Part shown: in pieces, positions 1 to 64,000 of the stretch | Layout of the letters: every line of letters starts with the position of its first letter | Numbering within the stretch: position 1 is the first letter of the stretch | NCBI GenBank assembly: GCA_025449115.1 | Contig: JAHLKC010000019.1 | Span: 248,001 to 312,000, forward strand | From: Chytridium lagenaria | Lineage: Eukaryota > Chytridiomycota > Chytridiomycetes > Chytridiales > Chytridiaceae | Reading direction: 5' to 3' | Length of the DNA stretch: 64,000 bases | Program-made: the position numbers and the translations under genes | The notes under the pieces: generated by a model | The model's database searches: none | What the model saw: only the letters and a program-made list of their open reading frames with translations | Told to the model about the DNA's origin: nothing

Positions 1-264
1 CTTAGACATGGAGTGGAAAGCCATCGCACCTACCTGCACCATTGTCTAATGCAATAACAGAAGCCTCACGTCCTAATAAAACTAAATGTAAATGATGCAA
101 CTTAGACAAACACCCGGGTAATATATTCTCTCTCAAATTCTAGCCTGACAAGGAAAACAACAACAAAAAACACAACGAAGGACGGTAGAGCCGCATTCGT
201 TTTAACAAACATGCTAAATAGTCGCAAGGATGCGACTGAAAGTAGGTAAAAATCAAAATCGACT

Positions 265-3247
265 TCAATCGTCATCAGCAGAAAATCCCTTCCTCCCCGA
301 AACCCCCGCATCATCACTCGTCCTTCTCAACGGTACGGTATTACTCCGTGTTGGCTTCATCTCGAAGCTCTCGCCATTTATCGGTGTGCTGGCGGATTTG
401 ACAGGTCGGGCGGTCGAAGTGTTATTCGAACGAAGAATCGACGCAGGCTCTTGAAAAACGCGACCACTAATGATATTGTCGACAGCCACACCCCGTTCTT
501 CTAAAATAGTTCGTGTTTGGTTTGCCATTTCACGCGAGGTGGCCTTAACAACACTATACATAGGAGCGATCATGCCAAGATACCAGATCGTATACGCACC
601 TACGCGAAATGTGATGAATTTATGTTTAAAGCAAGGAAAGCTTACCAGCACTAAAGAGAAGAAGGGTGATAAAGTAGAGCGGACTCCTCAACACCGCCAT
701 AAATTCATTCCAGCCAAGCAAAATGGTGAGTGCGACAAACCAGAAAGGAATCTTTGCTGTAGTGATGACCATGGACCGTTTCGCTTCAATAAAAAGGGAG
801 TCTGCGTCTTTTTTAAAGCGCTCTCTCACTAATTGTAGTTGAGCAGCGCTAAGAACGGTGAGAGAGGATGGAATGAAGCGCTACACATAATCAAAGACAT
901 TTAGTACAGATATGACAGACATCGTAATTTGCGTTCTAACCTCATCCTCAATAACCTCATCGGGGATCATCTGCAACGGCACATCAATCTTTGTGAGCAA
1001 GCTAAGAAGCTTCTCAACATCATCTGTTGCGTTCTTAAAGTACGTATCAATAGGATCGTCCAACTTCCATATCCTCGGAACACCCTTATCATCGTAACGG
1101 AATTTCGTTTCAAAGCGCGTACGAAGACGTCCAAGTAAAATTTCTGTGGCGAGCTCCTTGTGGATAGATTCCAATAACGCAGACCAGTTTTGCCAGAGAA
1201 GAGAACTTGTGAGAGACTTGATTTCATCATCGGGCGATTCAAAGCCTGAAACACAGATCAAGTCAGTTTAAATGGGTTTTTAAGGAGTGTATTCACAAAT
1301 TACCTTGGCACTTCTTGCGAAGTTGAGTCTCAGTAATTTCAACAGTTCCCTTAAAGGCCATCACAACATTCTTCCACAACTGCAGAGATCCTTCATTAAA
1401 GGCCAACTGGACAGAATCCGATAAAGCTTCTCCTGCAGTTTTCTCCAATCCCTTAACCATTTTATCAATGGCTTCTGACCTCTTCTCCTTGCCAATTCTT
1501 GCAATTTCACCCAGGAACAGCGAAGTATACTTTGTATTGTCCCAGTTTGCTCCCTTCAGCTTAGCCCCTGGAAATTCAACGAATTAAAGCAAATTAAACA
1601 GAAACTTAGATAATCAAACCAAATGACGCACCTTCCGCGCCGTTTGTGTAAAGCTTCTCAGCTTCAGCTGTCGCATCACGCAGTTTAACCGAGAAACCTC
1701 CTGCCTCCTCATTCGCCAACTTCGCTGCGAGTGAAGACTTGAACACCGCAACAGCCTTCTTATGGAGGTTCCCAAGTTGTTGCACGTAAAACACGTTCAA
1801 AGCAACAGCCATTCTCTCGTAAAATTCCGCACGTTTCTCCTTGTAAACAGCCGAGTGATACCGAGATGCCTCTCTATCAAAGTCGACTGTAGACTCCAAG
1901 TCAGAAAAAGTAAGGAGCCCACAACAATCTACATACCAAGGCATTCATCCACAATTGTGTTGATTTCCGCACCAAGCGTCTCGATGACATTTCCCGACTC
2001 CAACAGCCCCTTAAATTTCCCCACGGTCCCCGTGAACTTTTCAAACACCTCTTTCGCAATCTCCTCACACCGATGTTGCGCCAACAACTGCGTCTGCGTT
2101 GGCAAATCCAAATCCCTATTCGACAAAATCTTTGCCCAGATGTTCTGCGCGAAAATAGGGAAGCCGTCTGCGGGAATATGTTTATGATAGTTCGGCTTAA
2201 ATACGTAATCAGGGTTAGTCTTGTCAATAAATTTAGAGCGGAGCTTTGAGACGCTGTTCTCAAAACTCTCTCGCGCAAAAATCTTGTGAGGAAGCCCAGC
2301 AAAGGCGAAATCGAAGAAGTCATCAATCTTGGAGTCTTCTTTGCCAGAGGGTTTGCTGAGGTTTGCCCAAATTTTGTTGAGGTAGCCCATGATGGTGGCG
2401 GCGAGTTTGGATAGGGGGTTTGTTCCGTGAAATCACGGATGACAAAGTGAAGGCAGGTTTTCGGAGAGCTGGAATGGTGAACCCGATGAATTAGTTACGC
2501 ATGAATGGATGATCAGACTGGAAGATGACAGAGTGACACATACCCAGCTTGTTGGAAGAGCTGAAGATTCACATCCAAGACAGTCTTCAAAAGTCCCAAG
2601 TTTGCTCCATTATAAAGACCGACACTGTTCTCGTACATATTGACGATAACAACTTCACTGATAGCCAAAGAGAACAATGCAGACTTTCTCTCAAAATCCT
2701 GATCCTCGAACCGCTCTCCACCGTCCGTTCCCTCAACATCCAGGACCATTAAATTCGCCTCATTCGCCTTGCTGACCCAAATTCCTGCAAAGTTGGTATC
2801 AATGAGGCGTCCAGTTAAGCGTAAGGCTTTGACAACTCACCTTTGGTGGTCTGCTGCCTTCCAGTTGCCTCATTCATCACGTCAAAGTTGGTTCCAAAGA
2901 GTCTGTTCAGTAGTGTACTCTTTCCAGTACTTTGAGATCCGAAGACAGCAACAACATTGTAATCAAATCCGCGGTCCGATATCTTCCAGTGCTTCTTCAT
3001 GTACTCCAATACGATCGGTCTGAAAAGAGCAAAGCATGTAAGGACGGGTCAGTGGGTTCCGCCAGTATTGGTGGCGGGAGTGCTGATGAGATGTAGCTAC
3101 TTACGAAAAGTTCTTGTCGTCATTGACGATCTGAAGCCTGGAATCCGATGCATCAAACTTTGAGAACCTTTTCTCCTTGTCCAATGGCAGACCGCTGGGA
3201 ACGTCATCCCTGTCCGCAGTAATGTCCGGCACTATCGCATCACCCAT
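265..3247 (-). CDS. SEY1: Sey1/RHD3-family ER membrane-fusion GTPase
   Basis: Dynamin-like GTPase of the Sey1/RHD3 (atlastin-type) family, which fuses ER tubules homotypically. Seen: the ATG at 3247 opens [12 protein letters not shown]; exon 1 ends near 3105 at donor GTAAGTAG. The P-loop [17 protein letters not shown] lies near 2945-2900, followed by [10 protein letters not shown] (switch region), and [13 protein letters not shown] (G3) lies near 2745. A long helical region fills about 2390-880. Two hydrophobic stretches near 790-540 ([17 protein letters not shown] and [16 protein letters not shown]) match the ER hairpin anchor of the family, and a Ser/Thr-rich tail follows to the stop at 265. 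Length and order fit full-length Sey1. The gene has at least six exons, several bridged by eye only. The next gene on the same strand (GH31) stops about 60 bp upstream. Confidence 0.93.
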
Positions 3248-3308
3248 CGTTGACTGTGACTGAACCCAAAAAATGAAATCACCTTTGTTGAGGACAAATT
3301 TATTGAGA

Positions 3309-6055
3309 TTACAGCTTTACAAAGATGCCAATATGCGTTCGCCCATCCTCCCCTGTACGCGACGTGACACCCTCGCCGACAGCCTTGAGAGATCGTTTAT
3401 CTCCATGAGGAAGGACAAACCAGATTCTATCGTACGTCAGCGCGAATCCCTTTTTCAACACTGATATGCTAACAGTCACGTCTGTGGAGCCAGCCTCCAT
3501 TGACAACTTAATCTCTGTAGTAAGCGAATCCCTGCTCTCCCCATCATCCTCCACAAGCAACATCTCACTCTTCCTGCTCCCTTTTTCGCCATCCTTAACA
3601 GGGAACGGGAAGCACCAAATAAGTCTCTCGTTATCAGAGTCTTTCTCGCCTACAAAGTTGAACACAGGTCCAGTTGGAATCATTGCCCCGGAGTAAGCAA
3701 GAACGCCACCACACCGTTCAAGCGGGACTTGTAACTCCACCTCTTTGCCACCGAGGTGCCAGTCCCCGGTCCAAAGGTCACACCAGGGGTCACCTGACGG
3801 AAGCTGGACGCGTCGAGTAACGGCTTTTGGTTCAAAGACGGACGCGATGAGGAGATGCTTGCCGAGCATAAATTCGAATGAGGATGATTGAACCTTGGGT
3901 CGAGCTGGAAATGATAGACTAGGGGTCTGATCACTGGATGTCCAGTACGAGCGGCCTCGTGACTGAGTGTGTATAGATACGGAAGAAGCTTGTAGCGGAG
4001 ATGAATAGCTTCACGTATAATCGGAACCACCTAAGATGAAAGTCAGTGCTTTTAAGTAAAACTGTTTGTACCTCAGGGTACATCCAAGGCTCAGTCAATC
4101 CCTCGTCCTTCCAACTGTGAATACAGAATCTTGAGTGAAAAATTCCATTCTGAATCCATCTCACAAACAGTTCAGCGTCAGGACGCGGCCCGACAAATCC
4201 ACCGACATCATGGCCATAACCCGAAAGGCCAGATAATCCGGCATTCAATCCCATCGGAATATTATGCTTCAGGGTCTCCCACGACGAGAAGTTATCCCCA
4301 GACCACGTCTGAGCAGCATAACGTTGAATACCAGAGCATCCCGACCGAGTGATAAGGAACGGCCTGCGCTTTGGGAAAGTTTCGACTAACGCTTCAAAGG
4401 AGGCTGTGGCCATCATAAGAGTTTGAAGTGGCCGGCCTGCTGACCCGGTGTTTGCAGGTGCACCTCTTTTATTGGCATGGGCATAGATATGATTATCGTC
4501 CGGCAACGCAAATTCGTTGTTGTCGTTCCAGATGCCTTCAATTCCCATTTCAAGAAGTTCTTTGACACCCTTTTTCCCAGAATTCACGACCACCTTCACT
4601 AGAAAAGTCTATGTAAGAGCCGGTAGCGTTCGCACCACCCCCAGCACTCCATAAACGCGTGAGGGATGCGGTGTTTTCCTACCCCGGCATCAGTAAAAGG
4701 GAAAGTCTTTCTATTACCTCCGCACTCCAAATAAACCCTTGTTTGGCGAACAATTTGGCATACTCTGGATGGCGAGACAAAAGCCAAGGCTTAATGTTGG
4801 CTGCAATACGGATGCCGCTCTTCCTAAGGCCTGAAATAAGTCCTTGTGGGTCTGGGGAATCTCTGTCTGTATATCGTCAGATCAGATAGATATCTTCTCA
4901 CAAAACCTGTTCCAGGTAAACACATTTCTTGCTCCAGATTCAGGATCAGCTGAATTATGCTTACGTTAAACTTGATAACGTTCTGAAAAGGTAAACTCAC
5001 TTGTATATCCACTAGACAGATGCAAAAGATCACATGGAATATTCCATTTTCGACACAAATCTGGAAAGGCCATAATGAGGGATTGAGCTTGCTCGGACTC
5101 AGCATATCCCATGGAGCTGGCCAGATATCCAAGGGCGTATTTCGGTGGCAAAATTGGGTGTCCAACAATCCTGGTAAAACCCTCGACGACTTTCTCGATA
5201 GTGGGTCCAAAAATGAAGTACATATCAAGACCATTTCCAGCGTTCAAAGTATGATGGCGATACATTCCCCAAAAAGCATCAATTTCTTGACCAAAGTCGC
5301 TGACACCAGAGGCTAAGGAATCGTAATAGACACCAAACGCTTGCCGCGTAACAGTATCCAAGGCAATGTAGAAAGGAATATTTTTGTAAAGAGGGTCCGT
5401 GTCATCGGCAGTGTATCCAAGTGCGTCCATTGTTTCGAGACGGAATCTTCTTTTGTTTAGCGTGAGAGGTGAAGCGCGCTCTCCCATGCCGTAAAAGACA
5501 TCGCTGTACTTGTAGAGGACAAAGTGGCGGGCTCCCAAACTATTTCTGAATAGGGAGTAAGAACGGTGCGGGAGGTCTTGAAGAAGTGAAACTTCGGGTG
5601 CGGCTGTTGAGGACCAGGTCAAAGAGATGTCTCCATCTTCAGGTCCATATGTACATTGATGCGGAGAGTGTCCGTGACCACGGCCAAGTCCCCTGCGGAT
5701 GTGGGAGTAACATCTGGCGGTGGACATGGGAACCTTTTCGGTACTTCATCGCGAGGAAGGCCGGCCAACATGCACTGCAGGACTATCACTCGAAGCAATT
5801 TTCGTTATGTCGGTTGAAGACATTCCAGAAGCTTGGCTGAGATGCGATGCTGGGATCATCAGGAGCGACAGAGTGAGTGGATTCTTGAGGGAGTTGTCCG
5901 GCGTAGTCACCCTCGGGAGGAACATGCTGAATTCTTACAAGGCTGTGGTCCAGCACGTGGATGCTGAAGGCGGAGCCTTCCTTGGAGCGGAAGCTCAGAG
6001 GGGAGACAGATTCGCCAACGCGGCCGAACTTCGAAGGAACATACTCCCGCATCAT
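3309..6055 (-). CDS. GH31 family alpha-glycosidase (probably cytosolic)
   Basis: Retaining alpha-glycosidase of glycoside hydrolase family 31. Seen: start [13 protein letters not shown] at 6055, with a TATAAG box about 120 bp upstream. The N-terminal beta domain includes [20 protein letters not shown] (about 5510-5450). The (beta/alpha)8 domain follows, with [20 protein letters not shown]. The nucleophile motif reads GIWNDNNEF near 4530, where the more usual family form is WxDMNE. The acid/base region GYGHDVGGF lies near 4210, then a C-terminal beta domain to 3309. There is no signal peptide, so a cytosolic or vacuolar role is likelier than the ER glucosidase II role. The substrate cannot be assigned; some GH31 transglucosylase-type members also carry WNDNNE. 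Frame breaks occur near 5640 and near 4575 (a run of five A where four would keep [14 protein letters not shown] in frame), probably assembly indels. Confidence 0.85.
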
Positions 6056-6400
6056 TTCGCAATTTATGGTTGGGCTTTAAAAGTAACCCCGTACTGTGTA
6101 GACGGCAGATGTCTTCGGACTGTTGGTTTGAGGTCCGCTCAAATCGACAACCTCCAAAATGAGTACAACTTCTTATAAAATGAGCCGCTACTTGAGATCC
6201 TCAGCTCAAGGAGATAAGCAGAACTACAGTTAACGAGATCATTCCGGCGTCGTTGTCATGCATCCATATAATACCACGATGACGGCAATGAAAGACTTAT
6301 ATTTAGGAGCGCTCGGTACGCTTGGTAACTGAATGCCTTTGCGCTTGCATGGAAGTTTGTCAACGAAGGCATCACAAAAAAAAAAAAAAAGTTCGGGAAG
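6056..6400. promoter_or_regulatory. Shared upstream region of the GH31 gene and NIP7
   Basis: A 345-bp non-coding interval between two divergent start codons. It contains a TATAAG-type box on the minus strand about 120 bp upstream of the GH31 start, and a run of 15 or more A residues at about 6376-6390 just upstream of NIP7. No other element was recognised. Confidence 0.4.
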
Positions 6401-7142
6401 ATGAGGCCATTAACAGAAGAGGAGGTCAAGACCCTGTTTGAGAAGCTTGCAAAATAGTAAGTGATCGTTATAGATACGATCTGCCACTGCATTATTGCGT
6501 GGATGCAAACAAATGTCCTTCGGTTGATTTTAATCGATAACTTTATCGTTCGTTTTAGCATTGGAAGGAACATCGCTCAGTTGATTGACCGTCAAGATGA
6601 ACCCCATTGCTTCAGACTTCACAAGGATCGTGTATACTACGTTAGGTACTGCTCTTACTCCTGTACTTGTATGCATTCTTATTGTTTGTAGTGACGATAT
6701 AATGAAGAAGGCATCAAGCATTAACCCGAACCTACTCTCTCTTGGTGTGTGCTTTGGAAAGTTTACCAAGACTGGAAAGTTTAAGCTCCACATTACTGCT
6801 CTAGAATACCTTGCCCAGTATGCCAAGGTGAGCCTTGATCTGCCAACTTCAGTCGCATTTTATTTATTAACACTCTTACAGTATAAAGTTTGGGTTAAAC
6901 CAAATGGAGAGATGCCTTTTATGTACGGAAACCACATTTTGAAGGCGCACCTAGGAAGGATTACGGAGGACACCCCGGAGCATCAGGGTGTCGTTATCTT
7001 CTCAATGTCGGACATTCCCTTGGGTTTCGGAGTGACAGCTAGAACAACTCAGGACACCCGCAAGGTCGACCCTACATCCATCGTTGTTTACCATCAGGCC
7101 GATGTCGGCGAATACCTCAGGAACGAAGATATGCTGATTTAG
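6401..7142 (+). CDS. NIP7: 60S ribosome subunit biogenesis protein NIP7
   Basis: NIP7 is a conserved factor needed for 27S pre-rRNA processing and 60S subunit assembly in the nucleolus. Seen: the ATG at 6401 opens [19 protein letters not shown]. Exons join in phase at 6456/6559 (TA+C, Tyr), again after YYV (AG+T, Ser), and once more before [12 protein letters not shown]. The N-terminal domain has [20 protein letters not shown]. The C-terminal PUA domain starts at [20 protein letters not shown] and ends [11 protein letters not shown] at 7142. Assembled length is about 180 residues, the usual family size, with no frame break. It is transcribed away from the GH31 gene. Confidence 0.95.
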
Positions 7143-7401
7143 AGTGCTGTCCCTTTTTCTCTCTCTATCTGTTTATCATCGATGAGTCTTACTGCACCGT
7201 TGTATTTGTGCATATTGTTGAATAGATTTATTTATTAGATTGATCTTTGGGGGCATTTATCTTTTGAGGTGGTTTCCGTTCGTTTAATTCAGGAAAGTGA
7301 GCGTATGCGATAAATTGTAATTTATAATTGTTTTGCTTGCAGGCGGGGTTAGGCAAAGTAAGCTCTTCGTCAGTCAAGCATCATGGTCTTCAGCTCAGCT
7401 T

Positions 7402-7832
7402 TCATCTCCTTTGTTGTTCAGCATGGTTCTTCTTCACTGTCTGTGATTTAAGCAATTCCGCTGAAGGTTCCCACCCGTCAGGGGCACGTCCTGGCTCCGC
7501 CGTGTACTTCCTCAACTTTGACTCCTTCACCGCTTCGCCTTGTCCATCGAAGTGCACCCCTTTCTTCGTCGGCTTTTCTGATACCACTGGTGGCTCGCCG
7601 GCTTCGCCACAGAAGGGGACGCGCCGTCCTTCTGCCTTTCCGTGGATCCAGCTGGATTTTTCTCTTTAGGAAAGGAGCGAGTGGCATTCGGCGATGTCTT
7701 TAATATAACACCCTCACGAAGAGAACTGATCTTTGGTTTCCGTTTTTGGAACTTGCTAAGTTTAAATAAGGTGTTGGGGTCTTTGTCGATGAGGAGAATC
7801 TTTTTGGGAAGCGAGACTTTGGCGGGAGTCAC
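7402..7832 (-). CDS. Basic low-complexity reading frame, possible 3' extension of CFAP77
   Basis: No family recognised. Two minus-strand frames overlap here. One (from 7832) reads VSLPKKILLIDKDPNTLFKL then a Lys/Arg/Ser-rich stretch. The other carries KKGVHFDGQGEAVKESKLRK and APDGWEPSAELLKSQ to a stop at 7402. Both look protein-like, so the coding frame probably crosses from the first to the second near 7590 through an unresolved intron or a one-base indel. The first frame could be joined to CFAP77 only by an improbably short intron of about 33 nt, so a separate small gene or a divergent tail of CFAP77 are both possible. Confidence 0.3.
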
Positions 7833-7872
7833 GGTTTTTGTTTGCTTTCGCTTAGTGCGTTCCTTATAACTG

Positions 7873-8575
7873 TTATGGTTGCCTAAATATTATTTCACCA
7901 ACCCTTTCCACAGTCTCCCGTTCCTTCTCGCGCTTCTCTTGATCCTCAATCCATTCACGTTGATAGACATCCGTCATCAGGCAAGCTACAGGTGTGGAGG
8001 GCCTACACAACAATGAGACGAAAATTTAGATAACGATATATTGATTACCTGGTCGGTTTTCCGTAAGCAAATGCCTTATCGTGATCACTAGGAAGCGGGC
8101 CGATCAGCCTTTGTCGACGAAGCTCTGCGGAAGTTTCACCGTTGGTTGCCGTGTTCAATTTGGCGTAGACCGCGTTGTCCCCAACCTTCATCCTCACTGG
8201 ATGACCCTTTCGATAGTCCCTGATCTCCTTGGGAGAATTGATCCCCTGTTTTGCCGTATTGCGGTTCATCGTAATGTAGTCCAAAGCGGGGATGGCATGT
8301 TTGGAAGTTGCCTTCACGTTCCAATGCTGAAGAACTAAAATAAGAATAATAATTAAGACTATATTCATCCTGTAGTGACTCTTATAGCTTATGCATGATC
8401 AAAAAAGGATTATGTCACCTTGGGCAGCAGTCTCCTCAGGGTTTCTTTCGACCTTCTTCCCATAAACATGGCTTGCCTCAGGCAAGTCATAGACAGAAGG
8501 TCTAGTTTTTCCAACTGAGTCTCTCACGAGCAATGGATTATGGGTCGTCTTAGACGAGCTACCCGAGCTTCTCAT
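7873..8575 (-). CDS. CFAP77: CFAP77-like cilia- and flagella-associated protein
   Basis: CFAP77 is an axonemal protein of motile cilia, reported as a microtubule inner protein of the doublet. Seen: the ATG at 8575 opens MRSSGSSSKTTHNPLLVRD, then SVGKTRPSVYDLPEASHVYG, an intron, LQHWNVKATSKHAIPALDYI and MNRNTAKQGINSPKEIRDYR, then AFAYGKPTR. A final exon joins in phase to give PSTPVACLMTDVYQREW and stops at 7873 after IIFRQP. The motif order (KTRPSVYDLP-HVYG, one HWN block, a D-Y-I-x-MNR-x-AV-type block, then YGKPTRPSTP) is that of CFAP77. Assembled length is about 175 residues. Its presence implies flagellated zoospores. The initiator is uncertain because a longer upstream frame exists to 8710. 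Confidence 0.78.
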
Positions 8576-8737
8576 GACTAGAGCACTGGAGAAATGTGTC
8601 AAGGTGGGGTAGATGCGGATTTGCAGTAGAAGGGAGATCATCTGGCCCACATATTTAAATTCTTTATTAACATCGACGCATGCAGATCCTGCAATTAAAC
8701 CCACTACCATGTTCGGTCTCCCAACAGCTCATCCGTC

Positions 8738-9027
8738 TTAAGCTTTTAAGCGGGTCAATCCTTCGGTCAGCGTTTTCTTTTGGTCGTCGGCGAGACGGGA
8801 GAGGACGGCGTCCATGTTTTTCATCTCTTCAAGAGTGCGTGTATTCTCGCCATTCAGCGCCCGAAGTCTCTCCAAAAGTACTTGATGCTTTAACACAATA
8901 TCACGGAATTCATACCTTCCAAGCCAAAGAAAGATTCCTCGGTCTCGCGAAGTTTAAACTCGAGCTCGCTGGCTGCATGGATGGGCTTTTGCAGCTTCTC
9001 AACGATTTCAGTGGTTTGGCCGAGCAT
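8738..9027 (-). CDS. Small coiled-coil protein of unknown function
   Basis: Not assigned to a family. Seen: the ATG at 9027 opens MLGQTTEIVEKLQKPIHAAS, continues ELEFKLRETEESFFGLEG, and a second block reads HQVLLERLRALNGENTRTLE and MDAVLSRLADDQKKTLTEGL to a stop at 8738. Both blocks are strongly heptad-like, so the product (about 95 residues) is probably an alpha-helical subunit of some complex. The two halves lie in different frames: a missing base at TTCCGTG near 8905 would join them as one helix, while the only GT-AG interval available is 28 nt. It sits just upstream of CFAP77 on the same strand. Confidence 0.5.
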
Positions 9028-9941
9028 GGTTGAAAGAAAGATTTCGTCTTCCTCCACCACTCCCCCGGAGGGAGATGTTTCCCATAAAACCACGTCATGA
9101 AGGCTCCACACCTATGGTTGTGTTGGGAGGCACATTGCTGTCCCCCTGATCACATCGAATACGTCTTTGCGTACTCGACAAAGAAACTCCGATAGAGTAC
9201 AGGTCTCAAGAGTATATGAAAAAACAAGGGCTAAAAGCAGGAAAGCACCCCACGGCGAGTCCTCGCGACATCCACAACATCGGACGAAATGCGCAAAAAA
9301 GGGTTTTGAGTGCTTTGACGCGATGCCGCAGCAAAGACAATTTTAAATTTCACCCTCCGTTGTTCGACCTCCCAATCCATCCATCCTCGGGCCCAACCAA
9401 GTCTCACCTTCAACACTTGCCTAACTCTGCTGCACCCGTTTTTCGTTATCCGGCGTTCATCCTTGTTCTCTCATTCTTTCTGCATTCATACTCTGTTACC
9501 CTGGTCTTTTTTAATTCATTCCCTACTGCGGCCCAGCCTCTTTTTCTAGCTCTAAATAAGTCTTGCTGTTCCTGCATATCGTGTACCTTCAGTTCCATTA
9601 TCCTCTCGCAATTACCTTTGAGTCTCAAGAAGGCACAGGGTAGAGGGTGAGTACTTTCATTCTTGTTGCTGGTGGTCTGATGGATACACTTGCTAACTGG
9701 AAGTCTTAGGTGTTTGCATGCAACTGGCTGTTCACCGAGAAATGCCAGACTCTAAGACTGATGAACATGCCCTGAAAGCTTTCAAACGTCGAAAAAGCAA
9801 CCCGAGGGGACCAGATAGATCATATTCGCATGACGGTGTGTGGATCATCCATCTCGTCATCTCATCCCACCGACTCCACCAAGAAACCAAAGCGAGTTGG
9901 ACTTTTACGCCGCTCAACATTCTATACATCCTGGTCTTACC
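9028..9941. other. Upstream region and probable 5' UTR intron of the DUF8032 gene
   Basis: No gene was recognised. A plausible 5' UTR intron runs from donor GTGAGTACTTTC near 9649 to an acceptor (CTTAG) near 9710. A plus-strand frame at 9718-9835 (MPDSKTDEHALKAFKRRK) looks protein-like and might be an upstream coding exon of the next gene, but I could not find an in-phase junction. Confidence 0.35.
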
Positions 9942-11369
9942 ATGTCCATGGATTCGTCATATCACTACAACGGTTTTGGGGGTCATCCCGGAATGTACTC
10001 ACTTTTCCCTGGGGGATCTGGAGCAGATCATCTCCAAGGTGCTCATCCGTCTATGCCGTACTCCTCTTCATATATGATGCATCCTTACGGCATGTTTCAT
10101 CCTCCATCATCACATACGGCGGCTGCACAGCAAGCCCTCGAGGTGCAAGCACGAATCATTCATCAGCAGCAGCAACATATTGCTCACATGAATGCCTTGG
10201 CTTCCATGGCCACCCCATCTGGTTCACCACTTCAAAAGTCTCCTCTACAAGCCGTTCCTTCCACCCCCGTCCCTAAACCACCTCCAAAAAAAGTCCCGTC
10301 ACAAATCATTGCACCTCCCCCAACCCCAACCCCTCCCCCACCGAAAAAGACTCCTACGAGGATGCCAAAAAAGAGAAAATCTATAGCAGATGAAGCTGAG
10401 CCAGAAACGGAAACAAAGGTGCCCATGATCGAAGATTCTCTTTTGCCAAAGGCTCATACAGTTCCTGCGTCCATACCTGTGGTGAAAGTCATAGAAGGGG
10501 TTGAATGGATTACGTTTTACTACACCATACGGGGCAACCGACAAGGTTTTCTCATTCGAACAGATATTGACAGCGTCGCGTTTGAAGACCTTACGGAGGA
10601 GTTTAAGGTGCAAAATTGCGTCTACCCAAAGGCCAACTGTAACAAGAGCGACTACAAAGGCAACAGATGGGATTATGAAAGCTCTGTTAATTTTCTTGGA
10701 TGGAAACTTGCTTACCGAAATGAGAAGGAGATTGGAGGCCGTCGCGGTCTGATCCAACGTGCTGTAGATAGTTTTCGGAATCGGTTCCCGGAATTGAGGT
10801 CAAGGCGCGTGCTTCGTCAAGAGAAGTACGTCAATGGCACGCTGAGAAGGCGCAACGATAAAATCGATGACCCTGCAAATGAGATTGACGAGGTTGAGCT
10901 TTTAAATGAGGCTAAGAGGACCAACGAGAACTCAGATTGGTCCGAAATTCTCTCTCTGCTTGCGCGGAGGCAAAAGTCACCCAAATCAATCACGTTTGAG
11001 GGGACCGCAGAAGGGCGTCTCTACAAAACTCGCATCCGCGTTGACGTTGACTTGGTCGATCCTTCGGCTGCAGACGATGAATTCAAGGAAGATAATTGTG
11101 TCTACCCTCGGTCCATGGGTACATTTGAGGCCTACCTCCAATCCCTCCACTACGCGGGCCTTCCTCCCTTCAACGATTCCGACGATCCACGCTCGCCGTT
11201 CCCGTCATCATTGAAGCCTAGCGAGTCTGATTTTACCTCGTTGCGATATAACCAGGAGGTGTTTTGCAACGAGGTGGCATGGAGACTCGCCCACCTCAAC
11301 TCTAAGCTCATTGGTAAGCCTCATTTGTTGCAGAGGGCCTTGGATGCGTATCGCGCCCGGTTTCTGTGA
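9942..11369 (+). CDS. Fungal protein with two DUF8032 domains
   Basis: A 475-residue single-exon product counted from the ATG at 9942 (MSMDSSYHYNG). The frame is open to 9840 but has no earlier ATG. Seen: a His/Gln/Pro-rich disordered N-terminus, a basic PKKRKS cluster (possible nuclear signal) near residue 143, then two related domains. Copy 1 (about residues 180-286) has ITFYYTIRGNRQGFLIRTDI, QNCVYPKANC and NRWDYESSVNFLGWKLAYRN. Copy 2 (about 346-475) has ITFEGTAEGRLYKTRIRVDV, DNCVYPRSM and CNEVAWRLAHLNSKLIGK. The NCVYP...W.LA.LN signature matches the uncharacterised fungal domain DUF8032. Biochemical function is unknown; the basic N-terminal region suggests a nuclear protein. The reading frame is intact. 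Confidence 0.8.
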   Translation: MSMDSSYHYNGFGGHPGMYSLFPGGSGADHLQGAHPSMPYSSSYMMHPYGMFHPPSSHTAAAQQALEVQARIIHQQQQHIAHMNALASMATPSGSPLQKSPLQAVPSTPVPKPPPKKVPSQIIAPPPTPTPPPPKKTPTRMPKKRKSIADEAEPETETKVPMIEDSLLPKAHTVPASIPVVKVIEGVEWITFYYTIRGNRQGFLIRTDIDSVAFEDLTEEFKVQNCVYPKANCNKSDYKGNRWDYESSVNFLGWKLAYRNEKEIGGRRGLIQRAVDSFRNRFPELRSRRVLRQEKYVNGTLRRRNDKIDDPANEIDEVELLNEAKRTNENSDWSEILSLLARRQKSPKSITFEGTAEGRLYKTRIRVDVDLVDPSAADDEFKEDNCVYPRSMGTFEAYLQSLHYAGLPPFNDSDDPRSPFPSSLKPSESDFTSLRYNQEVFCNEVAWRLAHLNSKLIGKPHLLQRALDAYRARFL

Positions 11370-11762
11370 TATGCGGGATACAGAGCTTGTGGGAACGTTT
11401 ATTGCAAGTGTAGCGATACACCCGAGAAGATCAAGAAGGATTTTGGAGACTGTAGTGAAAGTAGAATCAGTTGGGGGCTCGGAGGCCGAGGATTGAATGT
11501 TTATATTATTTCGTGTTTTCTTTCGTCTGTTTTGATCTCAGTTTTTTTGCCTCAGTCACTTCACGAGAATTTGCAGAGGGTTGCTCTAAGATCGATTGTA
11601 CCCTCAACTTTATCTATGTATCCATAATTGCACAGTATCTTTAGCACCGAGACTCTTTTGCATTGTTCAGTTTTCTATGCCTTTGCCTCATTTCAGAAGA
11701 ACCATAAGTTTCTTGCGAAAACCTCGCATGACAACCTTCTCCAAATCAACACCTCAAACGCA
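11370..11762. other. Intergenic region between the DUF8032 gene and TFIIE-beta
   Basis: About 390 bp. It contains the 3' end of the DUF8032 transcript and the TFIIE-beta promoter. T-rich tracts occur near 11515-11550. I see no gene here. Confidence 0.4.
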
Positions 11763-12662
11763 ATGAGTGCAGAACAAAAGAAGCTCTTTGACATCTTAAA
11801 AGTATTGAAGGTAGTATATAAAGATACCACCTTCCAATCATCTAATCTATGCAAAGGAGCAACATGGAAAGAAGATGTCGCTGGGAGCGATGCAGAAACA
11901 GCTCACGTTTCGCCTTGCTGAAACATCAGTGTGGAGGCATTGCGATAAGATAGACTACGACCTTGATACCAAACTGATTTGGTACAAGGTACACCCCTTC
12001 TCCTCGTTATCGTTTCTCATCATCGTAGCATGATTATTCAATTCAAAGCAAAGAGGAGCTGTTGGAACTTTTACAATCCAACATCAATACCCAAGGAACT
12101 GATATTCGAGAATTGAAGGAATCATGCCCTGATATTTATGCTATGGTGGATGTAAGATTGTTGATTTGATGTTTAGTGACGCTATTTGAAGGAGCTGGAG
12201 AAGAGTGGGGATATCTTTTTGACTAGGAATAAAGATGACACACCTCGTGTCGCATACATCAATTGCATGAATGAGAAAGTAGGAGACGGTAGGTTATTAA
12301 ACGTATTTTTATGGAAGAATTTATGAGTTTCAAGGACCTGCAGAATATCCGTCTTCGGAATTTGCAAAATACTGGCATGAGGTGGAATTACCTGCAGACG
12401 AGGAGGCGTTGCTTAAAGAATTGACCAAAGGTATACTTGACCAATGTCATATTTAGTAAACGTTTTAGCCGGATTAAGAACTTTGGATGGTTCAAGCTTG
12501 CTGTTGAAGACAAAAAAGGTGGATAATTATTTTTTCGGTACGTTAACATTCGGTTAGGTTGTTGCAAAGGCAAAGACAAAAAGAGGCAGGAGGATCAAGA
12601 TCACAAACACTCACTTGGAAGGAGTTGACCTCACAAAGGACTGGAGCGCCTCTAAAAAATGA
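11763..12662 (+). CDS. TFA2: Transcription initiation factor IIE subunit beta
   Basis: TFIIE-beta is a subunit of the general factor TFIIE, which recruits and regulates TFIIH at RNA polymerase II promoters. Seen: the ATG at 11763 opens MSAEQKKLFDILKVLK. An intron (GTAGTATATAAAG to CAAAG) is followed by EQHGKKMSLGAMQKQLTFRL, then TSVWRHCDKIDYDLDTKLIW, SKEELLELLQSNINTQGTDI and LKESCPDIYAMVDELEKSGD, the tandem winged-helix core. Next come AKYWHEVELPADEEALLKEL and LRTLDGSSLLLKTKKV. The basic C-terminus RRIKITNTHLEGVDLTKDWS ends at 12662 and closely follows the conserved end of the family. All junctions I checked are in phase. The product is about 240 residues, slightly short because the N-terminal extension of animal homologues is missing. 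Confidence 0.93.
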
Positions 12663-12876
12663 GCTCGTTAAAATGCATGGTCATATTTATTTCGTTTATA
12701 ATACCCCTCAAATATATCTCCGCGTCGTTTCAAAGCACATATCTATTATTGCTTTATAACATCATATTGGGTTTTTACAGTGCATTAGCCGATGCTTGGC
12801 CATATTTATTTTAATCTATAGTACAGTGCAACTAACTATAACTTGATACATTGGAGCATCACGATCCCAAACCTCA

Positions 12877-15800
12877 TCATTTACCCTCCGCAACATGCAC
12901 ACCATTCCAATCTGCCGGGGGCGGATTTACCAGATAATTTCTGCATCTCTGCACCAAAGTCTTACTCGGCCCATCATCCGCAACCCTAATAGCTGTCTCA
13001 AAGATATCTATAGCCTCCTTGAAGAATTTCTTCCGGTACTTTGACAGTCCCTGTCGGAACAGATGAGCGCCTTCAAGGACTTTTTCTGGAAGTGGATCGC
13101 CCTTTCTCCCAAGAAGTTCGAAAATGGCGACCTTGTTGGATTTTCCGGTGACGATGACTTGGTCGACTTCTCTTGTGACAAATTGGTCATGAGTTTCTAG
13201 AAGGGTGTGCTCGGTGATGAGGATTGTGACGGGCGTAATGTTTGGTAAGGCCTTCAATACGGGAGGCGAGATTGACGGCGTCTCCGATGCATGAGAATTC
13301 CATGCGTTTTGTTGACCCAATGTTTCCGGAAAGAACCTATATGTGCCATGCAATGATGTGTTAGCACTTTTTCTTTTCACGTAATTGAATATGTGTTTGT
13401 TCTAACCATTCCCGTGTTGACTCCGATTCCAATCTTGATCTCTTTTAGGCCACTTTTTGCCCTGTGCTCGTTAAAGATACCAACGCTATCTTTCATTCGA
13501 AGCGCGGCATTGCAAGCATGTATAGAATCATCCGGATTCACGAAAGGAACCCCAAAGACAGCCATAACAGCATCTCCAATATATTTATCGAGTATACCTA
13601 AATGACTATAAATATCTGGTCTATAGAGGGTCTTCTTACCCTGCTCGGCAAGAATAGCATTGACAGCATCACTAAGTGGTGGTTCAGAAGTTCGACGACT
13701 TCATGGGGCTCCATGGACTCAGAAAGGGTAGTGAAGGAACGAATGTCGGAGAAAAGAATAGCGACTTTTTTCCTTTTTCCACCCAGCTGACCGCCATCTT
13801 CCGCCATCACCTGCTTCGCAAGTGCAGGAGACATATATCTGAAAAAGATTATGAGAAAGCCTTCTCAATATAACGTGCCCTACCTCCCAAGAGTCATCAG
13901 AGCTCTCTTTTCCGAACTAATATCTTCCAGCACAATAACAACACCCGTACTCGCGTAGGTATTCGTATCCTTATAACTCTTCCCGGAACTACTATCCCGA
14001 TCGCCAATTCGGTCGTCATCTGCACAATAGTGTAGTTTACGTTTCGCACTTTCCCATCAAGGCTCAATTCATAATCCTGCGCAATGATAGTTCCTCCCGG
14101 TGTATTAAACGCGCGATCAATGTCAGACACGAATGTAGCGTTCTCGGGACCTAACCATTTCGCGTAATGGCTTGTTTTCATTTCTTCTAACATGGCCTCC
14201 ATTTCCATTTTGGAGGGATGGTTGATGTGACTAAGGTGGCCGTCGCCATCGAGGGTGAGGACGACGTTGGTGATGGATTGGAGAATCATAGATAGGTAGG
14301 TTTTTACTTGAGAGGTTTCACGAAGAGTGTCTTCAGTTTTCTTAAAAAGGTATGATTTTTCAATAGCGACGGCAGCTAATCTAGTGTTAGCGGTAAATGC
14401 CAAAACTGGACATACCTTGTGCAGAGAAAGAACTGAGAATTTTCTCGTCTTCCGCACCAAAAGCTCCCTTCTTACGATTAATCATTTGGGTAACGCCAAT
14501 TGCCTCTCCGCTAATATTTTTTTATGGGCATACACAGTATGTTGCGGGTGATATACCCTGTCTGTCGGTCAACTTCGGGGTTGAACCTCGAGTCTTTGTA
14601 CGCGTCATGAATATTCACAGAGTCTGCGGAAAGAGTAATTGTTAGTAAAAAGGGGTGTTTTGAACAATCCAAAAAACGCACTCCCAGACGTAAATACAAA
14701 TCCAGCAATTCCAGAATTCACGGGGATCCTGATTTCTTGGATTATATCACGACCTTGAATATGTGCACGAAGTTGCTTTGCTTGCGGATCAAACAAGAAG
14801 AGTGTACAGCGATCTGCTGACAGAAGCTCCTTTGCCGCGTCCATGATCATCTTCACGAGGAGATCCAGCTCCAGCGTTGATCCCAATGACCGTGTCGTCT
14901 CTAGTAGCACTTCCACCTTCTTCTGCGTTTTCTTCATAGTGTCATACATCTGAGCATTGTTGATGATAATTCCCGCCTGCTTGCATAGCGTTTTCAGTAA
15001 AAACTCATCCTCATGGTTGAAAGGTTGAAGAACTCCATTTTGCCCAATCTTGTTTACAGCCTCGATAACACCTTTCAAAGTATTATCACGTGTCTTGATC
15101 GGGAAGCATATAATCGAATGAGGTATGACATCAGAAGCACCCCTTGTATCAACGTCTGCATCAAAATGTTCGTTGTTGACAGCATCCCTGATGTTCACAG
15201 GCTCGTCACGTTGGGCGACCCAACCAGCGATTCCAGCTCCTGGCGGATATCTCATGTCTGACAACAACTCCTTCTCTTTTGCATCTAAAGTGGGATCGTA
15301 ATCGCAACGACGAGCTCTCCAGTGTCCGGATCGATCAAGTACATTATAATAAGCTCGCAACTGAGAATACGAGCAGCTTCGTTGGCAATACTGTCCATTG
15401 CATCATCCAGCTCAATATCTAAGGATATACAAGAACTGACGGTCAAAAGTCTATCCACCTTCTCAAACAAGAAAAGAAGATGTTTAATGATCTCAGCTCT
15501 CGTAGTTTTGTCCATCTTTTCCATCTGATTAATAAATCTCGGGTCAAAGTACTTTTGCAGCAAGCCCATAATTAAGTTATCCTCATTGCTTGGCATCATG
15601 CCGAATCCTGTGAACTGATGTCCGTATGCAGCATGTGAGGTGATGTAGGAGGATTTTCGGTCTACCCTCTCAGCGACTGAGGGATCACCGTCACTCGGTG
15701 CTAGCGACGCTAATGATGTAGCACTTCCAAGCGAAGAAGTTCTGTAAAGGTTATTCTTCGAATTCGATCGTGACTGAGAAAGGTGGGTCTTCTTGTTTCT

Positions 15801-17202
15801 TGCGGAAAGCTTGTTTGACTGACGGTTTCCATGGTCGCTAGTATATGCGTGTTGGTTGCGATTATGATACTCTGGATATGTTAGATTCATGTCTTAATCA
15901 ATCAAACCTTTTGATATACAACCCATTGAATTCAGTATTATGGGTATACCGTTGTGTCTGAAAATTGAAGTGACCGCCAATGCTAAACGGTAAGTTACAG
16001 ATTAAATTTAAGCTTACGGTTATCTTCCGCCAATAGCTGAAGTAGCTGACATGCCTGCATTTGAACTTCAATGTTGTCGCTCAGACGACACATTAATGCC
16101 AGAAGAATTGTTACCGCGCCATGATCGTAAAGTGCGGTTATACCGTGAGTTTCTGAGATATAGTTTAACATTTTTAAGTAAAGGATAATAGGCAAAAAGA
16201 TACTGACTGTTTTCATCGGCAAGAAGGATTAGAGCATTTAGAGCATCCAGCGTTTGCTCATTAGTGCATTCAGGATCCGTTAATGTACAAAGATGTGTGT
16301 CGATCATGGCAAGATCCGAAACATGGAAGATCTTTCTCCCTGGAAGCTTTAACGATCTTTCTCCGGCATGGTCCTCCACGTCAATCCTAGCAACGGTATA
16401 TCCACTATCTTTCTGTGGTGTGCTAAACAAAAGCAGCGGGTCATTATTCCGTTCCTCAGTGACAATGCCTTCCACAGTATGAGATCTTTTATGGCCGTTT
16501 GCTGACTTTGGGCGGAGAAGATTTGAGACGTCAGTAGCTTTGACAGCATTTCGAGAAGTGGTGTAGTGGTTTTTCGAATAAAATCCGGAGAAGTGTGCGC
16601 CAATTGGATGGTTTGAGGTTAAATTGGCGGAGAAATGGGCTTGTGGTTTGGTATGCTGGCTTGCTTTTGAGGCTGCTTCCATTAAATTGAAAGCATTATG
16701 TACCGCGGAAGATATTCCATCTTCCTTAAAGCAGATACAAGATTCACAGATATCGGCGACGCTATTAACGCGGGTTCTTTATACGCAGTATGCATATCTT
16801 TACTGCCTCGCCGAGGAGACGCACTTTTTGGCCTTATCGTTTGAGAGAACCCAGTGGCATGTAATTGCGATGGTATTTCTACGATCTTTCCTTTCGCCGA
16901 ATTAGCCGCAGCAGGATTTGTGGTGAACTTTTGCATGTAAAGCTTCGAGTTCTTCTCGTTGATCGCATTGCGGCTTTTATTTTCTGAACTGCTGGGCTCG
17001 CTGATGGTGGGATGCCTGAATTTTGCGTACCACGAGGGATGCTTTGAAGTTGAAGCCCTGACGTTTCCCTTGCCGTTGCAGGCCTCGTGCGTGACGTCCC
17101 CGGCATGGCAGACCTCGCCCGTGGTTTAAGCATTTGCTCAATCCATGTGGTGTCATTGGCTGAAGGGCCCGATCCGGCCGATGCCCCTCTCCCTGACGCC
17201 AT
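12877..17202 (-). CDS. ARM-GAF-GAF-PAS class III adenylate/guanylate cyclase
   Basis: Soluble class III nucleotidyl cyclase, making cAMP or cGMP. From ATG 17202: a Pro/Ser/Arg-rich N-terminus; armadillo-like repeats ([46 protein letters not shown]); GAF 1 ([40 protein letters not shown]); GAF 2 ([32 protein letters not shown]); a PAS-like segment ([20 protein letters not shown]); and the catalytic domain with [14 protein letters not shown] (metal Asp), [14 protein letters not shown] (Lys, second metal Asp) and [16 protein letters not shown] (Asn...Arg). Introns near 16210, 16015 and 15885 join the ARM part to the GAF part in phase. Ser before C-IGD fits cAMP-type class IIIb enzymes better than cGMP (Cys), but specificity is unproven. 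Frameshifts lie at 13231-13233 and near 14020, with a possible third near 16990. Confidence 0.85.
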
Positions 17203-17222
17203 CTCCCCCACCGCTCCACACT
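17203..17222. promoter_or_regulatory. 20-bp gap between two divergent start codons
   Basis: Only 20 bp separate the putative ATG of the cyclase gene (17202, minus) and the ATG at 17223 (plus). The promoters of each must therefore lie inside the other gene's transcribed region, or one start is wrong. Confidence 0.35.
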
Positions 17223-17846
17223 ATGAACCCCACGATCACCAGAGAAGTCCTCAGAATTGAGGATCTCGTGCTCTCTTCAACGGAGCTATTAAGTTGTACG
17301 GACGGCTCAACCTTCTGCCTCGAAGGTGGTTGGTTGTGGGTTGGTTGTGAGCAGAGCTGTTGCAGGGGACTTGTCACGGAATGCGCTCTATGGTCACACA
17401 AGAGATTGGATTCCCATTTGCTCACGTTCCCACGCGACAACTCGATAAAACCAGTTGCTGGATCAAAAGCAACCCCACGGCATCATTCCTTCCAACTTCA
17501 ATCAGTACATCTCGTACAAGATATTAAACAGATGGAGAAGCAATGGCCGATACTCAAGTATTCACGTCTTAACCATGGCGATTCCTCTTCTGCTGGAGGG
17601 AAGGAGGGCTGGGTGTTTCTGGAAAAGAAGGACATTCAAGCTTCCATTCGCATCGGCCACAGAGGTGAAGTGGAGATGGAAGTAATGGTTCAGAATCCAA
17701 CTGCAATCGTACTGGTAACGAGCTCATTGGAGCCTGAGTTGCACTCACAATTGCAGGAAAAGGTGGACCTGAAGTCGGGATCCGTTTCTATCCTCAGAAA
17801 AGATACAACTCTTGGCGTGCGATATTCATTCGGAAATGTTTGCTGA
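17223..17846 (+). CDS. Single-exon protein of unknown function
   Basis: A 207-residue open frame from MNPTITREVLRIEDLVLSS to a stop at 17846; the frame is open further upstream to 17145. Seen: an N-terminal beta-rich, Cys-containing stretch (CTDGSTFCLEGGWLWVGCEQ), a central hydrophilic linker, then KEGWVFLEKKDIQASIRIGH followed by beta-strand-like VEMEVMVQNPTAIVLVTSSL. The DGST-x-L element and the following short beta domain recall, weakly, the N-terminal domain of vertebrate C5orf34-like proteins; this is a guess. There are no membrane segments or signal peptide. The head-to-head arrangement with the cyclase gene implies shared regulatory DNA. Confidence 0.5.
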   Translation: MNPTITREVLRIEDLVLSSTELLSCTDGSTFCLEGGWLWVGCEQSCCRGLVTECALWSHKRLDSHLLTFPRDNSIKPVAGSKATPRHHSFQLQSVHLVQDIKQMEKQWPILKYSRLNHGDSSSAGGKEGWVFLEKKDIQASIRIGHRGEVEMEVMVQNPTAIVLVTSSLEPELHSQLQEKVDLKSGSVSILRKDTTLGVRYSFGNVC

Positions 17847-18171
17847 CTAGAGCACCAGATATTAGCTAATATTCTTTATTAAGGGGCCAAAGCGACGATT
17901 TCAACTCAAATTCATGTTTGCGATTGACTGCTCGGAGTGTATGCGAGTGCTAGCTCCATACTGCCCAGGAAAAACTTTAGTGGACGGTGATTTTATACAG
18001 TACCTATATATAATGTCATCTATTCGTCTAAGTCCCTCTTAACAAGGTCTTCTCAAACCCCAGATATGTATATACCTCACAGCCACCCTTCTCAGGTTCA
18101 TGGAGGTGTGTGGACAACATGAAGTATTCTGATATCCAAAAGCAAAACCTCAAACCCAAAGTAATCTGTAC
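17847..18171. other. Intergenic region with a TATA-like element
   Basis: A 325-bp gap between two plus-strand genes. CTATATATAATG near 18003-18014 is a reasonable TATA element for the gene starting at 18172. Nothing else was recognised. Confidence 0.35.
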
Positions 18172-19582
18172 ATGAACTTGGAGGCTCCGCCGCTTGGACA
18201 AAAGGAGAACATCGTGTCGCAGGGGACGAGCGTGTTAACTGACAGTCTCATCGGCAGCGGGAAAGCATCCTTAAACCAAGGAGGGGCACCAACCGTCAAT
18301 CAAGGACGGACGCAGAGTTTTTCCATGGCAACTTCTCTACCACAGCAAATTCAACAGGAAATCGCGAACAGACCGATAGACGATATCGCACAGCAGGGAA
18401 GGAGTGCCACATTTTGCTTCGGCTTGAACGAGAAAGCTGTCAACCAAGGGAGAACCCAAAGCTTCGCAATACCAAGTACTCCATCACCGCAGCTTTCAAA
18501 GCAAGTTGCGAATGGAACGACCTTAAAAAGAGCCTACTCGGAAATCCAAGTTGAAGAAGCTGCACCGTCGGCCAAGATTCCTCGCTTTGACATCATCCAA
18601 CCCGGAAGTATGATAGATATAGAGAGTATGGAGGAACCTGACATAGTTTTACTGTTTCGCCACATCATGCGGCAGCCAAGATTCCAAACGGTGCTCAAGA
18701 TAGCCGAGCAGCTTATGAGCGAAAAGGAAGAGCTGTTCTCCATAAACTTAGCTGAAATAAACTGAATAGTTGTTTAAGCCTGCCGGATTTTCAATGAACG
18801 GATCTTCTTTGAAAGAGGCCAAAAAGGTCTACTCGGCCCCACTTGTGCGAAACCGAGGCAAGGCGGACTCATCCAGGAACGGAACTTCACATGTGGTAAA
18901 GGCAGATGCCAAACAACTATCAAAAACTGCCTCAAACCCACGGATTACTGTAGCATGCCACTACCCGAGCAACCTTCCGATTACAACGTGGCAGACACTT
19001 GCAAGCCATCTTGCTGACTCTTTTTTTAGGAAATGGTTGGAGGAGTTGAAGCCCAACGACCTGAGGTTCTTCTGTTCCAATGTGACAAACCTCACAAATG
19101 AGTTGACAAGAGTCTTGCAAGGTTTGCCTGTTGTCACCAAACCACTTTTCCCTTCTTAACAGGCTTTTAGATGATTCTGACAGCGCAAGTGCATGGAACG
19201 AAGCCTACCTGAATTTTTTCAGTGACTATGCAGGCGCGTCATTATTATATTTACAATCAGTAAGCCAAACTTCCTATTTGTCACTTTTAACATATAAAAG
19301 ATATATGCTCCGGCGGACGACCTCATTATATCCTTAAAATCACTCGTCAGCCTTCGAAATAATTCAGGAGCTATTGAAAACCAGCGCTTTAGTAGTAAAG
19401 AAAGTCGACAGATGTTCTTTGAGGCCTTCCGTGTATGTTTTCAAGGAATATTTACGATTCTATCATTCTTCAGAGCTAGGGAGGCACACCTTGAACGATT
19501 GATGCAAGACTTTGAGAAATTGGGAAGAAGAGAGTTGTATTTACAAGGAATTTATAACTCAGCTGTCAGGAAAAGGAAATGA
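18172..19582 (+). CDS. Disordered N-terminus with NQGRTQSF repeats plus a helical domain, unknown function
   Basis: No family recognised. Part 1 (18172-18765): MNLEAPPLGQKENIVSQGTS, then a short motif recurring as TVNQGRTQSFSM, AQQGRSATFCF and AVNQGRTQSFAI, then KRAYSEIQVEEAAPSAKIPR and a helical end (VLLFRHIMRQPRFQTVLKIA). Part 2 (from about 18770): FKPAGFSMNGSSLKEAKKVY, the helical WQTLASHLADSFFRKWLEEL and LRFFCSNVTNLTNELTRVL, and later exons with LLDDSDSASAWNEAYLNFFS and LERLMQDFEKLGRRELYLQG, ending RKRK at 19582. The stop at 18765 and the absence of a clear donor before part 2 mean that either one base is missing or these are two genes. The repeated Gln-Gly-Arg-(T/S) motif could be a docking or phosphorylation site. 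Confidence 0.45.
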
Positions 19583-19721
19583 CGGAAACAAAAAGCATCG
19601 AGGTTGTAATAAAGCAATCCTTAAAGGGGAATGTATTCAAGCGAAAGGTAAAATATTTGTGACCTAAACATTCGTACTGACGAATGAGAAGAGCAAAATC
19701 ACATGCTTCGAAAAGGGAACC

Positions 19722-21948
19722 ATGACAGAACTCGAAAGCTTAAACTCTGGGAGCAACTCTGTTTTTCCAGCCTTTCAACCATTGCTCCGGCTTTAACACC
19801 ACCATTCGAAAGAACACGTCAACCATCACACACCAAACCGCCAATCGCAAGTAATTATCCCCGCGGCGTCTTCCCAAATCGGAGAGCGTGGGAGTCTCTA
19901 AAAAAGCGTCCTTTTCTGCAATGTCAAATAGCGGAGCACCCACACCCCATGAGTCGAGACATGAGATGCCTAAGGATAATCCGTCAAATAGAAAAGCATC
20001 TCTCATACCACCAAACGAATTCCGAGATCGTGAACCATCCGTTAGCATTTTGGAGTCTCGGCCCATTATTCAAGAACGAAGAAGTCCAGAAAATCTTACT
20101 ATTACGATGACATCTCAACCAAATCAAGCTAAAGTCTATAACGACACGGTGAAATCTAAGCCAGCCTCGATAACTTTTAGCCCTGAAGTGAAGTCAAAGG
20201 TGGAGATGAAACATGTCGGCGTCGGTGATTTAGAGGTGTTATTAGATTTAGTATTTACTCTAAGCATATTTAAGGCCGCGCTTAACATATGTGACGCCGA
20301 AGTTCAAGTGGACGATCCTTCAAATTCCGAAATCAAAGAGCTAACGCAAAGGATAGCTATATTGATCGCAGAGGTTTACCCGACTGCGGAATTCAGCTAA
20401 CCCCGTAAATTAGAACGAAAGATCTTCAGCCTCCTACCACCTTCAGCTGCAAGACTTGCAACGCAATTTGGAGAGAAAAGTTAAACGAGCCGAAACAGAT
20501 ATTTTTAAACTAAAGCTCGACTACGACGAAAAACTGAGCGCCTCGCGATCCCAAGTTCAAAGTCTTGAATTTAGCCTATCGCAGTTAAGTCACGAGCTAG
20601 AAAAGACGAGGATTGAACGAGACGCGATTCTTGAGCAGAATCTATTGACACAAGAAGAAGGTATTCGCCTTTTCAAGGGTTAACTAAATGGCATAGCGCG
20701 GATGCTGGAAACAGATATGAGTGCCTTAAAAGAGAAGATGGTTGAAACTCAGGCGCTCGCTGACTCTTTGGAGATGCATTTGACGTCACTCGCAGAGGAT
20801 CATTGTGCCCTGAAAGTTGTTTTTGACCAAGAGTCGCAATCAAAATCTGACTTGCAGAAAAGTCTGGATGACGCATTAGCTCGCCTTTTGGCATCGGAAA
20901 CTGAAAAAGGAAGACTTACATTAACGGTCGAAGAAACCAACGAGAGCTGGGAGAAGACAAAGATTCGGATGGGAGATCTTCATCACCAACTTGTTATAAC
21001 AAAAGAGGAGAACGAGAAAATGGAGGTATAAAGACTAATGTCATTTGTTCTGATGATATATCAGGACGAGCTCTATCAGACACGAAGTGAACTTAAAATG
21101 AGAGATTATAAAATCAAGGAACTTCAACTCATGGTAGACACAATGTTAAAATATCCGGATGTCAGTCTAGGCCAGCTTCCTAGTGAACCAGGTATTTTAC
21201 TTTGTCCATTCCAAATCTTATTAGCAAAGATGCAAACTCACTTGACGGACTTTATCGAGAATTTATCAATTGCAACAACATGAGAATAACACTACTTGAG
21301 CAAAAGAATAACGAATACCGGTACATGCGACTGAAGAATGGTGAGCTTTGTTCAAAAAAACATATTGTTCTGACTTACATAGTGAAAGTTCCAGACTCTC
21401 AAAATGGGCAAGCATTGTTAAACGCGCCAGTTGTTAAACTTTGGGATAATGATCCTGTTCAGCGTTCTGCCAAAATTATGGATATACGGGGCTCTAATAA
21501 TCAGACTGAAGCAAGCCCTAACTCTCAAAACGCCGTTGTAAGAAACTCCGCCTCTCCGCAGGGACCAGAAAGATGGGCGACCTCTGTGTTCTCCTCCATA
21601 GCAAACCCGGTTTTAGGAATTAAACAGAAGAGTGGGGTGACAGCGCCCCGGACAAAGACGCCTTTGGAATCCCAAATCCATCCCGAAAACGCTTTCCCCA
21701 AAGCTCCTGCACCTGGACGATCTGTCGTATTCGAGGCCCATCGCTCTAAAACAAAATCTCCATACACAAGCATCGAACTACATCCAAGTACCAGCAGTCC
21801 GACGAGATTTCTCGATGAATACCTTCGTGAGTTTCAAAGCCCATCCAGTGACAAAACAGCCGCCCAAAGCCCCTCTCCGATTCTCAGAGTATCTTCCCCT
21901 TTAAAAAATCATGGCTTAAAGACACAAAAAACGAGGAAAGCTTATTGA
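19722..21948 (+). CDS. Long coiled-coil protein with disordered ends, unknown function
   Basis: No family recognised. Starts MTELESLNSGSNSVFPAFQP at 19722, with a frame change near 19790, then a Ser/Pro/Arg-rich section (SNSGAPTPHESRHEMPKDNP). A globular helical piece follows (GDLEVLLDLVFTLSIFKAAL). About 20450-21130 is an uninterrupted heptad-rich coiled coil (NLERKVKRAETDIFKLKLDY, LSQLSHELEKTRIERDAILE, SDLQKSLDDALARLLASETE). The C-terminal third is disordered, rich in Ser/Pro, and ends at 21948. Frame changes near 20680 and 21030 may be indels or small introns. The organisation (disordered-coil-disordered) resembles centrosomal, basal-body or cytoskeletal scaffold proteins, but nothing specific supports that. 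Confidence 0.45.
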
Positions 21949-22027
21949 AAGAAAAACATACTCAGATATCGATGTATATCTTTAAAACTTTGAGGAAAGA
22001 GAAAATACATTAAAGGTATACACAAAA

Positions 22028-22508
22028 TCACTCCTTCTTGTTGTAAAGTGGCCACCAGCTACGCATAGACTCAGGTATGGGCTCAATAAGAGTCCTGCCC
22101 TCTTTCTTCAGCTGAGCCTCCCATTGTGCCTTAAAAGCCGGGTCCTGATGAGATGAGATTAAGTCCTCCAAACAATTGATCTTACATGAAATTCCTTTGA
22201 CCACAGCATAGATGGAATCCAGAAATGGGGTAGGTGTGGCGGACCTGATTACCTTGTAAGTCACCATGCATGTTAGCACGAATCTTTTACCTCTCGCTCG
22301 GCTGAGGCTGACCAGATGACGCCTGCAAGGGTCATCACTCCTCCGAGAGTGATGATAGAGTTGGTGACCACGTTCTTGGGGGTAGCCCACCATCCTCCAT
22401 AGTATGACCAAACCCACTTCGGGTACGGGTAATGTGAACCTCCTCCCTAGTCATGCAAACTTCAGCATCTGTTGCTGTTTCAATGTTGTAATCAATCGTC
22501 TTTACCAT
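22028..22508 (-). CDS. Small single-pass, probably mitochondrial inner-membrane protein
   Basis: Reading from ATG 22508, the first exon codes only Met, the donor GTAAAGACG follows directly, and the second exon begins GGGSHYPYPKWVWSYYGGWW. One hydrophobic helix follows (NSIITLGGVMTLAGVIWSAS). The next exon reads FWIPSMLWSKEFH, then DPAFKAQWEAQLKKEG and a stop at 22028 after WWPLYNKKE. The PYPKWVWS-x(2)-GGWW start, one helix and an aromatic tail are typical of small accessory subunits of respiratory complexes in fungi and plants; complex I is my best guess, from memory and not proven. One exon junction (near 22260) is off by one frame, so a base may be missing. Confidence 0.55.
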
Positions 22509-22575
22509 TTTTCGAGTTGGATGGGTTTGGATGTAGTACAGAGAAGTATATTACAAAAGATATATATTTGTTGGA

Positions 22576-24055
22576 TCACAGCTCTCCTGCGTCCATGTCC
22601 TCTAAAGCAATCAGGTAAAACACAAGGCCACCGATGAGAAGAAGCATGAACATGAGCTGCAAAATGTAGAGGCAGAAGCTCTCTTTATAAAATCGGCGTA
22701 AGTATTTTAACATCAGTGAGGAAAATGAACATACGAGTGTTCTTGGGCAGCTTTGCAAGATGGACAGTTCCATCCGCAGAACCAGACGCGATAGTAGCCC
22801 CAGAGGGACTGAAGGCCAGAGAAGTGATTGGGAATCCATGTGCGGACTGGATGGTGTGTCGAGGCTACAAAAAATCAAATTGACGATAAGTTGAAATTAT
22901 ACCTGCAAACTCTTTGTGGAGAAAATGTGAATGCTAGCATCGGATAACCCTACAGCCAACAAGTCACCTTTGTTACTAATGGCGAATGCCGTCGCTGGTT
23001 TCAACCCAACGACCGTGGATTTGACGAGAACCCATGCCTTTGCATCCCATTTACAAATAAACGACTTTTTTCGCGACTTGGCATTCACCAGCGTGAACAA
23101 TGCTCCCTCTGAAGATCCAGATCCAAACCTAGACGAAGTTAAGACCGTATCAGCCAAATTAATAAACCTTGAAGCTCGGAATTCACATGGAATGGTCTTC
23201 TTCATGATGGGCTTCTCAATTGACCAAAGCGTCTTTCCTTTGTCCGCAGAGATAACTCCACAACGAGTGTCCGAGCAAGAAACAAACTGAAGAAGATCAG
23301 ATAATTATCATGTACCAGGACTTGCCATTCTGGAACTAAAATCAAAATGGACATCATAAATTTCGCCATTCATGTCAAACGGGCTTATAGTAGGTTTCAA
23401 GTCCGGCCAATTCCAGCAAACCAGCTGTGAACGTTAATATTTAAAAGAGCGAATACAAAAAAACAAAAAAAAAAAACACGCACTTTTCCTTCAGTAGATC
23501 CTGTAACAAGTTTAGTACCATCCGGTGAAAAACAGGCGACCCTCTGATATGCCTCCCTTTGGTTTTCAACCGTTTGCATGGCATTTTGCAAAATTAGGCT
23601 GATAACATTAATATAATTAGAATGACTAGATAAAGCTACCTTTCTCCTTTTAAAGTAAAAACTCTGCAATTGGGATTCGCTTTCGAATCAGGGCTATTGG
23701 CAGCGGCAACAATGCTCTTTTCCTAAGGTTCTTTCAGAATGATTGTGTGTTTTATCCAAACCTTTGGATGCAGTGCCAAACTCATGCATCCATCGTCATC
23801 TTGACCGAAAAAGTGGGCTGCTATCTTCTTCATCTCCAAGGTCTCCTCATTGATGTCGTAGAGGATCTGAATTCTAGATCAGTTTGTAATTGATTTTTCG
23901 ACACATACAACAGCATTCTTGACCCCAGACTTGTTCGGTCCCCCACCTCCTCCAATGGCTATTCTCGGCTTTTTTGGTGCAAAGGCGACGGAAAACACCG
24001 GGAAGCCAATGGTGTGCGATGCCGTGCCCTTCGGCCATGTCTTTTTGGTCGTCAT
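22576..24055 (-). CDS. SEC12: Sec12-like Sar1 guanine-nucleotide exchange factor (WD40, ER membrane)
   Basis: Sec12 (PREB in animals) is an ER type II membrane protein whose cytosolic seven-bladed propeller loads Sar1 with GTP to start COPII budding. Seen: the ATG at 24055 opens MTTKKTWPKGTASHTIGFPV, then FSVAFAPKKPRIAIGGGGGP and NKSGVKNAVILYDI, the glycine-rich cation-binding loop diagnostic of Sec12. Blades include REAYQRVACFSPDGTKLVTG, ATAFAISNKGDLLAVGLSD and FPITSLAFSPSGATIASGSA. The C-terminus is one hydrophobic helix, LQLMFMLLLIGGLVFYLIAL, followed by nine residues, matching the membrane anchor with a short lumenal tail. At least seven exons. Its start codon is only 51 bp from that of the divergent CreC-like gene. 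Confidence 0.9.
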
Positions 24056-24106
24056 GGTTGGTTTCCTTTTGGCAAAGACAAATTTACAAGTTTGGACAAC
24101 AGAGGC
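24056..24106. promoter_or_regulatory. 51-bp interval between SEC12 and CreC-like start codons
   Basis: Two divergent genes begin within 51 bp. Any promoter here must be bidirectional, or the two 5' UTRs overlap. No TATA element is visible in the interval. Confidence 0.35.
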
Positions 24107-26083
24107 ATGGCTTTGGTAAGGTCAGGAAGTGATCTTGCAACGTCACTGGGATCAACCACGGGCTCTCCTGCTGGGTCCTTCAGAAATCTTGGACAAGACA
24201 GAATCACTTCCTTTAGCACGTTAGAAGGAACTTACGTGCTGAGGGATGAGATTCGCTTGGATAATGGACAGCCAAGTCCATACATTGGTTTGTTTGCGCC
24301 AACGCTTGAACGGGTATCTTACATCCATACGTCAATAGGAACCTTTGTGAATCTCATGACGATAAAGTCACAAGAAGGGAGCAATGGAAAACCCTCCGCC
24401 ATTCCTATTGCAAAATTCCTCTCGGCCGTCAGACCCTTACGCTCCATCAGAATCATTTTCACCATCACATCCCGGCATGACTACTCCATCGCCTACAAAT
24501 CTTTACGCCAGTTTAACCATTCCAAATGAAACATCATCTACTTTCAGCGGTGCGGCAGCACAACGGAACGCAGAAGCGGCGGAGGTATCAGGTAGGTTTA
24601 ACGAAAGAGTACCGTTGACGCAGACGTAGACAAATCACAATCTATCTTTGGCAATAAGGGGAAGCTGAAAGCGAAGAAACCGTCTATATCAAAACCCCCT
24701 TTCGTATCGAGGATCGTGGCTCATGAGCAGCTGGCAAAGTTTTTGATGTACAAACCTCCTGACCAGACGTACATGTTCTACAATTCTGGAAAAGCCTTCG
24801 TGTGGGCCGATTATCACAGCAAATTCAGGGTTCGAACTTTGCATGTATTTTCGTCTTAAAAATATGTCTAGGATCCTTTGTCATGCATTCATTTCAAGGA
24901 CGCGTTTATCACCTGTCATGATGCCAATGTTTTGACGCGTGATAATCTGGATACCGTCATTGGTTTCAGTACAGGTGATGTCTTATGGTATTCTCCGTTG
25001 ACCGGGAAAGTTGGGCGCATCAACCGACAGGTAATATAGTAAATTGAGATTTTAAGCTAAGACTAGTAGGGCGGCACAAGTAAATCTATTGTTACTTGTA
25101 TCAAATGGATGCCGGTGATTATACATCAAATAGGAGCTTTTTACTAAAATTGGACAGGGTTCCGAAACTATCTTCCTTGCTGGATTCGATGACGGAACTA
25201 TCTGGATGTTTGATAAAGACAAGGAAGATCAGCCTTTCTCACCTCCACCTCATGAAGGTGATTCGTACGTGTTAGTATTCTTTGTGCGTTCTCACTTACT
25301 CCAGTTTTGCTGTACACAACCCGGGAATCAATAAGGGTAACCAATAGCGGTCTGGAATGTTTCAAAAGGCTATAACGCAATGGCATTTTCCCTGATTGCA
25401 TTCATCTTGCTGTCACTCATGGACGGAAAATGCGAATTATTGATCATGGATCAGAAAAGTTCTCGATGTTTATTCGTCTATTTTGGAGGGCTCAGTTGCG
25501 TGTGCTGGTCTCGGACGGGAGATTTATCGTGAAGGTGGACAAGACATCTTGTAATATTGGGCGTTTAGAGGGAAGGTTGTCGCGAGATGTCAAGGTCATT
25601 CTTCTTGGGTTTGTTAAAGCGTACCACTTCAATTAATTGCTGTCAAGGTGAACGGAGTCGCGTTTGATCTTATAATGCACAGACGAAGCTACAGATTCGG
25701 GAGTGTGGCGAAGACACCAAGTATGTCTTTGGGATTTTCTGTCTGTCTTTACATAGACCGAAAGCGGTGTGTAAAACACTGTTCGTTATTTTTCAGCTAA
25801 GAATATTTAGGTTGGAACTTTAAAGAGAGTCAAATGGATGGAGAAAAACTGGCTCATTTGATGTAATTCATCCTGTGCAATCTATGAGAGAAGTAGCGAT
25901 ACTGGAGCCATTTATGGTGTGTAAAGAAGAAAGGTGTTGTTTATAAACATAATTTTAGAGCAAGAGCGTCCATTTCGAGCTATGTCGTCAATAACATTTC
26001 GAGATGAGGCAGTTATTACGACAGACCGGATGGGTATAATTAAAGTTTGGTTGCGACCAAAACCAGAGTTGGATGAAGTCTAA
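24107..26083 (+). CDS. creC: CreC/WDR20-like WD40 protein (frame-broken)
   Basis: CreC (WDR20 in animals) is a WD40 scaffold that binds and activates a USP-type deubiquitinase and, in moulds, takes part in carbon catabolite repression. Seen: STLEGTYVLRDEIRLDNGQP at the N-terminus, a Ser/Pro-rich section, then PPFVSRIVAHEQLAKFLMYK, YMFYNSGKAFVWADYHSKF, TVIGFSTGDVLWYSPLTGKV, IVTCIKWMPGSETIFLAGFD and GTIWMFDKDKEDQPFSPPPH. Late blades are recognisable (SCVCWSRTGDLS, VARCQGHSSW, then VNGVAFD after an intron, GEDTKYVFGIF) and the end is DRMGIIKVWLRPKPELDEV at 26083. Between about 25465 and 25720 the frame changes at least four times by one base, in or next to short homopolymers. It is either a decaying copy or a badly called stretch of assembly. 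Confidence 0.72.
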
Positions 26084-26125
26084 AACTGCTCCTCAGAGTA
26101 TGTTGATGTAAATAGAATTGATTAT

Positions 26126-26847
26126 TTAATTATTTATGTCTGCCTGTGGCCTTGCAAATACTTGATAATGATTGATCTTGATATAATTCGTCAGAAAGCT
26201 TGAAGGAAGTAATAAAGAGAAAGAAAGGAAAATCGACATACCTCGGGAATGGTTTTCTTATGGGGAGGATTAACATAAAACTAATCATAGTTAATAATGG
26301 TAATAAAGCTGTGTTCACTATAAATTCAAATCCTGGCATCTTGTCCTTGAGAATGTTTTCAACTGCTTTCGGTGAAATATCATCCTTGCCCGTGTACCAG
26401 AGCACCAAGTGTTGAATCTTCTCCTCAGCTACAGTTGCATATGGGAAGTTATTGGGTCGCAAGATCTAGACAGCAATTAATGCATGCGGAGTTTATCAAT
26501 ACAGCAATGATTACAATCCTCTGGCTCTGGTATTGATTGTCATCATCCTTTGCCACCTTTCTTCCTTGACTGTCTATTTCAAATGAAGTCGAGAGGACCT
26601 CAATCTTAATAAAGTCGGCGGAAGATGCATATTTCTTTGTTGTATCGGCCCGCCATCGCATGTACTCTTCCAGAACGTACTGTTGTCTCGAGAAACGGTC
26701 GAAATCCTGTGTCTTGACTATCGTTTTGATGTCGTTCCAGCTTAGATCTCCTTGGTAAACAGCCCATCCGGCAGGAGGTCCATTGTCTTTGACTACTTCA
26801 TCCTTTTTGGGGAATACCCAGAGAGCGATCAGAAGAAGTGTCAACAT
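26126..26847 (-). CDS. DUF3605 family fungal protein
   Basis: Uncharacterised fungal family DUF3605; molecular role unknown. Seen: from the ATG at 26847 a hydrophobic start (MLTLLLIALWVFPKKDE), then GWAVYQGDLSWNDIKTIVKT, FDRFSRQQYVLEEYMRWRAD and YASSADFIKIEVL. After an intron comes ILRPNNFPYATVAEEKIQHL followed by VLWYTG, the family core ('LRPNDFPY...HLV.W'). Two further introns restore FYVNPPHKKTIPE and then INHYQVFARPQAD to the stop at 26126, matching the NPP...P...H..VF.R end of the family. The frame is intact. The hydrophobic start may be a misjudged initiator rather than a signal peptide, because the core reads as a cytosolic domain. Confidence 0.82.
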
Positions 26848-26943
26848 TTTCTCATTCTTCACAGATAAGTGAAGCCCTGCCAGACGAATAAATGTGTATA
26901 TTCGTGTTTGACGTCTTTATTATAAATTTTAACTTGTATATAA

Positions 26944-28682
26944 TTATGCATACACTATTCCAATGTCCAGCTCCATTCGAACACAACCACCTCGCGTCTT
27001 GATCTCGTTATGGGCAAGCTCCGCGGCGACAGATGCCGCTGGCAGTGTATTCTCCAACATGAGATGTCGTAAGGTCCTTGTTCGGGTAATTATATCACGT
27101 ATAGCCGCCTCAGAGCGAACACCAAAGCAAGGATTTAAAATGAGTAGATCCAAGACGGAGCAGTGCTTAGCTACTGCTCGAAGAAGGCGATCGCTAGAGG
27201 ACCAGCCGCGAATCTCCAACCCACGCAAAGAACGGCCACGGCGTTCCAAAAATTCGAAGAAACAAGGTTCCAGCATAGCATGAGGAGAGTCTTCCGACAG
27301 AGCAATGGCTTCTCCTTGTGCAGTGTTTGAATTTTCTTTCATCACCGTCTCCGACCCCAGAGAAACGTTCCGAAGGCTTTGACCATTGTTCATTAAGCAG
27401 CGGACGAGGTCGACGGAAGATGGGTCTGACGCTTTCGGTATGCCAAGCAAGGCGATATCCTCAAGCTTTGTACAGCCTATCAGAAGACTTGACATCAGTT
27501 TTGCATCCATCGTAACGTTCTTCGGAGTTCTGATGGCTTTGAGTTTAAGAAGGTTCTTGCCGATAGCAGCAGACACAAGTCCAGCATTATCCTCCTTGAG
27601 TAAGTTTTCGAATTGCAGATAGCCCTCCAAATTCACACTCTCAAGATTTTGGCAAGATGAGAAGAGATTCAGTAGGTAGTCGGTGATCTCTGGTGCACCT
27701 TGAGCAGAATACTGAATGCGTGATGGCAGTATTTCAAACTTGTGGAGACTAATTTGTGCCGAACTTGCAAGGAATGCTAATACGGATGGATCGAAACAAG
27801 CAAGTCCAACACTCAATGTCTCTAGTTTCCCAAAGACCAACTTTAGCTTCCCCAAATCTTCTTGTATAAATCCCATCAAATCCTTGCCGGAGAGCTGGTC
27901 GTTGGATGTAAGCATTTGTGTGATAGAATTGGAGAAAAGGGTGGTGATGGAAGGACTTGCGGGGATAATGTCAAAGTCTCATGTATGGCAAAAGTCTGAA
28001 GTTTGGTGAAGACTGCATTCCCAGCAAGAGCATCCAAGACTGAGATATCGATGACGTTTGACGGCGAAAAGCCCAAAAGCCATGAGTGTAAATTCGGTGT
28101 GAGGGAGACAATGGATGATATGAGGTCGCAGCATTGGTAGGCATCTAAAGCTCTTAAATCAAGTCTTCTGACGAGGTTTCCTAAAAGCGGGCTGTCCAAG
28201 CTTGGCGTTAACCGAGAGGAAAAGCGTTCCAAATATGTGATAGTCCTTAGATTTGCGTCGGCCCAGTTGAAGTTCCAATGTCGTTCGGCATCGTCTTTCT
28301 GCCTTAATGCCATTGCTTCAATGGGGCTTGAAACATTCCTCGGTGATCCCGCGAATGACTTGTCGTCCTGGTTCCCGAAACTCGGAAGAGACGTGGGGCT
28401 CTGAAGCATGGGAGACGTTGGTGGTATGCTGTTACTTATGCTTGCAACATCAATCTTTAACCCTGTTCCTCCATGTAGTTCAAGCCACAATTCAACGGCA
28501 GCTATCGCGGCCTCAACCTGCTGGCGTCGCGGTCCAGGAACTCCAATCTTTTCCTGTAGCAGGTCCGATGGGGTGTCCAGGATGTGCTGTTGAGAGGCGT
28601 CATGGTCGGACGGAAGGTCTAGTTTCAAGGTATCTTTCAGAGTGGACAGGCAGAAGCGCAGCAAAGGCCGAACAGTCTCCAT
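26944..28682 (-). CDS. Leucine-rich repeat protein (F-box/LRR-like)
   Basis: A protein of about 580 residues from METVRPLLRFCLSTLKDTLK at 28682 to GCVRMELDIGIVYA at 26944. Seen: a helical N-terminus, a Ser/Pro-rich linker, then irregular leucine-rich repeats of the RNI/AMN1 type (VRRLDLRALDAYQCCDLISS, SCQNLESVNLEGYL, GCTKLEDIALLGI, SLRGLEIRGWSSSDRLLRAV, CSVLDLLILNPCFGVRSEAA, TLRHLMLENTLP). I see no clear F-box, so a substrate-adaptor role is only a guess. A one-base gap at the TTT near 27975 separates FAIHET from DIIPASPSITTLFSNS in the next frame; adding one T joins the two long frames. No intron is needed elsewhere. Confidence 0.7.
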
Positions 28683-28866
28683 GCTTATGTGAGCTTAAAA
28701 AGAATTACGAGTGTGTAGGAGGGTATCAGATGAATGGAGAAACTGTCCCCTTAAAATGTCGGAGGTCCAAGAGTAAATATATGAGGTGATCGTCTAAAAG
28801 GTTTTTTGATAGTATAAGGCCGAATACAGTGACACTACTTTTTATTCCGACAGAAAACCGTTGAAT
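28683..28866. promoter_or_regulatory. Divergent promoter of the LRR gene and the U5-40K gene
   Basis: A 184-bp non-coding interval between divergent start codons. AT-rich tracts near 28775 (TAAATATATGAGG) and 28835 (CTTTTTATTCC) could serve as core promoter elements. No specific motif was recognised. Confidence 0.35.
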
Positions 28867-30143
28867 ATGGAGAAGAGGAAAGCATCCGATGATGGCGCTG
28901 GCGCTCTCATCAAGAGGTCCAAGGAGAGCTCTGACATTGTGCTCGCACCAACCTCAAATGGTGCGGGCGCCATAATCAAGCAGGTGGGATTCATTCACTG
29001 TGGTGTCGTCCGTAATTGACTGCATTCTTAGGTGCAAAGGACATCAGCACTCCATTCGCCGATTATGCTGCTTTCTGGACATCAGAGCGAGGTGCTCTCT
29101 TGCAAATTCAGCCCAGCCGGAGATACTGTTGCATCCGCATCGTTTGACAGATCTATATGTTAGTACTGTTCATTGGACTTCGGGCTCTTTTTCCGCAGTT
29201 CTTGGCCATCTGACATTAATCTTAGTATTATGGAATACATACGGGGAGTGCGTTAACAAACTGCAGCTGTTAGGACATAAAGGAGCGGTCTTGGAAGTTC
29301 AATGGTCTCGGGATGGGTCTTCAGTTTACTCAGCATCAACAGACAAAACGGTTTGTATGGATGAAAACGCATCGAATTAACATGACAGGTAGGAGTTTGG
29401 GATGCAAAAACTGGAGAACGTGTGAGGAGACTTAAGGGGCATGGTTCCTTCGTCAACACGGTCGCTGTTGCGCGTCGGGGTGGCGAAATGATAGCATCCG
29501 GTTCTGACGACAATACAATAAGGCTTTGGGATCTTCGCACAAAATACCCAGTCAATACACTCCAGGAACGATTTCAAGTTACGGCGACTGCGTGGAATGA
29601 GGATGCCAGCATTTTGTTTTCTGGAGGTATCGATAACGAGATAAAGGCTTGGGATGTCAGGAAGAACGAGGTTGTATATACACTCCAAGGACACCTCGAT
29701 ACCATCACCGGACTTCGACTGAGCCCCGACGGCAGTAATCTTCTAAGCAATGCCATGGACAACACTGCAAGGATTTGGGACGTCAAGCCTTTTTCGGCAG
29801 GATCTTCAAGGTTGTTGAAGATTTTCGAGGGTGCACCTCATGGCATGGAGAAGCACTTGTTAAAACCTTGCTGGTCCAATGATGGCGAGTTTATTGCTGC
29901 AGGGAGTGCGGATAGATCAGTGGTTGTTTGGGATGTGTCAACAAGAAGAATTGTTTATAAGCTTCCCGGACATAAGGGTTGCGTCACGGAAGTGGATTGG
30001 CATCCAAAGGAGCCGATTATTGTCTCCTCGAGCAATGACAAAACTTTGTTCTTGGGTAAGAAGGATTCTGCAATGGTATGCAATGTTAATGGAAATTTGT
30101 TATAGGTGAACTCAACCCTGCTGAGGTCAAGTCAGTTGTATGA
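28867..30143 (+). CDS. SNRNP40: U5 snRNP 40 kDa-like WD40 protein
   Basis: WD40 propeller of the U5 snRNP (SNRNP40/Prp8-binding protein family), a spliceosome component. Seen: a basic N-terminus (MEKRKASDDGAGALIKRSKE), then an exon with LLSGHQSEVLSCKFSPAGDT. A phase-1 intron joins DRSI to LLWNTYGECVNKLQLLGHKG. Later blades: VGVWDAKTGERVRRLKGHGS, GGEMIASGSDDNTIRLWDLR, ILFSGGIDNEIKAWDVRKNE, TLQGHLDTITGLRLSPDGSN, GEFIAAGSADRSVVVWDVST and KLPGHKGCVTEVDWHPKEPI. The last intron joins SSNDKTLFLG to ELNPAEVKSVV, stop at 30143, as in the family end (SSDK-x-LYLGE). Seven blades, about 345 residues, intact frame. The next gene starts only 22 bp downstream. Confidence 0.9.
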
Positions 30144-30165
30144 CCATTTGTCCGAACTTTATAAG

Positions 30166-33100
30166 ATGCAGTGCTCAAGGTGCCTGTTTGGCAGCTTGAG
30201 TCAATATATTTTTACTGTTTGTGATGTTGCGGGGCTACCTGTAGAGCTGTCATTCTTATCATTGTGTGAATACTCCTGCTTTTGTTGGCTTTTAAGGTAT
30301 CTTTGGAGAAACGAATGCAGCGAGTCCGTCCTTGAGTTAGGCAACTTGGCACTCAAGGACCTTGCAGAACTGTCCGTGTCTGACCACCTTCCGGAGCGGC
30401 TTTGCTCTATCTTCCACTTGCACCTGCCAAACCATTCACATATCCTCAACCTTCTCGAACGATGGTGGACAGAGGGAATTGCTTCCGTGAAAGAGATGAA
30501 GCAGCAGTACTCTAATGGCACCACCATAAATGATCATCCGGTTTCAGAAGTCATCAATGCGCTAAACAACATTATGGGGCTTGATGCTATTCTGAAATGT
30601 CAATATGCATTAGGTCATGAGTTTTTATTAGGAGCTATGGAAGGTTTTTGCTTCTACTTTATGACACCTAACAACTCAGGTATTCCACATGAATCCACAA
30701 AGATATCTGCAATAAAAATGAACATGATTACCTGCCAAAAGATGGTATTCGTATGGTAACCTGTATTGGCATTAATTTATTATAGGTTAATCCAGCTAAA
30801 ATTGAAATCAGCAACCCATTTAGTGATGTCTTAGAAAACTTGATGAACCGCGAACGAATCATGGACAACATCATGATGTCATTACTTGCAATTCATAATC
30901 GCAGTTGTTTTCGACTGCGCATGGAAAGGCAAACTGGATACGTCCATATACGTGATATGGTGAAGGACTTATCGCGCGTCCTTCCATCCATTAAATCTAT
31001 ATTGCGGTGTTCCAGTCAATCTGCCGTTCGAAAGTCTTTAAAAGTGAAGCCGGGGCTTCTGGGCTCGGAATCATTAGAAGAGAAGACCACCTCCGCTGAT
31101 GGTTCAACCATATCTGATGCGGAGGAGGCCCGAATGGGGAGCGCACTTTACGAATTACTGGAGACAGTTTTTGACGAGCAAATCGAAGTCTCCAACGAAG
31201 TTACAAGCTTCTCTCGCGGCGATGGAAACAACTCGATAAATGGTTCGGTCGCTAATTCTTGGTCTCTCATATCGAAAGCAGCCGTTCCTAAATTGAAACA
31301 AGGGAAACTCGGTTTGAGCCTTTCTGACTTGAACGCTCTCCGCGTTGTGGCTTGCAAGATAGTCTGGCTCGCGGCTGTGGCTGGTTTCGACAAGGCTGTT
31401 CAACGCCACAGTTTAAAAACCGACAACATGGCGACCGGAACACATTTCTTCAGCCTTATTGTTCACTTGCGTGATTTAATGAATAATGTGATTCCGAAGG
31501 ATAATGGGCTTATTAATGCAATGGATACAAAGAGCATGCTAAAGCTTCATTTCGTACAGATGCAGTCAAGTCTTATGCAGGCTCAGACTGTAACGGAGAT
31601 GCTTTTACTCTGGGTGAAGCTCCACTTTCCGGATAAAGTTCCCCTCCTCGAGGAAAACAATGTCGATGAGTTGCAAAAAGCATCAATATCTAGGCTTGAA
31701 ATCTGGCCCAGTTATCAAACGAAGTTCGCAGGTATATCGTTTAGTGTTGCGAGTTTTAAACTCTAAAGGTCACGTTGCAATGATGAAGGGAAATCTCGTG
31801 GACGCGTTTAGAACATTACAAGAAATACCTGGGAAGCTATCAATTACAAACCTGAAATGGGAGTAGTATATAGATTGGGCTGCTTAAGCTATTTTCAGGT
31901 GAGACAGTGATGGCACTTTCATTTAATATGTTGCAGTCGGATTTGGAGGCTGCTGTTACATACTTCCGTGCAATGAATGATGAAGTACCAGAAAATATGC
32001 ACGCAAATTTGGGAATAGCGATGGTTTTTCGTAAAGTCGGACTGGTCAATGAGGAACGCAGAGAGTTAATGGAGGTCCTAAAAGTAGTATCTTGCAATTT
32101 AGATTTAGTTCTAATCTTAGTGGAAGATTGCAAGAGACAGAATCTTAAGTATACCTGAGAAAAGCCTTCCTGTTGGATTTTCCGTTCATCGAATACTCTT
32201 AAGATGCATTGAATTGTTGGAGCAAGAAAATCTAGGAACGATTGACGATAAGGATTTGGATATCATCAGTACCTTTCTCAACGAGATTCCTAATTCAAAA
32301 TCTGAAGATCTCCCTTTTTCGGTGGTGCTGAGCTATTATTCGCAATGCTCTGTCGTCTAGGGAAATTAGATACAGCACGATTGTTTGCTCGTCGAGCAAT
32401 TTTATTGGACCAAGAATGATGCCGTAGCTTGCTTGGTTTTGGGCCGTTGCGCACTTCATACTTTCGATAAAATGAAGCAAAAAAAACTTAAGGACGCTAT
32501 GGAAGATTATTTTGCGATAGACGAGGGCATTTTAAGTCTGGAACGAATCGGCTGGGAGTTCGAACGTATTCGCGAAGCCTTCGAATGAAGCTGCTAGCAA
32601 GAAAAGGAAGCGTGAGGAGAATGAAGATGGCTTGACAAAGATAGAAAAGAAAGCTCGGGATCAAGAAACATATGATAGTTTATATGTTTTAAGCTCCCAA
32701 ATCGACTGTGAACCTAAAATAGGATATAACTTTTTGGGACCAATCATACTCGAAAACTTTTAAAAGTATGTTAAGCAGAGTTTATATTCTTGAAACCAAT
32801 TATAGCTGACGTTTTTTCAGGCTGAAACGCTTTCAAATCTCGGTGTATTCAACTGGAAAAAAGGCAACATGGAGACTGCAACAAAGCTTTGGACGAGGCT
32901 TATTGCATTGCCCCCAAACCTATCATCAATTTGTTATAACACCTGCCTACTTCTTCACCGAATTGGTAAACTAGAGAAAGCCTCAGAAAGATGGTTGAGT
33001 TTTCGAATGAAGGCAGGGCTGAAGGAACGCATGGACCCGCGGCTATGGCGGCTTTTGGCAGACGCGATGGTTGTTCAACGCAAAAACCTGCAAGAATCTT

Positions 33101-33243
33101 TGAGAGATACGGGGGTACCAGCAACTATACAGAAACTTAGAGAGATCCGTAGTCAAGATATTCCTACTGCATCTTGTGAATGGATGGACCTGATAGCCGT
33201 CCGTGAACAAGTTAAGAAAACTAACGCCTTCCAAAAGACATAA
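30166..33243 (+). CDS. Large TPR-repeat protein of unknown function (several frame breaks)
   Basis: About 900 residues from MQCSRCLFGSLSQYIF at 30166 (TATAAG box directly upstream) to VKKTNAFQKT at 33243. Seen: a helical N-terminal half (CWLLRYLWRNECSESVLELG, HSHILNLLERWWTEGIASVK), a joined exon ENLMNRERIMDNIMMSLLAI, then LSDLNALRVVACKIVWLAAV. The C-terminal half is tetratricopeptide-like: HVAMMKGNLVDAFRTLQEIP, YRLGCLSYFQ then SDLEAAVTYFRAMNDEVPEN, AMLCRLGKLDTARLFARRAI, ALSNLGVFNWKKGNMETATK and NTCLLLHRIGKLEKASERWL. A basic acidic-tailed block (KKRKREENEDG) suggests a nuclear protein. The family was not identified. One-base losses near 31831, 32147, 32315, 32415 and 32587 interrupt an otherwise coherent reading. 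Confidence 0.6.
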
Positions 33244-33359
33244 GGCATACAATTTAAATAAATAGAGAAAACATACGCAGAACGCTAAGTGCAGACCAGG
33301 TTGAAGTGTATATGTATTATGAGACGTGAAAATGGAAAAGCAGGACGCAACAGGACGTA

Positions 33360-33690
33360 TCATTTGCCCTTCTTTGGCTTTGGCTTATCCTCCCAGACTG
33401 CACCTCCATACTACCACAAAAGTGAGAACTTTAACATGATCTAACTGGCTTACCAGAATAGAATCCATCTCGGCTTGACTCAGAGGTCTTGATCGGAATG
33501 AGTTGGGGACGGCAGAAATTGATTCGTAGAACAAGACTGCAGTGACATTGGGAGATGAGGAGCTGGTGGGCTTTGATGGGGCAACAGTCTGTGGAGCGGT
33601 GTTATGGGGAATCTTTGAGCGAGATGCACCAAGGAACTTGATTAGAGGCACATGCTTGTGGAGAGGTGCCTTTGCTGTGATGAGTGGCAT
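33360..33690 (-). CDS. KGD4: KGD4/MRPS36-like alpha-ketoglutarate dehydrogenase subunit
   Basis: Small mitochondrial matrix protein (Kgd4/YMR31; MRPS36 in animals) that tethers the E3 subunit to the 2-oxoglutarate dehydrogenase core in the TCA cycle. Seen: MPLITAKAPLHKHVPLIKFL at the start, matching the conserved N-terminal 'H.PLI.F..R' element, a low-complexity Pro/Ser/Thr linker, then SFRSRPLSQAEMDSI. After a short intron comes YGGAVWEDKPKPKKGK and a stop at 33360; the 'YR..LS.EEM..I..GG' end is the other conserved element. About 95 residues, normal for the family. The frame is open upstream to 33759, so a longer presequence is possible. Confidence 0.8.
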
Positions 33691-34308
33691 CTTTGAGTTT
33701 GGCTCAAGGAAAACGAAAATTCGAGATTTGTCCCAAAGAGATGACGGAGGCTTCACCAAAAGATACTTACTAGCCTACGAGTTAGCGGAATACCTTCTCC
33801 GACGTGATATCGGTGTCATCTTTCGCTATGGCTCTTTTTGTAAGAATAAAAAGCAATAAATCTCTTGCGCTTTTGTATTTTGACGACTCTGTCGCCTCTC
33901 GACTTAAAATATCGGCCTCGCGTACAATTTCGAAGTAATGGCGCAGCTGCTTCTCGACTCGAAACTATCTTTGGCGTAAATATTCCAGATCATTACAGCC
34001 CAAGTCTATACTGTTGTTTCTGTGCATTCATTAATACGTCAACGGTTACGGTTTTTTTTAAAGGGTGGGTAGGAGGATCCATAACTGTTTTTTTGAACGG
34101 CTTTCATTGAGAAATAATGTTTTCTAGTGTCTGCGTATAACTTTTCCTGTACTCTGGTCAAAAGGCCGTCTAGTTCCGAATGAAAGCCTTTAACAAATTA
34201 CGTATCTCTGGACTTTTTAAAGTGATACTCGTTTTTTTATAATGGGCTTCACCTGGACCAGGTGTAACGAAGGAATTTCCATGTGTAAGATAGTAAATAT
34301 TTAGATAG
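33691..34308. other. Intergenic region between KGD4 and the apyrase gene
   Basis: About 620 bp between divergent genes. Short open frames exist (to 34110) but none resembles a protein. There is a run of T at 34051-34058 and several T-rich tracts. Nothing further was recognised. Confidence 0.4.
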
Positions 34309-36802
34309 ATGCAGTCGCCGTATCTGGGCTCAACACATCTGGCTCGCGAGCCGTCGCTCGTTCGATCATCAAGCTTCTCATCGTTTGAAATTCACATCCC
34401 ACGCTCAGAGTCCCCTCCACGGATATCTCTTAACTCTCCCCGCCGCAACCCTGCCGTCCCTTATGTCTTTCCTGCTTCGTCCAACAGCAAGGTTTTTGTC
34501 ACTCACTTGTGGGTAACGTCAACTACTGGCTATTCGGAGGTTAGTGAATTGAAGTTGTCTACTATTTTGCAGTCTTGATCGTTATGTTTTATTCGATAAT
34601 GACCTTGGCTTTCAGGCAAATTCGGAGCTAGAAGATGCATCATTATCGTCATTGGACTACTTATCCTCGTCGGTGTTGCTGGTTCATTGGCATATCCACA
34701 TTCTTTTCCTTCGACTGATGAAACATTCGATCCATCAGAGAGTCTCGCTTGGCCAAAGCCCACATCTGGCCCCATTTCATCGGACCCTGAAGACTTGTTT
34801 TTAAACTTGGAGGGATCCTTCTCTGCAGAAGCTGATGGCGATACCAATTCATGATGAGCTGGGCTCTGAATGGACCTTCATCGCAGGTACGGAATTGTAA
34901 TCGATGCAGGATCGTCCGGTTCGAGAGTATTGGTTTATTCTTGGGTTGATCCCATTCTCATGAAAAATGTTGGGATGAAGGGAGTTATTCAAATTGAAAA
35001 GGGGACAAAAGGTGACGGAGAATGGATGTCAAGCATTGAGCCTGGTTAGTGCTTCATTTTGCTTGAAAGTGTACTCCGGCCCTGCTAACGTCGAACAGGA
35101 ATATCCTCATTGGAAACCGACCCTTCCATTGAGATGGTTACCGAATATTTGCACCCCCTTCTGAAGTTTTCGGCATCAATAGTTCCGAAGGCAAAGCTAT
35201 CGTCGACTCCAATTTATCTTTTTGCCACGGCCGGTATGAGATTGGTTCATAAGGACGCAAGAGAGAGCATATTACAGAACGCTTGCAAGGCTGCAATGCG
35301 CGCTGGATTCTCTGTTCTCCGTGGATGTGAATCTCACTTTAGAGTCATTTCTGGGAAAACGGAAGGCATTTTTGGATGGTTGACTGTAAATTACCTCAAA
35401 GGGGGTTTTAGTGGACCGGTCTCCAGTACTTTCGGGTTCCTAGATATGGGCGGGGCATCTACTCAAATTGCTTTTGAGCCTGACGCTCAACAGAAGGAAA
35501 AGCATTCTGGAGATTTGACCTCTGTAAGATTAAGAACCCTTCAAGGAGAAAAATCTCCAGTACAATGTTTTTTCGACAACATTTCTCGGCTTTGGTGTAA
35601 ATGAGGCTAGAAAGACTTATCTTAACAACCTCAGTGATCTGAGAAACGGTAATAAGTCACCATCGCAGCAATTACCATTGACAACAAAAATCCCCCGTCA
35701 AGAGGCCTTTTTGCCGATGACGTCACAACTATACCTGCAAGATCGGTCCTTGCCGTCCCAACACCTTATCATTCTTCCGGGAAGAGTGGTGCCAAAGAGT
35801 TCCCGGCATCCATCGCTGACCATGTTTGCCGTCTGGGCTTTTGATTGACAATGTTATGGGAAGATTCTCATAACGCTTCACATATTTTGGGGACTGGCTC
35901 CCTTGACGAATGTGTCGCTCTTCAAGCACCACTGCTCAACAAAACTAGAGCATGCGATTTAGATCCGTGCTTTTTTAACGGAGTCCACGGTCCCGTCGCT
36001 AAATTTAGCGAAGGCAAACCATTCCTTGCTGCCTCAGAATACTTTTACACCCCACATTCTATCTATGACTTACCAGATGGACCACTCAGCCTGTTGATTT
36101 CCGCAATGCTGCATCCAAATACTGCTCAACACCCTGGCCTCACCTTCTACAAGACTTTGAGAGCAAGAAGTGGTCAAATGTTGACATCAAACGCGTTCAG
36201 ATGCAGTGTTTTAAAAGTGCCTGGCTCCTCACTGTTCTCCATGAGGGATTAGGGGCCCCAAAAACTGTCACAACTATTGAACCCGTCAACGAGATTAACG
36301 GCTTCTCGGTGAGCTGGACTCTGGGAGCTATGATTATTCACGTTTCCGGGGACGATTCATCCTTCTTCCTCTCCTTCTGAGTTTTCACCAATTGAGGGTT
36401 CCCTATCGCTGGCGACGGGGGTTTCTCAATTCGTCATCCACGACTCTTTATCTCCGCAAAACCTTCTGGGCAGCATTCGGCATCATATTTGCTGTGGCCA
36501 TCCTCCTCCTTCTTGGCTTTGCTGCGGGCTCTGTATGGATCAAATGGAAGACTAGAAGAAGAAGAGGTTCAAAACCTCTCATATGGAGTGCCGTTAGTAG
36601 TCGGGGGAGTGGGACGGAACCTGATGAGGAGATGGCCGATTTTGAAGTTCTCCTTAGTCCGCGAGTCAATCATAAGACATCTTCTGCTAAAAGTCCTTTG
36701 GCGATTAATATCAAGCTGAATGATTTGGAGTCTGGATCAACTTTATTACCAAGGGTTTCATCGAGCCGTTCACTTGCCACGTTTAATCAACAAAACTCAT
36801 AG
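34309..36802 (+). CDS. GDA1/CD39 family nucleoside phosphatase (Golgi apyrase, Ynd1-like)
   Basis: Hydrolyses NDP/NTP in the Golgi lumen, removing the nucleotide by-products of glycosylation. Seen: a cytosolic Ser/Pro-rich N-terminus (MQSPYLGSTHLAREPSL), a transmembrane helix CIIIVIGLLILVGVAGSLAY near 34632, then the apyrase conserved regions. ACR1 is IVIDAGSSGSRVLVYSW, ACR2 IYLFATAGMRL, ACR3 VISGKTEGIFGWLTVNYL and ACR4 FGFLDMGGASTQIAF; the last is SVSWTLGAMI near 36310. A second helix (FGIIFAVAILLLLGFAAGSV, about 36475) precedes a cytosolic tail ending at 36802. Two-helix topology fits Ynd1/NTPDase4-type enzymes. Frame changes near 34885 (one T short before HRRYGIVID), 35590 and 36170 look like indels. 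The Glu of ACR3 is present, so catalysis is plausible. Confidence 0.87.
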
Positions 36803-36866
36803 ATAGAGCAATACATTTGATATGTATTTATAATATATTACTATGACACCGCTGCATTTGCATGCG

Positions 36867-37784
36867 TTATAAGAGCTTCAAATCCTTAAGCTTGGCGTCT
36901 ATTCTCTCGTCGACGACTCTCCTAATAAGCTCATTCAACCCCCCATCACCTTCCGCTTTCTGCTCCAACATTGACACGACTATGCTCTCAATGTACTTTC
37001 CGATCTCATCCACTTCTAAATTGATACGTGAACCCACTTTATATTTCGGAAGGTTGACGGCTGTCTGTGTGTGCGCAATCAACATGACCGAGAACTTTCG
37101 TGAGGCACGGTCTACGGACACGACTGTGAGGGACGTGCCGTTCAGACATACGTAGCCTTTAGTAACAATAAACTTGATGGGATCGGGGATTGACGCGGTA
37201 GTTGGGGGGACGTGGAAAGTCATCAGAAGAGAATTGGGCGGGTCGGGTTGAACAGAGTCGAGGATGATGGTGCAGTCAACATGCCCCTAATAAATACAGA
37301 GATAGAATAGAAATATGTCAGCACATGAATGAAGGAATGCATGCATCCAGTGGACAAACCTGAACCATATGCCCTCCCATTCTTGTATCAGCAGTGACAG
37401 CTCTCTCCAAGTTTACAAGATCGCCTGCCTTCCACTCCTCTAAAAACAAAAACTTTAGCTCGATCGTAAGTCAATGAATTGCAGCTTACCGATATTTGTT
37501 TTCCGCATCGTCTCTGGGGCAATCCCCACCTTAAATGACGTCCTCGATTCATCAAACTCCGTTACAGTAAGGCAAATACCTGCATGATAGTTTAGTTGCG
37601 AGAATTGGCACAAAACAATCGGCATACCGTTCACAGCAATGGAATCACCAATCTTGACATCGGAAAGAACAGGAGCTGCATCCAGGATAGTAATGGAGAA
37701 TCCTGCACCGCCCGACCAAGTGACATCGACGGGAACAATGTCTCCAACCGAGCCCATGCATTCAACAATTCCTGTGAAGACCAT
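36867..37784 (-). CDS. RIB5: Riboflavin synthase (alpha chain)
   Basis: Catalyses dismutation of two 6,7-dimethyl-8-ribityllumazine molecules to riboflavin, the last step of the pathway. Seen: MVFTGIVECMGSVGDIVPVD, the invariant MFTGIVE start, then IGDSIAVNG joined across an intron to ICLTVTEFDE. Later come GIAPETMRKTNI, VNLERAVTADTRMGGHMVQ and GHVDCTI, the paired GDSIAVNG/GH-D elements of the two beta-barrel halves. The second barrel has KGYVCLNGTSLTVVSVDRAS and NLPKYKVGSRINLEVDEIGK. The C-terminal trimerisation helix ends at 36867. Four exons, about 235 residues, intact frame; typical length. It is convergent with the apyrase gene (64 bp apart). Confidence 0.95.
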
Positions 37785-37977
37785 CTTTGTCTTGGATGCA
37801 ATTTAAAATCAGTTTTCCATTCGATTTGTACATTTCAAATCTCAGCGTGTGGAAGAGAATCGGGTTACGACCCAAAACATATATTACAAAAAGACATTTC
37901 GCAAGAGTTACAGGTATATAAATAAAGGTGGAAGGTTGATAACGGAGGGAAGACAAGGAAGGTTTGGAGTAATAAAA

Positions 37978-40787
37978 TCACTTTGGAAGAACCTTCATCA
38001 ACAATAAGCCCTTATTACCCGGCACCGGCTCACAAACAACTCTCAAGTCTTTAGCCTCGGCTACGTCAAACAAGCACGCGGGAAGAAATTCCAACATGGC
38101 TGCTTTAAGCACACTCTTTCCGGACTTGCTATGAGCACCGCGTCCAGTGATCACATAGGCTTTTCTCAAAACCGGAAGAATCGGAACAAGATACTCGCGC
38201 ACCTTATCCTTAGCTTCGTTGATTTGAAGACCATGGAGGTCAATATGGAGGTCACGTCCATCGTCAACAGCGCCCATCAACCCAGCCTCATTCATGCGTG
38301 CAAAGATTTCATTGGAGGCATTCTGCTCAGCATCGTATAGTTGCCGCCGAACTTTCTGCAGCATCTTGAACGTTTCCCGTTGTTCCTTTTCGTCTACATG
38401 CAGAGATTCACGATCATCATCAACCTTCTTCTTGAGACGAATGTACTCTTGCCGAAGAGCTTCCACTGGAGCTCTCGCCTCAGAATAGATTCTTTGTTTT
38501 TGCTCAGTGGTAAGAGGAACGTTAAGATCTCTTTTATCCATCAACCCAATAGTGTTAAACAGGGCACTCTCGACCATAGCGATATCGAATTCATGCTTGA
38601 CAAGAAGTGATGAGATGAGAACAGCCCGAGCATCCTCGTCCAACGGAAGGCGGGACCCAATGAGGTAGATTGATTCAACAAGCTTCGCCCGTGAGATATT
38701 TTCGGCAATAACATCAATGATGGTCGGAGGGATCTCATGACGGCAGTTTGTGCACTTGAAGTCAAGTTTCACAAGACCATGAAACTCTGTCTCAAGTGGC
38801 TTTTGGGTTTCAATTCTCATTCGTAAGAGACATGTAATGCAAATGGGATGCGCACAGGGAAGAAGAACGGCAAGAGTGGGATCAACAAAATCCGTCCATT
38901 CCGTTCTGCAACACGGACATATACCATCAAAAGATCCGAGAAGAGACTTGCAGTTGACGATACTGACACTATCAAGCGCGTCTTGATATGGGTCCACCTG
39001 GGCCTTGCCGCCCCTGTTCTCAGGATTACGGTAACGAATACGGTATTGTCTCCATCGACGGCCACGACGTTTCGGGCGATCAGATGCAGCAACAACGGCT
39101 TCTATTTCCTGAGCCTCGATCTCGTCGGCTGCGGCTTCGAACAGGAATGAAGACTGCCCAGCAGCACCTGCCGTTACATCCACAATTTCGTCCGCGGCAC
39201 CATCTATGTTCTTTGCCTCTGCGTTCTCAGCTCCATCTTCAGCTTTAACAGATATTCCCTGAAGCTTGAAGTTACTCTGGAACTCTTTGGCACGACGTTC
39301 CAAATCCTCTAGAGATGCCTTTAATTCCATAGGAAGTCGGAAGGCACCCTGATGCAAAAGAAAGTTGCAATCTTTGCGTACAGTCTCTATTAGCCCCACA
39401 GCCTGCACGTTCTGTCCATTCTCTGCAGCCTTCATGGCCGATAAACCTCTCTTTAAAAGAAGTTCCGCGTAAAAGATTTTATCCAAAGCAGACCCGATTT
39501 GGAAGAACTTCATCTCGTAACTATCAATCATGAGAGTCAAACTCTGGGCCGATCTGCCATATTGACCTTCTTCTTCCAACTGCTTGGATCTATCAAGAAG
39601 CGTCTGCGTACCGTGGGATAGATAGTCGGCGCCACCTCTGAAACGAGCCTTAGCCTCAACACACCGTCTCCCCATTTCGGCTTGATACCGCTCATTTACC
39701 TCCTTTGCAGACAACACGTTCGGATCAATGTCACGCGCGTCATCTCCACCCTTCTCCTTCCGTCGGCATCTTCATCATCGGTGTCAGGCTCCAACTCAAT
39801 CAACTCCACCCCCTTGGATGATGACGAAGATTTAACGGTTGGCCGAGGCGGGGATGCAGGTGTCGGTACCTCCACTTTACAGACCGACTTATGACCTTGC
39901 TTCCAATGCTTGATTTGACAATCGGATGAGCAATAAATCGTCTTGCGGCATCTAGAGCAAGTCTTCATGATAGCCATACTGTCGGATTTCACGTTGCATG
40001 ATGTCGATGAGCAATGATAAACGTTTTGATAACCCCATGGATCTAATCCTGGCATAGCTTTCCTTCGTTGGAGAACAATCTGTTTGATGGAGACGGGAAG
40101 ATTCCATGAACCAGTTCTCATGGCGTCTTCAGTCAATTTGAAAAGAAACGGGGTGCACCAGTTGTGTTGTTTTGCTGCAACCTCAAGGTAGTCCCACATT
40201 TCGCGCATGTAAAACAGTTGATCAGGATCTTGAAGCGCCGAACCTGGAATTTCCAGTCTTCTTCGATGGGAAGGTCCTAGGGAATGCTAGTAAATGACAT
40301 GTCAAGCAGCATGCCAAAGAACCCCTTTCTTTGAATAAAAAGTACTCACTGGTGCCATAGATGCTCGAACATGCAGATAGCATAGCCGCGCCACGGCACA
40401 CATGCATTCAGGGTCATTAAGATCAGCGCCCTTGCAGTAAAACTCCTCAGCAACCTCCCAATCCTCCTTGGTCCCATTCAACCCAAACATGAAGCAATCA
40501 GCGACCATAATATGAATCCGGGGGTCATTTAAAAAGTAGGCTTTGTTGATCAACTCTGCTGCAGGTTTGTTGGGTAGATTTCGAACCAAGAAGGAAGCTA
40601 CAATCCTTGCAGACGGTGATACCATGTTGGTGATGGGGTACTCGAATTCCTCATACTTTTTCCGCCCCTGGAACATCACTCTCATCCGTATTAGAGTTTT
40701 GTCGTCAAGAGTAACTGGTGTTCCCAGGAACTCCCCCATGGCCGACCGCACGTCCCTGTAAAAAGCTGGTATGCTGATGGCAGACAT
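37978..40787 (-). CDS. MYND-RING-Smr multidomain protein (putative E3 ligase/RNA nuclease)
   Basis: About 890 residues. ATG 40787 opens MSAISIPAFYRDVRSAMGEF; a Sel1/TPR-like helical region follows (YFLNDPRIHIMVADCFMFGL, CMCAVARLCYLHV). A MYND zinc finger is visible as CSSTSC...CSRCRKTIYCSSDCQIKHW...C near 40030-39890. Next is a linker with paired helices (LTLMIDSYEMKFFQIGSALD). A C3HC4-type RING reads CPCCRTEW...CAHPICITC...CTNCRHEIP (about 38925-38735), then a coiled coil, then an Smr domain with the DxH motif HIDLHGLQ and the GRGAHS motif (38250-38120). The 579-codon RING-Smr frame has no ATG until after MYND and meets the MYND frame with a one-base offset near 39755, so I treat it as one gene. 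Smr domains cleave RNA in ribosome-linked decay (Cue2, N4BP2); ubiquitin-coupled decay is inference. Confidence 0.78.
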
Positions 40788-41207
40788 GATTGACGAAGTA
40801 GTGGACAAATCCAAATTGCAGAAAAGAAAAGGTAGAAAGCGCGTAAAGGGGCTTGCTTCGTCACTGGTGTAAAGCACACAACGAAGACCTCTATCTTTAA
40901 AATGCTCTGGCCTCGGAAATAGAAACTGAATAGGAGACTACGGAAAGGTAAGAAGTTGATGTACTGGAGAGCCGCTTTCTCGCTTTCTCGCAATCCTACT
41001 ACCGTGCGGGTTGCTACCGTACACGTACGATAAGGTGTTGTTTTTCTATAATCTCAAATCTCTACGTGATATTAGACATCTCACTTCTCATGGTTCGTTT
41101 ACTTTGTTTAGTAAATGCGAGATATTTTTTACGTGCCTTTTTCTCGATGAAGAACTCAGACCATAGAAATTGTCAGAAGAAAAAGAGCAAAACTTGCAAC
41201 TTTCGAT
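40788..41207. promoter_or_regulatory. Divergent upstream region of the MYND-RING-Smr gene and a low-complexity gene
   Basis: 420 bp of non-coding DNA between divergent starts. Includes CGTACACGTACG near 41019-41030, a near-palindrome. No recognised element. Confidence 0.35.
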
Positions 41208-41860
41208 ATGTTCTCGTCAAGAATGAGGGGCGCCAGCAACATGGCATCACGATTCGCCAGGTCAGCATCCACAATGAGTTTTGCATCGATGAGTGCGTCT
41301 CGACCTGCAACCGCGTCAAGTGCTTCGTTCGGCGCATTTTCAGCAAATTATGCACAAGCATTTAATGCTGGCGCATCAACGTTCTCATCAACCTCCTCCC
41401 CCTTTACCTCCACCTTCGCCAACGCATCCCCTTCCTCTGCAACCTTCTCGCATTCCGCATCCTCCATTGCAACTTCGGTAATAACATCATATACACTTTC
41501 TGTAGTGGAATCTTAAACTAAACTCTTATATACTTTTTGGTATCCCCATTTCAGACAAGCGCCGCTGGTGTTCCTGCAGCTCTGGCCAAGGCTTCCGTGG
41601 TCAATGGTCTCTCTCGTCATTGTGTCTCTCCAGTCTGGACAATAGCGATGGTTCGTAAATTAAATAAAATCCCTTTAGATACCCGTCAACCCCAATCCTA
41701 TTTCTATATCCTTATTCATTCAGTTTTTTTCAACCCCTCTTTCCTCATTTTTTCCGAGTTAATATTCACCCTGCATTTATCACACCCTCGAGAAAAGCAT
41801 AATGAGGACGGAAAACGGTTTGCTATCGGGTTTTGTTGGGTTGGTGTCGGCTTCTCTTAA
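41208..41860 (+). CDS. Ser/Ala/Thr-rich low-complexity protein, possibly mitochondrial
   Basis: MFSSRMRGASNMASRFARSA at 41208 starts a Ser/Ala/Thr/Phe-rich sequence (SMSASRPATASSASFGAFSA, AFNAGASTFSSTSSPFTSTF). An intron from about 41478 joins in phase to TSAAGVPAALAKASVVNGLS. The basic, hydroxylated N-terminus looks like a mitochondrial presequence. The 3' end is uncertain; the second exon is open to 41860 but loses protein character after about 41660. Function unknown. Confidence 0.4.
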
Positions 41861-43112
41861 ACTCCCTTCCTCACTTTCTCTTTATTCAGCCTTTATTTCG
41901 TTTACTTATCTTATTTTTTAATGCCCACGTTTCGTCCTTTCACTAAATTCAATGGCATCACGCGAAATTCGGCAATGGTTGGGATGTAGATAATTAAGGT
42001 TGTTACAACACCTTGGAACGCTTACCTATAACTTCCTTTTCTTGTTATACTTCACTCCTTTGTTTTCTCTTGTTGACCCTTTTTTTTCCTGTCTTGCTTG
42101 GGCACCAACAGGTGAATAAGACGAATGGAAGGGATGGATTTATGATGGTGCCCACGTTAAGCTTGCACAATATCTCGTCGACACGTTTTAAAGCAATTTG
42201 TCTAATCCCTTCATCTCTTCTTTTCGTCGCATATCCAACGCACGATCCTTCTCTCTACATTCGGCTGGAAAAGGATAGATGTTTAAAATGAATGCGGGGA
42301 ATGGGGAAAATGTCGTCTGTGTTTGAGATGGCCTGGTGTGGAAATTTTATTGATGAATAGATCTATAAGTTTTTTGCCCTTGATATCGTAGCCTTTAATT
42401 ATTCTTTTGATCCCACTGATTATCGAATCTTGAATATTCCACTCAGCTTTTTTTTGCTTCATCTTCCTCAAATCCTCTGTTTGATATCTCTAAGTATTTA
42501 TTCCAAGTAGGTTAACTCTTTCCCTTCTTTCATTCTTATTTTCGTCGCGTCAGATTGTTGAAATATCTCACAGGAATTCAAGAAAAGTAGTTAAAAAGTA
42601 AAATAATAAAGTGAAATCTCGTTATTGTTACACAGACTTTTGAGGTGAAGAAAAAGTGGGACGTTGCATCGTCCTTACGAACAAACTTCATCAAAGATAA
42701 CAACAACATTGGCACCTGTGCTGCCATCAGCATTCACACCGCGGAGGGAATTACTGCTTCTCTGCTGCGTCAGGAGTTGCTTTCGTTTGCGGAGGTGTCG
42801 GGAAGGACGGATTGGCAAGTTAATACTCAAGTTCAATCGACGCCTCAAAGCTGGACCATTGGAACCTGAGAACTCTTGGAGAGGACTAGAGCGTTGATAT
42901 TTTACCTGTCAAGAGAAACCATCACGAACGTAGTTTCTGCCAACTTTCTGTGAGCTTTTCAACGGAGCTGTTACGACGTCTTGCTGCAGGAGGACAGGAA
43001 TCAGTCACAATATATTTGACATCGCAGTCTTGATTGGGAGTCAGTACTCAATCTCTGTCTACCCCTGGACGCACTCTTTCGGCAAATCTCTCTTGGAAGC
43101 AGCAGAGGAGCA
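41861..43112. other. AT/T-rich region upstream of the cyclin gene
   Basis: About 1.25 kb with many T-rich tracts (for example 42081-42090) and no convincing gene. A plus-strand frame at 42645-42869 (MKKKWDVASSLRTNF) is weakly protein-like and may be part of the 5' UTR or an upstream ORF of the cyclin transcript. Confidence 0.35.
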
Positions 43113-45696
43113 ATGGAGCCGAAACGACTTTCGCTGTTAGAGCAGGAGGAGCAGTGGCTGTTTTTGGATGCTGCGTTCACGCAAACGCCGTCCATCTTGA
43201 AGAACATGACACCATCTCAGGAAGCTTGGAAGAGGGCGAAAGGATGTAAATTTATCAAGGATATCGGAGTGAAGCTTGAGCTGTAAGTACTATGCCGCAT
43301 AAGTGTTCCAAAGGATTTGAGCCAGTTGTGCTTGGACAAAGATGGCTCAACCAAATTTTCATTTGCAGTCCATGCGAGACCACAGCGATGGCGCGACTGT
43401 TTTATCAAAGATTCTTTATGCGGAATGCCTTTCCAACGCGGGAAAATGAGGATCCTCATCCTTTCATGTTGGGATCGACGGCTTTGCACCTTGCTTGCAA
43501 GTTGACGAGCATTACTCGAAAAGTAGACTTTATCATCCATTATGCGAGAATAGAGTCGAAGAAAGCGACTCATCCGAATATTGAAAAGTCTGGAATCAGG
43601 TTGTTGGCTACTGATAAGGTAAATTTATCTTCGTTTGTACTGTTTTATGGCGGCATTTACTTTTCAATGCTAATATATGACGCTGTTATTTTAGGAGGCC
43701 ATAAGGTGGAAGGAGGGGATCTTTTACTACGAAGGAGAACTTTGCTTTACACTGAACTTTGACTTCGCTGTAAAATTTCCTCATGGCTATGCCATCGAAA
43801 TCTTTCAAAAGTGCACCGGTAAGCTCTAAGAATTTTAACCTAAATGCAGTAGACATTCTAATATTATATCACTTTCAGCTCCGATTATCCAACATTACGA
43901 GGCGATGAAGCATTCTGACTTTGTTGTTTACGAGCAGTATTCGAAAGTATTGCGAAAGCTTAGATTCAGCCTTGCAAAGTTCTATGATGATTGGTACGAT
44001 GCTATTTCTTAGTCATTGCTAGTACTAATATTGCTTTTCATCCATTCAAGTATGTCGACAACGCTACCCCTTCGATATGACGGAAAACACCTTGCGATTG
44101 TTATTCTTTACGCTGTAGCAAAGACTGTGCAGGAATGGGGCAAAAAACTGCAAGGAATATCACCGACTGTGCGAAAGTTTATTGAGAATCCATTTCCGAC
44201 AACCGACGGGAAATCGATATTTGACACGGATCCTTATACTGGAAAGGGCCCATGTCTTTTAAACAAGGAGACTCTCGATTGTGAGTTGATATGATCTGTT
44301 CTATGCGTATCTTTGCGTACGGTGGAGTCTAACGCGTGATGTGCCTGTTTTAGCTCTTTGCTATGAAATTATCATTGCCGATAACCGATTTTTGGTCGAG
44401 CAATATGCTGATTTCAAGTATGGAAAGAGCGTCAAGGCTGTGATCTCATCAAAACTTTCCGGACCAGGTGAAAGGGTTAGTGTTGGATTTATTACTTCCC
44501 TTTTGTCTTGGAGGAGTGGAGTGGCTTTAAGAACAGCTTGATGCTTAACGTTTATTGAAGGCTTCCCCAAGAGGTCCTCATTTGTCAAACAACAGCCCGA
44601 ATGTGATTTCTCGCGCAACGGTTCGATCTGGATCTCTTCCAACACCTTCACCTGCAAAGACAAGTCCAGAGTCAAGTGCTGTAAGCGAGAGTCAGCCCAA
44701 TGCTGCTCCTGCCCTTCCTTCGCCAGCGTTGGATCATAAAGTTGTTACAAATGGGTCACATGATGGAAGACGCAACATGCCACCGTTTCGGCCGGATCAA
44801 AGGAATTCTGGCCCACATCATCATCCGTCACGTCAGCCTCAAGGTCCCATTCGTAATGGTGACATAAGGCGAACTTCAAACGACTATTCTCCTTACAAAC
44901 GCCCACCTCCACCATCACACCGTCCCGTGGATCATCATCACGCTTACGGTCACTCTGGTCATCATCCTGGCCATCCCGCGCCTATTCATCCTCCACATCC
45001 ACCACAACCATACCCACCTGCACATCAACAACATCAACAACATCAACAACAACACCCACATCCACATTTACATCCACACCCATACCCTCCGCCCCACCCG
45101 CATCAGCCGCAGCAACATCATCAACAACAATTTCCTCAAATGACTGGTCCTCCGCATTTCGTTCCCTCCCCACACCTTCCTCCTCCTGGACCCATGTATC
45201 ATCATCAACCCCCACCGCCTTTGGAACACCAGCAACAACACCATTACGGACATATGCAAAACGGACATACATACCCACATCCTGCACCCCGCCCCAAATG
45301 CCCATGCCCATCCCCCACGTCGCCGTCGTCCCTCCACCCCCTTACCCGCCTCCTCAACAGCCCGCTCCACCTCCACCTCCACCCCCTCCAGCTCCAGCTC
45401 CAGCCCCTCACATCAGTCCCGTCATCTCTGCGCATCCATCTCCACTCATTCCACCCATGACGCATTCCAGGACATCGTCTGCCGGCAATACCGGTCCCCG
45501 CACCTCTGCCACTGGTACGCCCAAGTCATTCCCGTTGACGCACCCGCTTCCGCCGCCTCCACACAAGTCGGGGTCGAATCCGGGGAGCGCTGTGACGACG
45601 CCGAATGCTGGAAGGGGGTTTGCGAATGGAGGGTTTAATGGGAATCATCCGAATCATCATCAGCAGAGTCCGGCGGGGACGCCGAGGTTCTATTGA
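43113..45696 (+). CDS. Cyclin K/T-like transcription cyclin with His/Pro-rich tail
   Basis: Regulatory partner of a transcriptional CDK (CDK9/12-type) acting on the RNA polymerase II C-terminal domain. From ATG 43113: SLLEQEEQWLFLDAAFTQTP and EAWKRAKGCKFIKDIGVKLE form the cyclin-box entry typical of cyclins K and T. CETTAMARLFYQRFFMRNAF, MLGSTALHLACKLTSITRKV, HPNIEKSGIRLLATDK and YYEGELCFTLNFDFAVKFPH complete box 1; box 2 has STTLPLRYDGKHLAIVILYA. After about 44560 the tail is Ser/Pro-rich, then strongly His/Pro/Gln-rich (HHAYGHSGHHPGHPAP, HQQHQQHQQQHPHPHLHPH), and ends GGFNGNHPNHHQQSPAGTPR at 45696. One C is missing near 45295, where the PRP frame continues as MPMPIPHVAVVPPPPY. At least six introns. 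It could be a Ctk2-type cyclin. Confidence 0.83.
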
Positions 45697-46284
45697 ATTG
45701 TAATGATTTTTATTTTTTTCGCGCGAAAAGATGGTGGGGAAATGGGGGTTTGCGATGCTGATTGTATTGCTTGTGGGGGTATTTTGTTACATGTCTTTAT
45801 ATTTATAAATTGCGCTGTGAACCTGTTTTCTTTCTTTTTTCTTTTTTTGGAGGGTTATGGTTTTTATTGCTTGGAGAAATTGTGTAAGGAGACTTTGGTG
45901 GTCTTGCTGCGTGTTATCCTTTTGCCTTTTTTTTTTCATGCATAACGTCACCCTCCCATATATCCCCACTTTTTTTTTGGAATCCCATCTCTATACAGTT
46001 AGATGAAAATGCAAATACATGCATGATAGCATTTTAGAATAACGCGTTTTCTGGTTCTCATTGATGCGCGAGTTATCGTTGAATGTAAATGTACTTGCTT
46101 GTAGCGTGTTGGATCGTCTATTTGAGAAAAAGAAAGGCGTCATCCGCGTCCTTGTCTCCCGCTACAACAAGAATATTAGGCGCATAAAAATAATTTATTA
46201 TCATCAAATTATCTTTTGAATTCTTGGAACTTTTCAACCCTTGTCCCTGACCATCCGCCCTTCAACGTGAGCCATCACAAATAA

Positions 46285-46312
46285 TTGAAATTGCTGGGTT
46301 CAGCAATTTCAA
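46285..46312. repeat. Perfect 12-bp inverted repeat with a GGTT loop
   Basis: The left arm TTGAAATTGCTG (46285-46296), loop GGTT and right arm CAGCAATTTCAA (46301-46312) are exactly complementary, giving a 28-nt hairpin. It lies in an intergenic region about 600 bp past the cyclin stop. It is not followed by a T tract, so it is unlike a Pol III or bacterial terminator. Confidence 0.75.
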
Positions 46313-47003
46313 GGGCGTCCCCCGGAAGAAAACACAAGGTACCAGCAAAGCCTCTGTCCGAAAAGGGAATATCAATGTGGTGGGGGGAAAAATTTAAATT
46401 TTGAGGTGAGACGCGCGATATGGGCGCATGCGAGCGTCGTCTTTGACTCTTATGTTGTTGGTCTCGAGGTCTCTTGAATAGTTGAGAAGGTGGGATGAAG
46501 GAGACATTGAAAGGGTGAATATAAAGGAAATAAACAACTAAATCTTCACTCACTCAGTCACTCACTCATTCACTCTTCACCATGTATAAACCTACTCAAA
46601 ACAGAGTGCAGAGATCCGCGAGTAGAGTATACATGGAGTCCATCTAGTAATAACATTATCACTTATGGATAATTCTACTTTATCAATAATAAACATGCAT
46701 ATACATATTTACATACACATGATATTATGTATTATTGATGTATTTACCTCCCTCCTTTTTTGGTTAAAATATTAATTGTTACATATAAATAATAGAAAGA
46801 CGATGGTCAAACGTTTTCTTGTTTATCAACAATTAATACAATAAAATAAAATAAAATAATTAAAATTAAAAAAAATGAAAAAACACAACAAACAACAGAA
46901 ACAAATCCTTGTTTCACCTCAAAAGAAACTCTTCTTCTTCTCCTTTTTGTGCTCTATTTATTAATTATCTGTTTAAATATTTATTTAATTATTATTCAAT
47001 TCC

Positions 47004-47039
47004 CTGACTGACTGACTGACTGACTGACTGACTGACTGT
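47004..47039. repeat. (CTGA)9 tetranucleotide microsatellite
   Basis: Nine perfect tandem copies of CTGA immediately after TTCC and before TGTAACTC. Likely length-polymorphic. Confidence 0.9.
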
Positions 47040-47353
47040 AACTCTAATAGTTACGCTCCTTTTTTTCTTATGTGAAAAATAGAGTGCCCTGATCACAACA
47101 ACTACTGCAACTGCAAACTACAAACACACTTGCACCCACTACCACTCATTCACTCACTCATTATCCATTATCTACTCCTTACCTTGCTCGCGAGCAAGTG
47201 TCGTCGCATTCGATTCCATTTCATTGCTCCAAGACTATACATAGGTTGCACTGCCCATTCATTCATTGAATTCGAAATAGAACGTCATTCATCCGCATCC
47301 GTCGAGGACATTATTAAAAGAAAAGGGTTTAGCCGCACACTATCCAACAAGGA

Positions 47354-49836
47354 ATGGACACTGCTACATCATCTCAAAACAACGTTGGACCTCCATTTGC
47401 TGATCGGAGAAGCTTGAGCTCTTCTGGAACAAACCCTCCTGCAACGCCTATATGACTTCATCTGCATCTTCATCCGCCGTTGCAGCTGCCATGGACGCAT
47501 TGGCATCAGCCGCCGTCAAGGCAGCCTGGAACGCTAGCAGCGATGACGATGCAAAGAGAATGATGCATGCAACGCTGAAATGGTTCACCACTCCCCTCAC
47601 CCGCAGCCAACACCATGAAACAACTCGTCCTCGAAGCTCATCCATTACTCAACCACGAAAGCATTCCTTCTCATCATACTGTTTCCTGGAGACTGGATGC
47701 ACAATCCGTCTGGGAGTTTTGCGCCGAGCAACCATTCTGCGTTGATGGAGGAAAAGTCTGGAAATCGGATGTTCTTGGGTTGGGAATGTCGTCCCTAGGC
47801 CTTGGTCTGGAATCAGAGGACAGTGCATGGGCAAGGCTGCATAGGTCCAAAGTCGGTCGACTTTCGTAGCTCCAAGACTGGCCAGGGTCCAACGCTCTGT
47901 CGCATGCAATCCTATGGAAGGTTTGGTGCACTTTCACACCTGCCTGCCTCTCTCTGGGCAAAAGGGCTAACCTTTCCGTTTTTGTTCAGAGCTTCTGGTG
48001 GATCGTTCAAGCCATCTCCCTACCCCGAGGGATCCTCTTTCTCGACAAACTCTCCCTGGACGAGCCCGAGGTTGGCACCTGGACCCGTCGCAAAGCCAAT
48101 TCGAAGCCCTTTGTTTCCCCGATGCTTCTCCTCGAAGAGAGCCGATGTTGCCCTCACCGCAGCCCTTGCGGCGATCTTGAAGTCCGGGACATGCTGTCTC
48201 TCCCTCCTTCTATTATGGAATCAGCATCCAACACACGCATGTCATCTGCTTTTAAAGAACAAGAACACGATGGAGATGATACCGATGCCACCCTTAATTC
48301 ACCTACGCAATCTCACGCCAGCCATCGACGTCGTTAGCCGACCCTTTCTACATTTCGATACCCCCTTTCTGCATTATCACAGAGCACCTTTCTTCACTTC
48401 CTGTTCCTCTCCTGTTATTATTCCTTATCCCACCGCAGAGCAGATTGCTCACCCCGACGCAACTTTTCGGAATTGGATGGACTTATCAGCGATATCGTAA
48501 AAGGATGCTGTATCGCGATGAACCATCTTTATTGGGAAGTTCAGGAAGTGTCTGTGGCGTAAGTTTTCTTTGATTTATTAAGTAGAGAAAGTTTATAAAA
48601 GAATAGAATCACCTCACTCACACCAACTTTTTTTTTTATAGGATCACCGCAAAACACTTCGAGCTTCAACCCCATCCCAGCATGGTGTCCAACACACCCT
48701 CGCACTCTGCCAAAAGCTCAAAGTCGAATCCCCCGCAATGCATCACTCTCTTCCACCGCCTCTTCATCAGCATCTACCCTGGTCAACGCAACCCAACCTG
48801 TCATCGCCCCACCCCCTCTCCCTCCAGCCGACCACGCCCACATTACTCTCAACGTTGCCGGCGCCGTCCCATACCATCACCACACCTACTACGGCGCGCC
48901 ACCCCCTGAACCCCTCCAACTATCCTCGCGTTGTAGCCGACAGAGTGGAAACCGTGAACCGTCTAGGACACGTTAAAAGCCGAATCGAATTCCGGAGAGT
49001 CGTTGACGTCCCCACGTCCGTGTTGAAGCTGTGCCCAACTCTGTCTCCACCAACGCTTCATACCCACCCCGCATCCACACCAGCATGCCGCGCCCGCACA
49101 AGATGGGATGACGTTTGTGACTGGACCGGTGATGGGGAAGGATGATGAGCCGTCTCTTGCTGAGGAGATTGCGTTCGGTGTTGGAGGCTGTTGCGGAGGA
49201 TACGGGAAGTGCGACTTTGTCGGTGACTGTGAGGAGTTTTGTGGATGCGCCCAAGGGGGGAGTGCTGTTGCTGGAGATGGGAGTGAGGGGATGGGATTTA
49301 AGGGAGCTATGTCGATGGCGAGTGCGAATTCGCGGGATGGTATGGAGGTATTGCACCTTGTGGACCTGGAAAGGCATGTAGTGGAGATGTTATGCATGAT
49401 ATTTGGGGGTGAGTTTGCAGATGACGATTTTTCCTTTTATGTTGATCCTTTTCTTTAAATTATATTCCATCTTTCTTGATTTTTTTCTTTTTTTTTAACT
49501 GTTGTGGCCCATTTTTTTAGATACAATGTAGGACCCACCGAGATCTGCCCATGCGGTCGCCACCTTGCTGAAGGCATGAGAGTGTTCAAGCTTCGTAAAG
49601 AGGTTGTAGCATGGGTGTGTAGCAGCAGCAACGGCGTTCCTCATCACGTTTCTTCGTCCACTGGATACGGCCACCAACACGGTAGCCCACACCTTCACCC
49701 CCATGCACCGCCTGCATCTGCCACGTCACCTTTACATCATGGCGTTGTGACGGGTGCTGGAAGTATGATGGTTGGGTATGGGGCGGCGTTGATTGGACAG
49801 CCGGTGGTGGGGTTGCCGTTTGAGAGATATGTGTAA
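47354..49836 (+). CDS. Probable multi-exon gene of unknown function, low-complexity product
   Basis: I cannot reconstruct a single reading frame. Protein-like pieces in order: MDTATSSQNNVGPPFADRRS (47354); a Ser/Ala-rich piece with AAMDALASAAVKAAWNASSD (a one-base shift from the first); SFKPSPYPEGSSFSTNSPW; ELDGLISDIVKGCCIAMNHL; LNPSNYPRVVADRVETVNRL and HVKSRIEFRRVVDVPTSVLK (about 48905-49030); and YNVGPTEICPCGRHLAEGMR followed by a His/Pro-rich end to 49836. The Ser/Pro/His composition resembles fungal transcription regulators, but no DNA-binding domain is visible. Several frame changes suggest indels or unresolved introns. It may be more than one gene. Confidence 0.35.
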
Positions 49837-50455
49837 AAAACCTTTTGTCGTGGGAAGGATGCCAGTGGTTGTTGGTGGCGGGGCTTGTATCCTATTGTTT
49901 GTTTTTTATGTCATTTGTGTGGACGTCATTTGGTATTGTGTATCTTGTGGATTACGTCGTGCTTTGATTTCTCGTGGGCCTCGTTAGACTGTTTTCTCAT
50001 TCTCCAAGTTTTTGTGTCTGCGGTTTTGTTGCTTTTTCGCACTGCAGTCTTTTTTTTTTTTTTTTTTTGTCCTTTGCATTTTTTCTGCCTGCGTTTTGCG
50101 TGTTTAATGCTTGCCTTTTTTCTTTCTCTCTTCGCTCGATGTTCATGCTTTTTTTTTTTCCATTTGTGGCTTAATATTTTGGCTTTGGGCATTGTCATCG
50201 TGCTTTTTTTCTTTTCGTTTGTTGTTTTCCCCCCCCCTTTAGATTTTTGTTTTTGGGATTATTTTGGTTTCGGCATTTTGCTTTCGGACGTCGGTTCTGA
50301 TAACGCCTTCATGTGATAAAGGCTCTCTATCGACTTTTTATAAAAAATGCTTTGTCTCCTCTTGGTGCTCATGCAAACCTTTATTCGCAGTTTTTCAAAT
50401 ACCTTAGCCAGTTGAAATTGGTGCGTCAAAAAAAGACGACGACAAACCAAAAAAA
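49837..50455. other. T-rich intergenic region upstream of XRCC4
   Basis: About 620 bp, plus-strand T-rich, with an uninterrupted T run at about 50050-50068 and another at about 50150-50159, plus a run of C at about 50230-50237. No gene was recognised. Long homopolymers here are error-prone in assembly. Confidence 0.4.
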
Positions 50456-52027
50456 ATGGACTTTACCAAACTCGCCCCCCCGGATTCCCAACACTACATT
50501 ATCCGCAGCACATGGATCCCCAACCACGACCGTCACCTCCGTCTTAACATTGTCGTGATGACATATCCGTTATCTCAAGTCTGGGAAGCGAATAGTTTGT
50601 TTTTTTGGTTGGGTGTTTTTTTGTTGATATTTTGTAGTTGGCGTGGAGACTTTGGAGAAGGCTTGGATGAGGGATAGAGAGGTGAAAAGTTTAGAGGAGT
50701 TTGAGGTACGGATGAGGTATGCTTTGAGGGGGGGAGTGGATGAGAGGGATCGAAGGACGGAGAGTGTGGTTAGGGAGGATAGTCGGGTGAGATTTTTGTT
50801 TTTGTTCTTTGTAAGCAACAAACACCATGTTGGGAATCATGCTTATTTTATATTATATTTAATACATTCGCTCTTTTCACCCAAAAGCTTTCTTTTTAAT
50901 TTGACGTTATCGTTGACTGTCTTTCTTGTATTTATTCTCAGGGAAAATCTCTCTCCCTCATCGTCTTCCCCGACAAAGAAGGTCTAATAGAGGTATTCCC
51001 CTCCCCAAAAAACCCCACATAACCCCAAAACAGTTTGAACTCCTCTCCATCCCACTCACCGAATCGCGTCCCGAGAAACGCATCAAAGTCTGGTCAACAT
51101 GCATGGAATACCTTGTCCGAGAACTCAACACCAGCCGTCAAGAAATGAATCGGTTGAATGCACAGGAAGGGATGCTCGTCAAAGATTTGAAGGAGGTGAG
51201 GGAGGATTTTGATCGATGGGTGAGTGGGTATCGGGAGAAGGCGGAGGCGCAGGTGTTTAGAAAGGTGAGGGGGGTTTTTTTTGCTGGGAATTGAATATGG
51301 TGTGTTAGTTTAGGGATGTGTTGAATGAGAAGAAGAAGAAGATTAGGGAGCTTTTGAAGGCGTTGGAGTTTCAAGGTGAGCGTTTCTTTTGTTTTTTTGA
51401 AAAAAGGGAGGGTGTTTGAACGGTGGTGTTAGAGAGTACACGGAAACGCGCGGAAGAAGAATTGACGAACCGTGTCGTTAAAATTGAAAAAACTCGGAAG
51501 CGGTGAGTCTACGTGGCTTTAATGAACTTCATACGTGTATCTTGTTCCAATTGTTCTAATCGTCTCATGGGTCTTGTAATTTGCGAAAACTAGAAATCAC
51601 TCCTAGCAAGTCTACGCAACGAGCACGTATTGATACAGGAGCTAGCAGTAAACACGGGGATGGTACAGAAGCAGGTAGTCCAACACTATCCCCAAACCAC
51701 AATCCCGGTCCATCCCGTCTGAAAGAAGAGCCGCCTATGCTTTTTTTCCCACCTACTAAAAAGATGGACGCGCCCATTGTATCAAGAAGGTGAGTGTGGA
51801 TTTTTTCTATATTTTAAAAAAGGAAAATACTGAAACGTCGTCGGTTTTTAAGACGAAAACGGGTTGCAGATACGGAGGAAGGTGATCCCGTGATATCTAG
51901 ACTTGGCTTTGACAAGAAGGATGAAAAGAAGGATATGCGACGAGATGGGGGTAGTCCCATAGACCGTGCACCCTCGTTGAAATCCTTATCGCTATCCGAG
52001 GAATCCCTTTTACAACGACTTCACTGA
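50456..52027 (+). CDS. XRCC4: XRCC4-like non-homologous end-joining factor
   Basis: XRCC4 (Lif1 in yeast) is the DNA ligase IV scaffold of non-homologous end joining. Seen: MDFTKLAPPDSQHYIIRSTW at 50456, then IPNHDRHLRLNIVVMTYPL (beta-sandwich head) and ETLEKAWMRDREVKSLEEFE. After another intron comes KSLSLIVFPDKEG. The coiled-coil stalk is MEYLVRELNTSRQEMNRLNA, LVKDLKEVREDFDRWVSGYR and then FRDVLNEKKKKIRELLKALE, which closely matches the XRCC4 element RF.LVLNEKK.KIR.L. A Ser/Lys-rich tail (KITPSKSTQRARIDTGASSK) ends ESLLQRLH at 52027. About seven exons, roughly 360 residues, similar to the family. Splice sites in the head domain are approximate. The next gene on the same strand starts 46 bp later. 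Confidence 0.82.
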
Positions 52028-52073
52028 ATCACACAACATTAGATTTGTCAATCTTCCAAAAAAATTGTCAGCC

Positions 52074-53830
52074 ATGCAACACTCAATAAACCTGAACGAT
52101 GCGCACCCAACGAAACGACTCACGATCACGGAACTATGCAGGATTCCAGTATCCGAGTCATTGGTTGCACCGTTGTTGAGGTCGACGGTGCTTGTGTTTA
52201 GGATGTGGATTGGGATTGTGGGTGTTCTTGTTGCGTTGCAGATGGTTGTCATGAGGGTGCCGTATCGGCATCTGTTGAGGATGTCGAAAGAGGATGTAGT
52301 GGGGTTGGGGAATGTGTATCAAAGTGAGTGGAAAGATTGATGGATGTGGGTGTATTTACTTTGGTGATTTTAGTTGCGGCGTCGGCGTTTGCTGTTGGTA
52401 TGATGGTGGCATATCGGAAATGTAGGTGGTTTGATGTTGCTGGTTAAAAAAAGGGGTATTTTGCTCATTGCTTTTGTAGATAAAAACGATACGCGGAATA
52501 ATCATAAAACCATTGGGGTGATGATTTTATTCCTCAACCTCATGTATTTCATCACAAGTAATTCACCTTACTTTATCATTTCCATGAAACGAAAACCCTC
52601 TAAAAACAATTTTAATCTAGACTCCCTCATCATAACACGCTCCGTCCCTATTCTCTTTGACGCCCGCTCCTCCATCCTCATCCACCCCGTCCGCACCACA
52701 ACCCATCTCCTCTCCCATCCCATCCAAATCTACATTCTCTCTGCCCTCCAAAAACTCTCAAACGAAACCTCCACGTCAAAGTTCCCTGTTTTAAGTCTAT
52801 GGGTTCTAAGGTCTGGGTGTAGTTTGATTCAGATCGCGGCGCTGGTGACGAGAGGACCTGTGGGACGGTGGTTGACGCTGGGAGGGAGCGTGGCGTCTGT
52901 GGGAATGGTTTTGGTGGGATGGGAGAGGATGCAGAGGGTGGAGGGGTTGGAAGGAGTGGTGATTTTGGGTGGTTGGGTTGGAGAGATTGTTGTTTGGGGT
53001 AAGCATCGTGGGCGAGCGTATTTTGATAAAGGGCCAGACGTTTATTGTGTTTTCTTTTTTAGAGTTGAATAGGTCTGGATTGATACGATTCGGTACGACA
53101 GAAACAGCTGTATCTATCATAGATGCTATCACCATCCTCTCTTTCAGCCTCCTCGCTCTCTACCATCACCTCATACATAAACCAAAGGTACCAGTCCCCT
53201 CTCCGCAAGCCAACACTAACCTCCCTTTAAGCCACGTAAAGTCACCATCCGACCTGCCACCGTCATTGCCGTCGATATCCCAGTTCTGCGGACCCAGGAC
53301 CGGTATTCGCGAACTGATCTTGTGCAGGAATTTGAGGAGGAGATGATGGAACTTGCGGGACGATATGGGCTTGAGCGGCGTTTGGGAGAGGTGGAGGTCG
53401 GGGTGTGGTTTTTTTCGGTGGATGGGAGAACGGTGGGGATGGCGGCTGATCAGGTAGGGCGAGGGGTTGAGTTCGCAAGAGGTAAGATATATTGTTCTAT
53501 GGTTTCATCCCGTTTATTTTTGTTTCTGATGGTTTACTTTGAAGATGTTGCCGATACTGCGCGGCTCCTTCGCGCAGAGTCTAACGATGATCGATTTTTC
53601 GTTCGGATTGGAATTGATATTGGTAAGCTTTTCATCTAGGTCCTTCATTTGTCTGGTATACCTTTTAACCATTTATTCTGTTAGGTTGCCTCGAGTTTAT
53701 GCGGAAAGGAGATCCGTCCGATGACGTTCTCATGCTCTCAGAGACTTTGGATGCGGTGCGTGAGCTTTGCCACGATGCAGCTCCTATGGGATTCCTGCTG
53801 TCTCCAGTATCTCGCTCCTCATTAAACTAA
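52074..53830 (+). CDS. Rhodopsin-like membrane domain fused to a degenerate class III cyclase-like domain
   Basis: Seven exons (52074-52323, 52374-52421, 52480-52998, 53063-53187, 53232-53481, 53545-53622, 53685-53830) join in phase at GT-AG introns into 471 residues. About eight hydrophobic helices: RMWIGIVGVLVALQMVVM, ASAFAVGMMVAY, IGVMILFLNLMYFIT, THLLSHPIQIYILSAL, LWVLRSGCSLIQIAALV, LTLGGSVASVGMVLVGW, VVILGGWVGEIVVW and AVSIIDAITILSFSLLAL. Helix 4 keeps the Arg...Pro spacing of bacteriorhodopsin helix C (R171, P180 as R82, P91) but has Thr174 at Asp85. The last helix keeps Asp293 (as D212) but has Ile297 at the Lys216 site. Residues about 318-471 follow class III cyclase order (ATVIAVDIP, GRYGLERRLGEVEVGVWFF, FFVRIGIDIG) without key catalytic residues. 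N-terminal extra helix plus rhodopsin plus cyclase matches fungal rhodopsin-guanylyl cyclases; retinal binding and activity look lost. Confidence 0.6.
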
Positions 53831-53985
53831 ACCAAAACGCGTCGTATCGCGTTTCTGAACCAAAGTGTAAATAAAACTCTCCACAAAGAACTTGGCTTGA
53901 CAGTTCCCAATTTGAAATCGTTCTCAAATGGTGCAACCGCCATCCAATTACATCTTGCAGTAACTTTTTCGCTGACTCGTCCATC

Positions 53986-55441
53986 ATGGTCTGGACATCC
54001 ACTATCACCCGCACAACGGCCACCATCGGCCTCCGTCTCTCCTCCACCATCTCCAAAGCCCAAGGCATCACCGACGGCTTCATCGGCGCAATCGGCAATA
54101 CCCCTTTACTCCGTCTCCGCAAGATCAGCGAGGAAACCGGATGCGAGATCTTTGGGAAAGCCGAATTCATGAACCCCGGTGGATCCGTCAAGGACCGGGC
54201 GGCATTGTATGTTGTAAAGGATGCGGAGGAACGAGGACTCATTCAAAAAGGCGGAACGGTTGTGGAGGGGACCGCAGGGAATACGGGGATTGGATTGGCG
54301 CATGTGTGTAGAGCAAAGGGATATAAATGCGTGATGTGAGTGAATTCGTTGCGGAGATCATCATGACGGTTTCCTGACCTACGTTATAGTTATATGCCTA
54401 ATACCCAGAGTCAGGAAAAGATTGATTTGTTGAGGAGCTTGGGTGCTGATGTGAGACCTGTAGCTGCTGTTCCTTTCACCGACCCGGCCAACTACAACCA
54501 CCAAGCCAAGGAATACGCTGCATCCATCTCCAACGCCGTCTGGACCAACCAATTTGACAACGTACGTGAAGTTGCCTATTCTCAACTTTTCATGATTCCT
54601 CCTATTACTTTCATTGACCATCTTGTCCTCATCTCCTAAAAGACGGCCAACCGTCGCGCACACATTGAAACAACTGGTCCCGAGATTTGGAACCAGACGA
54701 ACGGCAACCTCGACGCTTTCACCGCCGCCTCCGGCACCGGCGGTACAGCAGCCGGCGTCACGCGCTACCTCAAAGACATCTCCCAAGGTCGCGTCAAGAG
54801 TTTCCTCGCCGATCCTCCAGGTTCCGTCCTCTACGCCTATAAAAAGACGGGCCAACTCGAGCGTACCGGCACCGGTTCCATAACAGAAGGGATTGGACAG
54901 GGCCGGATCACTGATAACATGAAAAACGATATTGATATTATGGATGATGCGGTTCATGTGACGGATGAGGAGAGCATTACGATGGTGTATCGGTTGTTGG
55001 ATGAAGAGGGTTTGTTTGTGGGGGCTTCGTCGGCTTTGAATGTGGCGGCTGCTGTGCAAGTGGCGAAGATTTTGGGACCAGGGAAGAGGGTTGTTACTAT
55101 TATTTGTGATGGAGCTGTAAGTTTACTCGAAACTTCTTCGTTAATAGCTTTACTTTGGTCGTTCGTTTTTCATCTTGGCGACCATATTAAACCATTTCAA
55201 AACATTCTAATATTTTTTTCCCCGGTCTTATTAATGTTTTTAGTATCGATACCAATCTCGCTTGTTCAGTCGTAAGTGGTTGGAGAGTAAAGGACTTCTC
55301 GATGCTATTCCTCAGCATTTGCACAAGGTAAAAAAACTATCTTTTTTTCAGTTATGTCGACTTCTCTGCCTTTCCCTTTTTTTTCACCCTTTCTTTCACG
55401 TGCACTCACTCAACTTTTCGCAGTACATCACCCTTCCGTAG
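53986..55441 (+). CDS. Cysteine synthase (O-acetylserine sulfhydrylase), fungal mitochondrial type
   Basis: PLP enzyme of the fold II family that makes cysteine from O-acetylserine and sulfide. Seen: a presequence-like N-terminus ([20 protein letters not shown]), then [19 protein letters not shown] and [20 protein letters not shown] (Lys of SVKDR binds PLP). The substrate loop is [19 protein letters not shown], with the EGTAGNTG form of the second fungal/bacterial cysteine-synthase class rather than [28 protein letters not shown] is the PLP phosphate loop. [20 protein letters not shown] and VVTIICDGA then [18 protein letters not shown] complete it, ending KYITLP at 55441. Five exons, about 390 residues, intact frame. 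There is no CBS or haem domain, so it is not a full cystathionine beta-synthase. Confidence 0.92.
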
Positions 55442-55726
55442 CCTTAAATCAAATAAATAAATAATAGAATCTATTGTGTTCTCTCCTTCCTCCGCAATCC
55501 TCAAACGAAACCCTCCACAGCATCCCCAAAACTAGAATATGTACAAAACTTATTACACACCCTGAAAATTACAAAAGCGAAGCGCACGCGAGTAAAGAGC
55601 ACTTTCCCAAAAAAAAAAAACCACAAAAATAACGTAGTGAAGGAGGGGGGGAAGAAACACGCATGTACTCTCTAAAAAAAAGACCCTCAATCCCCTCCAC
55701 ACTCCCCCCAAAACGATCATTCCATT

Positions 55727-58426
55727 TTAATCAATAACAATGGGGTCATCCACTGTTCCCTCTCCATCAAACACCTCCAACTCCTCAGATCCCGCAAATT
55801 GAGGACAGCCTTCGTTATAAATGCGTCTTGCAGTCTCCGCTGGGGTCAAATTCGAAGGAAAAGTAAAAGCAGGCCTTTTAGAAGACTTTCCAATAGGACG
55901 TCTTCCCCTATTGTATAGCTTAGTCCCATGAGTTGGTAAAAAGGAAGAAGTGAAAAGTTCTTCAAAGAGAGAAGCTTCGCCGTTAAGTGCAGAGAAGGAA
56001 GGACGATGACTGTTAGGGCTCGAAGAAAGGGAAGGAGCTCCGGCTAGGAATTCATCAACATCCACGACCTTATTTTGACCAAATGGGCTCGGAATGTCAG
56101 GGCCGGGATGGGATTTCGAAGGGGATGGTGTGGAAGATTTTAAGGTGTGCAGGCGTCGCGACGGCCTTGGTGTGCTAGAATTCTCTGCGGGCTTTCCTGT
56201 GTCTGACGAGCGACTTCCTCTTTGAGGAGAAGAGCCTGGCAAAATATCCTCCATCAAGTCTTCCATACTGTCGCACGGCCTGTCTCCATTCTTAGCTCCT
56301 TCCTCCTCAACCTCCACCTCTTTTCCTTGGGCCTTCGCCACAGGTTCGGACTTGATCTTTACATAGCGAGATTCACTCGCCGTCTGCGAAGCTGCCCTCT
56401 GTGAGGCTGATTTCCCAAAGTTTTCAAAATCATCGCTTTCGTCATTAACAGTGGTGGCTTCCGTCTCCACACTTGCACGTAAAGTCGCCAGTTTTTTACG
56501 ATTACTTCGACGGGATTGGCGCTCAGGTGATATCTCAGCGGAAGATCTTTTTAAAGACGCGGCGCGGCCATTCTGAAAATTAAGGAAAGGGTCCCCATTC
56601 TCGACACTTGCATGTGAATCGGCCCGGCGTTTACATTCCCTTCGACGGGGTAGGACTTCAGGTGAGACTTCAGGCGACTTTTCTGTGGCTGACGACGACG
56701 CGGCGGGGCTAAACTTAGCATTTTCCAAATCCTTGAAATTGACAAAAGGGTCCTCATCCTCGACACTCGTATGCGAATTCGCCCGTCGTTGACGTTTACT
56801 TTGACGCGGTTCGAATTCATGTGAGATGTTTGCCGGATTTTTTCTTGCTGATGAAGACGCGGCAGGCCTAGACTTTATTTTTCCTGGCATATCCGACCAG
56901 ACTTTGTGAAGATCGGTGAGGGGGTCCTCATCCCCATTAACCCTCCGTCTTTTGGACCCAGAAGCCTTTTCACCTGCCAACCCTATGTTGTCAGATTCCG
57001 CCAAAGTTGAATTAGGTCTACCTCCAATATCTGCAAAAGAATCATCGTCCTCTTCTACCGCCGTAGTACTAGGTCGTTGTGATTCCCTCTGCACTTTAGT
57101 AGCACTAGCATCATCAAAAAGAGAAATCAGAGGATCAATTTCTGCTTCTTGTCTAGGTTTTGATTGCCTTGGCTCAGATTCCCTTACACCTTCCGGCGGT
57201 TGTTTGCGTTTAGATGGTCTTCGACCGGCCTTCGCGAGGGGCTTTACCTCTTCGACAGAAGAGGAGCTAGGACAAGGACTACCAGACGCCTTAACCCTGT
57301 CACTATCGCCGCCTTTCTGCTCTGATGTACAGGGTTTTGGTTTAAACTGCCCACTGAACCGATTAAGAAACTCCTCTGAGCTAGAAAAGCTCTCGAATGC
57401 TGAGAACCCTTCAGCTAATCCTTTTAAGGTTTCTGAACCGTAACGTTTGCTTCCCGGGGTGAATGCGTCACGGTGCTTAAAATCGGCAAAGGCCTTTTTC
57501 TTTGCGGCTGAAGGCGATACAGTCTCCTTGAGTTCGGGGACGCGGAACGTGACAGTCAGGTTCCCTCTAGTTCTCACATCCAAAACGCTCGTTTTACTCA
57601 CAGGCATGCCGCGACCAATAAAACTGGCGGTCATGCCATCTGTAATTGCCCCCGACACTGATAAATTGATGTCCATCCCGTCTAAACCCTTCAAAACTGT
57701 TTTTTGCGCTCCAGATAAAGCTTCTTGGAGTGAGAGTTGCACCTTTGCGAAAAGCTCTCCACCCTTATCCTTCAATTTGGAAGGCCTCTTGAAAACATCG
57801 TGGGGTCTCACAGCCAACTTAATCCGAAGACTTTGAAAGGTGACATCAGAGGTGTCTGTAGAGTAAACCTGATGTCCAGCTCGAGGAATTTCGAGAATGT
57901 CGCCGTTGTAATGAGAGGAATTGAGCGGGACAGAGACGGTCAGGCTTTCTTCCCAGCGCTGGCCATTAGTATACCTATGCCTTGTCACCTTCAGCGTCTT
58001 TGGGGTGGCATTAAAGATAGATTCCAAGGTAACATTAACAATAATGGGTTTAGGAGGATTGGCAGGTTTGGGAGGTGGCATCGGTGGTGCTCGATATTGG
58101 TATGAAAAGGAATAACCGCTGTAAGGGCTTCGGAATGAGTAAGGATTTGAGTATGGGCGACTTTGATATGAGAACTCGGGATGTGTCGTATTGTACATGC
58201 TACGCTTCGCAGGATCGGTAAGAGTCTCCATGGCGGCAGATATTTGCTGAAAAAGGACCTTCTGGGCTTCCCTCTGCTCCACAGGATGGCGGTCGGGGTG
58301 GTGTTTGAGTGCAGCTACCTTGTAGGCTTTCTTGATCTCTTCGACGGTGGCATTGCGGGATACTCCCAGCACCTTGTACGGATCTTTATCCATCGATTGT
58401 GTTGTGACGACGGTGGCGGACGGCAT
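55727..58426 (-). CDS. J-domain chaperone with long disordered, repeat-containing C-terminus
   Basis: Class B-like DnaJ/Hsp40 co-chaperone, 899 residues, single exon from ATG 58426 (MPSATVVTTQSMDKDPYKVL). Seen: J-domain with KVLGVSRNATVEEIKKAYKV and ALKHHPDRHPVEQ (HPD present), a Tyr/Ser/Pro linker, then a DnaJ C-terminal substrate domain (NVTLESIFNATPKTLKVTRH, IPRAGHQVYS, ELFAKVQLSLQEALSGAQKT). There is no CXXCXGXG zinc domain. Residues after about 370 are disordered, Ser/Arg/Asp-rich, and contain related blocks with DPLISLF, DPLTDLH, DPFVNFKD and DPFLNFQN, each near a Lys/Arg patch. Long tails of this kind are unusual for DnaJ proteins (typically 350-450 residues), and the basic patches suggest a nuclear location. 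The frame is intact. Confidence 0.85.
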   Translation of the reverse strand: MPSATVVTTQSMDKDPYKVLGVSRNATVEEIKKAYKVAALKHHPDRHPVEQREAQKVLFQQISAAMETLTDPAKRSMYNTTHPEFSYQSRPYSNPYSFRSPYSGYSFSYQYRAPPMPPPKPANPPKPIIVNVTLESIFNATPKTLKVTRHRYTNGQRWEESLTVSVPLNSSHYNGDILEIPRAGHQVYSTDTSDVTFQSLRIKLAVRPHDVFKRPSKLKDKGGELFAKVQLSLQEALSGAQKTVLKGLDGMDINLSVSGAITDGMTASFIGRGMPVSKTSVLDVRTRGNLTVTFRVPELKETVSPSAAKKKAFADFKHRDAFTPGSKRYGSETLKGLAEGFSAFESFSSSEEFLNRFSGQFKPKPCTSEQKGGDSDRVKASGSPCPSSSSVEEVKPLAKAGRRPSKRKQPPEGVRESEPRQSKPRQEAEIDPLISLFDDASATKVQRESQRPSTTAVEEDDDSFADIGGRPNSTLAESDNIGLAGEKASGSKRRRVNGDEDPLTDLHKVWSDMPGKIKSRPAASSSARKNPANISHEFEPRQSKRQRRANSHTSVEDEDPFVNFKDLENAKFSPAASSSATEKSPEVSPEVLPRRRECKRRADSHASVENGDPFLNFQNGRAASLKRSSAEISPERQSRRSNRKKLATLRASVETEATTVNDESDDFENFGKSASQRAASQTASESRYVKIKSEPVAKAQGKEVEVEEEGAKNGDRPCDSMEDLMEDILPGSSPQRGSRSSDTGKPAENSSTPRPSRRLHTLKSSTPSPSKSHPGPDIPSPFGQNKVVDVDEFLAGAPSLSSSPNSHRPSFSALNGEASLFEELFTSSFLPTHGTKLYNRGRRPIGKSSKRPAFTFPSNLTPAETARRIYNEGCPQFAGSEELEVFDGEGTVDDPIVID

Positions 58427-58966
58427 ACGGCTATCACACCAGTGGGGGAGCAAGGATGCACAGAGCGGACTAACAGACGAAATTTACTATTAATTAATAA
58501 ATAAATATTCTGGCTTGTTTTTCCTGAAGTAGTGAATTGACACGACGTAAGATCAACGTTATTAGAGCCAGCGGACCATCAAGTGAGCCTTCCACCTTCT
58601 TTTACTTTGTTGTTAATTTGAGTAATAAATTCATCTTTACTAAGAAAAGGGTATCAAAGACCACATGTAATGAGCAGCCGTTAATCAATAGCCTCTGTTT
58701 TATTGCCTTCAAACCAGCTGAAAACAATTCGTACTTCAACGCACCGCCCTTCCTTAGTACTGGGCAGCTATATTGCTACTTTATATACTCATGTCAGAAT
58801 CCAAATCGAGTCCAACTGCGTAACCTCATTGCTCGAAAAGCGTGTAGTAGAGCTATCTACAGATGCAAATAACAATTGATATGAGGTTTTCATGCTCATG
58901 CAGGCGATTTCTGATGACCAGCGATACAATACAGAGAACCCCTAAATACAGAGATAATGCAGTGTC
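58427..58966. other. Intergenic region between J-domain gene and membrane-protein gene
   Basis: 540 bp on the 5' side of the J-domain gene, AT-rich near 58485-58505 (TTACTATTAATTAATAAATAAATA). It should contain the J-domain promoter and the 3' end of the next minus-strand gene. No protein-like frame was found. Confidence 0.4.
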
Positions 58967-60983
58967 TCATGTGAGCGGCCCAAACGCAAAGAGATCTCTT
59001 GATCCTGCCGTCATCCAACTCAGAGCAGATGAAAGAAATAACGCAGCTCCCAGCTTTAAGCGAAGCTTGTGGGTATATGTTAGAAATGGAAGACCTTTCA
59101 CTGTTTCAAATTCCATGAGCGTTTCAAAATTTTCGATAACCGCAGGCCGTAAATAAAACATAAAATTAGGTGTGTTTAAGACAGTAAACAAGAAATCAGA
59201 AGTGTCGGATTACATACCTCTCGAAGACTCCCAGTATGATATGACAGCTTCAACCGTTCCGGAATAAACTATCGAAATGCAGGCGAATGCTAAAGTAGTG
59301 ACCCACGGCTCATATCGATATGCCACAACATCACTAGCACGAAAACCCATTACTCGAATCCATTCTGATTCATTGCTTGTACTGTAGAACACAGAGTTCA
59401 CTTCTGTTATGATAGAGGGTTTTGAGAGAAAGTCGCGTGGAGATGCAAGGACAAGTCCAAGCGAGACAAGTACTGAAGCGTAATCGGCTGTACAGATATC
59501 GCGCCGAAGCGTCTCATAGATTTGCACATCCAGGGTGTCATCATTTGACACTTTAAGTGCTCTGGTATTGACATCGGTGGTGTCAACTAGGTTAACTGAT
59601 ACGTTTCCTGATATCCGTAGTGCAGATTGATCATCGTCCTTTGAAGAAGTAGTGGTATCGATGTCTGACCTATCAGGATAAACTTTCGAAACCTTTGGTC
59701 TACTTTTTTCAAAATCGCGAAGCGCCCAAAACCGAGGTAGTCCCTTGTCAAGGAGCTGAGATAACACTATAAAGGGCCAGAAAAAATCTTAATTGAAAAA
59801 GGGGAAAGTATTAATTAGTATAAACGGATTCCTGAGATATCTTACAAGATGGAGATTGTACAAGTTGAACGATTCGGAAGAGCTTGATAGGAATGCCAAA
59901 CATTGTGTAATAGGCGACCAAGAAGTTTTCCTCCTCCTCCTCGCCGATGAGTACTTTCGTGCCGCTAGCATAGTCCACCTATGGCTTATTGTTAAATTCC
60001 AAAGACACGATTATGTTAACATTTAAAGACAAACCTTCAATGTGTAGAAGTACAAAAGCTCAAATGCAGATAGGAGGGCAAAGGAAAAGAACGTAATAAG
60101 TGCATTTCCTGAATACTTTCGAGTGACTTGCATACAGATGGGCAGCACGTAAGCAATAATCATCGTGTAAATGATCTCTTTAAAAGCCTATAAAAAAAAT
60201 TCATTATCACTGAAAGGAAAAAAAAGTAAAACGACGCTACTTTATATAAAGCGAAGACTAAACTAACCGTAATTGAGTAATTCCGCAACCTTTCCCCTTT
60301 TAACATTGTAGGTACTTGCCTTTCAACTTGGTCAGGGTTCCTTCACCTCTTTCCTCAATGCTTGCTATAAATTTCGGGACCGTCCATTTAAACGCTTGCT
60401 CCAAGTAACGTTCCAGAATATTGGCTTGAAAGCAATATCGCCATACCACGGCCGCTATCAAAGATATTAGTTGCAAAATCAGAGACTTTTTGTATACCTA
60501 TGAAATGAATAAATGGAAATGCAGTAAGAAAAGTTTGCCTTGTGTAAGAGCTTCCTGGTGGAGTTCTAAAGTATTCGTTAGATTCGAAATTTTGACACAA
60601 GCAACATTGATGTTCCTACTAAATGCGCCGCCACTAAGAGAATCAATTTTAAAAGAAAAGATGGCAGAGTCTTGACGAATGCCATCATTCCGGTCTAAGA
60701 AAGGGCGTCAGTTGTTTTTCGAGTGCTTCATAGTATGACCAGAAATATGACATAGATAGAATCGGCTAATCATCCTTCATACCGTTTTTATCCCCACGGC
60801 GACAACCGTCACTTCATGAAGCATTAACGCGAAAGCTGCAGAGAATACGCCAAGATCAACATCGCTTCCCGCCTTCTCCATGGCATTTAGGATAGTGGTG
60901 AGAGTCAAAATGGCAATGACAATGGGTGCAGCAAAGCAAAAGGCCATCAAATGTGCTTTCCTTGGTTTTTCAGTAGAGCCCAT
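58967..60983 (-). CDS. Multi-pass membrane protein of unknown function
   Basis: No family recognised. Start MGSTEKPRKAHLMAFCFAAP at 60983, with hydrophobic helices FAAPIVIAILTLTTILNAME and FSAAFALMLHEVTVVAVGIK. Later exons supply LMAFVKTLPSFLLKLILLVA and a pair IIYTMIIAYVLPICMQVTRK and ALITFFSFALLSAFELLYFY near 60190-60045. A soluble segment follows (GLPRFWALRDFEKSRPKVSK, ALRISGNVSVNLVDTT, YETLRRDICTADYASVLVSL), then VTTLAFACISIVYSGTVEAV and a last exon ending DLFAFGPLT at 58967. There are about six to eight helices. Exon joins between 60780 and 59770 are not resolved. The topology could suit a receptor or channel; nothing in the sequence decides it. Confidence 0.5.
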
Positions 60984-63013
60984 AGCGCCTTAAAAAGGCT
61001 TCAAGATTAGAGACCATGGAGGTAGTCCGTTGCTGATGACTGTCTGCCATTTGAGGGACCGAGGGATATGGGCTAACATTTCCGTCGTGCATGGTGGTAG
61101 ATCGAACGGATTTACTAACATAATGTTCGGATTGCCGAGAGGAAATGGACTTGAAGAAACAGAGAGATTGTGGTGGAAAAGGCGCTTTTTACGAAGATGA
61201 TGATGAGGTGATGAACAAGCTTCGACTTAAAAAGGTAGCTTTAAAGCTTCGCACTCTCAATATACATTTCAATGACCGTACATCGCGATCTCCAGCTCAT
61301 CTTAATTTAAGTCGATATAGTGGACGACAAAGACAAAGTACACATTCGTATGGGCACCATCTAATAAAGATAAAACCTCCGTGATAGTAATGGTGGAGAT
61401 GAGAGGATGGCTGCGAATGCCAGTCCCCATATCGAACTATCAAAGTCTCCGACACCCTATTGACATGTAACTTGTCAGCCAGACGCTCTATATAAATAGT
61501 GGAGTGTCGGAGAAATTATGGCAAATCCTAAATTCTCTCTTTTTCTTTTGATTCAACTGTCTCTCATGTTTCATCCTTCCATTCCATTGCATCCCTCGAT
61601 CCCTCTCTTACTAGATTATTTAATATATGTCCTCTTGCACACTTGTCTTCCTTTGCCGTCTTTTGTCTTGAGTTGAATATGTGATTTCTGGTCATGTTGA
61701 GTTTGGTAGTTTTTTGATCCGCTGTTTCTCCCATTTGTCTTTGTAGAGTTCCAGATCCAGATTTGCTTCTTTTGTCCTTGATCCTTTCGTCTCTTGATCC
61801 TGCTTTTGGTTCGTTGAATATCTGGCCTTCTGTCCCTCGTTGATCTTTTTCTTGCTCTCAAGTTGTCCAGGAAGGGACTGTCCTCGTCGGGGTTTGGTTT
61901 ATTCTTTGCAGTAGTTGTAGTAGTCAGTGATTTGGTATTCGATGTAGCTTCACTTCTTTATATCTTTAGCACACGCACTTCCGTTCTCTTTCTTGTTACT
62001 TCTCTCCCTTCATCGCCATTTAGCACTTGTATTCTTTATTTTTATTGTAGTAAACAACTTTACTTATTTATTTTTCGTCTCTTCTTGTTCCTCCCTCTTT
62101 TGATATGATCTTTGGTCCCCTTTATTTTTTCACGATCATTTTCTTTTTATTCCTCTTCCTTTTTTAATCCTTCTTTCCCCTATTATGCCCTTCGCCTTTC
62201 TTTCATTTATATCTTTTGCTCTCCACGTCTATGTTTTATCCTTAAGATATTCTCTTAACTCCTACACTCTCTTCATATCGAAAAGATGATATTTATGGAC
62301 TATCCCACTGACCTTTCTCGGAAGGTGTGGTGACAACTCCAAGCGCAAAAATATCTGATCCATATGAAGATAAACCGCACCCACTATCACCACCACTACT
62401 TCCAACGTTCCGGATTTACTGATAGGTAAGCATCTCTAACTTCGCCATCACCTCAGTTTATTTTTCTTGTATGATGACTCGCGTGCGGAAGGACCAATCC
62501 GCCAGCGTTCCCCATTACTGCAAAGGCCCCAGGGGACTCGGTTCTGGAGCGCCTTTCGGGGCTGCACCGCTCCTTGTTGGCCTTGGGATAACCTTTGTAA
62601 TCGCTGAGAACATACCCATATCTGATCCTCAAGAACTCCCTTACTCTTCTCCAACTCCATTCTTGTTATACCTTTGATTCTAACCCTTATTTTGTAACTA
62701 GCGCACAGATTCGTCTACCGTTCGTACGCAATGTACATATAAGATAATCTAATGTGAGTACCTTTTTTTCATCCACCTAAACCCATCCTCTCTTTCTACC
62801 AAAACTCTTTCTTGCAAAGATGCTTTTACCATGCTAATCCTGACACGTTTGCTATAAGCATTCGTGTACTTTGATGAATTTTGGGAAACTGAGCTCCTAT
62901 TCCTCACATCTTACCTCACTATCCTTCTCCATATTACTTTCGCTAACCTTTTTGTAATTAGACATTCGATGGGTAAGGCGTTTTATTGATTCTTTATTAT
63001 GGTCGTAGTATGT
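60984..63013. other. Long gene-poor, pyrimidine-rich region
   Basis: About 2 kb without a convincing gene. A short plus-strand frame at 61145-61384 (MDLKKQRDCGGKGAF) is Arg/Lys-rich with no family resemblance. From about 61520 to 62260 the plus strand is strongly C/T-rich (TTC/TCT-type tracts). A frame at 62471-62677 (GSGAPFGAAPLLVGLGITFV) contains one hydrophobic stretch but is probably chance. No tRNA or snRNA could be recognised. Confidence 0.4.
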
Positions 63014-63575
63014 TTATTTGAAAAACTTGGCGAGGAGGGCATCATCGTAGGCTTCAGCTTCGATTAATTGTTGGAGAACTTCTCCGTTCTTGTTAGACAG
63101 TCAGTAGTCAAACCATACAAAGAATAAAGATAATATGTAGCCATAGTCATGTGTATACCTTTCCAACTTCGTAGAGAGTGGGCACCTTCGTTGTCTTGAA
63201 TATAGGATGCGTGCGAAAAAAGCTTGCCGGGCTTCTCCATCTAAACTCATCCGTCAGTATACTGTACACATCACCCATCCACTCAACGTTGTCCTATCAC
63301 CCGCAGGTGCTTCCACTAACACTGCACCCTCGACACCATTCACACCTTTCCTGATTTTGGGGTGTGCAATAACGCAATCGGGGCACCTAGTATTCGTCCA
63401 TTATTATTAACAACAAAAATGGAAAGCCATGCAAAAGATCTCCTCACCATGATTGTCCAGTCTGCGCATCCTCACTTGCAAAGACTACCACGAACACGCG
63501 GCCTGGCGTTGATGCGAGGAGGGCAGAGAGGTCTGCGTTGAAGGTCGTGGGATCGGAGAAGCGTTTGATGGGCAT
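63014..63575 (-). CDS. TXNDC17/TRP14-like thioredoxin
   Basis: Small cytosolic thioredoxin-related protein (TRP14 family) that reduces cystine and selected protein disulfides. Seen: the ATG at 63575 opens MPIKRFSDPTTFNADLSALL, then RVFVVVFASEDAQTGQSW. A short intron follows and the next exon completes the active site WCPDC (CPDCVIAHPKIRKGVNGVEG). WCPDC rather than WCGPC is the hallmark of this family. Further exons give LVEAPAGD, PIFKTTKVPTLYEVGK and EVLQQLIEAEAYDDALLAKF, ending at 63014. About 130 residues, normal length. It is divergent from the acyl-CoA dehydrogenase gene that follows. Confidence 0.88.
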
Positions 63576-63767
63576 GCTTTTGGAATAGAGTTTGGGAGCG
63601 AGGGTGAATTAGTAATTCCAAGATCACGCAATATTAAAAGTTTCCCTGCACTTGTTCGGGACAATTCTTTGTTGTCGAACACTACATACAAGAGGATAGA
63701 GTAGCATCATGATGTTGACGAGAGCTATCGGTAGAAGTGTGAGGTGGAATCGGGGGGACAAGTTGTT

Positions 63768-64000
63768 ATGGCGAGGAGGGGTTTGTTGACTAGTGTAGTT
63801 GATCGTAAGTCATTTTCGTTCATTTCTACCTGACATGACGAACAGGATGATGCATTCCCAATCTGACGCTTATTTCAGCCCTCGAAGGTCTCACCGAAGA
63901 CCAGCAACTCTACTACCAAACCGCTCAAAAGTTTGCCTCGACCCATTTCGCTCCACACCGTCGTGACTGGGACGAAAACCACATTTTCCCTGTTGAAGCG
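63768..64000 (+). CDS. Acyl-CoA dehydrogenase family protein, N-terminal part (cut by the window end)
   Basis: Mitochondrial flavoenzyme of acyl-CoA oxidation. Seen: exon 1 MARRGLLTSVVD (63768-63803) joins in phase across an intron to PLEGLTEDQQLYYQTAQKFA, then FAPHRRDWDENHIFPVEA up to the window edge. The 'L..Q..... A..FA...  APH..WDE...FPVE' pattern is the conserved start of short/branched-chain acyl-CoA dehydrogenases such as ACAD8. An alternative upstream start at 63709 (MMLTRAIGRSVR) looks like a good mitochondrial presequence but is out of frame by one across the GGGGGG at about 63752, possibly another homopolymer miscall. The catalytic part lies outside the window. Confidence 0.75.

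What the first reader, a model, noticed from the sequence alone, without database searches (positions are those of the whole stretch)
52074..53187. Rhodopsin-like membrane domain with no retinal-binding lysine
Seen: eight hydrophobic helices in an intact seven-exon gene. Helix 4 (residues 167-190, HPVR-TTTH-LLSHP) fits bacteriorhodopsin helix C without gaps: R171 at Arg82, P180 at Pro91, but Thr174 at Asp85. The last helix (ETAVSIIDAITILSFSL) fits helix G around D293 = Asp212, which puts Ile297 at Lys216; there is no lysine anywhere in that helix. Known: fungal rhodopsin-guanylyl cyclases have an extra N-terminal helix and, in chytrids, can work as heterodimers. Inference: this is a related protein that lost the chromophore site, perhaps a structural or regulatory partner of a light-sensing cyclase, or a sensor for something other than light.
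Basis: partly seen in the sequence, partly recalled or inferred. Interest (0 to 1): 0.88.

Follow-up and report, generated by a model that had tools for sequence, protein, structure and literature searches.

The report
Blind, catalytically dead fungal rhodopsin-cyclase relative
A chytrid fungus carries an intact gene that descends from its light-sensing rhodopsin-cyclases but appears to have lost both the light-binding site and the enzyme's active site, so it probably does something other than sense light.

Summary
The core observation holds. The window is from Chytridium lagenaria. Descent from the rhodopsin-guanylyl cyclases (RGCs) is well supported: the RGC membrane HMM gives 24.6 bits (0 of 6000 shuffles); helices A-C, helices F-G and the cyclase each beat 400 of 400 shuffles; a phase-1 cyclase intron is shared with 6 of 6 RGC/NeoR copies. 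Lost: Schiff-base Lys (Ile276), counterion (Thr153), 41 residues of coiled-coil linker region, second metal Asp, base-selecting Cys, Asn/Arg pair, last 28-29 cyclase residues. Kept: the pocket's Arg, Pro, two Trp and helix-G Asp. Lys-less opsins are known, so this is a new variant of a known kind. No orthologue turned up, function is untested, and the AF2 model that matches rhodopsin phosphodiesterase was built from RGC rows, so it is partly circular.

The parts
52074..53830 (+). whole gene, 8 exons: 52074-52323, 52374-52421, 52480-52557, 52621-52998, 53063-53187, 53232-53481, 53545-53622, 53685-53830; 450 aa
   Evidence: spliced translation without internal stops, 7 GT-AG introns of 44-64 nt; residues 1-365 identical to NCBI protein P0001; single copy
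52074..53187 (+). exons 1-5: eight-helix rhodopsin-like membrane domain, residues 1-293
   Evidence: RGC HMM 24.6 bits, 0 of 6000 shuffles reach it; helices at 31-61, 72-102, 106-131, 148-171, 179-201, 205-229, 235-255, 261-289 in the alignment-based AF2 model
   Evidence: spliced out in P0001
52692..52694 (+). codon of R150, equivalent of bacteriorhodopsin Arg82 (kept)
52701..52703 (+). codon of T153 at the counterion position (Glu in 17 of 17 RGC rows)
53122..53124 (+). codon of D272, equivalent of bacteriorhodopsin Asp212 (kept)
53134..53136 (+). codon of I276 (ATC) at the Schiff-base lysine position (Lys in 17 of 17 RGC rows)
53188..53231 (+). intron 5, 44 nt, between membrane and cyclase domains; the RGC coiled-coil linker region is 41 residues short here
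53232..53830 (+). exons 6-8: degenerate class III cyclase domain, residues 294-450
   Evidence: semi-global profile score 42.4, 0 of 400 in each of three shuffle types; local HMM score alone weak, 8 of 6000 shuffles reach it
53274..53276 (+). codon of D308, equivalent of RGC1 metal Asp379 (kept)
53403..53405 (+). codon of V351, at RGC1 metal Asp423 (lost)
53482..53544 (+). intron 6, phase 1 in the codon of D377 (VEFAR[D]VADTA), same place and phase as in the genome's RGC and NeoR genes (NFAL[D] / NFSL[D])

Best explanation
The gene is a single-copy, fast-evolving descendant of the chytrid rhodopsin-guanylyl cyclase (RGC/NeoR) family. It kept the eight-helix domain and a remnant of the cyclase domain, but lost the retinal Schiff-base lysine, the counterion, the coiled-coil transmission helix, most catalytic residues and the C-terminal end of the cyclase. 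Shown by sequence: the homology and these losses. Inferred: it cannot form a covalent retinal pigment, is not a light-gated cyclase and cannot complete an RGC active site. Most likely mechanism (inferred, about 0.3): a chromophore-free membrane pseudo-receptor whose cytosolic pseudo-cyclase domain acts by binding other proteins or a ligand, in the manner proposed for Lys-less opsin-related proteins, not as a catalytic heterodimer subunit. The confidence below is for the identity and the losses taken with 'not a light-gated cyclase', not for the mechanism.
Against: No Pfam match and no PDB match by sequence at E up to 10. No relative apart from itself in two searches of 5.8 billion proteins, which score only candidates sharing exact words (8000 and 2770 scored). 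Helices D-G scored as one block are weak: 6, 20 and 18 of 400 shuffles reach the score. The local cyclase HMM score is reached by 8 of 6000 shuffles. The single-sequence AF2 model has mean pLDDT 39 and no rhodopsin fold. The better model (mean pLDDT 63.7) used RGC rows, so its fold is partly put in by hand. Codon usage did not discriminate. The one Lys-less enzyme rhodopsin tested in oocytes, AsRhoPDE, was not expressed there without the lysine, and its authors suggest misfolding (PMC8774190 passages), which speaks against a stable Lys-less protein. Expression of the window gene is unknown.
Confidence: 0.72

Rival explanations
1. Regulatory or inhibitory subunit of the light-sensing RGC/NeoR cyclases: it inserts beside them in the zoospore membrane and dampens or tunes them by forming dead dimers.
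For: RGCs of certain chytrids work as heterodimers and a non-catalytic site regulates activity (PMC12264004 passages). Lys-bearing RGC and NeoR-like genes are in the same genome. The eight-helix domain is kept.
Against: The coiled-coil linker, described as highly conserved among the three R. globosum RGCs (PMC7655827 passages), is missing, as are the last 28-29 cyclase residues; most RGC-invariant cyclase residues are replaced.
Confidence: 0.15
2. A recently inactivated or decaying relic: the gene was used until lately and is now drifting without function.
For: No orthologue was found in the word-limited protein searches; divergence is extreme (highest identity 22%, terminal branch about 10); the cyclase is truncated; a Lys-less relative was not expressed in oocytes.
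Against: No internal stop and seven intact introns; in simulation, neutral drift without a stop is unlikely beyond about 0.08-0.1 substitutions per site, far less than the divergence seen.
Confidence: 0.2
3. A membrane protein of another family that resembles rhodopsins by chance.
For: No Pfam match; helices D-G weak as a block; the unaided AF2 model is uninformative.
Against: Independent signals in helices A-C, helices F-G and the cyclase, in the right order, against hydropathy-preserving shuffles and real ORF segments, and an intron place and phase shared with the RGC/NeoR genes.
Confidence: 0.04
4. A light sensor that binds retinal without a covalent lysine bond.
For: Arg, Pro, two Trp and the helix-G Asp of the pocket are kept; one paper notes that the covalent bond is not strictly needed in manipulated type 1 opsins (PMC5410147 passage).
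Against: The counterion and the helix-C Trp are also replaced (T153, H154); there is no working cyclase by sequence to signal to. The same passage of PMC5410147 says that in natural opsins a lysine always makes the bond.
Confidence: 0.04

Closest known systems
Chytrid rhodopsin-guanylyl cyclases (P0008, whose residue numbers fit RGC1 of Rhizoclosmatium globosum; C. lagenaria genes on C246/C20 and C82)
   Same: eight-helix membrane domain followed by a class III cyclase domain; collinear homology; a shared phase-1 intron in the C. lagenaria genes
   Different: no Schiff-base Lys, no counterion, 41 residues of linker region missing, catalytic residues lost, last 28-29 cyclase residues missing
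NeoR (neorhodopsin), the non-catalytic RGC subunit
   Same: membrane domain plus a cyclase domain lacking the NxxxR pair (PMC12264004 passages)
   Different: NeoR keeps Lys, linker and both metal Asp residues (for the Asp pair; NEO_C20 row); the window protein does not
Opsin-related proteins / Rh-noK (haloarchaea, fungi, Guillardia)
   Same: type 1 opsin fold without the retinal lysine (PMC4915679 and PMC7714340 passages)
   Different: the passages seen describe no cyclase tail; the word cyclase occurs 0 times in the main text of PMC4915679
AsRhoPDE, a protist rhodopsin phosphodiesterase
   Same: an enzyme rhodopsin without the lysine in the last (8th) helix (PMC8774190 abstract and passages)
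   Different: its effector is a phosphodiesterase, which that paper says others reported as cAMP-specific; here the effector is a degenerate cyclase

Membership tests
Rhodopsin-guanylyl cyclase (RGC) | sequence homology of the membrane domain to RGC rhodopsins | tested here: met
Rhodopsin-guanylyl cyclase (RGC) | extra N-terminal helix, eight helices in all | tested here: met
   AF2 with RGC alignment, 8 helices; 7cj3_B aligned over residues 29-291; partly circular, as the alignment was of RGCs
Rhodopsin-guanylyl cyclase (RGC) | Schiff-base lysine in the last helix | tested here: not met
   I276 at RGC1 K306, Lys in 17 of 17 RGC rows
Rhodopsin-guanylyl cyclase (RGC) | coiled-coil linker between rhodopsin and cyclase | tested here: not met
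   32 residues from the Lys site to the first metal Asp against 73 in 17 of 17 RGC rows; the 44-nt intron leaves no room for a hidden exon
Rhodopsin-guanylyl cyclase (RGC) | catalytic class III cyclase residues (two metal Asp, base Glu/Cys, Asn and Arg) | tested here: not met
   D308 and E348 kept; V351, L418, D425 and E429 at Asp423, Cys488, Asn495 and Arg499
Rhodopsin-guanylyl cyclase (RGC) | light-triggered cGMP synthesis | not testable with these tools
   needs expression
Type 1 opsin lacking the lysine (ORP / Rh-noK) | type 1 opsin homology with the lysine replaced | tested here: met
Type 1 opsin lacking the lysine (ORP / Rh-noK) | placement within a described ORP clade | not tested
   no ORP sequences were aligned; the tree holds only RGC/NeoR rows and the window protein
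NeoR | helix-G sequence of the genome's NeoR-like genes (GEMTAK in C246/C20, CEMTAK in C258; that these are NeoR-type is recalled) | tested here: not met
   IDAITI in its place

The most novel reading that the evidence does not exclude
A fungal visual photoreceptor has been turned into a non-light membrane sensor: an RGC that shed its chromophore, its transmission coil and its catalysis, and now reports another stimulus or ligand through its pseudo-cyclase domain.
Probability: 0.2. Interest if true: 0.7.

Novelty: new variant of a known kind. Interest (0 to 1): 0.45.

Why it matters
Lys-less opsins are known, and so are non-catalytic cyclase subunits, but a rhodopsin-cyclase that has lost both halves of its function while keeping an open frame is a clean natural case for asking what an opsin fold does without retinal. 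It lies in a genome that also holds Lys-bearing RGC and NeoR-like genes, so comparison and interaction tests are direct.

Tried and rejected
Pfam scan and PDB phmmer of the whole protein gave 0 matches. Two protein searches with the window protein found only its own NCBI record; they score only proteins that share exact words, so distant orthologues can be missed, and no other fungal genome was available for a DNA search. Codon-usage test: inconclusive, because the training ORFs were a mixed set. Tree: the window branch is too long to place, so which RGC or NeoR clade it came from is left open. The single-sequence AF2 model was discarded (mean pLDDT 39) and not searched. A second copy or haplotype that might give selection data was sought and not found. 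A role as a catalytic partner was judged unlikely on missing residues and linker. Searches of the genome for further Lys-less copies with the C82 and NeoR-like proteins gave 7 and 27 matches, on the known RGC/NeoR contigs C82, C246, C20 and C258, plus two weak matches (E 0.006 and 0.1) on C19 beside the cyclase hits. Five paper searches listed 15 of 28, 12 of 757, 20 of 43, 15 of 21 and 2 of 2 papers; by title or abstract start none of those listed is about a Lys-less RGC or this gene. The two papers that name Chytridium lagenaria with 'genome' were seen in the listing only.

Full report
What is there. Positions 52074-53830 (+) hold one spliced gene of eight exons and seven GT-AG introns of 44-64 nt, encoding 450 aa without an internal stop. 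The only protein found for it is NCBI's hypothetical protein BC829DRAFT_386242, partial, of Chytridium lagenaria, 365 aa, identical to residues 1-365 of my model, that is exons 1-5 and most of exon 6. The spliced form scores higher against RGCs (24.6 versus 15.1 bits) and is NCBI's form. The gene is single-copy in the assembly.

Is it a rhodopsin relative? Direct library searches say nothing: 0 Pfam families and 0 PDB sequences. The genome itself holds rhodopsin-cyclases: RGC and NeoR-like genes head to head on C246 and C20, an RGC on C82 and a second NeoR-like gene on C258. In a phmmer search of the window's membrane domain against 4843 ORFs, the top three hits from outside the window were rhodopsin exons of C246, C82 and C20, at E 0.058, 0.078 and 0.5, not significant one by one. 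A profile of 19 chytrid RGCs gives the membrane domain 24.6 bits; 0 of 6000 shuffles (2000 in blocks of 10, 2000 in blocks of 20, 2000 full) reach it. Searched with the 4843 ORFs it has E 3.7e-6, and the best hit that is neither this gene nor an RGC/NeoR exon has E 0.067. Scored apart in semi-global alignment, helices A-C (z 10.7-12.1), helices F-G (z 5.0-6.4) and the cyclase domain (z 7.5-8.5) each beat 400 of 400 shuffles in three shuffle types. Helices D-G as one block do not do well: 6, 20 and 18 of 400 reach the score. Against real ORF segments, from the window and from around cyclase genes: 0 of 475 for A-C, 0 of 2028 for F-G; for the cyclase 4 of 201 score higher, all four cyclase-profile hits. 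The cyclase domain's local HMM score alone is weak: 8 of 6000 shuffles reach it. hhalign of the RGC alignment against the protein is collinear across both domains (probability 82, P 1.1e-5).

Gene structure as independent evidence. Intron 6 lies in phase 1 in the codon of D in VEFAR[D]. All 6 RGC/NeoR copies modelled have a phase-1 intron in the codon of D in NFAL[D] or NFSL[D]; they are 4 genes, two of them on both C246 and C20 (97% identical). The alignment puts these in one column for the four copies shown there. Their exon matches break at profile position 80-83; for the NeoR-like copy on C20 the next matched piece starts only at 114. Seven open frames of other cyclases run through that position unbroken, an eighth ends at position 83, and in the rest the stretch was not covered. 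The other six introns of the window gene match none of the RGC introns shown in place and phase. By a rough count of mine, a chance match between one of 7 and one of 6 introns over 1350 places is about 3%.

What was lost. The residue numbers of P0008 (named adenylyl cyclase of Rhizoclosmatium globosum) fit the RGC1 residues named in PMC12264004 (D379, E419, D423, C488; passages). Retinal site: K306->I276, E177->T153, W178->H154; kept are R174->R150, P183->P159, W274->W244, W281->W251 and D302->D272 (the match of these places to bacteriorhodopsin residues is recalled). Cyclase: D379->D308 and E419->E348 kept; D423->V351, C488->L418, N495->D425 and R499->E429 lost. From the Lys site to the first metal Asp there are 32 residues against 73 in 17 of 17 RGC rows, so 41 residues of the coiled-coil linker region are gone, and 28-29 residues at the C-terminal end of the cyclase are missing. 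In all, 29 of 115 columns that are invariant in 17 RGC rows (one gap allowed) are kept (P0005, P0009 and P0024 were dropped before that alignment as gappy or incomplete; P0017 and P0021-P0023 were never aligned).

Is it a relic? A neutral simulation (300 runs per step, substitutions only) leaves 5% of copies free of stops at 0.08 substitutions per site, 1.7% at 0.1 and 0 of 300 at 0.2. The gene is far more diverged (highest identity 22%), so it was probably constrained for most of its history; recent loss cannot be excluded. The codon-usage test was inconclusive. Against stability speaks AsRhoPDE, which was not expressed in oocytes without its lysine (PMC8774190 passages).

How it may work. 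In the RGC1/NeoR enzyme one subunit gives the base-selecting residues of the active site and the other the metal-binding ones (PMC12264004 passages); that the Asn/Arg pair lies opposite the metal Asp pair is general knowledge of class III cyclases. The window protein offers neither set complete, and it lacks the linker that the R. globosum RGCs share (PMC7655827 passages). So a catalytic partner role is unlikely, and a purely inhibitory role is possible but unsupported. I favour a chromophore-free pseudo-receptor that acts by binding, as proposed for opsin-related proteins. This is inference.

Known background. Lys-less type 1 opsins are a known and recurrent kind (PMC4915679 and PMC7714340 passages). 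A Lys-less enzyme rhodopsin, AsRhoPDE, is known (PMC8774190 abstract and passages). Among the papers listed, which are capped lists, I saw none on a Lys-less RGC. Passages of PMC8815786 were also seen.

Noticed in passing
window 12877-16900 (-): Another cyclase gene: an exon at 13380-13700 matches the RGC cyclase profile weakly (E 3.2e-4) and lies among the Pfam cyclase hits; GAF-like exons upstream by eye.
   Followed up: partly
L042 (G000:C246) and L044 (G000:C20): A head-to-head RGC/NeoR-like gene pair is present on two contigs, 97% identical over 8.5 kb with 114 gap positions; reading frames differ between copies, so these may be haplotypes or assembly errors.
   Followed up: partly
L056 (G000:C258:14696-16451, -): A second NeoR-like gene, 60-74% identical by exon to the C20 NeoR-like gene, with the lysine kept.
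   Followed up: partly
G000:C19:6766-14100 and 104257-112079: Clusters of cyclase matches on the window's own contig that look like tandem arrays.
   Followed up: no
window about 53988-55440 (+): The downstream neighbour reads as a cysteine synthase-like gene by eye from its translation.
   Followed up: no
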